Part shown: positions 1 to 61,680 of the stretch, in pieces | How the letters are laid out: each line of letters begins with the position of its first letter | Position numbering within the stretch: the first letter of the stretch is position 1 | DNA from: Sneathiella sp. | GTDB lineage: Bacteria > Pseudomonadota > Alphaproteobacteria > Sneathiellales > Sneathiellaceae | Direction: 5' to 3' | Length of the DNA: 61,680 bases | NCBI RefSeq assembly: GCF_002694385.1 | Contig: NZ_NZMB01000021.1 | Coordinates: 119,925 to 181,604 of the forward strand | Program-made: the position numbers and the translations under genes | The notes under the pieces: model-generated | What the model saw: the letters and a program-made list of their open reading frames with translations, nothing else | Database searches by the model: none | Told to the model about the DNA's origin: nothing

Positions 1-771
1 GTCGCAACGGGGGCGGGCGTCACGCGCTACAAGGCGGGCGATCAGCTCTGCGCCCTTGTCGCGGGCGGTGGCTATGCCGAATATTGCGTCGCGCCGGAGG
101 CTCAATGCCTGGATATCCCGGCCGGGTTCGATCTTGTCCAGGCGGCGGCGCTGCCGGAGACTTTCTTTACCGTCTGGACCAATGTGTTCGACCGCGGTCG
201 CCTGGAGGGCGGGGAGAGTTTCCTCGTCCATGGCGGGGCGAGCGGCATCGGCACAACGGCCATCCAGCTTGGCAAGGCGTTCGGCGCGCGCGTTTTCGCT
301 ACGGCCTCCACCGATGAGAAATGCCGCGCCATCGAGAAACTCGGCGCCGAGCGGGGCATCAATTACAAGACCGAGGATTTTGTCGAGGTGGCGAAGGAGC
401 TGACCGGCGGCAAGGGGGTTAATCTCATCCTCGACATGGTGGGTGGTGATTATATCCAGCGCAACATCTCCGCCCTGGCGGTGGAAGGGCGGCTTGTCTA
501 TATCGCCTTTCTCGGCGGCCCCAAGGCGACGGTCAATTTCAGCGCCATGATGCTGAAGCGGCTGACCATCACCGGATCGACCCTGCGCCCGCAATCGGTG
601 CAGGCAAAAGCAGAGATTGGCGAGCGGTTGAAGGCGAAGGTCTGGCCGCTCTTGTCCGCCGGAACGGTGAAGCCGGTCATCGACAGCGTTTTCCCGCTCG
701 AAAAAGCGGCCGATGCGCACCGCCGTATTGATGATTCCGGCCATATCGGGAAAATTGTTTTGCAGGTTTAG
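1..771 (+). CDS. NAD(P)H:quinone oxidoreductase, zinc-independent MDR family (5' end outside window)
   Basis: The frame is open from base 1, so the N-terminus lies upstream of the window. The visible 256 residues match the quinone oxidoreductase/PIG3 branch of the medium-chain dehydrogenases. There is an ALPETFFTVW segment at the start of the cofactor domain, a nucleotide-binding turn VHGGASGIGTTAIQL (around residue 79), and then GARVFATAS and the GVNLILDMVGG segment. The family reduces quinones or enones with NADPH in the cytosol without zinc, and no catalytic zinc ligands are visible. The stop is TAG at 769-771. A short GGGCCC palindrome followed by six T (from about 783) may end transcription. 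The substrate cannot be told from sequence. Confidence 0.85.
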   Translation, partial: VATGAGVTRYKAGDQLCALVAGGGYAEYCVAPEAQCLDIPAGFDLVQAAALPETFFTVWTNVFDRGRLEGGESFLVHGGASGIGTTAIQLGKAFGARVFATASTDEKCRAIEKLGAERGINYKTEDFVEVAKELTGGKGVNLILDMVGGDYIQRNISALAVEGRLVYIAFLGGPKATVNFSAMMLKRLTITGSTLRPQSVQAKAEIGERLKAKVWPLLSAGTVKPVIDSVFPLEKAADAHRRIDDSGHIGKIVLQV

Positions 772-828
772 GTGTAGACTTCGGGCCCTTTTTTCGCCAT
801 ATACATACGAGAAGCAGTTCCAGGCCCT

Positions 829-842
829 GATCCGCGCGGATC
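829..842. repeat. 14-bp perfect palindrome upstream of trcR-like gene
   Basis: GATCCGCGCGGATC is a perfect palindrome ending 20 bases before the ATG at 863. It could be a leader hairpin or a protein-binding site. No regulator is evident from the sequence. Confidence 0.35.
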
Positions 843-862
843 GGGTCGTTAAAGGAGATTAT

Positions 863-1633
863 ATGGTTACGCCATTATTGCCAAAGGCGACGGCCGTTTG
901 GCTGATTGACAACACGTCTTTGTCATTTGAACAGATCGCTGCGTTTTGCGGGTTGCATACGCTTGAGGTGCAGGGTATCGCGGATGGCGAGGTTGCGGTC
1001 GGGATCGTCGGGCTGGACCCGCTCGCCAATGGCCAGCTGACGCAGGAAGAAATTGACCGCTGTCAGGCAGACCCGTCCGGGCGTCTGAAAATCAGCAAGC
1101 CGACCGCCGATGTGCCGCAGCCGCGCCGCCGGGGTGGCCGCTATACGCCGGTGTCCCGCCGGGGGGATCGGCCGGACGCCATTTCATGGCTGCTGAAATT
1201 CCATCCCGAGCTGACGGATGCGCAGATTTCCAAGCTGGTCGGCACCACCAAGACGACGATCAACTCGGTCCGCGAGCGCAGCCACTGGAATGCGCAGAAT
1301 ATCCGCCCGCGCGATCCGGTCAGCCTTGGCATCTGCACCTAGCTTGAACTGGACGAAGCCGTGCAGAAATCCGCGCATCGCCGCAAGGACGAGGATCATG
1401 AGAAGCTGATGGAGGAAGTGGCGGCAGCCGTGGCGGCCGAAGCGGCGGCCGTTCCGCTCACGCCCTATGAGCTGAAAAAGCAGCAGGCGCAGAAAGACGA
1501 CGCCTTTGATCACCGCGCCGAGGCGGAGGCCGTGTTCGGCAAGCCGGGCGCGCGCAAGTCGGAAGAAGAGATTGAAAAAGAAGCCGCCGCCAAACGGTTT
1601 GAAGAACTTTTCAAGCAGTCTTCGAAAGACTGA
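863..1633 (+). pseudogene. trcR: TrcR-like cell-cycle transcriptional regulator (DUF1013) interrupted by an in-frame TAG
   Basis: The ATG at 863 follows a clear AAAGGAG site. The first 159 codons encode the DUF1013 domain: LPKATAVWLIDN at the start, then FCGLH, ADGEVAVGI, GGRYTPVSRR, PDAISWLLKFHPEL, and the HTH-like SKLVGTTKTTINSVRER. The frame stops at TAG 1340-1342, directly after LGICT. The same frame continues without another stop to 1633. That tail begins LELDEAV and is charged and alanine-rich, as the family's C-terminus is. In relatives I remember, glutamine sits where the stop is, so CAG to TAG explains it in one step. The family is named in Caulobacter as a cell-cycle regulator. Either the N-terminal 159 residues suffice, or the stop is read through, or it is a sequencing error. 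An intrinsic terminator follows. Confidence 0.7.
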
Positions 1634-1650
1634 GCCGAAAACGGGACCAG

Positions 1651-1681
1651 AACCCGCGAATGCAGATTCGCGGGTTTTTTT
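1651..1681 (+). terminator. Rho-independent terminator after trcR-like gene
   Basis: The inverted repeat ACCCGCGAA / TTCGCGGGT with a 5-base loop is followed by seven T. It lies 18 bases after the end of the TrcR frame and before prpE. Confidence 0.85.
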
Positions 1682-1758
1682 GCGGCGGTTTCTGTTGACA
1701 TCCTCTGGTCCGGATTGTTCATTTAGACCATAAGAATAACCACCCGGGAGACGGTCTC

Positions 1759-3663
1759 ATGCCGAGCTATGAAGAGGATTATCAGCTATCACTGGAACAG
1801 CCGGAGGTCTTCTGGGCCCGCGCGGCGAAGGGGATAAGCTGGTCCAAACCCTGGGACCGGGTGCTCAATGCCGACAACCCGCCTTTCTATCGCTGGTTTG
1901 AAGGGGCGGAACTCAACACCTGCTACAACTGTCTGGACCGTCACGTGGAAGACGGGCGGGGCGATCAGGCGGCGCTGATTTACGACAGCCCGATGACGGG
2001 GCAGGTCAAAAGCTTCACCTATCGGGAATTTACCGATATCGTGGCCCGCTTCGCCGGGGCGCTGACGGCGCGCGGCATCAAGAAGGGCGACCGGGTGCTT
2101 ATCTATATGCCGATGGTGCCGGAGGCGGCGGTGGCCATGCTGGCCTGCGCGCGGATTGGCGCGATACACAGCGTTGTCTTCGGCGGTTTCGCTCCGAAAG
2201 AGCTGGCGACGCGAATCGACGATGCGAAGCCGGTCGCCATCCTCGCCGCCTCCTGCGGGCTGGAGCCAGGCCGCACCATCGCCTACAAGCCGCTGATTGA
2301 TGAAGCGATCAGGATGTCGACGCACAAGCCGGAGACGGTGGTCATCCTTCAGCGTCCTGAATGCCAGGCGCAAATGACGGCCGGGCGGGACTTCGACTGG
2401 CAGGAGATTGCAGCGGCGGCCGACCCGGTGCCCTGCGTGCCCGTGGCGGCGACCGATCCACTTTATATCCTTTACACCTCCGGCACGACCGGGGTGCCGA
2501 AGGGCGTGGTGCGCGACAATGGCGGCCATGCGGTGGCGCTGCGCTGGTCCATGAAATATGTCTATAACGTTGATCCCGGCGATGTCTTCTGGGCCGCGTC
2601 CGATGTCGGCTGGGTGGTTGGCCATTCCTATATCGTCTATGCGCCGCTGCTGCAGGGCTGCACGACCATCCTTTATGAGGGCAAGCCGGTTGGAACGCCG
2701 GATGCGGGTGCTTTCTGGCGGGTGATCCAGGATCACAAGGTAAAAGCCCTGTTCACGGCGCCGACGGCGTTCCGCGCCATCCGCCAGCAGGATCCGGACG
2801 GCAAGTTCATCGGCAAATATGATTTCCGCAACTTCGACACCCTGTTCCTCGCTGGTGAGCGGGCCGATCCCGACACCATCATCTGGGCGCAGGATCAGCT
2901 AAAAGTCCCGGTCATTGATCACTGGTGGCAGACGGAAACCGGCTGGTCGATCGGTGCCAACTGCATGGGCTACGGCATGAAGCCGGTCAAGCTCGGCAGT
3001 CCCACCTTCGCGGTGCCGGGCTATGATATCCGCGTCATTAATGAGGCCGACGGACGGCGCGAGGTGGCGCGCGGCGAGATTGGCGCCATTGCGGTGAAGC
3101 TGCCGCTGCCGCCCGGCTCGCTGCCGACGCTGTGGGAGAATGATGCCGGTTATATCAAATCCTATATGGCCGATATTCCGGGCTACTACAAAACCGGTGA
3201 CGCGGGCTATATCGACGAGGAGGGGTATCTCTTCATCATGGCGCGCACGGACGATATCATCAATGTCGCGGGGCACCGGCTGTCCACCGGCGGGATGGAG
3301 GAAGTGCTGGCCGGGCATCCGGATGTGGCGGAATGCGCCGTTATCGGCATTCATGATGCGCTGAAAGGGCAGGTGCCGGTCGGCTTCGTCGTGCTGAACG
3401 CCGGGGTTAATCGCCCGCCGACGGAAATCGAGAAAGAGCTGGTTGCGCTGGTTCGTGAGAAGATCGGCCCGGTTGCCGCCTTCAAGGTCGCGCTGGTCGT
3501 GAAACGGCTGCCGAAGACCCGCTCGGGCAAGATTTTACGCGCCGTGATGCGGAAAATCGCCGATGGGGAGACGTATAACGCTCCGGCCACCATTGATGAT
3601 CCGGCCGTCCTGACGGAAATCACCGAAATTCTGGCGGCGGCGGGCTATCCGTCGGGGAAATGA
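1759..3663 (+). CDS. prpE: Propionyl-CoA synthetase (AMP-forming)
   Basis: This 634-residue enzyme is full length for PrpE. It activates propionate (or acetate) with ATP and CoA through an acyl-adenylate. Seen in sequence: an N-terminal ACS domain (YRWFEGAELNTCYNCLDRHV), the P-loop-like YTSGTTGVPKGVVRDNGGH, whose RDNGGH tail is typical of PrpE, the WWQTETG acyl pocket, YKTGD, and the C-terminal PKTRSGKILR with the adenylation lysine. A good GGGAG ribosome site precedes the ATG. It stands alone between a terminator and a convergent gene, and a GC-rich stem-loop (CCCCGC/GCGGGG, 3665-3690) lies just past the stop. With the nearby branched-chain transporter and acyl-CoA genes it fits assimilation of propionyl units. 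Confidence 0.92.
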   Translation: MPSYEEDYQLSLEQPEVFWARAAKGISWSKPWDRVLNADNPPFYRWFEGAELNTCYNCLDRHVEDGRGDQAALIYDSPMTGQVKSFTYREFTDIVARFAGALTARGIKKGDRVLIYMPMVPEAAVAMLACARIGAIHSVVFGGFAPKELATRIDDAKPVAILAASCGLEPGRTIAYKPLIDEAIRMSTHKPETVVILQRPECQAQMTAGRDFDWQEIAAAADPVPCVPVAATDPLYILYTSGTTGVPKGVVRDNGGHAVALRWSMKYVYNVDPGDVFWAASDVGWVVGHSYIVYAPLLQGCTTILYEGKPVGTPDAGAFWRVIQDHKVKALFTAPTAFRAIRQQDPDGKFIGKYDFRNFDTLFLAGERADPDTIIWAQDQLKVPVIDHWWQTETGWSIGANCMGYGMKPVKLGSPTFAVPGYDIRVINEADGRREVARGEIGAIAVKLPLPPGSLPTLWENDAGYIKSYMADIPGYYKTGDAGYIDEEGYLFIMARTDDIINVAGHRLSTGGMEEVLAGHPDVAECAVIGIHDALKGQVPVGFVVLNAGVNRPPTEIEKELVALVREKIGPVAAFKVALVVKRLPKTRSGKILRAVMRKIADGETYNAPATIDDPAVLTEITEILAAAGYPSGK

Positions 3664-3693
3664 GCCCCGCCTGCGCCCGCCCGCGCGGGGATT

Positions 3694-4182
3694 TCAGCGT
3701 TTAGCGGTCGTGGCCGAGGCCAGGGCGGCTATGATCGGGGCGGCCTTCGGGTCGCTCTCATTCTTGATGCGGAATTTCAGAACATAGCTCAGCAGATCGA
3801 GGTTGACCCGGATCAGCGGCAGGTTGAGTGCCGAGACATCCTTCGTCTTGTGCGTCAGTTCGCAGAAGCTCGCGCCGATGGTGCCCATGATGGGATAGTC
3901 AAACGAGCCGCCCATGCCCTTCAGGTCATGCCCCTGCTTGAAAATCTCGGCCTGCGCCTCCGCGCCGCCGTCACCTTTTTCCAGCTTGCCGATCATCCGC
4001 TCGATGGTGTTGATCATCGGCGGGATCTCGGCCAGAAATTCCTCCGTCAGATGCGCCATGCGCACCGACATGCGTTTCTCGATCTCGGCGAGCGACAGCC
4101 CGCCCTCGCGCTTCACCTTGGCCTGTAACTTTGAAAAGGGATGATGGATTTCATATCCATCCATTTTGTCAATTCGGGTCAT
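3694..4182 (-). CDS. Histidine phosphotransfer (HPt) domain protein
   Basis: This 162-residue cytosolic protein has an HPt-like helical core. The motif KQGHDLKGMGGSFDYP carries the probable phospho-accepting His85, followed by IGASFCELTH. Such proteins pass phosphate between receiver domains and have no catalytic activity. The gene lies 48 bases downstream of a receiver-domain gene on the same strand, so the two probably form an operon and a phosphorelay pair. An alternative start is the Met at codon 7. The kinase partner is not in the window. It resembles the HPt/receiver pairs common in alphaproteobacteria. The family call is firm, the output unknown. Confidence 0.7.
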   Translation of the reverse strand: MTRIDKMDGYEIHHPFSKLQAKVKREGGLSLAEIEKRMSVRMAHLTEEFLAEIPPMINTIERMIGKLEKGDGGAEAQAEIFKQGHDLKGMGGSFDYPIMGTIGASFCELTHKTKDVSALNLPLIRVNLDLLSYVLKFRIKNESDPKAAPIIAALASATTAKR

Positions 4183-4230
4183 CTGTTCTGGCCATTCCTG
4201 AATATGGAGATGAGGGTGGGTTTCTGCATC

Positions 4231-4716
4231 TTACTTCCGCCGTTCCATGCCTTCATAGCCGCGCATGGCCCGGCGCCTGTCCGGTCCGACGAAACCGGAT
4301 GCCTTGATGAAAGGACGGGGGTTTTCCACCATCCACACCAGCCGGTCATGCAGGGAGCCGACGGAGACGGGCTTGGCGAGGAATTCCGTCGCCCCGGCGT
4401 CACGGGCGGCGAGCACGTCCGACATGTTGGTCTGCCCGGTGATCACCAGAACAGGGGTGTAGCGATCCACGCCATCTTCCGCCTGACGGATGCGGCGGAT
4501 CAGGTCCAGCCCGTCGCACTGACGGAACAGCAGATCGGTGATCACAATATCCGGCGGTTCTTCCGCCATCATCTCAAGGCAGGTCTCCGTGTCATTACAG
4601 GCGCGAATGTTGACGATATTCATCGACAGCAGCAGGCTGCGCATAAACATCTGCATGCTTTTGTTGTCGTCAACAAACAGGACGCCAAGATTTTTGAAGT
4701 TATAAAATTCCGACAT
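4231..4716 (-). CDS. Stand-alone CheY-like response regulator
   Basis: A single receiver domain of 161 residues with all key residues: acidic pair Asp16-Asp17 (LFVDDNKS), phospho-acceptor Asp61 (VITDLLF), Thr93 (VITGQT) and Lys115 (LAKPVS). After the domain comes a basic tail (GPDRRRAMRGYEGMERRK) with no DNA-binding domain, so it probably acts by protein contact or as a phosphorelay shuttle. It is the first gene of a two-gene unit with the HPt protein. Its upstream region (4717-4867) is shared with a divergent cupin gene. Confidence 0.85.
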   Translation of the reverse strand: MSEFYNFKNLGVLFVDDNKSMQMFMRSLLLSMNIVNIRACNDTETCLEMMAEEPPDIVITDLLFRQCDGLDLIRRIRQAEDGVDRYTPVLVITGQTNMSDVLAARDAGATEFLAKPVSVGSLHDRLVWMVENPRPFIKASGFVGPDRRRAMRGYEGMERRK

Positions 4717-4867
4717 CTGACAGGTTTGATCTGGCCTTTAGGGTTGTTTGATCCGCTGTTTCGGTAAAACTAACGACTAAATCCTAATTTTCCTTAAACC
4801 ATAAAGACCGTCGCGCTAGACTGGCAAAAACAGCGACTGCCGGGCGGTTCCGGCAAGGGGAGGGACG

Positions 4868-5257
4868 ATGCCGAAAGCCATTGATATCAAATCCGTGCTG
4901 GAGGGGCTGACGCCGCTCCGGGGGCGGGGGGGAGAGACCACGGAAGCGGAGGCCGCGGCCGCCTTCGCGACCCTTGAAACATTCGGCAACGGAGCGGTGT
5001 TCACCGGCAGCTTCGATGGCATGAGCGAGTGGGAGCGGCATCAGGGCGGCGACGAGCTGGTGCATATCCTGGAGGGGGAGACGGAACTGACCATCCTGAC
5101 GGATGCGCACAGCCGGGAAGTGCTGACTCTGAAAGGCGGGATGCTGACCGTGGTGCCGCAAGGCTGCTGGCACCGCTTCAACGCGCCCTCGGGCGTGACG
5201 GTGCTGACGGTGACGCCGCAGCCGACGGATCATTCCACGGCGGAGGATCCGCGCTGA
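4868..5257 (+). CDS. Small cupin-domain protein
   Basis: A 129-residue single-domain cupin. The first cupin motif is degenerate (HQGGDELVHILEGETELTI, which keeps the Glu and His and lacks a clean second His). The second motif is clear (GGMLTVVPQGCWHRFNAPSG). The fold usually binds a metal and can be an enzyme, a sensor or a binding protein, and the substrate cannot be told here. The start is supported by GGGGAGGG seven bases upstream. The gene is divergent from the receiver gene and converges on livF with a gap of 15 bases. Confidence 0.75.
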   Translation: MPKAIDIKSVLEGLTPLRGRGGETTEAEAAAAFATLETFGNGAVFTGSFDGMSEWERHQGGDELVHILEGETELTILTDAHSREVLTLKGGMLTVVPQGCWHRFNAPSGVTVLTVTPQPTDHSTAEDPR

Positions 5258-5272
5258 CGCGGCGGCACGCTG

Positions 5273-5995
5273 TCAGAGGCCGAGATACGCCTCCCGCACC
5301 TTGTCGTTTTCGATGAGTTCCTGGCCCTTGCCGGTCAGGGTGATCTGGCCGTTTTCGAGAACATAGGCCTGATCGGCGAGTTCAAGGGCCATATGCGCAT
5401 TCTGTTCCACCAGCAGGATATCCACGCCATTGCGGGAAATGGTCTGGATGATATTGCCGATCGTCTCCACAATGGTCGGCGCCAGTCCGATGGAGGGTTC
5501 ATCGAGCATGAGAAGCCTCGGCGATGCCATCAGCGCGCGCCCGACCGCGAGCATCTGCTGCTGCCCGCCGCTTAAGGAATTCGCGGGCATGTTCAGGCGG
5601 TTCGTCAGGACCGGGAAATAGCTGAGAACGGTTTCCAGATCCTTCTCGATGGCCGCCTTGTCCGTCCGCACATAGGCGCCGGACATCAGGTTATCGCGAA
5701 TGCTCATCGTCGGAAACAACCGCCGTCCCTCCGGGACGAGGGTAAGGCCCTTGGCGACGGTCTCGGCCGGGCTGAGGCCGGTGATATCATCGCCCTGAAA
5801 GGTGATCTTTCCCTTCGCCGGGGTCAGCAGGCCCGCAACCGCCTTCATCAGCGTCGTTTTACCGGCGCCGTTCGCGCCGATAATCGTCGTGATCTGGCCC
5901 TGTTTGACCGACAGGCTCACCCCTTCAAGGGCAGGCACTCCGCCATAGCTGACATAGAGGTCGTTGATGGATAAAATGTCATTCGATTGGGTCAT
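5273..5995 (-). CDS. livF: Branched-chain amino acid-type ABC transporter, ATPase LivF
   Basis: A 240-residue ATPase with Walker A GANGAGKTT, signature LSGGQQQMLAVGRAL, Walker B LLMLDEPSIGL and the H-loop region VEQNAH. The sequence following Walker A and the short length are typical of LivF rather than LivG. It pairs with LivG under the LivHM membrane pore to import amino acids or other small carboxylates. The start overlaps the livG stop by four bases, so it is the last gene of the livK-H-M-G-F operon. The neighbours (CoA ligases, SDRs, hydratase) suggest the cargo may be an organic acid and not leucine. Confidence 0.92.
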   Translation of the reverse strand: MTQSNDILSINDLYVSYGGVPALEGVSLSVKQGQITTIIGANGAGKTTLMKAVAGLLTPAKGKITFQGDDITGLSPAETVAKGLTLVPEGRRLFPTMSIRDNLMSGAYVRTDKAAIEKDLETVLSYFPVLTNRLNMPANSLSGGQQQMLAVGRALMASPRLLMLDEPSIGLAPTIVETIGNIIQTISRNGVDILLVEQNAHMALELADQAYVLENGQITLTGKGQELIENDKVREAYLGL

Positions 5996-6765
5996 TTTTT
6001 ATGTCCAAGATAGGCTTCAATGACAAGCTCGTTCCGGCTGACTTCTTCCGGGGTCCCCTCGGCCAGCAGCCGCCCGTGATTGAGCACCAGAATCCGGTCG
6101 CAAATGCGCATGACGGCCCGCATGTTATGCTCCACCAGCAGGATGGTGATGCCGAGCTTGCTGCGGATCATTTCAAACAGATCGAGGGCGGCGGCAACCT
6201 CCACCCCCTGAAGCCCGGTGAGGGGCTCGTCCAGGCACAGCACCTTCGGTTCGGCGGCCAGGGCGATGGCGATGCTCAGCATCCGCTGCAAGCCGTGCGG
6301 CAGGCTACCCGCCGTCACCTCCAGATAATTCTCAAGGCCCGTCAGCTTCGCCATTTCGCGCATTTTTTCCCGGCGCGCCGCGGCATTTTTCAAACGGTGC
6401 GTCGTCGCGATGATGATATTGTCCGCGACCGACATTTCGCTGAGCAAGCTGTCATGCTGGAAGGTCCGGATCAGCCCTTTGCGGCTGATATAGGTGGCGC
6501 TTTTGCCGGTAATATTTTCATCCAGATAGAAAAGCTTCCCCGAGGTCGGCGGCATGAAGCCGCTGATCAGGTTGAAGGTGGTGCTTTTCCCGGCGCCATT
6601 GGGGCCGATGAGGCCGAGTATTTCGCCCTCCTTAAGGTCGAAGCTGAAATCCGCAACGGCCGTCAGGCCGCCGAAGCGGCGTTCAAGCTGCTCGGCTTTT
6701 AACAGAATTTTTCCCACGTTTTCCCCGGCTGTTGAAGACGGCATGATTGTTTCGCTACTGGTCAA
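5992..6765 (-). CDS. livG: Branched-chain amino acid-type ABC transporter, ATPase LivG
   Basis: A 257-residue ATPase with Walker A GPNGAGKSTTFNLISG, the Liv-type FQHDSLLSEMSVADNI segment, a degenerate signature (LPHGLQRMLSIAIAL in place of LSGGQ) and Walker B VLCLDEPLTGL. The C-terminal EVSRNELVIEAYLG is typical of LivG. The PHG signature variant is a noticeable departure from the usual LSYGQQR. The gene overlaps livM and livF by four bases each, which indicates translational coupling. Confidence 0.9.
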   Translation of the reverse strand: MTSSETIMPSSTAGENVGKILLKAEQLERRFGGLTAVADFSFDLKEGEILGLIGPNGAGKSTTFNLISGFMPPTSGKLFYLDENITGKSATYISRKGLIRTFQHDSLLSEMSVADNIIIATTHRLKNAAARREKMREMAKLTGLENYLEVTAGSLPHGLQRMLSIAIALAAEPKVLCLDEPLTGLQGVEVAAALDLFEMIRSKLGITILLVEHNMRAVMRICDRILVLNHGRLLAEGTPEEVSRNELVIEAYLGHKK

Positions 6766-7697
6766 TGCGGGTCCCTCCTCGTGGTTGAGCGGCCTCTGAA
6801 ACGGTCGCCAAGTCCGATGATCCCGCCGGGCATGAGGAGCAGCACGCCGATGATGATGGCGCCATAGAAGATATTCTCATACGGTCCGAAGCTGTGCAGC
6901 CATTGTCCGACCAGCGTCAGGATTGTCGCGCCGATGATGGGCCCGGCAATATGGCCTTCGCCGCCGATCTTGACATAGGCGAGGGCGAGAACCGCGACAA
7001 AGAAGGTGAAGTCGGCGGGCGCGATGACGCTGTTGGTATAGGAATGGACGCCGCCCGCAAGACCCACCGCCGTGGAGGCGATGACGAAACAGAGAATTTT
7101 GAGGCCGATCACATTCAGCCCGACGGAGCGGGGAATATCCTCATTATTCTGGATGGCCTTGAATATCCGCCCGAGATTGGAGCGTTCCGCCGCATAGAGG
7201 GCGAACAGGATCGCCGCCAGAATGGTTACGGCGATGGCCGGATAGTAATCATTCAGCGCCATCGGCGGATACATGCCGATCATGCCGGAGTTGCCGCCGA
7301 GAAATTCCGACTTCGTATAGAACAGCCGGACAATCTCGGTAAAGGCAAAGGAGATCAGCAGGAAGTAGGGCCCCTTGGTCCGGAGGGTGACCCAGCCGAA
7401 CAGCGCGCTGATAAGCCCCGCCATGACCGGCGCGGCCAGCAGCGAAATGACAAAGGGCCACTCGAATATAGTGGCGGCGACCGCCGTCGTATAGGCGCCG
7501 ATGCCGAAGAAGGCGGCGGTCGCGATATTCAGCTCGCCGATCAGCAGCACGAAACGCAGCGTGACCGCCAGCACCGCATTGGCAAACACCCAGATGACCA
7601 CCTGCACATAGTAAGGATCGCCGCTAAACAGGGCAAAACCGATTGCGGCAAGGGCGATGAGAATGCAAAGGGCGAGCCCCGGATTACTTTTCAGCAT
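6762..7697 (-). CDS. livM: Branched-chain amino acid-type ABC transporter, permease LivM
   Basis: An inner-membrane permease of 311 residues when started at ATG 7697. The open frame runs back to 7802, but that extension lies inside livH and is arginine/cysteine-rich, so the ATG overlapping the end of livH by 14 bases is preferred. Several hydrophobic helices are visible, with the family motif LRTKGPYFLLISFAFTEI and the loop GRIFKAIQNNEDIPRSVGLN. It forms the pore with LivH. Confidence 0.88.
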   Translation of the reverse strand: MLKSNPGLALCILIALAAIGFALFSGDPYYVQVVIWVFANAVLAVTLRFVLLIGELNIATAAFFGIGAYTTAVAATIFEWPFVISLLAAPVMAGLISALFGWVTLRTKGPYFLLISFAFTEIVRLFYTKSEFLGGNSGMIGMYPPMALNDYYPAIAVTILAAILFALYAAERSNLGRIFKAIQNNEDIPRSVGLNVIGLKILCFVIASTAVGLAGGVHSYTNSVIAPADFTFFVAVLALAYVKIGGEGHIAGPIIGATILTLVGQWLHSFGPYENIFYGAIIIGVLLLMPGGIIGLGDRFRGRSTTRRDPH

Positions 7698-8568
7698 GAC
7701 CCAAAATCCCCTGTGGACGGACAATAAGCAGAACAATGACCAGCACAAACATGGCGAGCGTGGCCGTGGACGGGTCGAAATAATAACCGCCGAAGCTTTC
7801 AATCAGGGCAATCAGCAGCCCGCCGATAATGGCGCCGACCACACTGCCGAGCCCGCCGATAATGATGATGATGAAGGCCTTGACGAGAAAGTCATCGCCG
7901 ATCACGGTGGTCACCGGTGTCACCGTCGCCATCAGGGCGCCGGCGCAGGCGGCCAGCGTCGCGCCAATGAGAAAGCCGTAGAGCGCCACCCGGCGGAACG
8001 GAATGCCCTGCAGCATCGCCGCCTCCTGATCCTCAGCGACGGCGCGCAGGCTGAGGCCGAGCTTCGTGCGGTGGACGAGAATATAAAGACCCAGCGTAAT
8101 AACGGCCGCGACGATCATCAGCAAAAGCCGCTGCAACGTCAGGCTGGCGCCGAGAAAGGTGACCACGCCCGGAACAACGGTGGGAATGGAGCGCGGCACG
8201 CCGCCATAGAGGATCAGATAGGTGCCGTTCAGCAGCAGCAGCAGCCCGATCGACAGGATGAAGGAGCCGTTGAGATCCTTCAGGAAATGCTGAAAGCCGA
8301 AGATATAGACGATGAAACCGATCAGGCAGACCACCGCAAGCGCCAGGAAAAACGCCAGGATGTAGGACAGCCAGATGGACAGGCCCATCGTGCCGACGCC
8401 CCAGATCATCACCGAGGAGACAATCAGCGCCGCCGCGGTGAAAAAGGTCCCATGGGCAAAATTGACGATTTTCATGACGCCGAAAATCAGCGTCAGCCCG
8501 AGCGCAAACAGCACATAAACAGAGCCGATCTGCAGCGTATTCATAAGTAGCTGTACTTGTAGTTCCAT
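7684..8568 (-). CDS. livH: Branched-chain amino acid-type ABC transporter, permease LivH
   Basis: A 294-residue hydrophobic protein with the LivH start (LMNTLQIGSVYVLFALGLTLIFGVMKIVNFAHG, seen in pieces) and the cytoplasmic loop LGLSLRAVAEDQEAAMLQGI that contacts the ATPases. It is followed by livM with a short overlap and preceded by the binding-protein gene across an 84-base gap that contains a long stem-loop. Confidence 0.92.
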   Translation of the reverse strand: MELQVQLLMNTLQIGSVYVLFALGLTLIFGVMKIVNFAHGTFFTAAALIVSSVMIWGVGTMGLSIWLSYILAFFLALAVVCLIGFIVYIFGFQHFLKDLNGSFILSIGLLLLLNGTYLILYGGVPRSIPTVVPGVVTFLGASLTLQRLLLMIVAAVITLGLYILVHRTKLGLSLRAVAEDQEAAMLQGIPFRRVALYGFLIGATLAACAGALMATVTPVTTVIGDDFLVKAFIIIIIGGLGSVVGAIIGGLLIALIESFGGYYFDPSTATLAMFVLVIVLLIVRPQGILGHAEK

Positions 8569-8601
8569 CGCTTTGGTCCGGTCGTTACGGGGCCAGAGTG
8601 A

Positions 8602-8637
8602 GGAGACGCCAGCTTTTGAAATCTGGCTGGCGTCTCC
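8602..8637 (-). promoter_or_regulatory. 12-bp perfect stem-loop between livK and livH
   Basis: GGAGACGCCAGC and GCTGGCGTCTCC pair perfectly around a 12-base loop. On the transcribed (minus) strand no T run follows, so this is not a classic terminator. Such hairpins after a binding-protein gene usually protect its message from 3' exonucleases and raise its level over the permease genes. That role is inferred. Confidence 0.6.
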
Positions 8638-8652
8638 GTTTTCCAGTCGGAA

Positions 8653-9846
8653 TTACTTAAGGCGTTCCTTAAGCTCTTCCGGGGCAACGCGCCCGACTTC
8701 CACGGCTTTGCCGTCCTTGACCTGCGTGATCATGACCGGGATCAGGATCTGCTGCGGCGAGCCATAGACATCCTTGCCGCCAAAGGCCGCCGGGCCATAG
8801 GAAGATTCAAAGATGATTGTCGGCAGGGTTTCCGCGACCTTTTTCGGGTCGATGCTGTCCGCCGTTTCAATCGCCTTCTTCAGCGCCATCACCGCATCAT
8901 AGCTTGAAATGGTGATGGCGTTCAGGGATTCGCCGACTTCTTTTACGGCGCCTTCATTCAGCGTGCGCTGGGCTTCGCTGGCGGAATCGCCCTGGAAGTC
9001 AGCCGACGCGCCGAGATAGGTGCCTTCCGCAGCCTGGCCCGCCATCTGGCTCAGCGTTCCGGCCGAGGTTCCGGGGGCGACAACCTTGATACCGTCCCAG
9101 CCGAGCACGTCCAGCGCCTTCATGATGGAGCCGACATCCGCAGGGGGAGAGGCGCCAAAGTCAACGGCATCGGGGTTGCTGTTGGCGATTTTCGTCGCGA
9201 TGGACTGGAATTCGGTCGTACCACGTTCATAGCGGTCCGTGGAAACCACTTCCACATCCAGGCTGTTCCAGGTTTCAATCGCCACCGGCTCGACTTCCTG
9301 ACCGGTCGCATCATTGGGGGTGATCATCGCGACCGTTTTGAGATCGGGATGCTGACCCTTGATGTAGCCGAAGAACGGGCCGAGGATTTCAAACGGGGTG
9401 TTCATCTGCGTGAAGGTCAGCGGATAGTCCGGTCCCTTGATGCTCTTGCCCCAGCCCGTGTTGAACAGCAGCACGCCCTGACGCTCGGAAAGGGCCTGTG
9501 TTGCGCGCACGGGGGCCGTGCCGATGCTGCCGACGATGAATTTGATATTTTCGCGGTTCAGCATGGTCTGCGCGGTCTTGGCGCCTTCGGCCGCGTTGTA
9601 TTTATTGTCATAGGCATGCAGCTCCAGCATATAGGTCTTGCCACCCGCCTTGATGCCGCCTTCGGAATTGACCTTTTCAACGGCCTGCTTCGCGGCATAT
9701 TCAAAGCCGAGACCCCAGGCCGCCGCCGCGCCCGACATCGGCGCCGACAGGCCGACCTTGAGGGTCTCGTCGGCGAGAGCCGTCTGTGCACTGAACAGGG
9801 CCAGCAACGCCCCGCCCGTAATGCCGATAATCTTCTTCATAGACAT
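8653..9846 (-). CDS. livK: Periplasmic substrate-binding protein of the Liv-type transporter
   Basis: A 397-residue periplasmic binding protein of the type I (Leu/Ile/Val) fold. A signal peptide covers about residues 1-25 (KK, a hydrophobic stretch, cleavage after TALA). The mature start LKVGLSAPMSGAAAAWG and the Y-containing region VEKVNSEGGIKAGGKTYMLEL are family hallmarks. It is the first gene of the transporter operon. The cargo cannot be read from sequence. Its place beside CoA-ligase and hydratase genes makes an aromatic or aliphatic acid as likely as an amino acid. There is no AAC-N4-GTT palindrome before it, so it may not belong to the TetR regulon. Confidence 0.88.
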   Translation of the reverse strand: MSMKKIIGITGGALLALFSAQTALADETLKVGLSAPMSGAAAAWGLGFEYAAKQAVEKVNSEGGIKAGGKTYMLELHAYDNKYNAAEGAKTAQTMLNRENIKFIVGSIGTAPVRATQALSERQGVLLFNTGWGKSIKGPDYPLTFTQMNTPFEILGPFFGYIKGQHPDLKTVAMITPNDATGQEVEPVAIETWNSLDVEVVSTDRYERGTTEFQSIATKIANSNPDAVDFGASPPADVGSIMKALDVLGWDGIKVVAPGTSAGTLSQMAGQAAEGTYLGASADFQGDSASEAQRTLNEGAVKEVGESLNAITISSYDAVMALKKAIETADSIDPKKVAETLPTIIFESSYGPAAFGGKDVYGSPQQILIPVMITQVKDGKAVEVGRVAPEELKERLK

Positions 9847-9921
9847 GATATTCTCCCTTGTTTTGGTTTCTGGTGCTCTGGTTTTTTTATTGTTTTTTAC
9901 TGATGTAATGCGCCCCTGATA

Positions 9922-10713
9922 TTACAGGTTCGCCGGTATCCCCCCCGAAACAGGCAGCGACACGCCTGTAATGAAATCTGAATCCGGGCCGACAAGAAAA
10001 CTGACGGCGGCGGCAATATCTTCCGGGCGGCCCAGCCGTTTCAGCAGCGACCGCTCGGTATAGTCCGCGACCAGATTCGGGGCGGCATTGTTGATGACGG
10101 AGGTCTGAATCAGCCCCGGCACGATGCAGTTGACCCGCACAGAGGGGGCGAGTTCGATTGCCAGCGAACGGCTGAGGGACGAGACCGCGGCCTTCGCCGC
10201 CGCATATTCCGGCTGATCGCCGTCGCCCGCGAAGGTGACGGAGGAAATATTGACAATCGCGCCTTTCTTTTGCGCGATCATGCCCGGCGCCGTCGCCTGC
10301 ACCATCCAGAACAGCGGTTTCAGGTTAAGCTCGAACGTGGTGTCGAAGCGTTCCTCGCTCATCCCCAGAATGGGGGTCACCAGCTCGCCGCCGCGGATGC
10401 CGCCCACGACATTGACCAGAATGGAGACCGGTCCGAGGGCCCTCACAATCTCGGCGATGGCGGCGTTGGTTTCCTGCTCATCCGTGGCGTTGGCCCGCGC
10501 GGTGTAGATTTTGGCGTCCGGATGGCGGGCCTGGATATCGTCGGCAACGGCAGTGACGCGCCGTCCCGAAATGTCAATCAGGCCGACAGACGCGCCGTCC
10601 GCCGCCAGCCGTTCGGCAATCGCGGCGCCCATCGGGCCGCCCGCGCCGCTGACCAGCGCGACGGCACCCGCCAGCGGATGGGCGCGATTTGCGGCGGATT
10701 TTTCTTGTGTCAT
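9922..10713 (-). CDS. Short-chain dehydrogenase/reductase (SDR), FabG-like
   Basis: A 263-residue classical SDR. The cofactor turn is VSGAGGPMGAAIAERL (GxxxGxG-type with a Pro insertion). NVVGG stands where most classical SDRs have NNAG. The catalytic Ser is in IVNISSVTF and the Tyr-Lys pair in PEYAAAKAAVSSL. The C-terminal VPGLIQT and TGVSLPVSGG are also typical. Such enzymes oxidise or reduce 3-hydroxyacyl or other secondary alcohols with NAD(P)H. The ATG overlaps the stop of the upstream ligase gene (TAATG), so it is translationally coupled and likely acts on the ligase product. Confidence 0.85.
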   Translation of the reverse strand: MTQEKSAANRAHPLAGAVALVSGAGGPMGAAIAERLAADGASVGLIDISGRRVTAVADDIQARHPDAKIYTARANATDEQETNAAIAEIVRALGPVSILVNVVGGIRGGELVTPILGMSEERFDTTFELNLKPLFWMVQATAPGMIAQKKGAIVNISSVTFAGDGDQPEYAAAKAAVSSLSRSLAIELAPSVRVNCIVPGLIQTSVINNAAPNLVADYTERSLLKRLGRPEDIAAAVSFLVGPDSDFITGVSLPVSGGIPANL

Positions 10714-12263
10714 TATTGAACCTCTTTCAATTTTCCCTGGCCTTCTGTGTGCCAGTCCCGAAGGGTGCGCTTCAAAATCTTGTTGGACGGGCCGAGCGGC
10801 ATTTCGTCAACGGTGTAGACGCGGCGCGGCGATTTGTAGGCGGAAAGATTCTTGCGGCAATAGGCAATGATTTCCGCCGCATCCAGCGTGTGCCCGGCGT
10901 GCGGAATGACGACGGCCACGGGAATTTCGCTCTTGTCCTTGTCCGGCAGGCCGATGACGGCGCAGATGCGGATATCGGGATGCTGATACAGCAGATCCTC
11001 GACCTCCAGCGGATAAATATTGTAGCCGCCGGAGATGATGACATCCTTTTTCCGGTCGACAATAAACAGATAGCCGTCGTCATCGAGATAGCCAAGATCG
11101 CCGCTGAGCCAGCCGTCAGGGGTGAAGCTGGCGGCCGTGGTCTCCGCATCGCCCCAGTAGCCCGCGCCGATGGTGTCGCCGGAAATGCGCACTTCGCCAA
11201 TCTCGCCGCGCGGCAGTTCCACGCCGTCGTCATTGACAATGCTGATGCGGGAGCCGCCAATCGGCACCCCGGCGGAGCCGCGCTTGCGCACGCCAAACTG
11301 GGGTTCGCCCGTCACATAGCCGGTGCTTTCCGTCGCGCCATAGATTTGCAAGAGCGGCACGCCCATCTTCTCCTCGAACTGCTGCATGACATTCGGCGCG
11401 ACCGGCGATCCGCCCGTCACGCAGGTTTTCAGCGAGGAAAGATCATGCTTTTCGGGATCGAAATCGCGCAGCAGATACAGGAACATGGTCGGCGATCCGG
11501 CGAGATAGGTCACCTTCTCGCGGGTGATCGTCTCCAGCACGGCCTCGGTATCCCAGCGTTCCATCTGGATCATTTTCGCGCCGGAAAAGATCGCCCCGTT
11601 CATCATGCAGGTGGCGCCGAAATTGTTGAACAGCGGCAGCGCGCAGAGGAAGACTTCCTTGCCCCACAGCAGCCCGCCATGCACCGCCATGTCGCGCAGC
11701 GTCGTATACTGGCTGAGCTGCGTCTGCGTTGCGCCCTTGGGCTCCCCCGTGGTGCCGGAGGTGAAAAACAGCGCGACGATATCGTCGGCCTTGAAATCCG
11801 GGGTCGGGCAGCTCGTGTCGGCGGCGGCAATCAGGGCGTCCACATCAATGGCGCCGTCCGCCGCGCCGCCGGTGACAAAGATCGTTTCCAGCTTGCCGGT
11901 GATCTCCCGCACCTCACGGGCGTAGGGCAGGGTCTCGGCATTGGTCAGGATCATTTTCATGTCCGTGCGCGTCACGGTGGCTTTCACCTCATGCACGCGG
12001 TTCATGCCGCTGATGGGATTGGCGATGGCGCCGATTTTCTGGCACGCCCAGTAGCCGACGGCCATTTCCGGGCAGCTTGGCAGATACAGCCCGATCACGT
12101 CGCCGGCCCTGGCGCCCTTCGCCTTGAACACATTGGCAAGCTGCGCGACTTTCGCGTCAAACTCCGCAAAGGTCAGCGTCCGCCCTTCGAAGCGGATGAA
12201 AATCTGGTTCCCAACAAGGCGCGACGTATTTTCCAGACATTGCGCCAACGACGTAACTGTCAC
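10713..12263 (-). CDS. Acyl-CoA synthetase (class I AMP-forming ligase)
   Basis: A 516-residue adenylate-forming ligase. Motifs: FFTSGTTGEPKGATQTQ (phosphate-binding loop), YGATESTGY (acyl pocket), GYWGDAETT, SGDLGYLDDDGYLFIVDRKKD, SGGYNIYPLEVE, and the C-terminal PLGPSNKILKRTLRDW with the catalytic lysine. It couples a carboxylic acid to CoA at the cost of ATP. The acid is unknown. It is the first gene of a two-gene unit with the SDR. An operator-like palindrome lies about 95 bases upstream at 12359. Confidence 0.88.
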   Translation of the reverse strand: MTVTSLAQCLENTSRLVGNQIFIRFEGRTLTFAEFDAKVAQLANVFKAKGARAGDVIGLYLPSCPEMAVGYWACQKIGAIANPISGMNRVHEVKATVTRTDMKMILTNAETLPYAREVREITGKLETIFVTGGAADGAIDVDALIAAADTSCPTPDFKADDIVALFFTSGTTGEPKGATQTQLSQYTTLRDMAVHGGLLWGKEVFLCALPLFNNFGATCMMNGAIFSGAKMIQMERWDTEAVLETITREKVTYLAGSPTMFLYLLRDFDPEKHDLSSLKTCVTGGSPVAPNVMQQFEEKMGVPLLQIYGATESTGYVTGEPQFGVRKRGSAGVPIGGSRISIVNDDGVELPRGEIGEVRISGDTIGAGYWGDAETTAASFTPDGWLSGDLGYLDDDGYLFIVDRKKDVIISGGYNIYPLEVEDLLYQHPDIRICAVIGLPDKDKSEIPVAVVIPHAGHTLDAAEIIAYCRKNLSAYKSPRRVYTVDEMPLGPSNKILKRTLRDWHTEGQGKLKEVQ

Positions 12264-12358
12264 TTAACAATCCTCCCGTTTATCCCGATATTGACGCATC
12301 AGGAAGCGCTTATTTTTTGGTTAGTCTATGCACAAGGGCAAAGGTCAGTCAATGCTTT

Positions 12359-12372
12359 TGAACATTTGTTAG
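12359..12372. promoter_or_regulatory. Operator-like palindrome (site A) before the ligase-SDR operon
   Basis: TGAACATTTGTTAG carries the AAC-N4-GTT core shared with three other sites in this cluster. It lies 96 bases upstream of the ligase start. It is proposed as a binding site of the double-TetR protein encoded next door. This is inferred from shared sequence and placement. Confidence 0.55.
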
Positions 12373-12615
12373 TTTTTTTGCCGGAAGGTCGCAAAGGGTG
12401 ACCTATCTTCCCGTTTGACAAGGCGTTTTGGGGATTTGGCCTGGTCTCTGACCCCCGCGCGATAATGGGAATGACGGCATTACGCGTATTCCGTTTGTTC
12501 TCTTGGGCGGCGCTTCGATTTCCCGCGCCCGGGTGAGGACGGGCGGCGGGTATTGGCGGCGACGGCGAGGGCGCAAGGGCGGCGGTGGAACCGGCGGCGG
12601 ATGAGAGGGGGCGGC

Positions 12616-13932
12616 TTACGCGTCCGCCGTTTCGTCCCGCGCGATGCCGTTCAGCAGCAGGGTCTGTTGCAGGGCGATCATTTCCGGAAGGGTGTAGAAG
12701 CCCTCCGCGCCGCCCTTTTCCGGATCGAACCATTCGACGGTCCAGTTCAGCGCGCCGATCAGGAACAGCCGCAGGGGGACGACCTTGAAATCGCTGCGGA
12801 TGACGTGCTTGCCTTGCGCATTTTTCAGGCAGTGGTCCCAGGCGGCGGCGTATTTCTGCCGAACCGGCCGATGCCGCTCGCGGATCTCCTGCGGCAGTTG
12901 CCCATACATGCGGATATTGGCGGAGGTGAATTCGCTGCGCGCGAACAGCACCCGCATATGCGCATTGATGGCGGCGGCGAGCTGCGCCCCGGTGTCGCCA
13001 TAGCGCGCCTGATCATAGAGGATCTGCGACACCCCGTCGGCCATTTCGCGCAATCCCCGGTCAAGGACCTCATCGAGCAGGTTTTCCTTGGAGGTGAAAT
13101 GATAATAGATGCTGCCCGCCTCCATCTCTGCCTCGGCCGCGATGCGGCGCAATGTCGAGGCGCTGTAGCCATGGGCGCGCATCACCCGCGCGGCGGAAGA
13201 GAGGATATGCAGCCGCGTCTTCGCCACCTTGCTGTCCTCCTCCAGCAGCAGCGCCGCCTCGGGAAAGTCCAGATCCTCCGCCGGGAAGGGATGCTGGCTG
13301 GTCTTCACCAGCATGCCGTCGAGGATCAGCTTGGCCGCGCTTTCGGACAGCACGCTGACCGGATAATGCGAGGCGTTGAACCATTCCCCCATCCAGTTGA
13401 GCGCGCCGAGCAGGAAATGCCGCAGCGGCACAACGCGGATATCGGTGCGGATATCCCCCTCTCTAAGCGCCTTGGCGAGCAGGTCCTCCCACAGCCGCGC
13501 ATAGCGCATGCGCAAGGGGCGGTGCCGCTCGCGCATATGCAGGGGCAGCATGGAGAAGTTGCGGATATTGGCGGAGGTGAAGTCATTCTTGCGCAGCAGA
13601 TAGGCGAGATGGCAGCCGACCATCGCGCCAAAAGTCTCGCGAAAGCCGCAGCCCCGCGCCGCGCATTCCTCCCCCGCCGCCTGCACGGCGTCATGGAGCT
13701 GACGCAGGCCGAGGGTGAGAACCTCGTCGAAAATCTCTTCTTTCGAGGCGAAATGATAGTAGATGCTGCCCGCTTCGACCCCGGCGGCGTCGGCAATCCG
13801 GCGCAGGGTGGACGGGCCATAGCCGGACATCCGGAATTGTTTCGCCGCCGCCGACAAAATCGTAAAGTGGGTCCTGTCCGATTTCTTCGCCGCCGCCGCC
13901 GTGGGCAGCCGTATGTCCGGATTTACATTCAT
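12616..13932 (-). CDS. Tandem (single-chain) double TetR-family repressor
   Basis: This 438-residue protein holds two full TetR units, while a typical member is about 200 residues. Unit 1 has its HTH at about residues 22-68 (STLRRIADAAGVEAGSIYYH) and unit 2 at about 238-286 (STLRRIAAEAEMEAGSIYYH). The ligand-domain halves also repeat: FTSANIR at 118 and again in unit 2, RERHRP, and VVPLR-(H/L)-FL-(L/I)-GALNW. So the gene arose by tandem duplication without loss of either HTH. It could bind a palindrome as one chain, or two sites as a dimer. HTH and ligand-domain style resemble the KstR2/FadR-type acyl-CoA-responsive repressors, so an acyl-CoA ligand is likely. It stands between the two arms of the catabolic cluster, and palindromes lie before the arms and before itself. 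Confidence 0.88.
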   Translation of the reverse strand: MNVNPDIRLPTAAAAKKSDRTHFTILSAAAKQFRMSGYGPSTLRRIADAAGVEAGSIYYHFASKEEIFDEVLTLGLRQLHDAVQAAGEECAARGCGFRETFGAMVGCHLAYLLRKNDFTSANIRNFSMLPLHMRERHRPLRMRYARLWEDLLAKALREGDIRTDIRVVPLRHFLLGALNWMGEWFNASHYPVSVLSESAAKLILDGMLVKTSQHPFPAEDLDFPEAALLLEEDSKVAKTRLHILSSAARVMRAHGYSASTLRRIAAEAEMEAGSIYYHFTSKENLLDEVLDRGLREMADGVSQILYDQARYGDTGAQLAAAINAHMRVLFARSEFTSANIRMYGQLPQEIRERHRPVRQKYAAAWDHCLKNAQGKHVIRSDFKVVPLRLFLIGALNWTVEWFDPEKGGAEGFYTLPEMIALQQTLLLNGIARDETADA

Positions 13933-13975
13933 GGCTTTTAATTCCTTCTCGACGGTGGATTGTCAAGCGAGGTAA

Positions 13976-13993
13976 TTCGAACATTTGTTTGAA
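13976..13993. promoter_or_regulatory. Operator-like palindrome (site B) before the double-TetR gene
   Basis: TTCGAACATTTGTTTGAA is an 18-base near-perfect palindrome (one mismatched pair). It lies 44 bases upstream of the double-TetR start and shares the ten bases AACATTTGTT with site A. Its position suggests autoregulation. Confidence 0.6.
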
Positions 13994-14484
13994 TTTAACA
14001 GGTAATCAGGCGGAATTCAATAATGACGGGTATGAAAAACCGCGAAAAGACGTGGCAGACGATAGGAAAGTGAGGCGAAACCGGCCGCCATCACCGCATC
14101 GGGCGTGGCAAAAGCTGATCTTTTGCGCCCTCGCGGGGCGCGGGCGCTTGGCGCGGCGTCCCTGTGAGACGATCCCCTAAGCCCCTTATATATATGCGAA
14201 AAAGTCGCAGGAGACGGCGTATTTATGCCGCAGATCGCGGGGCTTCCCGGCGGGCGGCCCCTGACTGGGGGAGACGGACCCCGCCGCCGCCGGTCTTCTG
14301 GCCGGGGAACGAACCGGGGCATGCGGAAAGTGCCCGTGATTCGGATGCGGCGGCGCGGCCGCGACGGCGGCGCCTGAATCTCTAGGCTGCGTTGTATTTA
14401 CCCCCTGTTTTCCCGCCCGGAGGGGCGCGGCGACGGCAGGGATCCGCCCCTGCTTCGCGGGGCGGCTATTTGCCTTGTCATGCT
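13994..14484. other. Long intergenic stretch without a supported gene
   Basis: About 490 bases of very GC-rich DNA between site B and site C. Open frames here are arginine/proline-rich, have no recognisable motif and no credible ribosome site. I see no RNA gene. Confidence 0.5.
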
Positions 14485-14502
14485 TTCTAACGTAAGTTAG
14501 AA
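14485..14502. promoter_or_regulatory. Operator-like perfect palindrome (site C) upstream of the PaaK-like operon
   Basis: TTCTAACGTAAGTTAGAA has two 7-base arms pairing perfectly around GTAA. It has the same AAC-N4-GTT core and CTAA/TTAG flanks as site D. It lies 316 bases before the PaaK-like start, so the promoter is probably near it and the leader is long. Confidence 0.6.
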
Positions 14503-14817
14503 TTTATTTATATCAGGGATCTGGCGACACGGAACACCGGGTAAGACGGGGTTCTGCGGTCCGGCGTCCGGGGCGCAGCGGGCATCCGCCAGAGGGGCGC
14601 ACTTGTCCGGGAGGGGACGCGGCGTCCGTGGCCTGTAACGGGAAATTATCTGCGGCACGGCCGCAATCAGGGAGGTGACGGTCCGGCGCATCGGATTTTC
14701 AGGCAGAAACGACACAGACACTTCAATCCCGCCGCATGATCGAGACAGGGCATGGCCCGCTCCGTCAGGGCGTCGGGGACACTCAGCAACTCCAGCGATG
14801 CAAAAAAAGGAAAAATA

Positions 14818-16230
14818 ATGTCTTCCAGGGAATATAATATGCAATACCGGCGCGCCGACGCCGCCAACAAAAAAGACGCCGCCTGCTGGCACCCCGTCGA
14901 GGTGATGCCGCTGGACGAGATTAAAAAGCTGCAGGAAGAGAAGCTGGTCCGGCAGATGGCCTATCTCAAGGAACGCTCCCCCTTTTACCAGAAGAAATTT
15001 GCCGACGCGGGGGTCTCGTTCGACGATATTCGCACGGTTGAGGATTTGCAGAAGCTGCCCTTCACCTATAAGACGGAAATCCGCGAAAGTCTCGGCGCAA
15101 AGCCGCCTTTCGGATTGCATCTGGCCGCCGACCGCAAGGATATTGTGCAGATGCAGGCCTCCTCGGGCACCACGGGCAGCCCGTCCTATGTCGCCCTGAC
15201 GGAGAATGACGCGGAAATGTGGCATGAGATGAATGCGCGCAGTTTCTTCGCCGCCGGCATCCGGCCGGGCGATATGTCGCTGCATGCCTTCGCGATGGCC
15301 AAGGGCTTCGTCGGCGGCCTGCCGATTGCCCAGTCGATGCAGTATATGGGCGTTATCGATATCCCCATCGGCGCGGATGGCGGGGCGGACCGGCTGCTGC
15401 GCGCGGCGGCGGATTTGCGGCCCCGCGTCCTTGCTGGCGCGCCGAATTTTACCATGTATCTTGCGGAAAAGGCCCCGGAAATCGTCGGCGTTGAGGCCAG
15501 CAGCCTTGGCGTCGAGGTGGTCCTTGTCGGCGGGGAGCCGGGCGGCGGCATTCCGGCCATCCGCCAGAAAATCGAAAAGCTGTGGGGCGCGAAATGCTGT
15601 GAAATGCTCGGCGGCACCGATATCGCCGTCGCCTATTGGGGCGAATGCCAGGAACAGTCCGGCATGCATATGGTCGGCATGGATTACATCATCACCGAGC
15701 TGCTGGACCCGGCGACGGAGAAGGTCATTCCCTTCACCGATGGCGCGGAAGGGGAGCTTGTCTATACCGCCATCGGGCGGGAGGCGAACCCGCTGGTCCG
15801 CTTCCGCTCCGGCGATCATGTGGAGGTGCTGGGCACAACTTGCGCCTGCGGCCGGACGGGCCCGAAAGTCCGCTGCATCGGCCGCACGGATGACATGCTG
15901 ATCATTCGCGGCGCGAATGTGTTCCCCTCCGCCATTCAAAGCGTCATCACCAATATGGTGCCGGAGACCAACGGCGTCATGCGCGTGCTGGCGGATTTTG
16001 AAGGCCATACCTCGCAGGGGGCGCTGAAAGTGATTGTCGAGCGGGGGCGGGACCGGCCCGCGGATCAGGACGCGGCGCTCAAAAAGTCGATCGAGACGCA
16101 TTTGCACAACTCCCTCGCCTTCAGGGCCGATGTGCGCATCGTCGATGCCGATACGTTCGAGAAGCCGGGCGCGGTCAAGGTCGCGCTTACCCTGCGGGAA
16201 TATCCGGACCTGCCGGATGCGCCGAAATGA
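14818..16230 (+). CDS. Phenylacetate-CoA ligase-like (PaaK family) adenylate-forming enzyme
   Basis: A 470-residue PaaK-family ligase when started at ATG 14818 (AAGG seven bases upstream). The frame extends to 14752, but without a better ribosome site. Motifs: ERSPFYQKKFADAGV near the N-terminus, QASSGTTGSPSYVAL (ATP-loop), MLGGTDIA, a metal-type cluster CACGRTGPKVRCIGR, and GRTDDMLIIRGANVFPSAI at the hinge. The family activates phenylacetate or other aromatic acids to CoA thioesters. True paa genes (paaABCDE) are absent nearby, so the substrate may be another cyclic acid. An SDR gene follows 42 bases downstream. Confidence 0.82.
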   Translation: MSSREYNMQYRRADAANKKDAACWHPVEVMPLDEIKKLQEEKLVRQMAYLKERSPFYQKKFADAGVSFDDIRTVEDLQKLPFTYKTEIRESLGAKPPFGLHLAADRKDIVQMQASSGTTGSPSYVALTENDAEMWHEMNARSFFAAGIRPGDMSLHAFAMAKGFVGGLPIAQSMQYMGVIDIPIGADGGADRLLRAAADLRPRVLAGAPNFTMYLAEKAPEIVGVEASSLGVEVVLVGGEPGGGIPAIRQKIEKLWGAKCCEMLGGTDIAVAYWGECQEQSGMHMVGMDYIITELLDPATEKVIPFTDGAEGELVYTAIGREANPLVRFRSGDHVEVLGTTCACGRTGPKVRCIGRTDDMLIIRGANVFPSAIQSVITNMVPETNGVMRVLADFEGHTSQGALKVIVERGRDRPADQDAALKKSIETHLHNSLAFRADVRIVDADTFEKPGAVKVALTLREYPDLPDAPK

Positions 16231-16272
16231 TCGCCATCATCCCGCAGAATTTACAAAACAGAGGGTAGGAAA

Positions 16273-17058
16273 ATGGATCTGGGACTTAAGGGAAAGCGGG
16301 TGCTGATCACCGGCGCATCGCAGGGCATTGGCGAAGGGCTGGCGGAGGTGTTCGCCGAAGAGGGCGCGAACCTCTTCCTCGTCGCCCGGCAGGAAGACCG
16401 GCTGAAGGAAATCGCCAAACGCATGAGCGAGACGCATGGCGTCACGGCGGACTATTTCCCCGCCGATTTCACGAAAAAAGGCGATATCGACAAGGTGCAT
16501 GCGGCGGCGGGCGATATCGACATTCTCGTCAATAACGCGGGCGCCATTCCGGGCGGCGATATCTGGACGGTCGGGGCCGATGACTGGCGGCCGGGCTGGG
16601 ATGTCAAGGTGATGGGCTATATCGACATGACGCGGCTGTTCTATGCCAGCATGAAAAAACGCGGCCATGGCGTGATCCTCAACAATATCGGCAATGGCGG
16701 GGAGAATTTCGATTTCCGCTATATTGCGGGCACCACGGGCAATGCGGCGCTGATGGCCTTTACGAAGGCCATGGGCGGGCACAGTCTGAAGGATAATATC
16801 CGCGTGGTCGGCGTCAATCCGGGGCCGGTCGCCACCACCCGCATCGACAAGATCATGAAAGCCCGCGCCAAAGAACGCTGGGGCGATGAAAGCCGCTATG
16901 GCGAACTGCTCGCCAATTATCCGCTCGGGCGGGCGGCGAAAGTGCGCGAGATTGCCGATCTGTTCGCCTTCCTCGCGTCCGACCGGTCCAGCTATACCTC
17001 GGGCGTGATCTTCACCGTCGATGGCGGCATCACCTCGGATATGTCCATCGGCGGATAA
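16273..17058 (+). CDS. Atypical short-chain dehydrogenase/reductase without the YxxxK pair
   Basis: A 261-residue SDR. The cofactor site is canonical (ITGASQGIGEGLA), as are the NNAG motif (LVNNAGAIPGG), NPGPVAT and the C-terminal TSGVIFTVDGG. At the place where SDRs carry YxxxK the sequence reads YIAGTTGNAALMAF, so Tyr is kept but Lys is not four residues on. The serine region reads LNNIGNGGENF. This subtype is seen near other CoA-ester pathways, and its reaction may differ from simple alcohol oxidation. It is co-transcribed with the PaaK-like ligase and probably handles the ligase product. Confidence 0.8.
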   Translation: MDLGLKGKRVLITGASQGIGEGLAEVFAEEGANLFLVARQEDRLKEIAKRMSETHGVTADYFPADFTKKGDIDKVHAAAGDIDILVNNAGAIPGGDIWTVGADDWRPGWDVKVMGYIDMTRLFYASMKKRGHGVILNNIGNGGENFDFRYIAGTTGNAALMAFTKAMGGHSLKDNIRVVGVNPGPVATTRIDKIMKARAKERWGDESRYGELLANYPLGRAAKVREIADLFAFLASDRSSYTSGVIFTVDGGITSDMSIGG

Positions 17059-17164
17059 GGCCGCGGCCACGCCATTCACGGGCCGGGCGCGGGGCAATCC
17101 GGGCGCGGTTCGTGCGCTGCCGCCGTATGTTCCGGATTGACAGCCGGGGCGGGGGCGCAGTAAT

Positions 17165-17178
17165 CTAACAATTGTTAG
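17165..17178. promoter_or_regulatory. Operator-like perfect palindrome (site D) upstream of the hydratase gene
   Basis: CTAACAATTGTTAG is a perfect 14-base palindrome in the 309-base gap between the SDR and the enoyl-CoA hydratase gene, 189 bases before its ATG. It shares the AAC-N4-GTT core with sites A-C. The rest of the gap shows no gene. Confidence 0.6.
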
Positions 17179-17367
17179 GAAATCGTCTGAAGCAATAACA
17201 GGACCTGACGCCGGGAGTATTCAACTTGACGAAAAGCTTGCCATGAAGGGAAGGCGCGCCCCGGGGAAACCCGCCGCGCTGCCGGGTTCCGGACACTCCC
17301 TCCAAATCATCCCTGTTCACCTGTGTCATCGGTAATGGTGGCCCGATAGAAAAGAAAGAAACATGAA

Positions 17368-18177
17368 ATGACTGATCGTTATGCGGCTTATACCAAACTG
17401 AAATTCGACTATCCGGCGGATCGCGTTCTGCGTATCACCTTCAGCAATCCGAAATCCTTCAACTCCGTCGATGCGGAAACCCATACCCAGATGACCGATA
17501 TCTGGCGCGATATCGACCGTGATCCCGACATCAATGCCGTTATCGTCACCGGGGAGGGCAAGGCCTTTTCCGCAGGCGGCGACTTCGGGCTGATCGAGAA
17601 AATGACCGGCAATTTCGAAGAGATCATGAAAACCTGGAAGGAAGCCAAGGATCTCGTCTACAACATCATCAACTGCAACAAGCCGATCATCTCGGCGATC
17701 AATGGCCCGGCCGCCGGCGCGGGGCTGGTGGTCGGTATTCTCGCCGATATTTCCATCGCCGGAAAGCGCGCGAAAATCGTTGACGGCCACCCCCGGCTCG
17801 GCGTGGCCGCGGGCGATGTCGCCGCCATCATCTGGCCGCTGCTGTGCGGCATGGCGAAGGCGAAATATTACCTGCTGACCTGCAAGCCCGTCTCCGGCGA
17901 GGAAGCGGAACGCATCGGTCTGGTATCGCTCTGCGTCGAGGATGACGAGTTGCAGGAAACCGCTCTCACCATCGCGACGGAAATGGCCAACGGGGCGCAA
18001 AGCGCGCTGCGCTGGACGAAATACTCGCTGAACAACTGGCTGCGTCAGGCCGGGCCGATTTTCGATGCCTCCACGGCGCTCGAAATGCTCGGCTTCATGG
18101 GCGAAGACGTCAAGGAAGGCGTCGCCTCGCACCGCGAGAAACGGGCGCCAAATTTCCGCAAAGACTGTCCGTTGTAA
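17368..18177 (+). CDS. Enoyl-CoA hydratase/isomerase family protein
   Basis: A 269-residue crotonase-fold enzyme. The oxyanion-hole segments are visible: [18 protein letters not shown] and [22 protein letters not shown]. The usual catalytic-Glu loop reads [21 protein letters not shown]. The first catalytic glutamate position is replaced (GVAAGD), so water addition may not be the reaction. The C-terminus [10 protein letters not shown] is typical of the family. The enzyme hydrates, isomerises or cleaves acyl-CoA esters. It is probably part of the same regulon as the ligases (site D upstream) and is followed by a terminator. Confidence 0.85.
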
Positions 18178-18191
18178 TTGACTGAATTGAT

Positions 18192-18222
18192 CGCCTCTCC
18201 CTTCGGGGAGGGGCGTTTTTTT
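18192..18222 (+). terminator. Rho-independent terminator after the hydratase gene
   Basis: CGCCTCTCCC and GGGAGGGGCG form a stem around a TTCG tetraloop, followed by seven T, 15 bases after the stop codon. Confidence 0.88.
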
Positions 18223-18836
18223 ATGGGGTTCACTCCTCTGCTGGTTCCCGCGAGAGGCAGACTCCATTTCTGCCGTGTGAGATGCGGATCGGTCGGGTTG
18301 ACGGGTTAAAAATAAACCGCTGTTTGTTGTCAGGCAGATGCGGGCGGTGGCCGGACCTGCCAAAGGCCATAGGGTTATAAAGGACAGAGACCCCTTCAAG
18401 GGGACTGGTCCCGCCGGGTTGATAATTTATCTCATGAAAAAAAACGTCGGGACCGGGGGCAAGAAGCTGGGCCGGGCACCGTTCGGGTTTCAGGGGCGTC
18501 ACGCCCCAAATATCCCGTATATGCGAATAGTATAACATTGCCGGGCGAAAAATGCAACCTTTGATTTTAAAGTCACACCAGCGGGTTGAGACTTGGGGAA
18601 TGATCGGCGGATCTGGCGGGTAGAAAAGCAATTTCAGGCTGCACGGAGGGGCATCCGCGAAACCGCTGAATCATGCTGCATTCCGGCATTTTCTGGTCTA
18701 GGGTCAGGGCCTCAATTATGATGAGAAAAGGCGGCGACGCCACCTAACAAGAAAAAACCGGCGGCAAGGGGAAGCGGGCCAATGGGGCCGATGGGGCCGC
18801 TTTCCTGATAACGCCATCAGACGGGAGAGATACTCA
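18223..18836. other. Intergenic stretch before the ACS-like gene
   Basis: About 610 bases with no supported gene. A minus-strand open frame (18230-18631) has no ribosome site and no recognisable motif. Close to the next gene, 18774-18802 can fold (AAGCGG/CCGCTT) around a tandem ATGGGGCCG repeat and may be a leader hairpin. A half-operator CTAACAAG lies at about 18743, but it has no second arm. Confidence 0.4.
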
Positions 18837-20810
18837 ATGAATGAACTGGCACGTCAAAGCATCGTCTGGGAACCCGCTGAGGATCTGATCCGGCAGAGCA
18901 ATCTGGTCGCCTTCATGGCCGAGCACGGGATTGAAGATTACGAGGCGCTGATGCGCCGCGCCGAGGAGGAGCCGGAGTGGTGGTGGAACGCCATCGCCGG
19001 GCGGCTTCGCTTCATGAAACCCTATGACAAGATCATGGATCTCTCGAAGGGCATCGAATTTGCCGAATGGTTCATCGGCGGCACGACCAACATCGTGGAA
19101 AATTCTCTGGACCGTCATCGCGGCACCCCCGTCTGGACATCGCCCGCCGTGATCGGCGATAGCGAAAATGGCGAAAGCCGCATCTGGACCTATGAGGAAC
19201 TCAGTGCGGAAGTCTCCCGCCTCGCGTCGGGTCTCAAATCGCTTGGCGTGAAACCGGGTGAAGTGGTCGCCGTCTATATGCCCAATGTGAATGAGGCCGT
19301 CGTCGCCTTGCTGGCGGTGCCGAAGATTGGCGCGGTGGTGATGCCGCTGTTCTCCGGTTTCGGGGTGGATGCCATCCTCGCCCGGCTTAACGCATCGGAG
19401 GCAGTGGCCATCCTCACCGTTGATGGCGCAACGCGGCGCGGGCAGGTGGCCCCGATGAAGGAATTCGCCGATGCCGCCGCCGCCCGGGCGCCGAGCGTGC
19501 GGAATGTGATCTGCCTCCGGCGGACGGGCCACCCCGTCACCATGGGGGAGACGGATATCGACTGGGAGGAGCTGTGCGAGGGGCAACCCACGGACATGCC
19601 AAACGCCGAAATGCCGGCGGAGGCGCCCGCGCTGCTGGTCTATACCTCCGGCACCTCGGGGATGCCGAAGGGAACCGTGCATACCCATGGCGGTTTTCCG
19701 GCCAAGCTGACGCTTGATCTCGGCCTGATGATGGATATGAAAAGCAGCGACCGGATCGTCTGGTTTTCCGATATGGGCTGGCTGGTCGGGCCGCTGCTGG
19801 CGTTCGGCGCGACCCTGATGGGCGCGTCTTTCGTGCTGGCCGATGGCGCGCCGGACTATCCGGATGCAACGCGCATGTGGCGGCTGATCGAGAAGCACCA
19901 TGTGACGTTCCTCGGTGTGTCGCCGACGCTGATCCGTGGCTTCATGCATGGCGCCGGGGTGGGCGATCATGATATTTCCTCCATCCGCCTTGTCGCCTCC
20001 ACGGGGGAGGCCTGGACACCGGATGCCTGGTGGTGGACCTTTGAAAATGTCCTGAAAAGCAACGCGCCGATCATCAACTATACGGGCGGTACGGAAATTG
20101 GCGGCGGCATTCTCGCCGGGTCCGTCCTGCGGCCGATGAAGCCCTGTTCCTTTTCCGGCCCGGTGCCGGGCATGGGGGCCGATATCGTCGATATGGACGG
20201 GAAACCGCTCGGCCCCGGCACTGTGGGGGAGCTGGTTTTGCGCAAACCCTCCATCGGGCTCAGCCGGGGATTGTGGAAAGATAACGAACGCTACCTTGCC
20301 AGCTATTGGCGGGATATTCCCGGCTGCTGGCGTCAGGGCGACTGGGCCGTGCGGGATGAGGACGGCTTCTGGTTCGTCCTCGGCCGGTCCGATGACACGC
20401 TGAAAATCGCCGGAAAGCGCACCGGCCCGTCAGAGATTGAGGCGCTGCTCACCGCCACCGGCAAGGTGCGGGAAGTGGCGGCCATCGGCATCCCGGACGA
20501 GATCAAGGGCGAAAGCGTCGCCTGCGTCGTGGTGCTGGACAAGGACGCGGCGGCGGGGGCGACCGTGGAGAAGGAGCTTGCGGACGCGGTCATTGCCGGG
20601 CTCGGCTATCCCTATAAGCCGAAATTCATCCTGACCGTGCCGGACCTGCCAAAGACGCGCAATATGAAGGTGATGCGGCGGCTGGTGCGCGCCGTCTGCC
20701 TCGGCAAGCCGCTCGGCGATACGTCATCGCTGGTCAATCCGGAGGCGCTGGAGGCGATCTCGGAAGCCGCCATCAATCGCGGCCATCTCACCCCCGCCGC
20801 GAAAGGGTAA
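18837..20810 (+). CDS. Acetyl-CoA synthetase-like AMP-forming acyl-CoA ligase
   Basis: A 657-residue ligase with the ACS N-terminal domain (EWFIGGTTNIVENSLDRH), phosphate loop YTSGTSGMPKGTVHTHGG, DMGWLVGP, YTGGTEIGGG, and a C-terminal part with GRSDDTLKIAGKRTGPSEIE and the lysine in TRNMKVMRR. ACS enzymes normally have WWQTETG at the acyl pocket. Here it is NYTGGTEIGGG, so acetate is unlikely to be the main substrate and a larger or branched acid is more probable. The ribosome site GGGAGA is good. It stands alone before a bidirectional terminator. Confidence 0.85.
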   Translation: MNELARQSIVWEPAEDLIRQSNLVAFMAEHGIEDYEALMRRAEEEPEWWWNAIAGRLRFMKPYDKIMDLSKGIEFAEWFIGGTTNIVENSLDRHRGTPVWTSPAVIGDSENGESRIWTYEELSAEVSRLASGLKSLGVKPGEVVAVYMPNVNEAVVALLAVPKIGAVVMPLFSGFGVDAILARLNASEAVAILTVDGATRRGQVAPMKEFADAAAARAPSVRNVICLRRTGHPVTMGETDIDWEELCEGQPTDMPNAEMPAEAPALLVYTSGTSGMPKGTVHTHGGFPAKLTLDLGLMMDMKSSDRIVWFSDMGWLVGPLLAFGATLMGASFVLADGAPDYPDATRMWRLIEKHHVTFLGVSPTLIRGFMHGAGVGDHDISSIRLVASTGEAWTPDAWWWTFENVLKSNAPIINYTGGTEIGGGILAGSVLRPMKPCSFSGPVPGMGADIVDMDGKPLGPGTVGELVLRKPSIGLSRGLWKDNERYLASYWRDIPGCWRQGDWAVRDEDGFWFVLGRSDDTLKIAGKRTGPSEIEALLTATGKVREVAAIGIPDEIKGESVACVVVLDKDAAAGATVEKELADAVIAGLGYPYKPKFILTVPDLPKTRNMKVMRRLVRAVCLGKPLGDTSSLVNPEALEAISEAAINRGHLTPAAKG

Positions 20811-20837
20811 GCGCGGAAAAGGGAAGATGAAGACATA

Positions 20838-20866
20838 AAAAAACCCGCCCAAACGGCGGGTTTTTT
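20838..20866. terminator. Bidirectional terminator between the ACS-like gene and greA
   Basis: AAACCCGCC / GGCGGGTTT hairpin with an A run on the left and six T on the right. It serves the plus-strand ligase gene and, reversed, the minus-strand greA. Confidence 0.88.
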
Positions 20867-20886
20867 CATTACTTGCGGGCGGGAAA

Positions 20887-21363
20887 TCAGCTTGAGTAGC
20901 TGACCTCGATCACCTCATAGGCTTTGGAGCCGCCGGGGGTCATCACCTCGACGCTGTCGCCCTGTTCCTTGCCGATCAGCGCGCGGGCCAGCGGCGCGGT
21001 GATGGAGAGGCGACCCTCCTCGATATTGCTTTCATCCTCGCCGACGATCTGATAGCTGGTCTCTTCGTCGGTGTCTTCATCGGCGAGCAGAATGGTGGCG
21101 CCAAATTTGATCTGGCGGCCGGAAATGGACGCGACATCGATGACCTCGGCACGGCTCAGCTTGTCCTGCAGCTCGGCGATGCGGCCCTCGATGAGGGATT
21201 GCTGCTCTTTGGCGGCATGATACTCCGCATTTTCAGACAGGTCCCCATGCTCGCGCGCGGTCGCAATTGCCTGGATAACCGCCGGGCGAGCCGTTGATTT
21301 CAACTCTTTCAATTCTTTTTCAAGCCGCGCATAGCCCGCAGCCGTCATCGGTAGTCGTTCCAT
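20887..21363 (-). CDS. greA: Transcription elongation factor GreA
   Basis: A 158-residue protein of the usual length. The N-terminal coiled coil carries the acidic tip [16 protein letters not shown], which rescues backtracked RNA polymerase by stimulating transcript cleavage. The C-terminal domain has the GxxxGD-type end ([25 protein letters not shown]). The start ATG is at 21363, followed by [18 protein letters not shown]. It is downstream of carB on the same strand. Confidence 0.95.
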
Positions 21364-21455
21364 TTGAAATCTCGATTACGTCGTTACGTGAATGATCGCT
21401 TGCACTCGTCACAAAGCCGCTCTGACTATAGACTTAGTCAGAGCTTGTCAAGGAA

Positions 21456-24400
21456 TTAAGAATAGGATTGAAGCGAGTTGACTTCAAGTGTTCCCGTAAT
21501 AATTTTCTCGATGGCTTCGACGGTTGCAAAGGCTCCGGCAACGGTGGTCGAGTAGGGGGTTTTCATGACCAGCGCCGTGTGGCGGATGTCATAGCTGTCG
21601 CGCAGTGCCTGCGCCCCTTCGGTGGTGTTGAAGACCAGCGCGATATCGCCGTTTTTCATGGCATCGACGATGTTCGGCCGCCCTTCCATGACCTTGTTGA
21701 TGCGCGCAACGGGCAGGCCCTGATCGGTGAAATATTTCGCCGTGCCGCCGGTGGAGACAACGGTGAAGCCGAGCGTAATCAGCTTGGCCACCGCCGCCGT
21801 GATCGGCGCCTTGTCGAGATCCTTGACGGAGACGAACACCGTGCCCGATGTGGGCAGGCGCACGCCTGCCGCGATCTGCGATTTCAGGAAGGCGGCGCCG
21901 AAATCCGTATCAATGCCCATCACCTCCCCGGTGGAGCGCATTTCCGGGCCCAGCACCACATCGACGCCGGGGAAGCGCGAGAAGGGGAAGACGGCTTCCT
22001 TGACGGTGACATGCTTGAGCGGCCGGTCGACAAGATCGAAGGAGGCGAGGCTTTCCCCCGCCATGACGCGCGCGGCGATCTTGGCGATGGGGTAGTTGAT
22101 GCTTTTGGCCACAAACGGCACCGTGCGGCTCGCCCGCGGGTTGACTTCCAGGATATAGATCGTCCCGTCCTTGACGGCGAACTGCACATTCATCAGCCCG
22201 ACGACATTGAGCGCAAGGGCCATCGCCTCCGTCTGGCGCTTGATCTCCGCGATGACATCGGCTTCTAGCGTATGCGGCGGCAGGGAACAGGCGCTGTCCC
22301 CGGAATGAATGCCGGCTTCCTCGATATGCTCCATCACGCCCGCGACGAACACGGTCTTGCCGTCGGAAAGACAATCCACATCCACCTCGATGGCGTTCTG
22401 CAGATAGCCGTCCACCAGCACGGGATTGTCACCGGAAACGATCACCGCCTCGCGCATGTAGCGATCGAGGCTGTCGCCGTCGCGGACGATTTCCATCCCG
22501 CGGCCGCCCAGCACATAGGAGGGGCGGACGACGACCGGATAGCCGATCCGTTCCGCGACCGCGAAGGCCTCCTCCACCGAGCGGGCGATGCCGTTTTCCG
22601 GCTGCTTGAGGCCGAGCTTGTGCAGAAGCTGCTGGAACCGCTCCCGGTCCTCGGCAAGGTCGATGGCGTCCGGCGTGGTGCCGAGAATGGGCACGCCCGC
22701 CGCCTCCAGCCCGGCCGCGAGCTTGAGCGGCGTCTGTCCGCCGAACTGGACGATCACGCCATGCAGCGTGCCGTTCGACTGTTCCTTGCGGATGATGGCG
22801 AGGGTGTCTTCCACCGTCAGCGGCTCGAAATACAGCCGGTCGGAGGTGTCATAGTCGGTGGAGACGGTTTCGGGGTTGCAGTTGACCATGATGGTCTCAT
22901 AACCCGCGTCCGACAGGGCATAGGCCGCATGGACGCAGCAATAGTCAAACTCGATCCCCTGGCCGATGCGGTTGGGGCCGCCGCCGAGAATGATGACCTT
23001 TTTGGCGTCCGTCGGCTCGGCCTCGCACACCGCCTCGTCCCATTCATTGCCTTCATAGGTGGAATACATATACGGCGTCTGCGACGGGAATTCCCCGGCG
23101 CAGGTATCAATGCGCTTGTAGACAGGCTCGATCCCGAATTTCTGCCGCGCGGCCAGCACATGCTCCTCGCGGGTGTCAGCCAGCTCGGCGAGGCGCTTGT
23201 CGCTGAAACCCATGGATTTGAGGGCGAGAAGCCCGCCTTTCGTCCGTGGCAGACCGTTCGCGCGGACCGCGTTCTCCATCTCGACGATGGCCTCAATCTG
23301 CGCCAGGAACCAGGGTTCATATTTGCTGGCGGCGTGAATTTCATCGAGGGTGAGACCCTCGCGGAAGGCCTGCGCGATATTGAGCAGCCGCTCCGGCGTC
23401 GGATGGGCGAGGATTGCCTGAATCTGCTGCTTGTCCGCCTTCTGGTCGCCATGGCGGGTGAAATTCTGCTCATTGAGGCCGGTGAGGCCGGTCTCCAGCG
23501 ACCGCAGCGCCTTTTGCAGGCTTTCGGCGAAGGTCCGGCCGATGGCCATGGCCTCGCCCACGGATTTCATGGCGGTGCCGAGCTTGGCTTCCGCGCCCGG
23601 AAACTTCTCGAAGGTGAAGCGCGGGATTTTCGTGACCACATAGTCGATGGTCGGTTCGAACGACGCCGGGGTGACGCCGGTGATGTCGTTATCCAGCTCG
23701 TCCAGCGTATAGCCGACGGCGAGCTTCGCCGCCACCTTGGCGATGGGAAAACCGGTCGCCTTGGAGGCGAGCGCGCTGGAGCGGGAAACGCGCGGGTTCA
23801 TCTCGATAATGATCAGGCGGCCGTTCTCCGGATTGACGGCGAACTGCACGTTGGAGCCGCCGGTCTCCACCCCGATTTCGCGCAACACCGCGAGGGAGGC
23901 GTTGCGCATCACCTGATATTCCTTGTCGGTGAGGGTCAGCGCCGGGGCAACCGTGATGGAATCGCCCGTATGCACGCCCATGGGATCGACATTTTCGATG
24001 GAACAGATAATGATGCAGTTGTCCGCCTTGTCGCGCACAACCTCCATCTCATATTCCTTCCAGCCGACGATGCTTTCCTCTACCAGCACTTCGGTGGTGG
24101 GGGAGGCATCGAGCCCGCCGGTGACGATTTCCTCGAACTCCTCGCGGTTATAGGCGATGCCGCCGCCGGTGCCGCCCAAGGTGTAGGACGGGCGGATGAT
24201 GCAGGGGAGCTTGACGTCCTCCAGCACTTTCCAGGCTTCGTCAAGCGTGTGCGCGACGGCGCTTTTCGGCATGTCGAGGCCGATTTTCAGCATGGCGGTG
24301 CGGAACTGGTCGCGGTCTTCGGCTTTCGCAATGGCTTCGCGGTTGGCGCCGATGAGCTGCACGCCGTAACGGTCGAGCGCGCCACTTTCGGCGAGCGCCA

Positions 24401-24698
24401 GCGCGGTATTCAGCGCCGTCTGCCCGCCCATGGTCGGCAGGATCGCATCGGGGCGTTCCTTGGCGATGATCTTCTCGACAATCTCGGGGGTGATCGGCTC
24501 CACATAGGTGGCGTCGGCAAGGCCCGGGTCGGTCATGATGGTGGCCGGGTTGGAGTTGACCAGAATAACGCGGTAACCCTCTTCCTTCAGCGCCTTGCAG
24601 GCCTGGGTGCCGGAATAGTCGAATTCGCACGCCTGGCCAATGATGATGGGCCCGGCGCCGATGATCATGATGGACTGGATATCGGTACGTTTAGGCAT
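21456..24698 (-). CDS. carB: Carbamoyl-phosphate synthase large subunit
   Basis: A 1080-residue enzyme, full length. It uses ammonia from CarA, bicarbonate and two ATP to make carbamoyl phosphate for arginine and pyrimidines. Two ATP-grasp halves are visible (first [17 protein letters not shown], second [15 protein letters not shown]), with the twin starts [21 protein letters not shown] and [20 protein letters not shown]. The C-terminal MGS-like regulatory domain begins near [12 protein letters not shown]. It overlaps carA by eight bases. Confidence 0.97.
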
Positions 24699-25875
24699 TT
24701 TTTCTATCGACCATATCTATGAAGCGTTGGAAAAGATACTGGCTGTCCTGCGGGCCGGGGCTCGCTTCGGGATGATACTGCACGGAAAAGACCGGCTTGC
24801 CGTCAATCTCGATCCCCTCGACCACGCCGTCGAACAGGGATTTATGGGTTTCGGTCACGCCGTCCGGCAGGCTTTCGCGCACCACGACGAAGCCGTGGTT
24901 CTGCGAGGTGATCTCGACCTTGCCGGTTGTCAGATCCTTGACCGGCTGGTTGGCGCCGCGATGGCCCTGGTGCATCTTCATGGTTTTGGCGCCGACCGCA
25001 ATGGCCAGCATCTGATGCCCAAGGCAGATGCCGAAAGTGGGCACGCCGCTGTCGATGCAGCCCTGAATGACCGGCACGGCATATGTGCCGGTCGCCGCCG
25101 GATCGCCGGGGCCGTTGGCAAGGAAAATCCCGTCGGGCTTGAGCGCCATGATCTCATCCAGGCTGGCCGTTGCGGGCACCACCGTGATGCGGCAGCCGAG
25201 ATCGGCGAGGCAGCGCAGGATATTGCGTTTCACCCCGTAATCGACGGCGACAATATGGCGCTTCGGCGCCTGCTGCTCGCCATATCCGGCCTTGATGTCC
25301 CAGGTGGTTTCCGTCCATTCGTAAGGCGCCTTGCAGGAGACGACCTTGGCGAGGTCCATGCCCTCCAGCCCGGCCCAGGCGGCCGCCTTTTTCTGCAAAG
25401 CGGGAATGTCGAACTTGCCGTCCTTGCGGTGGGCGATGATGCCGTTGGGGGCGCCGGACTTGCGGATATAATGGGTGAGGCGGCGGGTATCGACCCCGGA
25501 AATGCCGATCAGGTTTCTTGATTTCAGCCAGTCATCCAGCGGGCCGACCGCCCGCCAGTTGGCCGGATCGGAAATGCTGGCCCGGATGATGAGACCCGCG
25601 GCGGCGATGCCCGCCGTCTCGATATCCTCATCATTGAAGCCGACATTGCCGATATGGGGAAAGGTGAAGGTGATCAACTGACCGGCGAAGGACGGATCGG
25701 TCAGGCTTTCCTGATAGCCGGTCATCGAGGTGTTGAAGCAGACTTCGCCGATCGTTTCCCCCTCGACGCCGATGCCGAAGCCGTGGAAGACGGTGCCATC
25801 GCCCAGCACAAGGACCGCTGTCGCTGTCCGTTCACTGTTCAGATCGACCGCGTCACCATTGTTTTCATAAGACAT
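24691..25875 (-). CDS. carA: Carbamoyl-phosphate synthase small subunit (glutaminase)
   Basis: A 394-residue class I glutamine amidotransferase that supplies ammonia to CarB. The nucleophile Cys lies in [16 protein letters not shown], and the His-Glu pair in [14 protein letters not shown]. The N-terminal CPSase domain shows [20 protein letters not shown]. It is the first gene of the carAB unit, and the promoter should lie in the 231-base gap to yqeY (25876-26106). Confidence 0.97.
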
Positions 25876-26106
25876 GATAATAGGGACCCTCTTGCGGTAG
25901 TTCCGCCGAGCCGAAATTTCTCTGGCCTGGTAGCTGAATATTGCGCTGGAACATAAGCAGTTTGCTGCGCCGCGTCAAGTTTTTCAAAAACTTTTCCGCG
26001 TAAAAATTCTTGTTTAATTTCAATGACTTACAAAGAAGATTTGGATTGCTATCGGTCTGGCTTTCCGTTAGTATGTCGCCTTTCTCCACGATAGATTCGG
26101 ATATTT

Positions 26107-26565
26107 ATGTTACGAAGCAGGATAAAAGAGTCGCTGAAAGAGGCAATGAAATCAAAGGATAAGCGTCGCATTTCGACGCTGCGCCTGATCATTGCCACGT
26201 TGCAGGACCGCGATCTGGCGGCACGCGACAAGGGGGCGGAGGATGGAATCACCGATGATGAGATTCTTCAGATGCTGACGACGATGGTGCGCCAGCGCAA
26301 GGAGTCCATCGACGCCTATGAAAAGGGCGGCCGGGTCGATCTCGCCACGTCGGAGCAGGAGGAAATCGATATCATCGCGGAGTATCTTCCCAAGCAGTTT
26401 GACGCAGGGGAAACCCGCGCGGCTGTGGAAGAGGTGATCGGCGATATCGGCGCGTCGGGCCTGAAAGACATGGGCCGCACCATGGCGGAACTGAAAAGCC
26501 GTTTCGCCGGGCAGATGGATTTTTCGAAAGCGAGCGCTATTGTCAAGGAAACCCTTGGCGCCTGA
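26107..26565 (+). CDS. yqeY: GatB/YqeY domain protein
   Basis: A 152-residue YqeY-type protein with the start LRSRIKESLKEAMKSKDKRR, a middle region ILQMLTTMVRQRKESIDAYEKGGR and the end GLKDMGRTMAELKSRF. The domain is also the tail of the GatB amidotransferase and binds tRNA. The stand-alone function is not settled. The order carA / yqeY / dnaG / rpoD is a known alphaproteobacterial arrangement. It is divergent from carA. Confidence 0.9.
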   Translation: MLRSRIKESLKEAMKSKDKRRISTLRLIIATLQDRDLAARDKGAEDGITDDEILQMLTTMVRQRKESIDAYEKGGRVDLATSEQEEIDIIAEYLPKQFDAGETRAAVEEVIGDIGASGLKDMGRTMAELKSRFAGQMDFSKASAIVKETLGA

Positions 26566-26624
26566 CCGGGCGGCGATGGTTTGAGGTTTTTTTCATTAAC
26601 CGGTTAAATACGGAATAGCACGGC

Positions 26625-28517
26625 ATGGCCTTTCCGCCGCAATTCATGGAAGAGCTCAAGGCGCGCGTCAGTCTTGTCGATGTGATCGGGCGGCGCACGA
26701 AGCTGGTGAAAAAGGGGCGGGAATATTCCGGCCTCTGCCCGTTTCATAATGAAAAAACGCCGTCCTTCACGGTCAATGAGGAGAAGGGCTTCTATCACTG
26801 CTTCGGTTGCGGCGCCAATGGCGACCTGATCGAATTTGTCAAGCAGACGGAAGGCGTCGAGTTTCCGGAGGCCGTCGAGCGCCTCGCCGCCCTCGCCGGA
26901 ATTGCCGTGCCCGTGCAGCGGCCGGAGGAGAGGGAGCGGCAACAACGATCCGCGACGCTGCATGATGCGATGGAATTGGCCGCGGAATGGTTCATCGGCC
27001 AGCTTGCCGGTCAGGCGGGCGGCGGCGCGCGGGGCTATCTCGCGCGGCGGCAACTGTCGGAACGGGCGGTCGCGTCTTTCCGTCTCGGTTATGCGCCGAA
27101 CAGCCGCACGGCCCTGAAAGAGGCGCTGATCGCCCGCGGGGTGACGGAGGCGACGCTGATCGAGGGCGGGCTGATCATCAAGCCGGACGACGGGCGGGAG
27201 ACATATGACCGCTTCCGTGACCGGCTGATGTTCCCCATTACGGACCGGCGCGGCCGGGTGATCGCCTTTGGCGGCCGCGCGCTCGGGGAGGCGAATGCGA
27301 AATATCTCAACTCCCCCGAAACGCCGCTCTTCCACAAGGGGCATGTCCTTTACAATATGGCGACGGCGCGAAAAGCAGCGTTCGACAGCGGCCGCCTGAT
27401 CGTCGCCGAGGGGTATATGGATGTGATCGCCTTCAGCGATGCGGGCTTTGCCGAGGCGGTGGCCCCGCTCGGCACCGCCGTGACGGAAGATCAGCTCCGT
27501 ATCCTCTGGCAGATGGCGTCGGAGCCGGTGATTTGCCTCGATGGCGATGCGGCGGGCTGGCGCGCGGCGCTGAAGGTGGCGGAGCGCGCTCTGCCATTAT
27601 TACGCCCTGGCCATTCCCTGCGCTTCGCCCTGCTGCCCGAGGGGATGGACCCGGACGACCTGATCCGGAAACAGGGTGCGGCGGCGATGCAGGCGGTGCT
27701 GGAAAGTGCTTTGCCGCTCTCGGAAATTCTCTGGCGCAAGGAGACGGAGGACCGCCCGGTGGATACGCCGGAGCGCAAGGCGGCGCTTGAAAAATCCCTC
27801 AATGATCTGTGCAACGCCATGCAGGATGCGGCGGTGCAGGGCTATTACCGCAGCTTTTTCAAGGACCGGCTGTGGCAGGCCTTCCGCCCGCCGCGGCAGC
27901 AGACCGGGGGGCGGACGGGTTCCGGGCCGCGCGGCAAAGAACGATTCGGCCGATTCGCGAATCAATCGCGTGATTCGCATCTTACAGGTAGTTCAACCCT
28001 GCAGCCGGGACAGATGCAATCGGGCAGCCGCCGCGAGGAATTGATCCTGCTGACGGTCATAAACCACCCGGCCATAATGGAAAATCACTTCGAGACGCTG
28101 GGCGGCCTGACGCTCAGCAGCCCCCGACTTGACAGATTGCGACGCGCAATAATAGATATTGCCACGGTCGAATCTCCTCTTGACTACGCGGGCATGGCAC
28201 ACCATTTAGCAAAACGTGGATTGTCTGAGCAGGTAAAGGGTTTGCAGCGGCCGGCAACCAGATCCCTGGACTGGTTCACCAATCCGGATACGGCCTATGA
28301 AGATGCGCTGAATGCCTGGCTGCATATCATTGACCGCCACAAGCTGGAGGCACTCAGAAAAGATCTGGAAACGGCGGAGCGACAGCTCAGGGAAAATACG
28401 ACGACGGAAAATCTCGACCGGTTGAAACTGGCAAAGAAAGCGCTGGAAGAGGCATCCGGCACATCGGCCAGTCTGGACGGATTTGGAATGGCCTCCGGGC
28501 GAAGTAATATTGTGTAG
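26625..28517 (+). CDS. dnaG: DNA primase
   Basis: A 630-residue primase that makes RNA primers for replication. A zinc finger lies at about residues 40-65 ([11 protein letters not shown] and FHCFGCG-type [11 protein letters not shown]). The RNA polymerase core begins near [11 protein letters not shown]-type [10 protein letters not shown] and carries the TOPRIM Glu in [11 protein letters not shown] and the acidic pair in [13 protein letters not shown] variable linker around 430-460 is Gly/Arg-rich. The C-terminal helicase-binding region is present. It lies just before rpoD. Confidence 0.96.
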
Positions 28518-28585
28518 ACATCAAGGACCCCCGGCAGCCCGCAAGGCGCGGCCCATCAGCGGAATATTTCAGGAGATTAGACTTT

Positions 28586-30646
28586 ATGGCGACAAAGAGT
28601 GCGGAAGCTGTTGATACGTCAGACCAGAGCGATGAAAGCCCGGACAGCCCCCTTATTGATGCCTCCCAGGCAGCCGTCAAGAAGATGCTCGCGAAAGCGA
28701 AAGACAAGGGCTATGTGACGTTCGACGAGCTGAACGCGGTTCTGCCGCAGGATCAGATGTCGTCTGAACAGATCGAGGATACCATGTCGCTGCTCTCGGA
28801 AATGGGCATCAATGTTGTCGAGAATGACGAAGAGGGGGGCGATGATTCCTCTCCCGATAACAGCAACGACGATGACAGCGACGATGAGACGGAGGAGCGG
28901 CCCGGCCGCGAGGTTGCCGAGAAACCGGCGGTCGGCGCCGGGGACCGCACCGACGATCCCGTGCGCATGTATCTGCGCGAAATGGGCACGGTGGAGCTGC
29001 TCTCGCGCGAAGGCGAAATTGCCATCGCCAAACGGATCGAGGCGGGCCGGGGCAAGCTGATCGGCGCCATCTGCGAAAGTCCGCTGACCATCCGCGCCAT
29101 CCTGAACTGGCGCGAGCTGATGCTGCAGGAAAAGCTGCTGCTGCGCGATGTCATTGACCTGGATGCCACCTATGGCGCGGGCGCGGCAGCGGAAAAGGCG
29201 TTGCAGGAAGGCTTCAGCGAGGACAGCGAGGATGACGAGCTGCCCGCCGCAGGCCTCGCCGATGACGAGGAGTCCGATTCCGAAACGGATGACGAGGATG
29301 ACGAACGCGACGAGGAAGAAGGCGAAGCCAGCCGCGAGGAGGAAGAGGAAGAGGATGAGGATGATGCCGAAGGCAACACCATGTCTCTTGCCGCCCTTGA
29401 GGAAACGCTGAAGCCCGAGGTTTTCGAACGCTTCGATGAAATCGCCAAAACCTACAAGAAGCTGTACAAGTTGCAGGAATCCCGCCTGACGGCGGCGCTG
29501 GAAAATGAAATTGTCTCCAGCGCGCAGGAAAAGAAATATGAGAAGCTGAAGCTGGAAATGGTCAAGCTGATGGATGATGTCCATCTGACCAATAACCGGA
29601 TCGAGGCACTGGTCGATCAGCTTTACGGCATCAACCGGCGGCTGATGAGCCTGGAGGGGCGTCTGCTGCGCCTTGCGGAGCGGCATAAGGTGTCGCGCGC
29701 GAGCTTTCTTGAACAGTATTTCGGCAATGAGCTCGATCCCGGCTGGGTTGACAAGATGGCGGTGCTGAAGGCCAAGGGCTGGAAGGATTTCATCGCCGGT
29801 GAAGCGGATATGATTGCTGAAATCCGGGGCGAGATTATCAAGATCAGCTCCGAATTCGGGCTGCCGATGAATGAGTTCCGCCGCATCGTCAGCACGGTGC
29901 AGCAGGGCGAGCGGGAAGCCAGCCGCGCGAAGAAGGAAATGGTGGAGGCCAACCTCCGCCTTGTGATTTCCATCGCCAAGAAATACACCAACCGCGGCCT
30001 GCAGTTCCTCGACCTGATCCAGGAAGGCAACATCGGCCTGATGAAGGCGGTGGACAAGTTCGAATACCGCCGCGGCTATAAATTCTCGACCTACGCCACC
30101 TGGTGGATCCGGCAGGCGATCACCCGGTCGATCGCGGATCAGGCCCGCACCATCCGCATTCCGGTGCATATGATCGAGACGATCAACAAGCTGGTCCGCA
30201 CCTCGCGCCAGATGCTCCATGAAATCGGCCGCGAGCCGACGCCGGAGGAGCTGGCGGTGAAGCTCGGCATGCCGCTTGAAAAAGTCCGCAAGGTGATGAA
30301 GATCGCCAAGGAGCCGATCAGCCTCGAAACCCCGATCGGGGATGAGGAGGACAGCCACCTCGGTGATTTTATCCAGGACGAAAACGCGGTGCAGCCGCTG
30401 GATGCGGCGATCCAGTCCAACCTGCGCGAAACGACGACGCGGGTGCTCGCTTCCCTCACACCGCGGGAGGAGCGGGTGCTGCGCATGCGCTTCGGTATCG
30501 GCATGAATACGGATCATACGCTGGAAGAAGTGGGGCAGCAGTTCTCGGTCACACGCGAGCGTATCCGCCAGATCGAAGCGAAGGCCCTGCGCAAGCTGAA
30601 GCATCCGAGCCGGTCGCGCAAGCTGCGCAGCTTCCTCGATACCTGA
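28586..30646 (+). CDS. rpoD: RNA polymerase primary sigma factor (RpoD, sigma-70)
   Basis: A 686-residue sigma factor with region 1.1 at the N-terminus, a long acidic stretch in the non-conserved region (around residues 210-265, mostly Asp/Glu), then region 2 ([40 protein letters not shown] in two parts), region 3 ([12 protein letters not shown]) and region 4 ([33 protein letters not shown]). It directs housekeeping transcription. The acidic insert also occurs in other proteobacterial RpoD proteins. The ribosome site AGGAG lies before the ATG. Confidence 0.97.
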
Positions 30647-30772
30647 TTATTCCCGATCCGGGGCGTAAAATTGGCGAAACGCGCATTTCGCCAATTGCGT
30701 CCCGGTCCCGATCAGGCTAAATAGGCACAGTCATCTGCCATATACGTCCTCTCAGGAGGATGAGGTGAACAA

Positions 30773-30849
30773 GGGCCTGTAGCTCAGCTGGTTAGAGCCG
30801 TCCGCTCATAACGGACTGGTCGTAGGTTCAAGTCCTACCGGGCCCACCA
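30773..30849 (+). tRNA. tRNA-Ile2 (anticodon CAU, lysidine type), CCA encoded
   Basis: A 77-base cloverleaf: acceptor GGGCCTG pairs with the 3' strand CGGGCCC, D-arm with AGCTCAGCTGGTTAGAG, anticodon loop CTCATAA, T-arm GTAGGTTCAAGTCCTAC, and an encoded CCA. The CAU anticodon could be methionine, but the CTCATAA loop and the arm sequences look like the minor isoleucine tRNA, whose C34 is changed to lysidine. It marks the right end of the housekeeping block. Confidence 0.9.
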
Positions 30850-30861
30850 TTAACACATTGT

Positions 30862-30943
30862 TATCACAGGGTTTTTTAAAATACGATGCAGTTGGATTGC
30901 TGCGAACTGGCGACCAGTTTGTGTCTCTAAAAACCCTGTGATA
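30862..30943. repeat. 15-bp inverted repeat just after the tRNA
   Basis: TATCACAGGGTTTTT (30862-30876) and AAAAACCCTGTGATA (30929-30943) are perfect reverse complements separated by 52 bases. The hairpin ACTGG-CGA-CCAGT (30906-30918) lies inside. This may be a bidirectional terminator for rpoD-tRNA or part of an integration site. Confidence 0.65.
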
Positions 30944-31084
30944 GCAATTTTCCCTGAATATTCGATAGATTTGACGAACTGGCAGAGACTGATCAAGGCC
31001 TCTGCGATTCATTTAATGAATTCAATGGGTTAAAAACGGTCTGGTTGCGGTTTTGTGTGTCGTACTGCCCACCACTAACACTGA

Positions 31085-31113
31085 GGCGAACCTGGACCCA
31101 GTCCAGGTTCGCC
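31085..31113. repeat. 13-bp perfect hairpin in the element's left flank
   Basis: GGCGAACCTGGAC and GTCCAGGTTCGCC pair perfectly around CCA. No T run follows, so it does not look like an ordinary terminator. The preceding CACTGAGGCGA recurs at 33746-33756 before another GC-rich hairpin. Confidence 0.65.
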
Positions 31114-31251
31114 CCTAAACCCCGCAGTTCCGGGCGCTTCGGGGTTATCCGGTGATGGCGGAGACTCTCTGTTGAAGGCATATTCCGTAGATTTTCCCAT
31201 TCGTCTCTGTCGCCCTGTATCAGGGTCCAGTTCATGGGATATTACGATGGA

Positions 31252-32934
31252 CTATTGATGGAAACCGAGCCGCTTTTGTTGCTCATTCCAGTCGGTTGGG
31301 AGCGGACTTATTCTTTTGAGAGATTTAACATTCAACGTCTCCGGCTGACGACCGTTAAGAATATCCTCAATGATGGAGGGCGCCAGAAAGGCGAGTGGAA
31401 GGACCCGGGTTATCTCCGTATCAAAGACCTTTTCCCGTTCGGCAATTTCCTTCACTGATCCGGCTTTCCCTGATGCCAACTGATCAAACCAGTGTCTCGC
31501 CTGCGCGATCAAACGGCAGAGGTCCGGGTCGGGACGCCGACCACTCGATTGTCCGGCAATCACCAGCTTCGCCTCAACGCCCTTGCGCTGCAAGGTGATG
31601 GCAAGGTTCAGAGGAATAATATCATCATGCTTATTACTGGCGATGTTCTCCTCCATCGTCAACAATTTGGCCAGGGCCTTACGGCTTAGATCAATCGTGA
31701 TGGCGTCGGCGGACAAGCCAACTCTGTGTATGAGTGCCTGCAAGATGGCCTGTTGATGCCCGGTATCGTCATCAACCAACTTGCCTGCCAATTCATCTGC
31801 CTTGAGTTTCAGTGTCTGCAACAGGGATGGGGCTGGGTTGGCAAATTCGAGCAAATCCATCAGCCTTTGCTGGTCGTGCAGCAGATCCTTCACCGGACGG
31901 ATAACCGTCGCCTCCAGTGTTCGGGCAGACAACCGCCACCCATCATCAGCTGGCTCTGAACTCAGTGCAAGTTTCTTCGAGATATAGTAGCGATAGCGCT
32001 TGCCGTTTTTGCTGGCCTGAGCTTGATAGAGCGGTTCTCCCGCTTCGTCAAAGACCAGCCCCGTCAGCAGAAACGGTGCTTTCACATTTGTCGGCGAAGA
32101 CCGCTCCCGGCGATTGCTGCTCATCATCTGCTGAACCTGGTTCCAGGTCTCCTGATTGATGATAGCCTCATGCTGACCAGAGTAGGTCTCTCCTTTATGT
32201 GGGATCAATCCTATGTAAAGCGGATTGGAGAGCAGCCGATACAGGTTACCCCGCAAGAAGGGCTTGCCCCCTGTAACAGATCCATCCTTTCGGATAATTT
32301 TCTTGGTAACAATGCCAAGGCGATCTGCCTCTGCTTTTAAAAGCCGCACTGTTCCGAGTTCGATATAGAGATCGAACAATAATCTTACTGTTGCGGCTTC
32401 CTCCTTATTGATCACCAGCTTGCGATCCTCAACATCGTAACCTAGGGGCAGATTGCCGCCCATCCATATGCCTTTCTTCTTGGAGGCCGCGATCTTGTCT
32501 CGGATCCGCTCGGCGGTGACCTCCCGTTCAAACTGGGCAAAGGAGAGAAGCACATTCAATGTCAGCCGACCCATGGAGGAAGTGGTATTGAACGCTTGCG
32601 TTACCGAGACAAAAGACACGTCCCGTTGATCCAGTTTGTCAATGATCTTCGAGAAGTCTGCAAGCGACCGTGTGAGGCGATCTACCTTATAGACAACGAT
32701 GATATCGATCTCTCGCCTGTCAATGGCTGCTAACAGCTCCTGAAGGGCAGGGCGGTCCATTGTGCCACCGGAGTAACCGCCATCATCAAAGGCGGTTCGC
32801 ATCAGCTTCCAGCCCTCATGCTGCTGGCTCTTGATATAGGCTTCACAGGCTTCCCGCTGGGCATGCAGGGAGTTAAAATCCTGCTCCAAACCATCCTCGG
32901 TCGACTTGCGGGTATAGATGGCACAACGCTGCAT
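31252..32934 (-). CDS. Large serine recombinase
   Basis: A 560-residue site-specific recombinase. The N-terminal resolvase domain has the nucleophile Ser in IYTRKSTEDG (residue 11) and the Arg-rich VYKVDRLTRSLADF. The central recombinase domain spans about 180-300 (NLPLGYDVEDRKL, YRLLSNPLYIGLIPHKG). The ribbon region APFLLTGLVFDEAGEPL lacks the usual zinc-binding cysteines. A C-terminal coiled segment follows. Enzymes of this type integrate and excise elements by double-strand exchange between short att sites. It is the last gene of the operon, six bases after the DUF2924 stop. Confidence 0.92.
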   Translation of the reverse strand: MQRCAIYTRKSTEDGLEQDFNSLHAQREACEAYIKSQQHEGWKLMRTAFDDGGYSGGTMDRPALQELLAAIDRREIDIIVVYKVDRLTRSLADFSKIIDKLDQRDVSFVSVTQAFNTTSSMGRLTLNVLLSFAQFEREVTAERIRDKIAASKKKGIWMGGNLPLGYDVEDRKLVINKEEAATVRLLFDLYIELGTVRLLKAEADRLGIVTKKIIRKDGSVTGGKPFLRGNLYRLLSNPLYIGLIPHKGETYSGQHEAIINQETWNQVQQMMSSNRRERSSPTNVKAPFLLTGLVFDEAGEPLYQAQASKNGKRYRYYISKKLALSSEPADDGWRLSARTLEATVIRPVKDLLHDQQRLMDLLEFANPAPSLLQTLKLKADELAGKLVDDDTGHQQAILQALIHRVGLSADAITIDLSRKALAKLLTMEENIASNKHDDIIPLNLAITLQRKGVEAKLVIAGQSSGRRPDPDLCRLIAQARHWFDQLASGKAGSVKEIAEREKVFDTEITRVLPLAFLAPSIIEDILNGRQPETLNVKSLKRISPLPTDWNEQQKRLGFHQ

Positions 32935-32940
32935 GACAGA

Positions 32941-33354
32941 TTACAGTCCGAAGAAGCGCGGACCGGACCAGCGGGCGCCGGTAATGGCTCTGGCGATGGC
33001 TGACAATGACCTATAAGGTTTTCCCTGATAGACGAAGCCATTTTCCTCGATGTCGACCATATGGGTCTTTCCCCGCCATTCCCGAACCAGCCGACTGCCA
33101 ACCCCAGGCTTGTGAGCGACTGGCGTTCCTGTATTGACGGTCGTCGTCCCGGGCGAAGCCGGTACATATCGCTTAAGCTGGCGCAGGGTCGATTTCTTAA
33201 GCCCACCGCCGTCCTTTGCCTGAAGATTGTAGTGACAGGCGTAGAGAAGAAGCCGGGTGCTTAATCTTTTGGGTGGCGGTCCGCCATAAGCCTTGATCCA
33301 GGCGTCGACAAGATCAGGTCGAGATAGTTGGGCATCCATAGTTAAGTTTGCCAT
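32941..33354 (-). CDS. DUF2924 domain protein
   Basis: A 137-residue protein if started at ATG 33354. The frame is open further upstream but would then run into the preceding gene. The C-terminal signature VREWRGKTHMVDIEENGFVYQGKPYRSL (seen in parts) and ARAITGARWSGPRFFGL is that of DUF2924, often found directly before large serine recombinases. Its function is unknown. The constant pairing suggests a helper or DNA-binding factor for the recombinase. It starts four bases after the DUF3489 stop. Confidence 0.85.
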   Translation of the reverse strand: MANLTMDAQLSRPDLVDAWIKAYGGPPPKRLSTRLLLYACHYNLQAKDGGGLKKSTLRQLKRYVPASPGTTTVNTGTPVAHKPGVGSRLVREWRGKTHMVDIEENGFVYQGKPYRSLSAIARAITGARWSGPRFFGL

Positions 33355-33358
33355 TGCC

Positions 33359-33703
33359 TCAACCCTCAACGGCTTTATATATCGTCTTTCCAGAAGGGGT
33401 TCGAGAATGATCAATTCGCACGCCCTGTTTGCGCAGCCCCGTCAGCGCAGCCCGGATACTGTGGGCCTGCCAGCCGGTGGCTTTCTGTAGGTCCTGCAAG
33501 CGAGCGCCTTTTGAACGTTTAATAAGCTTCAGGATGATCTCTGGCTTTTTAGGTGGGGCCTTTATTGGCTTCCGTATTCGGGAAGAGGATGCCTGTTTGT
33601 CGGCCGCTTTGGCGGGCCTTGTCATTGTTTGTGAAGTTACTGCGGTGTTGTCGGTGATTACCTCGACTGTCTCTGCCTGTCGTTCTTTCTCTGTTGCTGC
33701 CAT
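33359..33703 (-). CDS. DUF3489 domain protein (winged-helix-like)
   Basis: A 114-residue basic protein. GGAGG lies six bases before the ATG at 33703, so that start is preferred over the open frame to 33748. The C-terminal half (LIKRSKGARLQDLQKATGWQ, HSIRAALTGLRKQG) is the DUF3489 domain, which reads like a helix-turn-helix. The N-terminus is a low-complexity, Lys/Pro/Ser-rich linker. It is the usual companion of DUF2924 and the recombinase, and probably a DNA-binding regulator or directionality factor. That role is inferred. Confidence 0.85.
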   Translation of the reverse strand: MAATEKERQAETVEVITDNTAVTSQTMTRPAKAADKQASSSRIRKPIKAPPKKPEIILKLIKRSKGARLQDLQKATGWQAHSIRAALTGLRKQGVRIDHSRTPSGKTIYKAVEG

Positions 33704-33891
33704 ACTGACCTCCGTAGTTTTACCCCGGCGGTGCGCCGGGGCTTGCACTGAGGCGAGCCCGGCGCCTGAGGGAGGAGAGCCGGGCTGGCGTTATGGGGCT
33801 TTCAGGCACCCCTAAATCGCCGTCACAGTACCGCTCTGTTGCCGGCGGAAGTCCAGTCCTTTCTGCCCCGGGTGAACATCAGTCGGCGTCC
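33704..33891. other. GC-rich structured leader before DUF3489
   Basis: This gap holds GC-rich stems (CCCCGGCGGTGCGCCGGGG at 33723-33741 and GAGCCCGGC with GCCGGGCT from 33755), introduced by CACTGAGGCGA as in the 31085 hairpin. It may fold in the DUF3489 leader. No protein gene is visible. Confidence 0.4.
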
Positions 33892-34830
33892 TCACGCCGC
33901 CTTGGTGATCAACCAGTTAACAAGCCCGCTTTTAAGCGCCTGATCGGCGAGCGCCGGAGCGTCCATCAACAGGATACCGCTGTCCCCAGCATCAAGCTTC
34001 TGTTTGCTGGAATGATAGACATAGAAGTATTTTTCGGCCGCCATTGCCCCGAACCTATCGATATAGTCATCAAGCTGCGCCTGGCTGGTCGCGGACTTGA
34101 CCTGGACGATCGCCCGCTCCCCGGAGGTCGGTAGGAGTAACTCGAGATCAAGGGTCTTCTGCGTGCCGCCAAGCGAGCTGATGCGCTGCCAGCCGCTCCG
34201 GCTGAACAGGAGCTCGATAAACAGCTCGAAGTCCTGCCAGGTGAGAAGCTTTATGACCTCCACTGTCGCCGCCAGCAACTGTTTGCGGGCTTCCTGCGCC
34301 GCCGTGATTTCCGGCAGGTCCTCATCCCGCAGCTTGCGGAGAAGATAGTCGAACTGATCGGCCTTGAGAGTACAGATGGTTCCTTGGTAAGCGGCAACCT
34401 TTGTGAGATTGCCGCTCAGTTCCCCGATCAGCAGCGGTGTGCCCGAGAACGAAGCCTTGTGCCAGCCGGATACCGTGCGGCGGAAGCGGCTCCCTTGCGG
34501 AAACTCTTCCGGATCCGCGCCCAGATACTCGACGTCGGGGGCAAGCTCGGCCCACCAGAGCGATCCGCCGGAGATGGTAATCCAGAGAACATCAGGGGCG
34601 GGATCGTAAAAGTCGAGGACCTGGTTCGCGTGTCCGGTGGCGGTGCCGGCCGTCTTCCCCTGATCGAGATAGATTTTTCTGATCGCTTCCCTGCTCCCGG
34701 AGAGGGCCATCCCGTGAGGGACATCATAATAGGCGACGGGGGCAATCCCCTCTTCCAGACAGTGCTGTTCCCATCCGCCCCGCGCACCGAGCTTTATATA
34801 ACGTGCCTTTGTAAAAGTCTTCCGTGTCAT
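33892..34830 (-). CDS. Mrr/PD-(D/E)xK-like nuclease-domain protein
   Basis: A 312-residue protein I do not recognise as a named family. The C-terminal third looks like a restriction-endonuclease fold: TWQDFELFIELLFSRSGW, then LGGTQKTLDLELLLP and AIVQVKSATSQ. This gives the spaced acidic residue and a Q-x-K variant of the E-x-K motif, as in Mrr-type enzymes. The N-terminal 170 residues (GWEQHCLEEGIAPVAYYDVPHG at the start) are unassigned. It lies in the element's operon, upstream of DUF3489. A role in cutting unmodified DNA, with the methyltransferase of the same element as the protecting partner, is possible but inferred. Confidence 0.6.
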   Translation of the reverse strand: MTRKTFTKARYIKLGARGGWEQHCLEEGIAPVAYYDVPHGMALSGSREAIRKIYLDQGKTAGTATGHANQVLDFYDPAPDVLWITISGGSLWWAELAPDVEYLGADPEEFPQGSRFRRTVSGWHKASFSGTPLLIGELSGNLTKVAAYQGTICTLKADQFDYLLRKLRDEDLPEITAAQEARKQLLAATVEVIKLLTWQDFELFIELLFSRSGWQRISSLGGTQKTLDLELLLPTSGERAIVQVKSATSQAQLDDYIDRFGAMAAEKYFYVYHSSKQKLDAGDSGILLMDAPALADQALKSGLVNWLITKAA

Positions 34831-34892
34831 TGCTTCGAACTCCTTCTAAAACAGAAAGGTCACCGGAGCGTTGCCGCCCTGGTGACCGGGAG

Positions 34893-35132
34893 TTAAGAAG
34901 TTGCAACGAGACAACCGCGACGATCTTTAGCCGTGAAGCCTGGACATACATCGCCGCCTCCCGGCCATAGGGACCGAAAGGCGGCATCATTCCGGCTGAT
35001 GCCAGCCGCTCGTTGCAGGGTTCTTAAGCCCCGGCAGGCATATTGCTACCTGCGATCCGGACGTTAGCTTGCCTGCCCGCGGAGTTCAAGCGGATCAGGC
35101 CATGATACGCCCGGCTTGTGTAGAGCCGGGGC
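34893..35132 (-). ncRNA. Structured intergenic RNA candidate, two folded blocks
   Basis: Block 1 (34893-35027) is closed by TTAAGAA..TGCAACGAG pairing with CTCGTTGCA..TTCTTAA (16 pairs, one bulge). Inside are GCCGCCT/AGGCGGC and GGCTG/CAGCC hairpins. Block 2 (35028-35132) is closed by GCCCCGGC/GCCGGGGC, with GATCCG/CGGATC inside. Its 3' strand can instead form a local hairpin CCCGGCT/AGCCGGG, so two alternative folds exist. No open frame fits. The strand is chosen because all neighbours run on minus. The RNA family is not one I recognise. Confidence 0.45.
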
Positions 35133-35149
35133 GAACTGTGGCAAAGATG

Positions 35150-35563
35150 TTAGCGATTTTTCCAGTCTTCATCGTCGTCAAAGGTGCCCGGCGGCGGCTT
35201 GCGGGTCTTGTTTTTCTCTATTTGGTCCGCCGCCCATTCTTCCGGAGTCATCTCGGCGGGGGCAAGCAGAACCCCGGCTCCCTCGTTGATGATGCCGGGG
35301 CGGTATCTTTCCATCACTTGCCCAAATTTCTTCATTGCCCGGGGGCTGGAGTCTTCCACAGCCGCCTTGCGAAGATTGAGCAAGGTGATGTGCAGCAGCG
35401 TCCGCCGCTTTTTCCTGCCATCCTCCATCACGACATATTCCTGCAGCATGATATCCCGCAGCATCGTTTTGAGGTTTTTCGACCCCATTGGCCGTCCGCC
35501 GCGGTTAGCAGTGTTTTTCTGGCGCCGTCGCTCTGACGCCGGTTTTGTATCTTTATTCGGCAT
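35150..35563 (-). CDS. DUF5681-related protein, divergent copy
   Basis: A 137-residue basic protein. The N-terminus carries NRGGRPMGSKNLKTMLRDIM, a short version of the DUF5681 start (a glycine/arginine/proline DNA- or RNA-contact motif), and the middle RKKRRTLLHITLLNLRKAA is helical. The end is acidic. It shares LAPAEMTPEEWA with the IAPKGITPEQYV of the next gene, so the two are likely old duplicates. The function is unknown. Such proteins are common in mobile elements with DNA methyltransferases. Confidence 0.65.
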   Translation of the reverse strand: MPNKDTKPASERRRQKNTANRGGRPMGSKNLKTMLRDIMLQEYVVMEDGRKKRRTLLHITLLNLRKAAVEDSSPRAMKKFGQVMERYRPGIINEGAGVLLAPAEMTPEEWAADQIEKNKTRKPPPGTFDDDEDWKNR

Positions 35564-35586
35564 AATCTTTTCCTCCTGTCTGGCCG

Positions 35587-35991
35587 TTATTCGTCATCGA
35601 TGATCTCTCCATATTGCTTCACATATTGTTCAGGCGTTATTCCTTTCGGAGCGATCATGACGCCGCCGCCGTATTCCGGGGGCGGGGTATCAATAAGGCC
35701 ATGATCCTCGCAGAGCTCGACAAGCCGGATCAGGGGGGTGATTTCTCCTTTCATCATCTGCTGAACCATTCGCCAGACCATGGCTTCAAAGGGATGTATC
35801 TTTCTGGCCTTGCCGTTAATTTTCATCGCTACCGGTTCGTCGAGAAAAGCCGAGATATCGACCGGGCCGGTCTTCCTGCTCTTCGGTCGGCCCTTCGGGT
35901 TGCCCGACTGTCCTTTCTTCCAGCGGGTTGCCTTCGGCGGACGGCCATGACCGACCTCATAGTCGTCGCCAGGCGTTTTCCTATCCGTCAT
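35587..35991 (-). CDS. DUF5681 domain protein
   Basis: A 134-residue protein with the family signature TRWKKGQSGNPKGRPKSRK at residues 22-40, then FEAMVWRMVQQMMKGE and an acidic C-terminus. The motif is strongly basic and may contact nucleic acid. Its biochemical role is unknown. The ATG overlaps the methyltransferase stop by four bases (ATGA), so the two are coupled. Confidence 0.85.
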   Translation of the reverse strand: MTDRKTPGDDYEVGHGRPPKATRWKKGQSGNPKGRPKSRKTGPVDISAFLDEPVAMKINGKARKIHPFEAMVWRMVQQMMKGEITPLIRLVELCEDHGLIDTPPPEYGGGVMIAPKGITPEQYVKQYGEIIDDE

Positions 35992-37349
35992 GATGCCCTC
36001 CCGTCGTGATTGCTGTCCGGGGTGGGGAGAGAACTCTCGCCGGCCTCCTGCGCCCGGTCGGCAGCGATCTCATCAAATGTCCGGCCGGTTTGCTTATGGA
36101 TCGCCGGGGTATTTGCCGCCTCTGCGAGCCGTTTGATAATGACGTCGCAGTAGCGCGGATCAAGCTCGATGCCATAGCCGCGGCGTCCCGTTTTCTCCGC
36201 CGCGATCAGGGTCGTGCCGCTGCCGGCAAAGGCATCCAGCACAATGCCGTTCCGCTTTGAGCAGTCGAGAAGGGCATCGGCAACAAGAGCCACGGGCTTT
36301 ACCGTCGGATGCAGGGCGAGATCGGCATCACGGGTTTTACCGAAACTGTTGATCCCGGCGTAGGTCCAGAGATTGGTCCGGTTTCGCCCGTGTTTGCCGA
36401 GTTCGACATTGTTGATATGCTGGCCCGCCCCCGCCTTGAAGACGAAGACTAGCTCGTGCTGCGATCGGTAAAGCGATCCCATGCCGCCGTTGGTCTTTGC
36501 CCAGACGCAGATATTGAGAAGGGAAGGGTAAGCCATCTTGCCGGCCGCGGTCATCTCGCCGGTATGGCGCCAGTCCATGCAGATGAACTGGACCGCACCA
36601 TCCTGGCTGAAGCGGGCAAGGTTCAGGAAGACAGTACCAAGAAAGGCGGTAAAGGCGTCCTCGTCCATTTCTCCCGCCGCCATGGCGAATTCGCGATGGC
36701 GAACCCTGCCGAGGCCGCAGACATGACCGTCGACGGGGACATTATAGGGCGGGTCGATAAAGACCAGCTGTGCCCTGTCATCGTCCAGAAGGGCGGCATA
36801 GACATCCGCATCGGTGGCATCGCCACAGATCAGCCGGTGTTTTCCGATCTGCCAGATATCTCCAACCTGCGTGACCGCCGGTCCGGTATCCGGGAGCAGG
36901 ATATCGTCTTCCGGATCCCCTAGCGTATCCTCATTGAGCTCGCCGATCAGGATATCAATCTCGGGGGCATCGAAGCCGGTGAGGGTAATATCGAAGTCGA
37001 GATTGACCGCCAGCAGTTCCTGCAGCTCGATAGCGAGGATCTCGCGGTCCCAGCCGGCAAGTTCAGCAAGGCGGTTGTCGGCAATGATATAGGCGCGGAT
37101 CTGTTCTTCCGTCAGATCCGCAAGGCAGAGGGTCGGCACGCTCTCCATCTTAAGGAGCCGTGCCGCCTCGATCCGGCCGTGGCCGGCGATGACACCGCCC
37201 GCTTTATCCACGAGGACCGGATTGGTAAAACCGAACTCTTCGATGCTGTCGGCGATTTGCCGGATCTGCTTTTTTGAATGGGTGCGCGGGTTGCGCGCGG
37301 CGGGAGTGAGTGCGTCAAGGCGCTGCTGCTTTAGGGTAATCTTTTCCAT
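35988..37349 (-). CDS. ParB/Srx-like domain fused to a DNA methyltransferase
   Basis: A 453-residue fusion, first gene of the element's operon. ATG 37349 is used, since the open frame beyond it is not protein-like. Residues 1-110 form a ParB/sulfiredoxin-like domain (RNPRTHSKKQIRQIADSIEEFG, GVIAGHGRIEAARLL). From about 200 follows a methyltransferase with catalytic FIDPPYN, then HPTVKP, then the AdoMet motif FAGSGTTLIAAEKTGR. Catalytic motif before AdoMet motif is the beta-class order, so N6-adenine or N4-cytosine methylation is expected. Such fusions are frequent in phages and mobile elements, where they may protect the element's DNA. Confidence 0.85.
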   Translation of the reverse strand: MEKITLKQQRLDALTPAARNPRTHSKKQIRQIADSIEEFGFTNPVLVDKAGGVIAGHGRIEAARLLKMESVPTLCLADLTEEQIRAYIIADNRLAELAGWDREILAIELQELLAVNLDFDITLTGFDAPEIDILIGELNEDTLGDPEDDILLPDTGPAVTQVGDIWQIGKHRLICGDATDADVYAALLDDDRAQLVFIDPPYNVPVDGHVCGLGRVRHREFAMAAGEMDEDAFTAFLGTVFLNLARFSQDGAVQFICMDWRHTGEMTAAGKMAYPSLLNICVWAKTNGGMGSLYRSQHELVFVFKAGAGQHINNVELGKHGRNRTNLWTYAGINSFGKTRDADLALHPTVKPVALVADALLDCSKRNGIVLDAFAGSGTTLIAAEKTGRRGYGIELDPRYCDVIIKRLAEAANTPAIHKQTGRTFDEIAADRAQEAGESSLPTPDSNHDGRAS

Positions 37350-37699
37350 GGTGCTAAAAGCTCCGTAATTACCGGAACCGGCCATAAAAAAAGCGCAGTC
37401 CCGGAAGTTTCCGAAAACCACGCTCACACCATGGAAAGCTATGGACCCTTCAGGAGAATGCGCCGGACCATGCCCCGCTTTTCTCTCCACCGAAAGAAGG
37501 GTCCCGGCAGGGCCATGCCTGACGTTCGCCTTCTCCTAAGGCATATCAAACATAGGATAAACTCGCGGGGATTGCAAGGGGAAATATCGGCTAAGTCCTT
37601 GCGCAACAAATGACAACTTGGTACAGGTGTGCCAGAAGAGGGGCTGATTAACCGGAACAATGTTGATAGATAGCGGCTTCAAACCTTGTAGTCTTCCGC
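37350..37699. other. Leader and right flank of the recombinase element
   Basis: About 350 bases upstream of the methyltransferase with no supported gene. The operon's promoter should be here. No clear operator or RNA was seen. Confidence 0.35.
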
Positions 37700-37783
37700 A
37701 CCAGTTTGTGATGGTATTGAGATACTTTTGGATCGAGAAAGAGTTGAAACTTTGAATGCCATTCGAGTTTCACGGGATACTCA

Positions 37784-37830
37784 GACTCATAACCTGAAGG
37801 TCGTAGGTTCAAATCCTGCCATCGCAACCA
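37784..37830 (+). pseudogene. 3' half of an initiator-type tRNA-Met
   Basis: The 47 bases from GACTCATAACC to GCAACCA have an anticodon loop with CAT, a variable loop, a complete T-arm (GTAGG, TTCAAAT, CCTGC) and an acceptor strand ending in CCA. It resembles the end of alphaproteobacterial tRNA-fMet and not the intact tRNA-Ile2 at 30773. Both share GGTCGTAGGTTCAA (37799-37812 and 30818-30831). No matching 5' acceptor strand lies upstream. Such 3' ends are left by elements that integrate into tRNA genes. Confidence 0.75.
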
Positions 37831-37837
37831 ATCATTA

Positions 37838-37871
37838 CAACGGCTTAGCAATAAAACGCTAAGCCGTTTTT
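37838..37871. terminator. Strong stem-loop with T run after the tRNA fragment
   Basis: AACGGCTTAGC and GCTAAGCCGTT pair perfectly (11 bases) around AATAAAAC, followed by TTT. It acts as a terminator in the plus direction and fits the usual sequence behind a tRNA gene, so it was probably carried along with the fragment. Confidence 0.75.
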
Positions 37872-38450
37872 GCATTATGGGCTACCAGTGGGCTACTCTG
37901 TGTAATGTAATCTATAGCTTGAAGTAGAGCAGATTAGTGATTGAAATTCTCATTTTAGTCAGTATTTGGCCTAACGAAGACATTTGTTTGAATGGCTCAA
38001 TGTTCCGCTATTCCGACTTTTGACACTTTCGCACGACTACGCTTCTTAGTTGCTCTGAGCGGAGAGTTGTCATTCGCCGCAGGCGCATCGTGATCTAGTT
38101 ACCTTGAAAAACTAGACATTGGTGGTGTTCAAGATGAACGTTTGGCCGCTCATCCCCAATCAGGGGGACGCTCCTGCCACCCCCGATGCACGCATAACCA
38201 GGAAGGAGACCAGCTCTCCCTCCATGAACCTCCGATCGCTAAGGGGAGCTTTCTGCGCTCTTCTGCACCCATCGACCACAGGGAATGTCTTCCCATTTGA
38301 ATCTCCGACCAACCTTCAGCTAGTTGGAAGCTGAATGCTCACCACTATGTGGGGGCCGACTACACTTTGCGCGCAGGCAGGCAGCGTGATAGTCTCACAA
38401 ACAAACCGGCGGTTCCAGAAACGAGCTGCCAAATCAGGCGTATTCTCGAC
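37872..38450. other. Gap before the Gabija-like operon
   Basis: About 580 bases with no supported gene. A small hairpin GGAGA/TCTCC lies at about 38204. The promoter of the nuclease-helicase pair should be in its right part. The start chosen for the nuclease is ATG 38451. Confidence 0.4.
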
Positions 38451-40481
38451 ATGCACATTGAACAGATTAAAATTGAGAACTTTCGGCTACTGCAAAATTG
38501 TTGCCTCGACATGCGAGAGAAAACAACTCTTCTTGTCGGGAAAAACAACACTGGAAAAACCTCTTTTGCCGTTTTGCTGGAAAGATTTTTGGAGAGACCC
38601 GATCATTTTACTTACACGGACTTTCCGATCCAGATACGACAGAAAATACTCGGTATTGACGATGACACGAATGCCGAGGAGTTCGCGATCAGGCTGGTAC
38701 TGCGCATAGCTTATGACGAGACCGACAACCTTTCCATTCTCTCCGAGTTCATGCTGGACCTCGATCCGACGCGCCGACATACCAGCATCCTTTTCGAATG
38801 TTGCATTGACAAAAGTAAGCTGCTTCGCGCGCTACCGGACGATCCGAAAGAGCGAAAGAAATTCATTGAAAACAACCTCAGTGGAAAGTTTCTGAATATT
38901 AAAGTTTATGCGTTTGATGATTTTGGTCACACCGAGGAAACGCCGTACTACATGGCACATCGCGATCAACTGGAAGAGAAAGAGCGATCCGAAGTGCGGG
39001 AGCTTTTGAATTTTCAGGTTATTCATGCCCGCAGAGATGTTGCGAGCTCGGAAAATGCCGGACGTGGCGCAAAACCTCTGTCGGCAATATCTACCAAGTT
39101 TTTTCGAAAGCGCGACATCGAGGTTGATGACGATGACGAGACAGCGGGGTCAGATGGTGAAAGCCTTGAAAAGCTCAGGTCGATGCTTGCCGGCATTGAT
39201 GACCAACTCGGAGAGCAATATGCGCAGGTTTTCGGGGACTTTTTAAAGAGCTCCCACGACTTTCTGGAATTGGGTGACTTGAAGGTCGTCTCCAACATTC
39301 AATCGCAGTCACTCATCGAAACCTCGTCGCAAGTCATATACGGCGAAACCGACAACTTTCTTCCTGAGCACTACAGCGGACTCGGATATCTGAACATCCT
39401 TTATCTACTGTTGCAGATTGAGTTGTGCCGAGACGACTTTGCCAGACGAAACGCCCCGCTGAACCTCCTGCTTATCGAAGAGCCTGAAGCACACACTCAT
39501 CCGCAGATGCAGTACGTTTTCGCTGATAAAATCCATGGATTGATCTCGAAAATTCCAAATTTGCAGGCTTTGTTGACGACCCATTCCTCCCACATCGTTT
39601 CGAAATCGAACTTTGAGGACATTAGGTATCTTTCACGACAGTCTCCCGCGGAACCTGTCACGATCAAGAACTTTCACACTGATCTGAGCGCCAAGTACAA
39701 AGAGCTTGGGGCGGACGGAGTAGCGCTCTTTCAGTTTCTCAAGCAATACCTCACAATAAACTCTGCGGAACTGTTCTTCGCAAGCAAAGCGATTTTCATC
39801 GAGGGAACCACGGAACGCATCCTGCTTCCTTTATTCATCGAGATGCATGACAGGGAGAACGTCGATGAGACGGCGGCGGGCGGGCTGTCTTCGCAAAACA
39901 TATCCGTTCTTGAAGTCGGAGCTAATGCGCGTGCGTTTGCTCCGTTCCTTGAGTTCATTGGCGTTCGCACATTGGTCATCACCGATATCGACACAACCAA
40001 AGCTGTTGTCAGTGAGGGGACAGGAAAAACCAGCTATCCTGCCTGTCCTGTTGCAGAGTCGAGCAACACCTCAAATGAATCCCTGAAGCACTTTCTTTCA
40101 GCCCCTGATCCAAAGGAAGTGAGCGAGTTCTCGGACTGGCATAAGCGCCTGATAGATGGAACTGCTTCTTCGGACGAAGGGCAGATTAAGATTGCCTACC
40201 AGCTTGCGGAGGATGGTTACCATGCAAGAAGTTTTGAAGACGCCTTCGTTTCGATCAACCTAGAAAAAGTCAAGGCCCGCAAGGATATGTTGGCGGGTTT
40301 GAAAAACAGGGGCACATTGGATGCATTTAGTGGCAATGACTTTTATTCTCTCACAAGTCAGATACTCGGAAAGAAATCCGATTTTGCTGGGTCGGTTTTG
40401 TACCTGGCGCTTGTGGAGCGCGAAAGCTGGCGTGCGCCCAAATATATCATGGATGGTCTGAAATGGATTCACAAAAATTGA
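38451..40481 (+). CDS. gajA: OLD-family ATP-dependent endonuclease, Gabija GajA-like
   Basis: A 676-residue protein in two parts. The N-terminal ABC-type ATPase has Walker A VGKNNTGKTSF at about residues 28-38 and Walker B LLLIEEPEAHTHPQMQ, with TTHSSHIVSK beyond it. The C-terminal TOPRIM nuclease has its glutamate in FIEGTTERILLPLF and an aspartate pair in VITDIDTTKA. In Gabija, GajA is a sequence-specific DNA nickase held off by nucleotides and released when phage replication lowers them. The canonical GajA is about 580 residues, so this is a long variant. ATG 38451 gives the family start HIEQIKIENFRLL. It overlaps the helicase gene by 19 bases. Confidence 0.78.
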   Translation: MHIEQIKIENFRLLQNCCLDMREKTTLLVGKNNTGKTSFAVLLERFLERPDHFTYTDFPIQIRQKILGIDDDTNAEEFAIRLVLRIAYDETDNLSILSEFMLDLDPTRRHTSILFECCIDKSKLLRALPDDPKERKKFIENNLSGKFLNIKVYAFDDFGHTEETPYYMAHRDQLEEKERSEVRELLNFQVIHARRDVASSENAGRGAKPLSAISTKFFRKRDIEVDDDDETAGSDGESLEKLRSMLAGIDDQLGEQYAQVFGDFLKSSHDFLELGDLKVVSNIQSQSLIETSSQVIYGETDNFLPEHYSGLGYLNILYLLLQIELCRDDFARRNAPLNLLLIEEPEAHTHPQMQYVFADKIHGLISKIPNLQALLTTHSSHIVSKSNFEDIRYLSRQSPAEPVTIKNFHTDLSAKYKELGADGVALFQFLKQYLTINSAELFFASKAIFIEGTTERILLPLFIEMHDRENVDETAAGGLSSQNISVLEVGANARAFAPFLEFIGVRTLVITDIDTTKAVVSEGTGKTSYPACPVAESSNTSNESLKHFLSAPDPKEVSEFSDWHKRLIDGTASSDEGQIKIAYQLAEDGYHARSFEDAFVSINLEKVKARKDMLAGLKNRGTLDAFSGNDFYSLTSQILGKKSDFAGSVLYLALVERESWRAPKYIMDGLKWIHKN

Positions 40482-42529
40482 ATCCGGTAGATCGGATCGC
40501 AGAGCTTGTTTCCGGCGGCGAGAATTTCGTACTTCAAGGCGGGGCCGGCAGCGGAAAGACCGAGAGCCTGAAGAGGGTCGTGCAAAAGGTTCTGAAGGCC
40601 AATCCGAGCCTTCTTATTGCGTGCATCACTCATACGAACAAAGCGGCAGACGAAATTGCTGACCGTGTATCCGGCGACATCAAGGTTTCAACGATTCATT
40701 CGTTCTTGGGAGAGATCATTTCACCGTTCAAGAAGAACATCCAACAGGTTTTCCCGAAGCTCTTCGAGCTACCTGACTTTGTTGCCCTTGGAGATGAGCA
40801 CTACGACGGCGACGAAAAGGTGAGGAAAAAGGGTGAGCATGACCGGTTTAAGAAGGCGCACGGCCAGCTCGAAAACCGCCGCAGGACGGTATTAAGTGAA
40901 GAGACGCCGAAAGTCACCGGAAAACGGGATTACGACAAGGATCCCGACAAATACAATGCGCAGCTCAATGGGTTGATAGGCGAGATCAACAAAGAAATCT
41001 GCGAGAAGCTGGCGGCGAGACAACCGAACGAGTTCTTCTACAACGATACTGCCTTTGATAATTTCAACGATCCTTCATACGGCCATGATGGCCTGATCGC
41101 TTTGGCCTGCCATATGTTTGAAGGCTTCCCGTTGCTAGGCAGGATCGTATCAGATCAGTATGACTGCATCCTTATTGATGAGTATCAGGACACAAGTGCA
41201 GTTGTCGTTTGTGTCCTCCTGCGCTGTTTGCCCGAAGAATCGAAAACCATCATTGGATTGTTCGGCGACTCTGAACAGGCCATCTATTCAGATGGCATTG
41301 GAAGCGCTCAGTCACATATCGATGCTAAAGAACTCATTCTTGTCGAGAAGGAGGACAATTATCGGTGCTCCCCCCAAGTAATTGATTTTTCCAATCAGTT
41401 TCGGACAGACGGTCTAAAGCAGGATGTAGCGCTGAAGTCGCTTGATATCGGAACTCTTGAAACCCTTGAAAGTCGCCAAGGCAGCGTGAAGTTACTGTAC
41501 GGTTTGGCTCCTGTGGAGGTCGATACGGGAGATAAAGCGGAAGATCGGAAGGCAAAAGCATTGTTCAGAAGCGCACTTAACGAACTGGTTGAAAAAGCCG
41601 CCTCTGAATATCCGGGCTACGTTCAATTGAAACTTACGAATAAGTCTATTGCGAACGATGTCGGTTTCGGAAGGTTATATCAGATCTTCGATGATCGGTA
41701 CTCCGAGCCACGGGACCGCATACGTAAGACGCTCGACAGGTTGCAGTTTGGCGAATTGATTGAACTGGTTGCTCTGCACAGGAGTTTGCCAGGTGATAGA
41801 CGTTCGTATAATCGATTGATCGCGAAATTGCGGAAGCGCGGGTTCTCTATTTCATCAGTGGCAGATAAGGCAAAGCTGGATGAGATGCTTCGCTCGTTCG
41901 GGTCGAAGGATCGCGCCGCCTATGAGGCCATAGAGTATGCCGCCGAATGTGGCTTGATGAAATTTTCGGACAGCCACAAGGCATTTGTTGATCGGCGCAA
42001 TGAGCTTTTGGCGAAGCTTGCAGATGATCCTGTCTTTGCCGAGTTTGAAGGACTATACCGGAACAGCCATCGTACCAAACTCCAAATGTTAAAAGAGGTG
42101 GCTGCCACGAGTATGAAGCACATCAGCGCTGAAATGCTTGAGCAGGAGTACGATGACAGATTAAAAGACCTGAAGCAGAAGAGTTTCCTTGAATCTATGT
42201 TTTCGCCGGATTTGGCCCTTAGCGAGATATTGGCGTTTTATGAGTATGAGGACAGTGAAGGCGAGTATTCTACGATGCACAAAACGAAAGGAACGGGTAT
42301 TGAGAATGTGCTTCTCGTTATCGACGAGTATGGCTGGACGACAGCGTATGATTTTGTGAGTTGTTTTGCAAAAGACATCCCAGAGTCAAAACGAGAAATT
42401 TCGTCAAGAAAGCTTCTTTATGTTGCAAGTTCGCGAACGAAGAAGAATCTCGTGTGCGTTCGCCTAATGAAAAGTCAAGAAGAGGCCGATCAGATTGCAT
42501 CATTTTTTCCTGAAGCCGTGAAGCTCTAG
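40463..42529 (+). CDS. gajB: UvrD/Rep-like helicase, Gabija GajB-like
   Basis: A 688-residue superfamily 1 helicase. Motif I GGAGSGKTESLKRV (around residue 27), motif Ia ACITHTNKAADEI, motif II ILIDEYQDTSAVV, motif III GLFGDSEQAIY, motif V STMHKTKGTGIENV, and motif VI LLYVASSRTKKNL. It follows the OLD nuclease with a 19-base overlap. This nuclease-plus-helicase order defines Gabija and close relatives. Canonical GajB is about 500 residues. The extra length lies in a charged insert (around 110-180) and the middle. It could equally belong to a related OLD-UvrD system, as the family border is not sharp. Confidence 0.76.
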   Translation: MDSQKLNPVDRIAELVSGGENFVLQGGAGSGKTESLKRVVQKVLKANPSLLIACITHTNKAADEIADRVSGDIKVSTIHSFLGEIISPFKKNIQQVFPKLFELPDFVALGDEHYDGDEKVRKKGEHDRFKKAHGQLENRRRTVLSEETPKVTGKRDYDKDPDKYNAQLNGLIGEINKEICEKLAARQPNEFFYNDTAFDNFNDPSYGHDGLIALACHMFEGFPLLGRIVSDQYDCILIDEYQDTSAVVVCVLLRCLPEESKTIIGLFGDSEQAIYSDGIGSAQSHIDAKELILVEKEDNYRCSPQVIDFSNQFRTDGLKQDVALKSLDIGTLETLESRQGSVKLLYGLAPVEVDTGDKAEDRKAKALFRSALNELVEKAASEYPGYVQLKLTNKSIANDVGFGRLYQIFDDRYSEPRDRIRKTLDRLQFGELIELVALHRSLPGDRRSYNRLIAKLRKRGFSISSVADKAKLDEMLRSFGSKDRAAYEAIEYAAECGLMKFSDSHKAFVDRRNELLAKLADDPVFAEFEGLYRNSHRTKLQMLKEVAATSMKHISAEMLEQEYDDRLKDLKQKSFLESMFSPDLALSEILAFYEYEDSEGEYSTMHKTKGTGIENVLLVIDEYGWTTAYDFVSCFAKDIPESKREISSRKLLYVASSRTKKNLVCVRLMKSQEEADQIASFFPEAVKL

Positions 42530-42762
42530 CGGTTGACCAGAGATTGCCGCAAAAACTTTTGGATGGCATACATAAGCATTAGGGAGCCTCGTCAAACGCT
42601 CACGCGGGTTCAGTCCCCAGGCTAGATTCCTCACAATTGCGAAATCGATCATGTCGACGAAGGTCCGGAACGGGTCGAAAGTGACAATGCGAAGTAGATG
42701 CTTCTTTGCTGCAAAAAGTGTTTTTAACCCGTTTTTACGAACAAATGTAGTAATAATTGTAT

Positions 42763-42806
42763 CCGTTCCGCCGTTCCGGGGCCTAGGGGCCGGAACAGCG
42801 GAACGG
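42763..42806. repeat. 17-bp hairpin with repeated CCGTTCCG units
   Basis: CCGTTCCGCCGTTCCGG (42763-42779) and CCGGAACAGCGGAACGG (42790-42806) pair with one mismatch. Each arm is itself a twofold repeat. It lies in the 307-base gap behind the helicase gene, which has no gene of its own. There is no T run, so a simple terminator is unlikely. Confidence 0.7.
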
Positions 42807-42836
42807 GGCGTATCGTATCGTTACGTAGGGATTTAG

Positions 42837-43449
42837 GGTGTTGTCACATTAACTTACGGTAGGCGCGAAGGAACCGAAGTAACAATACACAGGCAGCGGT
42901 AGTCGCAGATTTCCAAATGCCAAATGCTTCAGAGCGGCATTCCTTGAAGTATGTTCGTGTAATTAGGTGACGTTGGGTATAAAAAATATTGTATGTGGCT
43001 GAGTGGATATTGAGAAACTTCTGAGCAGATCCCGGCGATTTAAATTTCTGCATCTTTCGTTCCTGCTTTCGGATAGGAAGATGTGAATTTTCAGCTCTAT
43101 TATTCGCTCTTTTGTTATCAATATGCTCGGTGTTCAAGCCTAGAATTCGAAAAGCTTTATGATAGGATTTCAGTTTATCTGTTATTAGCGTTGGCGCAAA
43201 ACCTTGTTTCTTCAATAATTTTTTTATTAGTTTCAAGGCAGCTTTGGCATGTTTCTTTAATTGTACGAGAAAATCTAACACTTCACCTTCGTTATCAATG
43301 GCGCACGATAGCAAGTATCGAGCATACAGCCAGACAGCATGCTGAATGATTTGAGGCGAGAAACGATGGCGCTGATAGGAGAGCTTTTTGCATCAACCAA
43401 GATTAGATTGTCATGCATTTTCTCGCGACAAAGTAAATGTGACAACACC
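42837..43449 (-). mobile_element. IS6-family element with internal deletion
   Basis: Terminal inverted repeats GGTGTTGTCACATT (42837-42850) and AATGTGACAACACC (43436-43449) are perfect. The 613-base length is short for IS6 (about 800) because the middle of the transposase is gone. No 8-base target duplication is seen at the flanks. Confidence 0.8.
42844..43383 (-). pseudogene. IS6-family transposase lacking its middle part
   Basis: The frame reads YQRHRFSPQIIQHAVWLYAR, the usual N-terminus, and jumps directly to CAIDNEGEVLDFLVQ, the middle of the DDE domain. The HTH and first catalytic Asp are missing. The remainder has ITDKLKSYHKAF (second Asp), NNRAENSHLPIRKQERKMQ (Glu) and the family end. 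The normal start codon is also not visible. The protein cannot be active. Confidence 0.8.
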
Positions 43450-43499
43450 GTGGTGCGTTAGCGAGACAATAATTGGCGGGTTGATGAGGCGTAAGAATC

Positions 43500-44078
43500 T
43501 TACCAACCAGATCTTTTCTGAGCGCGATTCAATGCCCACCGTTTTGCATCGGATTTTCGTATCCTAAACTCTAGTAACTGCTCGCTAACATGAAAGTATT
43601 GGCATGCTTCGTCAAGTGACAGAAAATCCTCCACAGCAACCAGTGCTGCGGGTTTAGGAACAAGCAATGTAAACCCCAAATCGTGCGCTTCTCGCTCCAT
43701 GCGTTTATCGAAATTTCGGCAACCATCTTTCAGCATTGGAGGTTTGGGAGGATGGCCTAAAATAATGTGGGCGAGTTCATGTGCGATATTCGAATTTTGA
43801 CGATAAGGGTGGTGGCTGTCGTTATGGATTATCTCTTTATAGGTCCCGTTATTTAGTGTTACAGCTGAGAAATCATTTTGTCCGCCGTTTGTAAAATGCT
43901 CGACAACATCGGCTTGTATATTCGGGTGTTTGGTTAGTTCCCAAACAGGAATCGAAAGGTGATCCGCCAGTTCCAGAGCAGTCAATGGGCTGCAATCGGT
44001 CAGTCCTAGTTCTTGTCTGAACTCCTTTGCGTATTCTTCTGATTCTTTGATGAAACCCCTGCGGTGTCGAAAAGCCAA
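43500..44078 (-). CDS. ImmA/IrrE-family metallopeptidase
   Basis: A 192-residue protein with the zinc motif HELAH in NSNIAHELAHIILGH and a later Glu-rich helix DKRMEREAHDLGFTLLVP, which supplies the third ligand region. The family cleaves or regulates partner XRE repressors (as ImmA with ImmR). Here it directly follows an XRE gene (44079-44432) with no gap, so the two are a regulator/protease pair. This could be a phage-type switch of the island, a stress regulator or a toxin-antitoxin unit. Confidence 0.85.
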   Translation of the reverse strand: MAFRHRRGFIKESEEYAKEFRQELGLTDCSPLTALELADHLSIPVWELTKHPNIQADVVEHFTNGGQNDFSAVTLNNGTYKEIIHNDSHHPYRQNSNIAHELAHIILGHPPKPPMLKDGCRNFDKRMEREAHDLGFTLLVPKPAALVAVEDFLSLDEACQYFHVSEQLLEFRIRKSDAKRWALNRAQKRSGW

Positions 44079-44432
44079 TTATTTTTTCCTCATATGCTCG
44101 TATGCTGATTTCAACATGGTTTCCAAGGCGACCGCACTATCACCTTCAAGGTTTTTGTCAGCACGCAGTAGTGCCGAAATCTCCGATAATGGTTCGGATT
44201 TGGCCAGCGTGGCTGTATTAGACCTGTAGAATTTCTTGACATCAATGCCGGACCAAGAGGCCAGCCCCGCGAGTGTATCAACGTCGGGTCGCTTACCTTG
44301 ACCCATTCTGGTGAGAGTTGACGCTGAGACATGTGCCTCCGAGGCGACTTTCTTCCAGGTTATCCCCTTTGATTGTCTATGGCCGTCTAAAGCCGCGTAG
44401 AACCCTTCCGCATCAAATTTTTCGTTCGACAT
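44079..44432 (-). CDS. XRE-family HTH regulator paired with the ImmA/IrrE protease
   Basis: A 117-residue protein with start ATG 44432 (GGAG in the leader, nine bases before). Residues 12-65 are an XRE helix-turn-helix (ITWKKVASEAHVSASTLTRMGQGKRPD, seen in parts), followed by a helical tail ending KSAYEHMRKK. The upstream frame to 44498 lacks a ribosome site. It is divergent from the DUF2188 gene, with a 108-base shared control region. Such repressors often bind their own promoter region. Confidence 0.85.
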   Translation of the reverse strand: MSNEKFDAEGFYAALDGHRQSKGITWKKVASEAHVSASTLTRMGQGKRPDVDTLAGLASWSGIDVKKFYRSNTATLAKSEPLSEISALLRADKNLEGDSAVALETMLKSAYEHMRKK

Positions 44433-44540
44433 ATGAGCTCCAATTTCATTATTGCAATTTTTTTTAAAATGTGGCATTGCTTGTGGTGACGATTGCAATA
44501 TAGCAATTTAAAATCACTGTAGCAATAGGAGATCGGGCAT

Positions 44541-44765
44541 ATGTCCAAGCGCAATCAACATGTGACGCCTCATCCGGAAGGCTGGGCTGTCCAAGGAGCT
44601 GGATCGCAGAGGGCGACCAGTGTTCATTCAACACAAGCGGAAGCAATCAATCGCGCACGTGAGATCGCGCGCAATCAGGAGACGGAACTTTTGATACATG
44701 GGCGGGATGGCCGCATTCGGGAGCGCGATTCCTATGGAAATGACCCTTATCCGCCCAAGGGGTAA
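44541..44765 (+). CDS. DUF2188 domain protein
   Basis: A 74-residue protein covering the whole DUF2188 domain: HVTPHPEGWAVQGAGSQRA, then THSTQAEAI-type VHSTQAEAINRAREIARNQ, and IHGRDGRIRERDSYGNDP at the end. The function is unknown. The family is widespread on mobile DNA. AGGAG precedes the ATG at 44541. A terminator follows. Confidence 0.85.
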   Translation: MSKRNQHVTPHPEGWAVQGAGSQRATSVHSTQAEAINRAREIARNQETELLIHGRDGRIRERDSYGNDPYPPKG

Positions 44766-44792
44766 AAAAGGACTCATTGAGTCCTTTTTTTA
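44764..44792 (+). terminator. Terminator after the DUF2188 gene
   Basis: AAAAAAGGACTCA pairs with TGAGTCCTTTTTT (two-base loop) and continues with T. It overlaps the stop region of the DUF2188 gene. Confidence 0.8.
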
Positions 44793-44963
44793 ATGACACA
44801 ACGGAATAGAAGCGCATTGAAGTGAATACCAACGCCTTACAAATCCTTGAAGAAATAGGTATCCAGCTTGATAACGGTCAGTTTCCTTGTGTGCACAATG
44901 GCGGAATTGTAATGCCCAGCAAGGCTGCCATTTCCTATAACGCACTGGGCAAGGAGAAAAGTG

Positions 44964-45113
44964 ATGCCGAAAGACAAGCCAAGACACGATCCACAGCCGG
45001 ATCACGGAAACGGACCGCCCGCAGGCAAGGGGCGTCCAGACGATGTCGGGAGGCCCGTGACGCCTCACCGCTCATCAACGCAAAAGTTCGTAAAAACTAT
45101 TTGCGAGACTTGA
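44964..45113 (+). CDS. 49-residue ORF in front of the E2-like gene
   Basis: AAGGAG (44951-44956) lies seven bases before this ATG, the best ribosome site in the neighbourhood. The product (MPKDKPRHDPQPDHGNGPPA at the start) is rich in Pro, His, Asp and Gly, then turns basic and ends KFVKTICET. It has no known domain and is too short for firm assignment. Its stop TGA overlaps a TTG in the frame of the E2-like protein (TTGA, 45110-45113), so the two may be translationally coupled. It could be a small partner or a leader peptide. Confidence 0.45.
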   Translation: MPKDKPRHDPQPDHGNGPPAGKGRPDDVGRPVTPHRSSTQKFVKTICET

Positions 45114-45709
45114 AGCGTGTAACTAAGGCGTATCCCGCTATAAAAGTGTGGGATACGCCAACCGGCTTGTGGTTGCGAGCACCGGCTATGCCTGTTCAGC
45201 ATTCAAACCGTGAGGTCACCTTTTTGATATTCCTTCCCTATCCAGAAGGTTTGCCGTTAAAAGCATGGGCGTTCTGGTCAAGCATTATGGGGTATACATG
45301 GATTGGACCACGGCATACCAATGCCCCAGATGGGAGTATTTGTGCGTTCGAACCGGGGGATCATTCGTGGCAGCAGGGTGACAAAATAGTCAGGCTGCTT
45401 GACATATTTTGTGTTTGGGCTGTCCGTCATTTGCATCTTGAAAAGATAGGTCGCTGGCCGGGTTATCAGGCCGTTCCACATCCTTATGAACGTCTGATGG
45501 AAGTGCAAGATAATGAATATTGTGGTTGTGACAACGCAGGGCGGCGATATGCGGACTGCTGCAAGCAAGACGATTTGGCGCTAGGCCATGAAAGCCTAAG
45601 GCACGATTTCGAGGCCAAATATGGTCATTCGAAGGTCGTTCCAAAAGTCATCAAGAATTTTGTTGAGGGAAGTGGTCCGTTGCCCGTAATTTGTTACCCA
45701 TCTTTCTAA
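45110..45709 (+). CDS. Ubiquitin-conjugating (E2/UBC)-like domain with a Cys-rich tail
   Basis: Residues up to about 130 read like a bacterial E2 fold: an N-terminal helix, strands IKVWDTPTGLWLRAP and VTFLIFLPYPEGLPLKAWAF, then GPRHTNAPDGSICAFEPGDHSW. In the last, a Cys (codon 45341-45343) follows the His-Asn and Gly as in E2 active sites. The LLDIFCVWAVRHL helix follows. The tail DNEYCGCDNAGRRYADCCKQDD has a CxC...CC cluster likely to bind zinc, SEC-C-like. The frame is open back to 44822, but that part is arginine-rich and overlapped by the 49-codon ORF, so a TTG start at 45101 or 45110 is preferred. No E1, ubiquitin-like, JAB or CD-NTase gene is nearby. Confidence 0.55.
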   Translation: MKRVTKAYPAIKVWDTPTGLWLRAPAMPVQHSNREVTFLIFLPYPEGLPLKAWAFWSSIMGYTWIGPRHTNAPDGSICAFEPGDHSWQQGDKIVRLLDIFCVWAVRHLHLEKIGRWPGYQAVPHPYERLMEVQDNEYCGCDNAGRRYADCCKQDDLALGHESLRHDFEAKYGHSKVVPKVIKNFVEGSGPLPVICYPSF

Positions 45710-45885
45710 AATCCGGTCCTGACCTAACCATTGGGGAAATGTCGGCTTCACGTAAAATTCGAAGGTCAAACTCCGAAGGATCGCCGATTTTTGCTAAGTG
45801 ATCAGGCTTGCCTACAGGTCGCTGATTATGCACTGGAATCTGCTGGCGCTGCGGTCCAGTTACAAAAGGTACGGACCTGTCAAAA

Positions 45886-46785
45886 TTAGAACTGTAACAG
45901 TCTTTTATATTCAACGTGCTTTTGGTCAATGCCAAGTGCGCAGATCCGCTCCTCAGCTTCCGTGGAATCTTTATGATAGCTAACCGTCCATTTGACGGTC
46001 GCATGGTTAATATTATTGATAATTTCTTGGAAATATGGCGCGTCAACATCTGCCAAAGAATGCCCCATGATGAGGATCTCCTGAACTGTGTTCAAACCTG
46101 CAAAAAAGAGGCTGTTTTTTGCTATGATTTTCTCACAGGGTTTAAATGTCTGTGAAAAATAATCGTCAACAATCCGATTGCCTTCAATCACTCGTGTGTC
46201 TGCTTCTTCTTGGTTGATGTGGTGATTTAATGATTCCTCTGGCTCTCGTTCCCAGCCATGACCAATTATGATGTCACTATCTGGCTGATCGGCTTTCCCA
46301 TGAATATGCAGAATATGGGCGTCGTCAATACAGTAGGTTTTTTGAAGCGTATGAGTGTAATTGAAATTGAGGAATTGCGCTGCCGGGTCGATCCTAACCC
46401 GAATTGCATTTGTTAGCTGTTGGGTCTTAGGTATCGGGAGTTGCCTGATCCATGACGCGAAATGTCGTCGCATCGTTGATGAAATAGCGTCAACCGTACT
46501 ATCTAATTCAAATTGATAATCGTGGTGATAGGAATCGCTCCAATCATCTGCTCCGTATGAGACCAAAAAATTACTGGCATCATCAATTAGCGTGTCCGTA
46601 TCGAAAAAGGCCAGCATTTCTTCAAACTGCCACCAAGACTGGTCGTTGACCGGGAAATACCGTTCGATAATTTGATAGGTCTCATAATCTGTTTTTTCCA
46701 GATATGCCCCAAAGTCCTTGTAGTCGGAAGGAATCCCGTGATGGCGATCAAATCCATTGCCAATGATGTACAGCTTATTTGTCAA
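45886..46785 (-). CDS. abiH: AbiH-family abortive infection protein
   Basis: A 299-residue protein with the AbiH start LYIIGNGFDRHHGIPSDYKDF, the middle FLNFNYTHTLQKTYCI, HIHGKA and the end ILIMGHSLADVDAPYF. AbiH was first described as a lactococcal plasmid-borne phage-exclusion protein, and the mechanism is not settled. The GNGFD loop suggests nucleotide binding. The gene converges on the E2-like gene with a 176-base gap without features. Together with the OLD-UvrD pair this makes the region a defence island. Confidence 0.85.
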   Translation of the reverse strand: MTNKLYIIGNGFDRHHGIPSDYKDFGAYLEKTDYETYQIIERYFPVNDQSWWQFEEMLAFFDTDTLIDDASNFLVSYGADDWSDSYHHDYQFELDSTVDAISSTMRRHFASWIRQLPIPKTQQLTNAIRVRIDPAAQFLNFNYTHTLQKTYCIDDAHILHIHGKADQPDSDIIIGHGWEREPEESLNHHINQEEADTRVIEGNRIVDDYFSQTFKPCEKIIAKNSLFFAGLNTVQEILIMGHSLADVDAPYFQEIINNINHATVKWTVSYHKDSTEAEERICALGIDQKHVEYKRLLQF

Positions 46786-46803
46786 TATTTTTCCCTTTAA
46801 TCT

Positions 46804-47010
46804 ATGAATAATAGTGAATATTTAGGGAGGCGTCCGCTAGCGTTGCTACATTACCTTTATGGCAAGGAAATTAATGCTGATCTAGTTAAGAGCCTCAGTG
46901 ATTTGGAACCGGTGTCTTTTAAAGCTGTTGATATTTCAAAAACAGAAGATCTCTCTATCGACCTCAAGTCATTTCTTATCGACGCGGAAACGACCGAGCT
47001 TCTCCATTAG
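46804..47010 (+). CDS. Small hypothetical protein
   Basis: An open frame of 68 residues divergent from abiH, starting 18 bases away. It reads like a real protein (ALLHYLYGKEINADLVKSLS, acidic C-terminal half), but there is no strong ribosome site and no known domain. It could be the start of a truncated gene. Confidence 0.3.
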   Translation: MNNSEYLGRRPLALLHYLYGKEINADLVKSLSDLEPVSFKAVDISKTEDLSIDLKSFLIDAETTELLH

Positions 47011-47143
47011 CTTCACACCAAATTGAAATCGGTTTTGGATTACTGCGACAGCTCAGCAGGCATTGTCACGGCCGCAAATGATTTTTTTATTCTAAAGCGA
47101 GAGGACGTAGTGCGGTATGGACTTAAGCTGTAAAGCCCCCTTG

Positions 47144-47269
47144 TTATGTACCATTATTTGATAAAATTTCGGGAACGGGTGGTCTCATATTGAGGGCCTG
47201 ATGAGGTCTGATGTGATTATACTGCCTGCGCCATTTGTTGATGACAGTTTTGGCCTGATCAATCCCGAT
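47144..47269 (-). pseudogene. C-terminal fragment of an IS3-family transposase
   Basis: The minus strand encodes IGIDQAKTVINKWRRQYNHI followed by RPHQALNMRPPVPEI and a stop, the standard end of IS3 OrfB (YNxxRPHxAL). Nothing else of that element is visible to the right, so it is a remnant. It differs from the IS3 copy at 47405. Confidence 0.75.
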
Positions 47270-47463
47270 TGTTGTAACATGCATAATAGATGGCTCGTTC
47301 TCATTGTTGGCTCAAAACAACTCCAGCATGGCACAAATGATGCCGAAGGGGGGAGCCGTCCACACCATCAGAGGAAAATCGGGCTTTGACCGTATCTTGG
47401 CAATTGAGATGCCCCTAGATTTGTAGACATCTTTTTGGCTAATTATGAGACAAGGAGATTGTT

Positions 47464-47729
47464 ATGGTCAAAGTTAATTTCAGTGATGAATTCAAGCGTG
47501 ATGCTGTGCGTCAGATAACGGAGCGCGGGTATCCTGTTTCCGAGGTGTCGAAGCGTTTGGGGGTCAGTTCGCATTCGTTATATGCGTGGAAGAAGAAGTT
47601 TTCTGATGCCCCAGAGGGGATGATAAAGACACAGAGATCAGGCGTCTGAAGCGCGAATTGGAGCGTGTCACAGAGGCGCGCGATATCCTAAAAAAGGCCA
47701 CGGCGTACTTCGCTCGGGATGCAAAATGA
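47464..47729 (+). pseudogene. IS3 orfA, frameshifted
   Basis: The HTH protein starts normally (VKVNFSDEFKRDAVRQITER, VSSHSLYAWKKKF). After DAPEG one base is missing, and the frame hits TGA at 47647-47649. In the next frame the proper continuation is intact (DDKDTEIRRLKRELERVT and ILKKATAYFARDAK). So a single-base loss at about 47621 broke it. This site is not the A-rich programmed frameshift site of IS3. Confidence 0.8.
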
Positions 47730-48602
47730 AGTACGCGTTTATTGCCAGGCATCGTTACAGTTTTCCGGTTCGCACGATTTGTAAACTACTCCATATTCAC
47801 CCCAGTGGTTTTTACGCCTGGCTCAGGCGCCCGATCAGCAGTCGTGCCCGTGAGGACGCACGGCAGACGGAGCTTATCAAGAAGGCTTGGCTTGCCAGTG
47901 GCAAAGTCTATGGGTATCGCAAACTGCATCATGACTTGCGAGATCAGGGCGAAGAATGTTCAGCAAATCGTGTGGCGCGTCTGGCAAGCCTTGCAGGGAT
48001 CAAAGCACAACTTGGCTATAAGCGGCGGCCAGGAAGATACAGTGGCAGGCCTGCCATTATTGCAGACAACAAGGTTGCACAGAAGTTTGAGACAAACACT
48101 CCGGACCAGGTGCGGGTCACAGATATTACCTACTATTCGGACCCATGAAGGGTAGAGCTATCTAGCGGTTGTGATAGATCTGTTTTCCCGCCGTGTTATC
48201 GGCTGGTCAATGCAATCAGGGATGACGACAGATCTTGCCTTGCAGGCCCTGTTGATGGCGGTCTGGCGGCGCAAGCCAACGCAGAAAGTAATCATTCATT
48301 CTGATCAAGGCAGCCAATTCACCAGTCAGGAATGGCAAACTTTCCTGCAAACACATAACCTTGAGGCCAGCATGAGCCGGCGCGGCAATTGCCATGACAA
48401 TGCTGTAGCTGAGAGCTTCTTCCAACTACTCAAAAGAGAAAGGATACGGCGGAAAACCTATGCAACACGTGCTGAGGCACGATCAGATGTGTTCGATTAC
48501 ATTGAGATGTTCTGCAATCCAACATGCAAACATACTAACAACGGGATGCTGTCACCTGTAAACTACGAAGAACAGTACAATTTGATGAACAGTGGTGTCT
48601 AA
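47726..48602 (+). pseudogene. IS3 orfB (DDE transposase), frameshift plus amber stop
   Basis: The N-terminal part MKYAFIARHRYSFPV to VRVTDITY is intact. An extra T at about 48134 then shifts the frame to a stop at 48146-48148. In the correct frame a further TAG stands where Trp is expected (HEG-stop-SYLAVVIDLFSRR). The rest, with HSDQGSQF, GNCHDNAVAESFF and the end of the catalytic domain, is intact. Confidence 0.82.
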
Positions 48603-48639
48603 CAAACTAGGGGCATCTCAAATTCCATAGAATCCTGGA

Positions 48640-49136
48640 ATGAAAAATTATAATCCATTCCGCTATTTCAATACATTGCCTGAGATCATCCGCCTGGCGG
48701 TGATGATGTATGTCAGATTTCCCCTTTCGCTTCGCAACATCGAAGATTTTCTTCATGAGCGCGGCATTGATATCAGCCATGAAACAGTCCGCTGATTTTT
48801 CTTAAGAAACTTATGAAACGGTATGGAAAACCGCAAGAAATAGTAACGGACAGATTACGTTCATATCGTGCCGCAATGACGATGATTGGAAATGAGGCAT
48901 CGCAAGAAACTGGCTGTTGGAAGAACAATCGCTGTGAAAATTCTCACCTGCCATTCCGGCGACGAGAATACGCAATGCTAAAGTTTAGACGCTTGTGAAG
49001 TTTGCAGAAATTTGTTTCTATTTACGCATCAGTCCATAACTACTTCAACCATGAACGTCACCTAAACAACCGAGAAACATTCAAGCTTCAACAAAATGCC
49101 GCACTAGCCGAGTGGCAGCAACTTAGCGCGGCATAA
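48640..49136 (+). pseudogene. IS6-family transposase remnant with a middle deletion
   Basis: The N-terminus YNPFRYFNTLPEIIRLAVMM to RGIDISHETVR is intact and then stops. A deletion of the first part of the DDE domain joins it to FLKKLMKRYGKPQ-like sequence (48796 on). This continues through TDRLRSYRAAM and ENSHLPFRRREYAMLKFRRL, a further TGA, and FNHERHLNNRETFK to the normal end. It is of a different IS6 branch from the 42837 copy. Confidence 0.8.
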
Positions 49137-49206
49137 CAGAAGAGCTTTCATGCCATTTTGCGCCAAACAGAGACGAGGCCGCATTTGTCTGACAGCACCG
49201 CGGGCA

Positions 49207-49375
49207 GAGTTTTTGATTACATCGGGGAAAACCCCGCTGAAAATGACCCTCAGTGAGATAGAAAACGTGCTCGGCTCTATGCTGCCGCCCAGCGCTCGTA
49301 AGTACCCGGCCTAGTGGGCGAATGATACGAGTCCGGGCAGACATTCAGATGCTTGGCCTTCGGCCGGATGGGAAA
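49207..49375 (+). pseudogene. DUF7662-like protein remnant with amber stop
   Basis: The plus strand reads EFLITSGKTPLKMTLSEIEN, VLGSMLPPSARKYPA, then TAG where Trp is expected, then WANDTSPGRHSDAWPSAGWE. The order LSEIE, LPPSAR, WWAND, SAGW is that of a small uncharacterised domain I know as DUF7662. The start is missing, cut off near the IS6 remnant. The gene is dead in this copy. Confidence 0.5.
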
Positions 49376-49395
49376 CCGAAGAGCCCGCCCTTTTT

Positions 49396-50856
49396 TCAGA
49401 AGGCGCCGAATATAGTCGCTGCGGCGATGGCCACGACCAACGAGACCAGCGGGAATATGACCGCGACCATCGCAAGATCGCCGTAAGAGTCGCGGTGGGC
49501 TAGCCCGCATATTGCCAGTAGCGTCACCACCGCGCCATTATGCGGCAAGGCATCCAGCCCACCTGTGGCAATCGCAGTTATCCGGTGCAGGGCTTCGGGC
49601 GCAATGCCCGCCACTTGCCCCATCTCAAGGTAGGTATCGCCCAGGGTGGACAGCGCGATGCTCATGCCGCCCGAAGCCGACCCGGTGACCCCGGCAAGAA
49701 TGTTGACCGCGACCGCCAGTGAGATCAAAGGATTATCGCCGCCCATGCCCAAAACAACCTCGCGCAGCGTCGCAAAGGCGGGCAAAGCGGCCACGACGGC
49801 TCCGAAGCCGACCAGCGACGCGGTGTTGAAGATCGGGAGAACCGAGGCGTTGGCCCCGGCATCCAGCGATTTTCGTAAGGATGCTAGACGCTTCCAGTTC
49901 AGGACAATCAGTACCAGTATGGCCGTACAAAGCGCCAGAATGATCGACCACAGCCCGAGTACATCCGGCAGGCCGACGGCGCCGTAAAGCGGCTCGGACA
50001 GATATTCGACGTGCCAGGACGGGATCACGATGCCTGAGAACACATAGTTGGCGGTGATCACGACGAAGACAGGCAGCACTGCAAGCGAAAATCCCGGCAG
50101 AGCAGTGACCGGTACAGCCGTCGTGTTAGTGGTGTTGATTTCCCCAAGATCATAGCCTTCGCCAGCCGAGCGTTGCCGCATCGCGTCATCCGGTTCCGAG
50201 GTCGCTTCGTCATGCGCCCCATAACCTTCGCCGCGTACCCGCGCCCGCGCCGCGCGGTGCATCAGCCACCACTGACCCGCTCCGAACATGACCAGAGCGG
50301 CCAGAATTCCGATGCCTGGGGCGGCAAAGGGAGTCGTACCGAAATAGGGCATCGGGATCGCGTTTTGGATAGCCGGTGTTCCTGGTAATGCGGTCATGGT
50401 AAATGTGAATGCTCCCAGCGCAATCGCTGCCGGGATCAACCGCTTGGGGATGTCGGCCTCGCGAAACAACGAGGCGGCGATCGGGTAGATCGCAAAGGCC
50501 ACGACAAACAAGGATACACCGCCATACGTCAGGATCGCGCAGGCCAACACCACGGCCAGGATCGCCTGCCTGTCCCCAAACCGCGCGACCAAACCCGCAG
50601 CGATGGACTTTGCTGCGCCGCTATCGTCCATCAACCGGCCAAAGATCGCGCCCAGCAAGAACAGCGGAAAGAACGAGATGACAAAGCCGCCTGCCGAAGT
50701 CATAAAGACCTGGGTGTACAGCCCCAGCAGGGGAGCGGCGGCAAAGCTGGCGGCGACCATCGCCAGCAACGGCGCCAGGAGCAATACCGAAACGCCGCGA
50801 TAGGCCAGAAAAATCAACAATCCCAGAGCCAGAAGAATACCAGCAAACCCGGTCAT
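49396..50856 (-). CDS. GntP-family permease
   Basis: A 486-residue integral membrane protein with about 12 hydrophobic segments. Recognised from FPLFLLGAIFGRLMDDSGAA, YGGVSLFVVAFAIYP, LPGTPAIQNAIPMPYFGT and VTGSASGGMSIALSTLG. The family imports gluconate and related hydroxy acids with protons, and some members near hydroxybutyrate dehydrogenase genes are thought to import 3-hydroxybutyrate. The stop overlaps nothing. Upstream, the patatin-like gene overlaps it by four bases, so the two are one operon. The cargo is inferred only. Confidence 0.8.
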   Translation of the reverse strand: MTGFAGILLALGLLIFLAYRGVSVLLLAPLLAMVAASFAAAPLLGLYTQVFMTSAGGFVISFFPLFLLGAIFGRLMDDSGAAKSIAAGLVARFGDRQAILAVVLACAILTYGGVSLFVVAFAIYPIAASLFREADIPKRLIPAAIALGAFTFTMTALPGTPAIQNAIPMPYFGTTPFAAPGIGILAALVMFGAGQWWLMHRAARARVRGEGYGAHDEATSEPDDAMRQRSAGEGYDLGEINTTNTTAVPVTALPGFSLAVLPVFVVITANYVFSGIVIPSWHVEYLSEPLYGAVGLPDVLGLWSIILALCTAILVLIVLNWKRLASLRKSLDAGANASVLPIFNTASLVGFGAVVAALPAFATLREVVLGMGGDNPLISLAVAVNILAGVTGSASGGMSIALSTLGDTYLEMGQVAGIAPEALHRITAIATGGLDALPHNGAVVTLLAICGLAHRDSYGDLAMVAVIFPLVSLVVAIAAATIFGAF

Positions 50857-51917
50857 GAGGTACCTTTGTCTTTACATTCGGAGGCTTCAGGAAGGCGAAG
50901 AGATCCCTCGAAGAGCGTTTCAGGATCGAAGGTTGACCGCTCTCCCAACGCCGCGAAGTTGGTCTTGATCCAAGTTTCAGCAGAATTACGTCCCAAATCA
51001 CGCAATTGCAGCAGGAAATCCAACCGGGAGTTCATCTTGGAAGAAGACGATAAATGCTCAAGCCCTTCGCCGCCGATGCGATGCAGATGCATGTCACGAT
51101 AGCGTTCGGCCTCCAGCCCCTCGGTGTTGATGATGCGTTGTAACAGCGCGATCGAGCGCAATTCCTTGATCAGGCTGGAATTAAACGTGATTTCATTCAT
51201 GCGGTCGCGGATCTCTATGGCGGTAGTCGGCACGTTGTCGCGCCGGATGGGGTTGATCTGGACGATCACCATATCGCGACAATCGCTTTCGTCGACCAGC
51301 GGAGACAGCGCTGGGTTACCGGTATAGCCACCGTCCCAATAAGCCTCATTACCAATCTCCACTGCTTTGAACATATCGGGAAGACAGGCCGACGCCATGA
51401 CCACATCCAACGTGATTTCACCCTGACGGAATACCCTTGGCAAGCCGGTGCGGACGTTGGTGGCAGTCACGAATAGACTAGTGGTCGCACATTCGTTTAC
51501 CCGATCAAAATCAACCTGCTTTTCAAGCACGTCGCGTAATGGATTCAGGTCAAATGGGTTCAATTGATACGGCGAAGCCAGACGTGCCAATGCGTTCATC
51601 CCGATGTAACCGGGAGAGGCATCAAGGCTACCGCGGCCAAATATCCGGTCTATCAGTCCGGGTTTGATCGGGCTGAACCGGGCCGCGTCGCTGATCGCGC
51701 GCCAAAATCCGTCGAGCGCTTCACGCGCTCCGCCGCGCCCGCCACGAGTCAGGCCATCTGCCAGCGCAACAGCATTCATCGCACCGGCGCTGGTGCCACT
51801 GATTGCTGCGATCTCGATCCGGTCATCCTGCAAAATCCGATCCAGAACGCCCCAGGTATAGGCGCCGTGGGAACCACCACCCTGAAGGGCCAGTTCAATC
51901 TTTTTGGTCGCGGTCAT
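50853..51917 (-). CDS. Patatin-like phospholipase family protein
   Basis: A 354-residue serine hydrolase started at ATG 51917 (GAGGG six bases before). A TTG at 51941 is the alternative. Seen: the oxyanion loop LQGGGSHGAYTWGVLD at the N-terminus, nucleophile elbow AISGTSAGAMNA, and the catalytic Asp in YWDGGYTGNP. Members of this subgroup often lie next to 3-hydroxybutyrate or PHB genes. Together with the GntP permease it may release and move hydroxy acids, but lipid hydrolysis is equally possible. Upstream the gene is cut off from any other partner by an IS110 copy. Confidence 0.82.
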   Translation of the reverse strand: MTATKKIELALQGGGSHGAYTWGVLDRILQDDRIEIAAISGTSAGAMNAVALADGLTRGGRGGAREALDGFWRAISDAARFSPIKPGLIDRIFGRGSLDASPGYIGMNALARLASPYQLNPFDLNPLRDVLEKQVDFDRVNECATTSLFVTATNVRTGLPRVFRQGEITLDVVMASACLPDMFKAVEIGNEAYWDGGYTGNPALSPLVDESDCRDMVIVQINPIRRDNVPTTAIEIRDRMNEITFNSSLIKELRSIALLQRIINTEGLEAERYRDMHLHRIGGEGLEHLSSSSKMNSRLDFLLQLRDLGRNSAETWIKTNFAALGERSTFDPETLFEGSLRLPEASECKDKGTS

Positions 51918-52064
51918 TTTGGGTCCCTCTTTTTTATCCAACTGACGCCAAATTCGGGCCAGAAACGGCAGAGCTCATTCCATCCACTCTATCTACCGAT
52001 ACCAGCATGGGAAAGCAACGCCATTGGCGGTGACATTGCCAAAGGGGATCGGGCATTGTCACGT

Positions 52065-53393
52065 ATGGACGCCTCCTGAATTGCAAGAGATTTCTGATTT
52101 GGTGGCTCGACGAGTTTGCAGTCATGTATCCGGCCTTTCGTTGCGGTACGATAACCGCTGGCCCTGATGGAATCCGAAGGAGCGACGCCCAGTCAGAAGA
52201 TCGAGCTTTGAACTCGGACAATGCCGCGGGTTTGATCGCTCCCGGTTGACCCTGTTTCGCCATCACATCGTGAGTCCCCTCGCAATCTGATCCTGCCCGT
52301 TACGCAGACACCGCCTGATAATCGCGCTGATGCCTGAGCAGTGCCCAGGCGACCCGCGCCGTCTTGTTGGCCATCGCAACAAGGACGACGTTGTTAGGTC
52401 GACGGGCCAGAAGTTGATCGCTCCAACCGGCACCTGTTTCCGGCCTCACGCGATGCCAACGCAGCACAGTTCGGGCGCCGTGCACAAGCAGGCGCCGGAT
52501 GTACCCATCTCCCCGTTTTGATATTCGTCCCAGCTTGTTCTTGCCCCCACTCGACTGTTGCCTGGGGACAAGACCGAGCCAGGCTGAGAGTTGCCGTCCC
52601 GAGCGGAACTGGCTACCGTCACCGATCGTTGCCACCAGGGCTGTTGCGGTGATCACTCCAACCCCGGGGATCGTCTCCAGTCGGCGACTTGCCCCGTTTG
52701 ATCGGTGCCAGGCCAGAAGCCTTGCTTCCAATGCCTTGGCCTGGGCCCGGACTACATTGAGTTGCTCAACCAAAAGACCGAGAGCTTCGCGGGCCAGATC
52801 GGGAAGACGAGTATCCTCTGAATCATGGATGATGTGTATCAGGTCGGTCACTTTGGAAGCACCTTGCGCAGAGATCAGCCCGAACTCGTCGCAATGCCCC
52901 GAAGCGCGTTGATCAGCATGGTGCGTTGGCGCACCAGCAATTCCCGAGCCCGGTGCAGCATCAATATGGATTGCTGCTCAGCGCTCTTGATCGGGGCAAA
53001 ACGCATCGTTGGGCGCAGCAGCGCCTCACAGATCGCCTCCGCATCACAGGCATCGTTCTTGTTGGTCTTCACAAACGGATTCACATATTGCGGCGGAATC
53101 AGTCGCACCTCATGACGAAGCGCCTGCAACTCGCGAGCCCAGTAATGGGCACTGCCGCAGGCCTCCAGCCCGATCCGGCACGGTGGCAATCCGGCAAAGA
53201 ACCCCAATACCTGTCCCCGGCGCAGTTTCTTGCGCAGCACCGGCCTGCCATCCTTATCGGCCCCGTGAACCTGAAACACAGTCTTTGCCAGGTCCAGCCC
53301 TATTGTCGTAATATCTGTCATGGTCGCCTCCTGCCGATGAAGTTCTGCAACTTCCATTATGGCGCAACTAACGCCCGAACAGGAGGCGTCCAT
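52065..53393 (-). mobile_element. IS110-family (IS1111-like) insertion sequence
   Basis: ATGGACGCCTCCTG (52065-52078) and CAGGAGGCGTCCAT (53380-53393) are perfect inverted repeats around a DEDD-type transposase gene. Between 52079 and 52299 there is noncoding DNA, as is usual on one side of this family. The exact ends are uncertain because IS1111 repeats are subterminal. Confidence 0.75.
52300..53321 (-). pseudogene. IS110-family transposase, frameshifted
   Basis: ATG 53321 starts TTIGLDLAKTVFQVHGAD, with the catalytic acidic residues in IGLEACGSAHYW and KNDACDAEAICEA. The frame breaks after NALRGIATS because a G is missing in a GGGGC run at about 52886. The second half restarts in another frame (VTDLIHIIHDSEDT) and has the C-terminal Tnp20 part ETIPGVGVITATAL and GRQLSAWLGLVPRQ. 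Correcting one base restores the whole enzyme. Confidence 0.85.
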
Positions 53394-53447
53394 CCCATCA
53401 TAAGAAAATAGCTCGAGACGGGGTTGAATGCGATCTAGCCTTGGAAT

Positions 53448-53519
53448 ATGATAAATAAAAACCCATTCCGCTATTTCAAGACGTCGCCCGAGATCATCCG
53501 CCTTGCGGTGATGATGTGA
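53448..53519 (+). pseudogene. N-terminal fragment of an IS6-family transposase
   Basis: MINKNPFRYFKTSPEIIRLA and VMM then a stop. This matches the first 23 residues of the 48640 copy in the same orientation and lies on the other side of the GntP-patatin-IS110 block. Confidence 0.7.
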
Positions 53520-53779
53520 AACAAAGGCGAAATGGAAATCGTCAGGACTGAAAAACCCGAGGTGCTGTCTTGCGTCACTCAGGCGCGATAGTCTGATAGG
53601 ATTCAGTTCTCGCGAAAAGCCTCAGGTCAGCGGTTGTAAGATAAAAGCCGCGTTTAAAGGCCGGAGACATGGTCGCAACCCGCCGCCAAAAAGCATCACA
53701 TTTTTACCTTGCCATAGGAGCGCATCCAGACAGGACATCATCCCGTCGCTTTTTCATTAGCTTTGTTCAGAACAACACC
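53520..53779. other. Gap with no intact gene
   Basis: About 260 bases of remnant-like sequence between the IS6 fragment and the kinase fragment. Short stretches look coding (EMEIVRTEKPEVL) but break off at once. Confidence 0.35.
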
Positions 53780-53896
53780 AGGCAATTTCTGAGCCTGTCA
53801 ATTGCGCGATCAACTTTCCATAGTTACGGTGGCGACGTCATCATACGAAACTGCGCGGAAGACGGCCTGAGAGTTGAGGCATATTTGCCGCTCTAA
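53780..53896 (+). pseudogene. C-terminal end of a histidine kinase
   Basis: LSLSIARSTFHSYGGDVIIR and AEDGLRVEAYLPL with a stop are the last 35 residues of a HATPase domain (G2-box-like LSIA, then HGG-type YGGDV and the closing LP). The rest of the kinase is missing. It was probably lost in an insertion or deletion next to the IS fragments. Confidence 0.6.
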
Positions 53897-54064
53897 CCGG
53901 CTTTCTTCTTTGCTCGATCGACGCATTTGTAACAATTTGTAACCGCTTCTTAATCTGTCATCAAATGTGACCGAAATACGCGGTCATCGCCTCGACATGT
54001 CATTCCGACTAAATAAGTATAGTTGCGTCAAACTATAAATTTCAATGCACGGATAGCGAACAAA

Positions 54065-54397
54065 ATGAGTTCACTTTTCTTTTTTTTAATGATGCGATTT
54101 TTTTGTGGCGCACATATCATGGGCTATAAATCAAAGCACAAGCATTCTGAAGATGAACAGATCTCCCCATCGTATAAATCGCAGGAAATGCTTTGGGTCG
54201 TTCCAGCACGCGATATAGATCCTGTCTGCGGCACACAAGTGAACACAAATAACGCGAAATCGACTGTTCACAATGGTTCTGCTTATTATCTGTGTCCGCG
54301 AGAGTGTCGTGAAGTCTTTGAGGTAGGCTCAGAAACGTATCTCGGTATCGAGAACTTACAATTGTTATCCTCTGGATCGGAGACGACACATGCTTGA
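54065..54397 (+). CDS. YHS-domain protein with an N-terminal membrane segment
   Basis: A 110-residue protein when started at ATG 54065 (an earlier start at 54023 is possible). Residues 1-20 are hydrophobic and contain FFLMMRFFCGAHIMG, a short signature known from small proteins of metal-resistance clusters. A Lys/His-rich stretch follows, then a YHS domain with DPVCGTQVNTNN and YYLCPRECREVFEV, whose cysteines may bind a heavy metal. It starts a run of plus-strand genes that overlap or lie close together, so an operon is likely. Confidence 0.72.
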   Translation: MSSLFFFLMMRFFCGAHIMGYKSKHKHSEDEQISPSYKSQEMLWVVPARDIDPVCGTQVNTNNAKSTVHNGSAYYLCPRECREVFEVGSETYLGIENLQLLSSGSETTHA

Positions 54398-54644
54398 CCT
54401 AGTCGCAGAAAATACTTCTGAGATGCGTCACGAATTCCGCATAAGAAGCCGCCCCAGTTTTCAACTGCCGGTTGCGGCACTCGGAATGAGCCTTGGACTT
54501 TTCTTTGTAATCACCTTTATTGGGCGGGCGACGCCGGCGTCAATCCAATGTATGTCCCAGTCGGACAGCGATGTGCTGGATCCGAGCCAGGCAAGCCAAA
54601 GACCAACAATCGGCCGGGATACAGATGGATCAAACCATGAATGA
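54390..54644 (+). CDS. Small single-span membrane protein, unknown
   Basis: An 84-residue protein with one membrane segment at about 27-46 (LPVAALGMSLGLFFVITFIG). It overlaps the YHS gene by eight bases and the next gene by about 20, which supports translation. The C-terminus is polar. I do not recognise a family. The context suggests a metal or envelope function. Confidence 0.5.
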   Translation: MLDLVAENTSEMRHEFRIRSRPSFQLPVAALGMSLGLFFVITFIGRATPASIQCMSQSDSDVLDPSQASQRPTIGRDTDGSNHE

Positions 54645-55305
54645 ATCGTTTAACCACGCAGGAACCTGGGGCATCGCACTGATCGTTATCGTCTTGGTGA
54701 CTTGGTTTTTCTATCGCAATTTCGCGCCGAAGAACTGGCGGGAATGGGTCGGCGCCGGGGTGGTTCAGGCCTTTATCATCGCGCTTTATGCAGAAATGTA
54801 TGGCTTTCCGCTCACCATCTATCTGTTGGTGCGTTTTTTCGGTCTGGATAGCGAATATGTAAGCGCCAGCTTATGGTCGACCCTGGTAGGGTTAGGCGAA
54901 ACCGGCATGTTAATCTCAATGCTGCTAGGCTATGCGCTCGCCTTTATCGGGATAGGTCTCTTTATTCAGGGGTGGCGTCAGGTTCACAAGGCACGAGGCG
55001 AAAACCGTCTGGTGACAGACGGTTTGTATGCGTATGTGCGGCATCCGCAGTACACGGGGCTGTTTATTGCCCTGTTCGGAGAAGGCGTGGTGCATTGGCC
55101 AACGCTTTTCTCGGTCGGTTTCTTTCCAGTGATCGTGCTTGTCTACACATGGCTGGCTCTGCGAGAGGAACAGCAGGTACTCAAGCAGTTCGGCGAAGCT
55201 TACCGCGCCTATCAGCGGCAGGTGCCAATGTTCATCCCTCGTTGGGGCCGCTGGCGTCAACTCGCGGCCGCTTCACGAGACGGCAGTGATGACGCGGCCG
55301 CGTGA
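54625..55305 (+). CDS. Isoprenylcysteine carboxyl methyltransferase-like membrane protein
   Basis: A 226-residue protein with four to five membrane segments and the catalytic C-terminal signature LVTDGLYAYVRHPQYTGLFI plus REEQQVLKQFGEAYRAYQRQ, which binds AdoMet in the ICMT/PEMT family. Bacterial members often sit in copper or mercury resistance clusters, with unknown substrates. The start is ATG 54625 or 54637. Both lie inside the preceding gene, so coupling is likely. Confidence 0.78.
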   Translation: MDQTMNESFNHAGTWGIALIVIVLVTWFFYRNFAPKNWREWVGAGVVQAFIIALYAEMYGFPLTIYLLVRFFGLDSEYVSASLWSTLVGLGETGMLISMLLGYALAFIGIGLFIQGWRQVHKARGENRLVTDGLYAYVRHPQYTGLFIALFGEGVVHWPTLFSVGFFPVIVLVYTWLALREEQQVLKQFGEAYRAYQRQVPMFIPRWGRWRQLAAASRDGSDDAAA

Positions 55306-55397
55306 GGGCACTGTCAGACAAACCTCTTGAGTTTCGAGCGGCGTCCATAGATGACAATTAAACTAAAGTATATTTTTAAAGTAACCGAGAGGGCAGG

Positions 55398-56711
55398 ATG
55401 AAATCTGACTACCAAGCGAATAGCATCACACTGATCGGCGGCGTCTCGATGGGCACCGGCGTTATGATCGGGGCAGGGATCTTTGCGCTTACCGGTCAGA
55501 TCGCAGAACTTGCGGGCCCGTGGTTTCCACTTTCTTTCATCGCAGGTGGGATCGTCACCGGGTTCAGCGCCTACACCTATGTGAAGATGTCGAACGCCTT
55601 TCCGTCCGCTGGCGGAATCGCGATGATCCTGCAGAAGGCTTATGGTACGGGGGCGATCGCGGCGGCGGCGTCTTTGCTGATGGCGCTCTCTATGGTTATC
55701 AGCGAAAGCCTCGTTGCGCGGACCTTCGGCACTTACGTTCTCAGGCCCTTCGATCTGGAGACGAACAGTTTCCTTGTGCCGGCGCTTGCCGTTGGACTGA
55801 TCGCATTCGCCTATTTCGTCAACATCTCCGGAAACCGTTCTATCGGCCTGTTTTCGATCATCACGGCATTCCTGAAAATCGGCGGCATCGCGGTCTTCGG
55901 CATTGCGGCGCTCGCCGTCAGCGGCTTTTCGTTCGGGCCCGCTTCCGGATCGTCTGAAACCGTGCCGATCGCCGGCTTTACGGCATCAATCGCGCTGTCG
56001 ATCCTTGCGTTCAAGGGCTTCACCACGATCACCAACAGCGGCGCTGAGATCGTTGATCCACACCGTAATGTCGGTCGCGCGATCGTCCTTTCCATTGCGA
56101 TCTGCGTGGCGGTCTATCTGCTGGTCGCATTCGGGGTCGGCTCAAGCCTCTCGCTTGAGGAAATCGTCGCCGCCAAAGATTACTCCCTGGCCGAAGCGGC
56201 GGAGCCTGCCTTTGGCCCTTATGGTTTCTACTTCACCATCGCGCTTGCGATTGTCGCCACTGCCTCGGGCGTGCTCGCAAGCGTCTTTGCCGTCTCGCGC
56301 ATGCTGGCGATGCTGACCGACATGAAAATGATTCCGCACAGCCATTTCGGCATGTCCGGTCCGATCCGCGAACATACTCTGGTCTACACAGTTGTGATCG
56401 CGGCGATGTTGGCGGTGTTCTTCGATCTTAGCAGGATCGCGTCGCTCGGCGCCTTCTTCTATTTGGTGATGGATATCTTGATCCATTGGGGGGTGTTCCG
56501 TCGACTGCGCCACGAGATCGGCGCAAGCGGTTGGGTATTGATGACGGCTATCGCGCTCGACGTGATTGTGCTCGGCGTTTTTGGTGGCATGAAGCTGCAA
56601 TCAGATCCGCTGATCGTGGTCATCGCGCTCGGTTCCATTGCCGCTGTGTTCGTCTACGAGCGTTTCTTTTTGTCACGCTGGACCGCCGAGGAAAAACATG
56701 GCGGTCACTGA
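55398..56711 (+). CDS. APC-family amino acid/polyamine permease
   Basis: A 437-residue transporter with about 12 membrane segments. The start SITLIGGVSMGTGVMIGAGIF is the helix 1 substrate site (G-x-G-x-GAGIF type). AFPSAGGIAMILQKAYG and FKGFTTITNSGAEIVDPHRN are also characteristic of the family. The start ATG 55398 is preceded by GAGGG. It follows the methyltransferase gene by 92 bases. The substrate is not predictable. Confidence 0.82.
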   Translation: MKSDYQANSITLIGGVSMGTGVMIGAGIFALTGQIAELAGPWFPLSFIAGGIVTGFSAYTYVKMSNAFPSAGGIAMILQKAYGTGAIAAAASLLMALSMVISESLVARTFGTYVLRPFDLETNSFLVPALAVGLIAFAYFVNISGNRSIGLFSIITAFLKIGGIAVFGIAALAVSGFSFGPASGSSETVPIAGFTASIALSILAFKGFTTITNSGAEIVDPHRNVGRAIVLSIAICVAVYLLVAFGVGSSLSLEEIVAAKDYSLAEAAEPAFGPYGFYFTIALAIVATASGVLASVFAVSRMLAMLTDMKMIPHSHFGMSGPIREHTLVYTVVIAAMLAVFFDLSRIASLGAFFYLVMDILIHWGVFRRLRHEIGASGWVLMTAIALDVIVLGVFGGMKLQSDPLIVVIALGSIAAVFVYERFFLSRWTAEEKHGGH

Positions 56712-56819
56712 AGACTGGGCAAGCCACCGCTCACCATCTGGCGATCACGCTGTTTTCGACATGTGTGTGGCCATAGGAGAAGGCGGTCACTCGCCATATT
56801 TACGAAGCAAGCTAGGAAC

Positions 56820-57419
56820 ATGACGGACAACAAAAGCAGTGAATCACCACGAGATGCCGTCCATGCGGTCATGGTAGAGACTCAACAGGATTTCTTTCGC
56901 TTTCTCGCGTGGCGACTCGGCAATGAGGACGAGGCGGCCGACGTCTTGCATAATTTTTACGTCAAAGTGCTCACCAGAATAGATGATGTTCGCGATACGG
57001 AAAAGCTGCGAGCCTGGATGCGGCGGGTGCTGGAGACGAGTTTGATTGACTATTATCGCGCTCAGGGTAAAAGGCGCCAAACAAACGCAGAATACGACTA
57101 CCAGGAATCGGTGCTCTTAACGGGCGATGCCAATGGCGATCTCGATCTCATGGTCTGTATGTGCCTTTACAAGCTACTTCCGACCTTGAAGTCGGAATAT
57201 GCGAATATCCTATGGCGTGCCGACTTGATTGGCGAGTCTCGCCAAAATATCGCTGACACGCTTGGCGTGACGGAGAGCAATGTTCGGGTGCGTCTACATC
57301 GGGCTCGCCAGGCTCTGCGGCAGCGGCTAGAAGAGACCTGTCGGACTTGCTCAATACATGGCTATCTCGATTGCGAATTCGGCTACGCCGGCCATATTCG
57401 TTTGGGGATCGGGCCGTGA
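56820..57419 (+). CDS. ECF sigma factor with a Cys-rich C-terminus
   Basis: A 199-residue sigma factor. Region 2 is AVMVETQQDFFRFLAWRLGN, EDEAADVLHNFYVKVL and a helix RAWMRRVLETSLIDYYR. Region 4 is LLPTLKSEYANILWRADLIG, with ADTLGVTESNVRVRLHRARQAL as HTH. After the HTH comes CRTCSIHGYLDCEF, a CxxC-x3-H-type pattern that could bind zinc and sense redox or metal, so a separate anti-sigma may not be needed. No anti-sigma gene is adjacent. The phasin-like, FabI and CBS genes downstream are plausible targets. Confidence 0.82.
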   Translation: MTDNKSSESPRDAVHAVMVETQQDFFRFLAWRLGNEDEAADVLHNFYVKVLTRIDDVRDTEKLRAWMRRVLETSLIDYYRAQGKRRQTNAEYDYQESVLLTGDANGDLDLMVCMCLYKLLPTLKSEYANILWRADLIGESRQNIADTLGVTESNVRVRLHRARQALRQRLEETCRTCSIHGYLDCEFGYAGHIRLGIGP

Positions 57420-57553
57420 TCATCCGAACTGTAACGAATAAGTCCCCGGACCGTCTATTATTTGAACAACGACTTGAACGTTTTGGAGCATCGCTGCGCA
57501 TCAGCTTCAGGCCACCCGTTCTCGATCAGATATATCACTTGAAGGAGTCGATC

Positions 57554-58108
57554 ATGCTAGATAAATCCAAATACACCAATCCGGCGGTTCTGCGTTATCG
57601 GGGGCTTGACCTCGAAGCTATGACGGCCCTGCAAATGCGCAATGTTGAAACGCTTCGGAGCATGACAAATCTCATGTTCGATACGACGGAAATGGTTACT
57701 AGGCGTCAGGCCGAATTCCTTGGATCCCGCGCCGATCACATCAGTGTGGCTTTCGAGCCGGGCGAAGGTGCATCGGATCCAAAAGCTCTCTTCGAACGGC
57801 AAGTCGAAGCCTATCGCGATCTCTTCGACGCGCTCGCCAACCATGTGGGGGAACTTGCTGAGATCACGTCCAAATGCTGCGCCGGTCTGGTGGAGGAGGC
57901 GACCGGGAATATGATTGATCTTCCCACGCGTGAAAGCCCTACGGAACGGCCGGAGAAGAAGGCTGGATGCTGCTGCGGTCCTAGCAAGAAAGCGGTTGAG
58001 AACGAGGTCGAAAGTCCCATTGCGGAAAGCCGCACGAAGCAGCCCGCAAATGAAGGTCTCGCAGCTTCGAAAACCGGTACGGGAAAAAGTAGCGGCGGGC
58101 AGATTTGA
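57554..58108 (+). CDS. Phasin-like protein
   Basis: A 184-residue protein with AAGGAG before ATG 57554. Residues 1-110 are amphipathic helices: LDLEAMTALQMRNVETLRSM, ALFERQVEAYRDLFDALANH and SKCCAGLVEEATGNMID. This is the pattern of phasins that coat polyhydroxyalkanoate granules. The tail is low-complexity and carries KKAGCCCGPSKK, an odd cysteine triplet. In other proteobacteria phasin genes can lie with DUF3141, phosphate acetyltransferase, acetate kinase and fabI. Here only fabI remains. Its partner PHA synthase is not in the window. Confidence 0.65.
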   Translation: MLDKSKYTNPAVLRYRGLDLEAMTALQMRNVETLRSMTNLMFDTTEMVTRRQAEFLGSRADHISVAFEPGEGASDPKALFERQVEAYRDLFDALANHVGELAEITSKCCAGLVEEATGNMIDLPTRESPTERPEKKAGCCCGPSKKAVENEVESPIAESRTKQPANEGLAASKTGTGKSSGGQI

Positions 58109-58395
58109 TGAATACGCTTTTTTACCTAATTGTTTGGGCCGTGATCATTTTTGTGATGATGTGTTTTGGCGATGGCGTCCATGTTTTAGAACACGGTCGC
58201 GGCAAGGCCAAGCAAGCCCCTGTGTTGGGGGTGGCGCGTAAGGGTATCGGCAGTTGGGTGAGGCGTCTACGTGCTAAAGCCCTGACCCAGGCTGCGCCCT
58301 TATCGGTCGCCAGTGTTTCTCGTCCCTCAATAGTATTACCCGTGGCAAGGCGGATTTCGTCCGGACAGCTTGGCCAAAGAAGGGAAAAAGCGTAA
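58108..58395 (+). CDS. Small membrane protein with a basic tail
   Basis: A 95-residue protein starting at ATG 58108, whose A is the last base of the phasin stop (TGATG), so it is coupled. The N-terminus NTLFYLIVWAVIIFVMMCFG is one membrane helix, then DGVHVLEHGRGK. This resembles the FFLMMRFFCGAH start of the YHS gene at 54065. The rest is basic and low in structure. There is no known family and the function is unknown. Confidence 0.55.
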   Translation: MNTLFYLIVWAVIIFVMMCFGDGVHVLEHGRGKAKQAPVLGVARKGIGSWVRRLRAKALTQAAPLSVASVSRPSIVLPVARRISSGQLGQRREKA

Positions 58396-58396
58396 A

Positions 58397-59179
58397 ATGG
58401 AACTCATCGATATGAAAGGCCGAAAGGGGTTGGTGGTGGGAATCGCCAATGAACACAGCTTGGCCTGGTCGGCGACGCAGCATTTTCGGAATGCAGGCGC
58501 CGATCTTGCCATCACCTATCTGAACGACAAGGCCAAGCCCTTCGTTGAGCCGCTTGCGCAAGAGGTAGACGCGCAGCTTTTTCTACCCTGCAATGTTGCG
58601 GAATCGGAGCAACTGGAAGCCGTATTTGCAGCGATCAGGCAGAAATGGGGTCGTTTGGATTTTCTGCTTCATGCGATCGCTTGGGCCCGGAAGGAAGATC
58701 TCCATGGTCGGTTGACCGATTGCTCGGGAGAAGGCTTCGCTGAATCTATGCTTATTTCGTGTCACTCTTTTATCCGCATGGCGAACCTTGCTGAACTTCT
58801 CATGGACAAAGGTGGTAGTTTGACGACGCTCAGCTACTACGGTGCCGAGAAAGTGGTCGACCATTACAATGTGATGGGGCCGGTGAAAGCCGCACTCGAA
58901 GCATCGGTGCGCTATCTGGCCCATGAACACGGAGGCAAGGCCATCCGGGTGAACGCAATCTCAGCCGGGGCGGTTGCGACACGCGCTGCCTCAGGTATCG
59001 AACATTTCGACGAATTGTTGAACGAGACCATTCGTAAAGCGCCACTGCGGCGCACGGTTGACAGCAGCGAGGTGGGGCGTACGGCGCTTATGCTGGCGAG
59101 TGATTATACGAGCGCTATTTCGGGGGAAGTCCTCCATGTCGACGCAGGCTTTCACATCGAAGGGATGGTGTTTCACTGA
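58397..59179 (+). CDS. fabI: Enoyl-[acyl-carrier-protein] reductase (NADH), FabI type
   Basis: A 260-residue reductase from ATG 58397. Seen: cofactor start GRKGLVVGIANEHSLAW, then LHAIAWARKEDLHGR and the active-site pair Tyr157/Lys164 in HYNVMGPVKAALEAS, with the end VLHVDAGFHIEGM. FabI finishes each round of fatty acid elongation. A gene copy beside a phasin gene is probably an accessory paralogue, not the chromosomal housekeeping one. It could channel acyl groups in storage-polymer or stress metabolism. The family call is firm and the role inferred. Confidence 0.85.
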   Translation: MELIDMKGRKGLVVGIANEHSLAWSATQHFRNAGADLAITYLNDKAKPFVEPLAQEVDAQLFLPCNVAESEQLEAVFAAIRQKWGRLDFLLHAIAWARKEDLHGRLTDCSGEGFAESMLISCHSFIRMANLAELLMDKGGSLTTLSYYGAEKVVDHYNVMGPVKAALEASVRYLAHEHGGKAIRVNAISAGAVATRAASGIEHFDELLNETIRKAPLRRTVDSSEVGRTALMLASDYTSAISGEVLHVDAGFHIEGMVFH

Positions 59180-59237
59180 TCGTCGACCTGAGGCTACATA
59201 ATGAGAGAACACGCAATAATCCAGGAGGTAAAGTTCA

Positions 59238-59936
59238 ATGCAAGTAAAAGATATAATGACGACGACAGTAGCGGTTGTGCAGCCTGACACGAGTATACAG
59301 GAGATCGCAAAGCTATTGTTAGAGCGTAGAATAAGTGCCGTCCCTGTCGTTGACGCAAATGGCCAAATCCTCGGCATCGTGAGTGAAGGCGATCTTATGC
59401 GACGTTCTGAGACGGGAACCGATCGTCATCCGTCCTGGTGGCTGAGCCTTGTCGCCAGCCCGGAAGAAAGGGCGATAAACTACATCAAATCTCATGGTGG
59501 TCATGCAAGAGATATCATGACGTCCGATCTATTCTCCATCGGTCCAGATGCTCCATTGGAAGAAGTAGCCAAAACGCTCGAAAAACACCGCATCAAGCGT
59601 CTTCCCGTGCTTCGTAATGATAGGTTAATTGGTATTGTTAGCCGTGCCGATTTGTTGCAAGGTCTTGTCGCCTTCCAAGCGGGGAATGGTACTTCGGCAG
59701 ATGATGTAGCGCTCAAAGCAGCTGTCGAGGCTGTACTATCAGAAGCCGATATCCGCCGAGAGTTTGTGAGTGTCGTTGTCTCCGGCGGAATTGCCCATTT
59801 ATGGGGTGCAGTTGAATCTGAAGCAGAAAAAAAGGCGGTCAGTATTGCGGTTGAAAATGTGCCAGGTGTGAAGGGTGTACAGGACGAAATCAGTATATTG
59901 CCGCAAAGTGTAAGATCCACCCTTTGGGCGGAATGA
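59238..59936 (+). CDS. CBS-pair and BON domain protein
   Basis: A 232-residue protein. Two CBS motifs lie at about 1-60 (QVKDIMTTTVAVVQPDTSIQ, SAVPVVDANGQILGIVSEGD) and about 90-145 (HARDIMTSDLFSIGPDAPLE, RLPVLRNDRLIGIVSRADLL). They bind adenine nucleotides. A BON domain follows at about 160-225 (SVVVSGGIAHLWGAVESEAE, VENVPGVKGVQDEI), known for membrane or lipid contact. Such proteins sense energy state in stress regions. AGGAGG precedes the ATG. Confidence 0.88.
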   Translation: MQVKDIMTTTVAVVQPDTSIQEIAKLLLERRISAVPVVDANGQILGIVSEGDLMRRSETGTDRHPSWWLSLVASPEERAINYIKSHGGHARDIMTSDLFSIGPDAPLEEVAKTLEKHRIKRLPVLRNDRLIGIVSRADLLQGLVAFQAGNGTSADDVALKAAVEAVLSEADIRREFVSVVVSGGIAHLWGAVESEAEKKAVSIAVENVPGVKGVQDEISILPQSVRSTLWAE

Positions 59937-60114
59937 TCCGGCTCTGTGCTTACCGATTGGTCAATACTTCATTTCACCAAGCGCTAGATAGAATAAAGAG
60001 GTTAAGTTTGGTTGTGAAGTTTATTCGCAATGACGATAATAAGTTCCGGGTTGCCGATTGAAAATACGAGGCAGAGGTTATATATAAATGTTCCAAACTC
60101 TCAGTTTTATGTAA

Positions 60115-60474
60115 GTGCAATTTTTGAAAATAGACCACCGAAAACAAAACTGGCGCAGGAAAGGCGTGAGCATTTTTATGGTTCTCGCTGTTGTGCTTAA
60201 TGTTTTTGCGATAATACCTTCTGCCGAAAGTCACGAGGCTAATGAGAGCCCTTCTCATTTTATGGTTTCAGCGACGGGTGATTTGTCTAAAAGTCATGAA
60301 ACTGACCGGCATAATCATATCGAAAAATGTGGCATGGTCTCTTGTGCGATTGGCTTGCCCGCGAATTTTCAAGTAACAACAACGACATTCGGAATTAAAA
60401 CGCCGTTTGACGTCATTGCCGTGCAAGTACTTTCCCTCGCTTCTGCGCCGCCCGAGCACCCACCAAAGATTTAG
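60115..60474 (+). CDS. Secreted or membrane hypothetical protein of a metal cluster
   Basis: A 119-residue protein with a GTG start. A hydrophobic segment at about 17-36 (VSIFMVLAVVLNVFAIIPSA) is a signal peptide or anchor, followed by His-rich text (SHETDRHNHIEK) and CGMVSC. His plus CxxxC suggests metal binding. The later part is Pro-rich. A GTG further in (VSIFMVL) is an alternative start. It is followed by a cupredoxin gene. Family not recognised. Confidence 0.5.
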   Translation: MQFLKIDHRKQNWRRKGVSIFMVLAVVLNVFAIIPSAESHEANESPSHFMVSATGDLSKSHETDRHNHIEKCGMVSCAIGLPANFQVTTTTFGIKTPFDVIAVQVLSLASAPPEHPPKI

Positions 60475-60626
60475 TTCCTCTTTTAGGCCATTTCTCAAGA
60501 CAGCCATGATTGTGCTGTCAATGCGGTTATGCGCCTTTTCCAAACTTCGACTATTGAAATTTGAATCTGTCTCCCTGCCTGACTTAGTTGTGGTTCGCTT
60601 GTGGAGACTTGAATAGGAACTAGACT

Positions 60627-61184
60627 ATGAAAATTAAGCGTACATTTTTGTCCGGCTTTGCCGGTGTAACCCTCACAGCTGTTGTTGCCCTGAGTTCCGC
60701 TCTTGCTTGGGCAGCCGGCACCCACGATGGCGGTCACGGCGGGAAATCGGGAATTGGTATCCCCGGTAACGCCGCAGACGTCACTAGAACCATCGAGATC
60801 GAGATGGGGGACAACTATTACGAACCGGAAGAGATTTCCATCAAGAAAGGTGAAACGGTTCGCTTCAAGATCATCAATACCGGAGAATTCGTGCATGAAT
60901 TCAACATCGGGACAGCCGCCATGCACGCTGCACATCAGGAAGAAATGATGATGATGATGGAGCATGGCGTTCTGGAAGCCGACAAGATCAACCGGGACAT
61001 GATGAAGATGGATATGGGAAATGGCAAGACCATGGAACATAACGATCCGAATAGTGTGCTGTTGGAGCCGAAGGAAACGGCGGAAGTCATCTGGAAATTT
61101 TCGGATGATGCCGAACTGGAATTCGCCTGCAATGTTCCCGGTCATTATGCCTCCGGCATGATGGGTGAGGTTCACTTTGAGTAA
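60627..61184 (+). CDS. Cupredoxin-family periplasmic copper protein
   Basis: A 185-residue protein with a signal peptide (residues 1-28, cleaved after AWA), then a His/Gly-rich stretch and a cupredoxin domain. The copper ligands are likely His in EFVHEFNIG, Cys in FACNVPGHYASGM and the following His and Met of that motif. A Met-rich insertion (EEMMMMMEHG, DMMKMDMGNGKTM) resembles periplasmic copper handlers of the CopC/CopM kind. It lies just before a multicopper oxidase start, which supports copper resistance. Confidence 0.85.
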   Translation: MKIKRTFLSGFAGVTLTAVVALSSALAWAAGTHDGGHGGKSGIGIPGNAADVTRTIEIEMGDNYYEPEEISIKKGETVRFKIINTGEFVHEFNIGTAAMHAAHQEEMMMMMEHGVLEADKINRDMMKMDMGNGKTMEHNDPNSVLLEPKETAEVIWKFSDDAELEFACNVPGHYASGMMGEVHFE

Positions 61185-61189
61185 ATGCT

Positions 61190-61214
61190 TTGCGCAGCCC
61201 CTAGCGGCTGCGCA
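61190..61214. repeat. Stem-loop between cupredoxin and oxidase genes
   Basis: TGCGCAGCC and GGCTGCGCA pair perfectly around CCTAGC. No T run follows, so it is probably a message-stabilising or attenuating hairpin between two operon genes. Confidence 0.5.
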
Positions 61215-61247
61215 TTCCAACTTTTCAAAAAAGAAAGGAACAGCAGG

Positions 61248-61376
61248 ATGAGAAATTCATTCATGCAAAAGGCGTGGTTTGGCCTTGCGATGGCCGCAGG
61301 GATTGCTCTTGTGCCCGGCTTGAGTATTGCGAAAACCTATAACCTGACAGTCGACAAGGTGCTTAGACGCCCTTAG
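61248..61376 (+). pseudogene. Truncated multicopper oxidase start
   Basis: ATG 61248 opens MRNSFMQKAWFGLAMAAGIA, a signal peptide ending LSIA, then KTYNLTVDKV, the beginning of a CopA-like multicopper oxidase (about 600 residues when whole). The frame then turns to LRRP and stops. The DNA after about 61362 codes for a different protein. Confidence 0.65.
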
Positions 61377-61680
61377 TGCAATGGGCTGGCAACTCGTCCT
61401 CGGGAGTTGCTTTCTTGCACTGATCGCCTTTTTTACCGAAGAGACCCAAATAACCTGGAACACACCTTTTATTTTAAGCCTCTTGGGTCTGGCTCTGCCA
61501 GGAACTGCATTAGCCTATTGGTTATGGTGCCGCGTGCTAGGACAAGTGCAACTGAACCGCGCCAATGCATTTAGTTTTCTAGTACCAATCTTCGGGCTAA
61601 TCATAGGGGTGACTTTCTTTCAGGAACGTATTGGGATTTTATCGGCAGTCGGTATCGGCCTGACAGTTTCGGGTATCTTG
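61366..61680 (+). pseudogene. EamA/DMT transporter, C-terminal half (5' end missing, 3' end outside window)
   Basis: From GACGCC (61366) one frame stays open to the window edge: DALSAMGWQLVLGSCFLALI, then LLGLALPGTALAYWLWCRVL, NAFSFLVPIFGLIIGV and FFQERIGIL. This is the second five-helix repeat of an EamA drug/metabolite exporter. The first half is missing because the oxidase start lies directly upstream, so it is a fusion junction. Confidence 0.75.

Follow-up and report, generated by a model that had tools for sequence, protein, structure and literature searches.

The closest described counterpart of the protein considered here is the E2 of the Serratia marcescens CdnG-E2 complex (PDB 8yjy and 8hsb), which contains a UBC domain with a catalytic Cys and no fused E1. 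In 2024, Yan et al. reportedly described this protein in Nat Microbiol as a single, E1-less CBASS E2, and it is said to process and conjugate its cyclase without an E1. An E2-type Cys domain is also found in the Cap2 E1-E2/Cap3 pair of type II CBASS, and E2-like proteins are encoded in Bub and Bil operons. The UBC fold is shared by the UEV domain of TSG101/Vps23; UEV domains have no catalytic Cys. Outside this fold, Pup is a small disordered modifier whose ligase is glutamine-synthetase-like rather than E2-like.

Two further aspects of these systems are relevant to the locus analyzed here. Single-stranded DNA is the signal to which the CapH+CapP and CapW regulators respond, and the adjacent operons under their control include CBASS, BREX, Pycsar and DISARM; type II CBASS operons can be under either regulator, and CapW or CapH+CapP accompanies 219 of 544 Bub operons (PMC13373217). 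A conjugated CBASS protein can lack both the beta-grasp fold and the diglycine, and conjugated CD-NTases have a conserved C-terminal residue (PMC10097602).

Here, we report a computational analysis of an E2-like gene in a 61,680-nucleotide stretch of DNA from Sneathiella sp. (hereafter, the window), with an emphasis on a second, small gene that lies out of frame within it. On balance, we favor the view that the two nested genes form a self-contained, stress-inducible E2-like unit. Among the titles and abstract openings listed in literature searches, none dealt with this E2 family or with a small gene lying inside that of an E2. The features of the locus and its surroundings are as follows.

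38349-42529: Gabija pair upstream of the unit (PADLOC GajA, E 3.8e-194; GajB, E 1.3e-270)
43500-44078, minus strand: ImmA/IrrE (M78) peptidase, CapP-like (Peptidase_M78, E 6e-15; capP, E 1e-7)
44079-44435, minus strand: XRE (HTH) repressor, CapH-like (Pfam HTH_3, E 3.5e-5; PADLOC capH, E 0.0065)
44451-44526, no strand: putative operator, repeated ATTGC/GCAAT between the XRE and DUF2188 genes
44541-44765, plus strand: DUF2188 small gene (PADLOC PDC-S16), optional companion (DUF2188, E 6.1e-27; PDC-S16, E 6.2e-41)
44822-45709, plus strand: E2-like gene, GTG start, 295 codons (open reading frame in the window)
44822-44935, plus strand: N-terminal block spanning residues 1-38, a helix with a pair of short strands and the pattern LxxIGxxLD...NGGIV (alignment and AF2 model)
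44936-45076, plus strand: linker, residues 39-85 (predicted disordered over 39-81, pLDDT <50)
44951-44956, plus strand: ribosome-binding site of the nested gene, AAGGAG (SD core)
44964-45113, plus strand: nested small gene, +1 frame, 49 codons, ATG at 44964, stop at 45113, within the E2 ORF
45077-45517, plus strand: UBC-like (E2) domain, residues 86-232 (VIA-align to 8yjy_B; PADLOC E2 model)
45314-45343, plus strand: H165-T-N167...C174, presumed catalytic motif (HTN...DGSIC, Cys174 at 45341-45343)
45521-45574, plus strand: SEC-C-like zinc motif C234, C236, C246, C247, D251 (invariant in 26 of 26)
45886-46785, minus strand: AbiH gene, convergent with the E2 gene (Pfam, E 3.2e-71)

In contrast to CdnG-E2, the unit in the window has no CD-NTase, and its E2 adds the N-terminal block, the linker, the SEC-C-like tail and the out-of-frame nested gene. 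It differs from Cap2/Cap3 in the absence of an E1 domain, a JAB peptidase and a cyclase, and from Bub and Bil operons in that no Ubl, E1 or JAB was recognized beside the E2. The likeness to pupylation lies in a small disordered protein that could serve as a modifier, whereas the nested protein has no conserved C-terminal Glu/Gln and the enzyme is E2-like.

The comparative analysis is based on 37 loci, namely three plasmid records, 32 loci from species genomes, one locus from the same class (L039) and the window; many of these are closely related. Counts over 36 loci leave aside a degraded remnant with a stop (L005) and a locus with a frame change (L031), the latter being retained in the 37-locus count of regulators. 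The alignment of the E2-like protein (A4) comprises 26 of the 37 sequences, including that from the window.

The E2-like protein is real, and its predicted model resembles the UBC fold. In the aligned sequences, 36 columns are invariant. The pattern HxN...G.(I/L)C on which the original prediction relied corresponds to HTN...DGSIC with Cys174, and H165, T166, N167, D170, G171, S172 and C174 are unchanged in all 26 sequences, so the proposed cysteine is indeed conserved. The same holds for L9, I12, G13, D17 and G28 of the N-terminal block and for C234, C236, C246, C247 and D251 of the tail, which include the cysteines of the previously noticed CxC...CC cluster. The AF2 model, built from 22 sequences (mean pLDDT 81.4, pTM 0.79), consists of an N-terminal part with pLDDT of 92-94 at residues 1-30 and 68 at residues 31-40, a linker predicted to be disordered over residues 39-81 (pLDDT <50), a helix at 87-103, five strands, a helix at 189-209 and a helical tail; the helix at 189-209 corresponds to the one previously noted after the cysteine. 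Structure prediction, proposed earlier as a check for a UBC fold, gave a UBC-like one: the top VIA-align match was 8yjy_B (Z 9.4, rmsd 3.4, 134 residues aligned) and the second 8hsb_B (Z 8.3), both chains being the E2 of the Serratia CdnG-E2 complex, and UBC, UEV and RWD domains made up the majority of the best 50 rows. Because best Z values of 7-8 are common for models without a clear match, and 9.4 is only modestly higher, the VIA-align result is modest by itself.

Foldseek with the same model gave no match at E <= 0.001, the top three rows being human E2s at E 0.08-0.12; PDB sequence searches with the protein found no E2, and the window protein had no match in Pfam or NCBIfam. The six Pfam families matched at E <= 1 by the 26 members include no E2 family such as UQ_con or Prok-E2_A to E. 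The PADLOC E2 model PDLC00858 matched residues 99-230 of the window protein weakly (E 0.0011), and weak matches to PADLOC E2 models were obtained for up to 10 of the 26 members. The tail resembles the SEC-C zinc motif by its arrangement of residues; Pfam SEC-C (PF02810) matches seven of the 26 members (best E 2.6e-4), the window protein not being among them.

The start of the E2-like gene was picked by us for each locus from a survey of upstream start codons. In the window, GTG 44822 lies 11 codons before an invariant Ile-Gly; an ATG or GTG is found at this distance in 20 of the 36 loci, the window among them, another 13 have an ATG 15 codons ahead of Ile-Gly, and in the remaining three (L006, L009 and L027) ATGs occur at other distances. 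From these starts the frame runs uninterrupted through the E2 domain in every one of the 36 loci. TTG 45110 is a very unlikely alternative start: it would cut the helix at 87-103 and drop the conserved N-terminal block, it is disfavored by the agreement of GTG 44822 with the start position of other loci, and in 21 of the 36 loci the E2 frame offers no ATG, GTG or TTG for such a restart from the start of the nested gene up to a conserved Ala-Tyr. Possible restart codons do occur in this interval in the other 15 loci: two TTG in the window, three codons in L021 and, in 13 loci of rhizobial or Sphingomonas origin, a GTG located six bases beyond the stop of the nested ORF.

The small ORF had been placed upstream of the E2-like gene, as a coupled gene ending inside its start region with a TTGA overlap. 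The 49 codons and the strong ribosome-binding site stand (AAGGAG at 44951-44956, ATG at 44964), but the position does not: the ORF is not an upstream neighbor and lies entirely within the E2 gene, in the +1 frame, at 44964-45113, over E2 residues 48-97, that is, the linker and the beginning of the helix at 87-103. A nested ORF starting with ATG is present in all 36 loci that have an intact E2, and thus none of them lacks the small ORF whose conservation had been put forward as a check. A 4-mer of the SD core precedes the nested start in 35 of the 36 loci and the E2 start in five of the 36, counts that depend on the chosen starts of both genes; our script shifted the nested start to a later ATG in L010, L020, L022, L024 and L027, and the first survey had used an ATG further upstream in L020, L022 and L024. 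The original observation thus holds and, since the small ORF is conserved and hidden inside the E2 gene, is more interesting than first described; the earlier interpretation as an E2-like unit with a small ORF is partly supported.

The first half of the nested protein is rich in Gly, Pro, Asp and Lys (His in Burkholderia relatives) and is followed by a conserved segment, G-R-P-V/I/L...H-x-S-S (GRPV..HRSSAQ), from the end of which the Erythrobacter proteins deviate, and then by a tail that varies. Across 22 sequences, no more than four columns are invariant, none of them a lysine, and the C-terminal residue is not conserved across loci. The length of the protein changes by whole codons, as in the GRPPEH repeats of Herminiimonas (L021:7825-8004), and the His-rich runs of the Burkholderia relatives (L022-L024) also vary by whole codons. 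A ubiquitin-like fold is unsupported, as the model of this Pro/Gly-rich protein has no predicted secondary structure (pTM 0.13), and a Pfam scan of 22 nested proteins found no credible family, antitoxin or other. In 385 genomes of the class, a profile of the nested protein matched strongly only in the two that have the E2 (G000 and G302), and no stand-alone relative was found; eight weaker matches (E 5e-4 to 0.009), two of which were judged from the longest open frame, look like low-complexity chance.

To which frame the constraint in the overlap belongs can be read from the substitutions. In the frame-identity test (16 loci; 111 of 120 pairs, with core identity <55%), identity in the overlap was highest in the nested frame (0.51), with values of 0.26 for the E2 frame and 0.24 for the third; both of the latter exceed the null value of 0.19 obtained when the nested amino acids were fixed and codons resampled. 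The codon-position test, conducted on 12 loci and four groups, one of which (Burkholderiaceae) carried no information for the overlap, gave differing fractions of 0.22/0.13/0.61 at nested codon positions 1/2/3 (31 codons, 12 loci). At E2-frame positions 1/2/3, the fractions were 0.13/0.10/0.58 in the active-site block and 0.46/0.32/0.66 in the N-terminal block. Among close relatives compared pairwise, changes in the overlap at nested positions 1/2/3 numbered 66/96/244 in seven rhizobial-type loci and 15/23/110 in six Roseobacter-type loci. These third-position biases indicate that amino acid constraint acts on the nested frame within the overlap and on the E2 frame in the blocks to either side. 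The E2-frame identity in the overlap barely exceeds that of the third frame, which counts against full dual constraint.

Across the nested ORF, none of 18 representatives has a stop in the E2 frame, and 13 of the 18 have one or more in the third frame. The chance of an open E2 frame per locus was 0.000-0.145 given the nested amino acids and E2-core codon usage (a small sample) and 0.028-0.406 when synonymous codons were permuted within the ORF; hence single loci are weak as evidence for maintenance of an open E2 frame, and loci that are related do not count as independent in this test. Conversely, given the amino acids of the E2 frame, chance alone would leave the nested frame open with P of 0.12-0.85 per locus, so that its openness alone is weak evidence. 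Judged from the substitution patterns, the nested frame is under amino acid constraint; the E2 frame, for its part, stays open in all 36 loci. We read this as two nested genes, both presumably translated; for the nested gene itself, translation is highly probable. The simplest reading of the alignments would be one long E2 chain whose linker needs only to be open and flexible, with a second gene sharing its DNA.

A defense-type regulator next to the gene is also seen at its homologs. In a scan of one adjacent protein per locus, the regulator beside the E2 was Peptidase_M78 in 35 of 37 loci and WYL in two (L006 and L007 by their sequences), and the capP model matched 18 of the 37 (best E 7.3e-66). 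Most regulators are divergent from the E2, the pair in L023 having the same orientation, and XRE and ImmA, separate genes in the window, are fused or split in other loci. The putative operator region contains seven ATTGC/GCAAT sites in 105 bp, against a window average of 0.28, and a 17-base stretch of it is common to the window and L039, where the E2 gene follows directly. A DUF2188-like gene was seen by eye at the same position in L007. Between DUF2188 and the E2 gene lies a perfect hairpin (A6-GGACTC-ATT-GAGTCC-T7, 44764-44791), found by eye and absent from the terminator scan; this terminator-like element may uncouple the E2 from the regulated promoter or weaken its expression. Relatives of the window XRE gene at about 72% DNA identity, each with ImmA, occur beside integrases on Phaeobacter and Sulfitobacter plasmids (L057 and L058), one of them near a Qat defense gene, and the switch thus looks modular.

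The gene does lie between the XRE/ImmA genes and AbiH, as had been stated. AbiH itself, however, is probably outside the unit, because no constant downstream gene was recognized among the neighborhoods listed; for the same reason, neither AbiH nor any other downstream gene is supported as a fixed partner. The neighbor scan covered 110 of 145 selected proteins and the best 25 of 209 PADLOC and 25 of 84 Pfam families, and the defense genes found among the 110, uncorrected for background, include SIR2-Argonaute, SoFic, Gabija, type I restriction and an endonuclease effector. The cluster in the window is flanked by fragments at 42844-43314 and 47464-48998 that we take, by eye, to resemble IS6-type and IS3-type transposases, respectively.

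The E2-like unit is rare in bacteria. The E2 gene was found in its own genome and as one remnant among 191 relatives, in its own genome and one other among 385 genomes of the class, and as a long match in its own genome only among 398 genomes in the phylum, where three further matches were short (E 0.002-0.005). A single-sequence search of genome contigs with the E2-like protein gave no match, and none was found in the phage records and viral contigs searched. By record name, the alphaproteobacterial loci belong to Rhodobacterales, rhizobia, Erythrobacter and Sphingomonas, the betaproteobacterial ones to Gallionella, Herminiimonas, Burkholderia relatives and Ralstonia, and the gammaproteobacterial ones to Marinimicrobium and a Piscirickettsiaceae bin; deltaproteobacterial bins are represented as well. 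The remnant, in a genome of the same genus (L005), is degraded and has a TAG stop, which suggests that the unit has been gained and lost. In Ralstonia pickettii (L031:7484-8432), a one-base frame change separates the N-terminal part of the E2 from the active site, and the nested ORF is present. The record of an R. etli plasmid (L003) annotates the nested ORF (7852-7995) together with a shortened E2 that retains the last 155 codons (8220-8687) and begins just ahead of the active-site Cys, the real start having been missed; for the Sulfitobacter plasmid, there is no gene under the E2 match among the PLSDB table entries listed.

From these observations, a working model can be outlined. Going by gene order, the ImmA peptidase or WYL regulator would silence the unit in the absence of DNA damage or infection, upon which repression would be lifted and both the E2 and the nested protein made, the latter as a disordered protein of about 48 residues that the linker DNA would encode in the +1 frame from its own ribosome site. 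By analogy with the Serratia E2, the E2 might work without a dedicated E1, Cys174 forming a thioester with a partner chain that would then be passed to a lysine, and the zinc tail would direct targeting. We consider E2-type thioester chemistry probable, and a defense or stress-toxic role of the unit equally so; a role in phage defense is plausible. The nested protein, which accompanies every intact E2 (36 of 36 loci), would be the likeliest partner, as modifier or substrate, and its variable C-terminal tail after GRPV..HRSSAQ could be trimmed. That the nested protein is what gets conjugated is nevertheless a tentative suggestion that we regard as rather doubtful: its C-terminal residue is not conserved, leaving simple C-terminal conjugation unsupported. 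Somewhat less probable still is the most specific form of the model, an E1-independent, perhaps ATP-free E2 that would form its thioester by attacking an internal peptide bond of the out-of-frame disordered modifier and, once DNA is damaged or a phage infects, attach this peptide to targets, with no ubiquitin fold, E1 or cyclase.

The main rival explanation, to which we assign a low but appreciable probability, resembles a toxin-antitoxin pair: the E2 would have toxic enzymatic activity and be inhibited by an excess of the nested protein, with nesting preventing the separation of the two. The near-universal SD core of the nested gene and its scarcity before the E2 gene (35 against five of 36 loci) would fit such an excess, as would the co-occurrence of the two ORFs in 36 of 36 loci and the ImmA-type repressor. 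Yet the regulator already supplies control, and none of the 22 nested proteins has a credible antitoxin match in Pfam.

In another scenario, an E1 would act in trans, either a housekeeping MoeB/ThiF or a PRTRC-type ThiF, with a conventional ubiquitin-like protein encoded elsewhere and the nested protein only a regulator. The host genome has two ThiF-family matches, on contigs C1 and C14, with the window on C10, and one of them lies beside a PRTRC_A-like protein. This C14 region (L045) is a distinct PRTRC-like cassette in which a ThiF-type E1 is found with a PRTRC_A-like protein (TIGR03735, E 4.9e-6; TIGR03736, E 1.3e-11, both under cut-off); the same locus encodes a 259-aa protein with NVFDDGRICTG and no Pfam or NCBIfam match, perhaps another E2-like protein (by eye). 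Prok-JAB was detected below cut-off only (contig C5), the SMODS model for SMODS-type CD-NTases had no match in the host genome at E <= 0.001 (the control being positive in three of 14), and the Multi_ubiq search gave no match, but neither did its control. The window's contig itself has no ThiF or SMODS match and no dedicated E1 was found on it, which supports the reported absence nearby of E1 and, for the SMODS type, CD-NTase genes. By eye, no E1 was recognized beside the unit among the other neighborhoods listed either, except in a separate type II CBASS-like operon of L002 (9813-13349; JAB, an E1-E2 fusion and neighbors), which lies on the opposite strand, some 1 kb away from the unit. As the unit is found in many different hosts without an adjoining E1, we consider this scenario improbable.

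A non-enzymatic role, for which we see an equally small chance, would make the protein a UEV/RWD-type adaptor binding the proline-rich nested peptide, comparable with TSG101 and PTAP-type peptides. TSG101 UEV chains are indeed the next structural matches after the two Serratia chains (Z up to 7.7), followed by many other UBC/RWD folds, and the nested protein is predicted to be unstructured and is rich in Pro and Gly. UEVs, however, have no catalytic Cys, whereas Cys174 and the His-x-Asn of the window family are invariant in 26 of 26 sequences.

Two further readings concern the nested frame itself and are both very improbable. If it were untranslated, its conservation would reflect an RNA or DNA element, a view that the weak evidential value of an open nested frame (P 0.12-0.85 per locus) would allow; the third-codon-position bias in that frame, its own SD and ATG, and the whole-codon length changes such as the repeated GRPPEH in L021 all stand against it, since codon periodicity is not expected of an RNA element. 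Programmed frameshifts that fuse the nested peptide to the N-terminal block on one side and to the E2 on the other would account for the way the frame of amino acid constraint moves by +1 and then back along the gene. However, synonymous resampling predicts stops in the E2 frame across the overlap, and all 18 representatives are free of them; inspection of the start junction by eye showed no constant slippery sequence, and the nested start has an SD and an ATG.

We therefore return to the two nested genes of an E2-like unit as the preferred reading. A conserved, out-of-frame gene inside an enzyme gene, present in alpha-, beta-, gamma- and deltaproteobacterial records, is unusual, and the E2 gene that harbors it is easily missed by annotation, as on the R. 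etli and Sulfitobacter plasmids. The unit is compact enough for direct testing, and if the nested protein is the modifier of the E2, it would provide a minimal model of conjugation without an E1 or ubiquitin.
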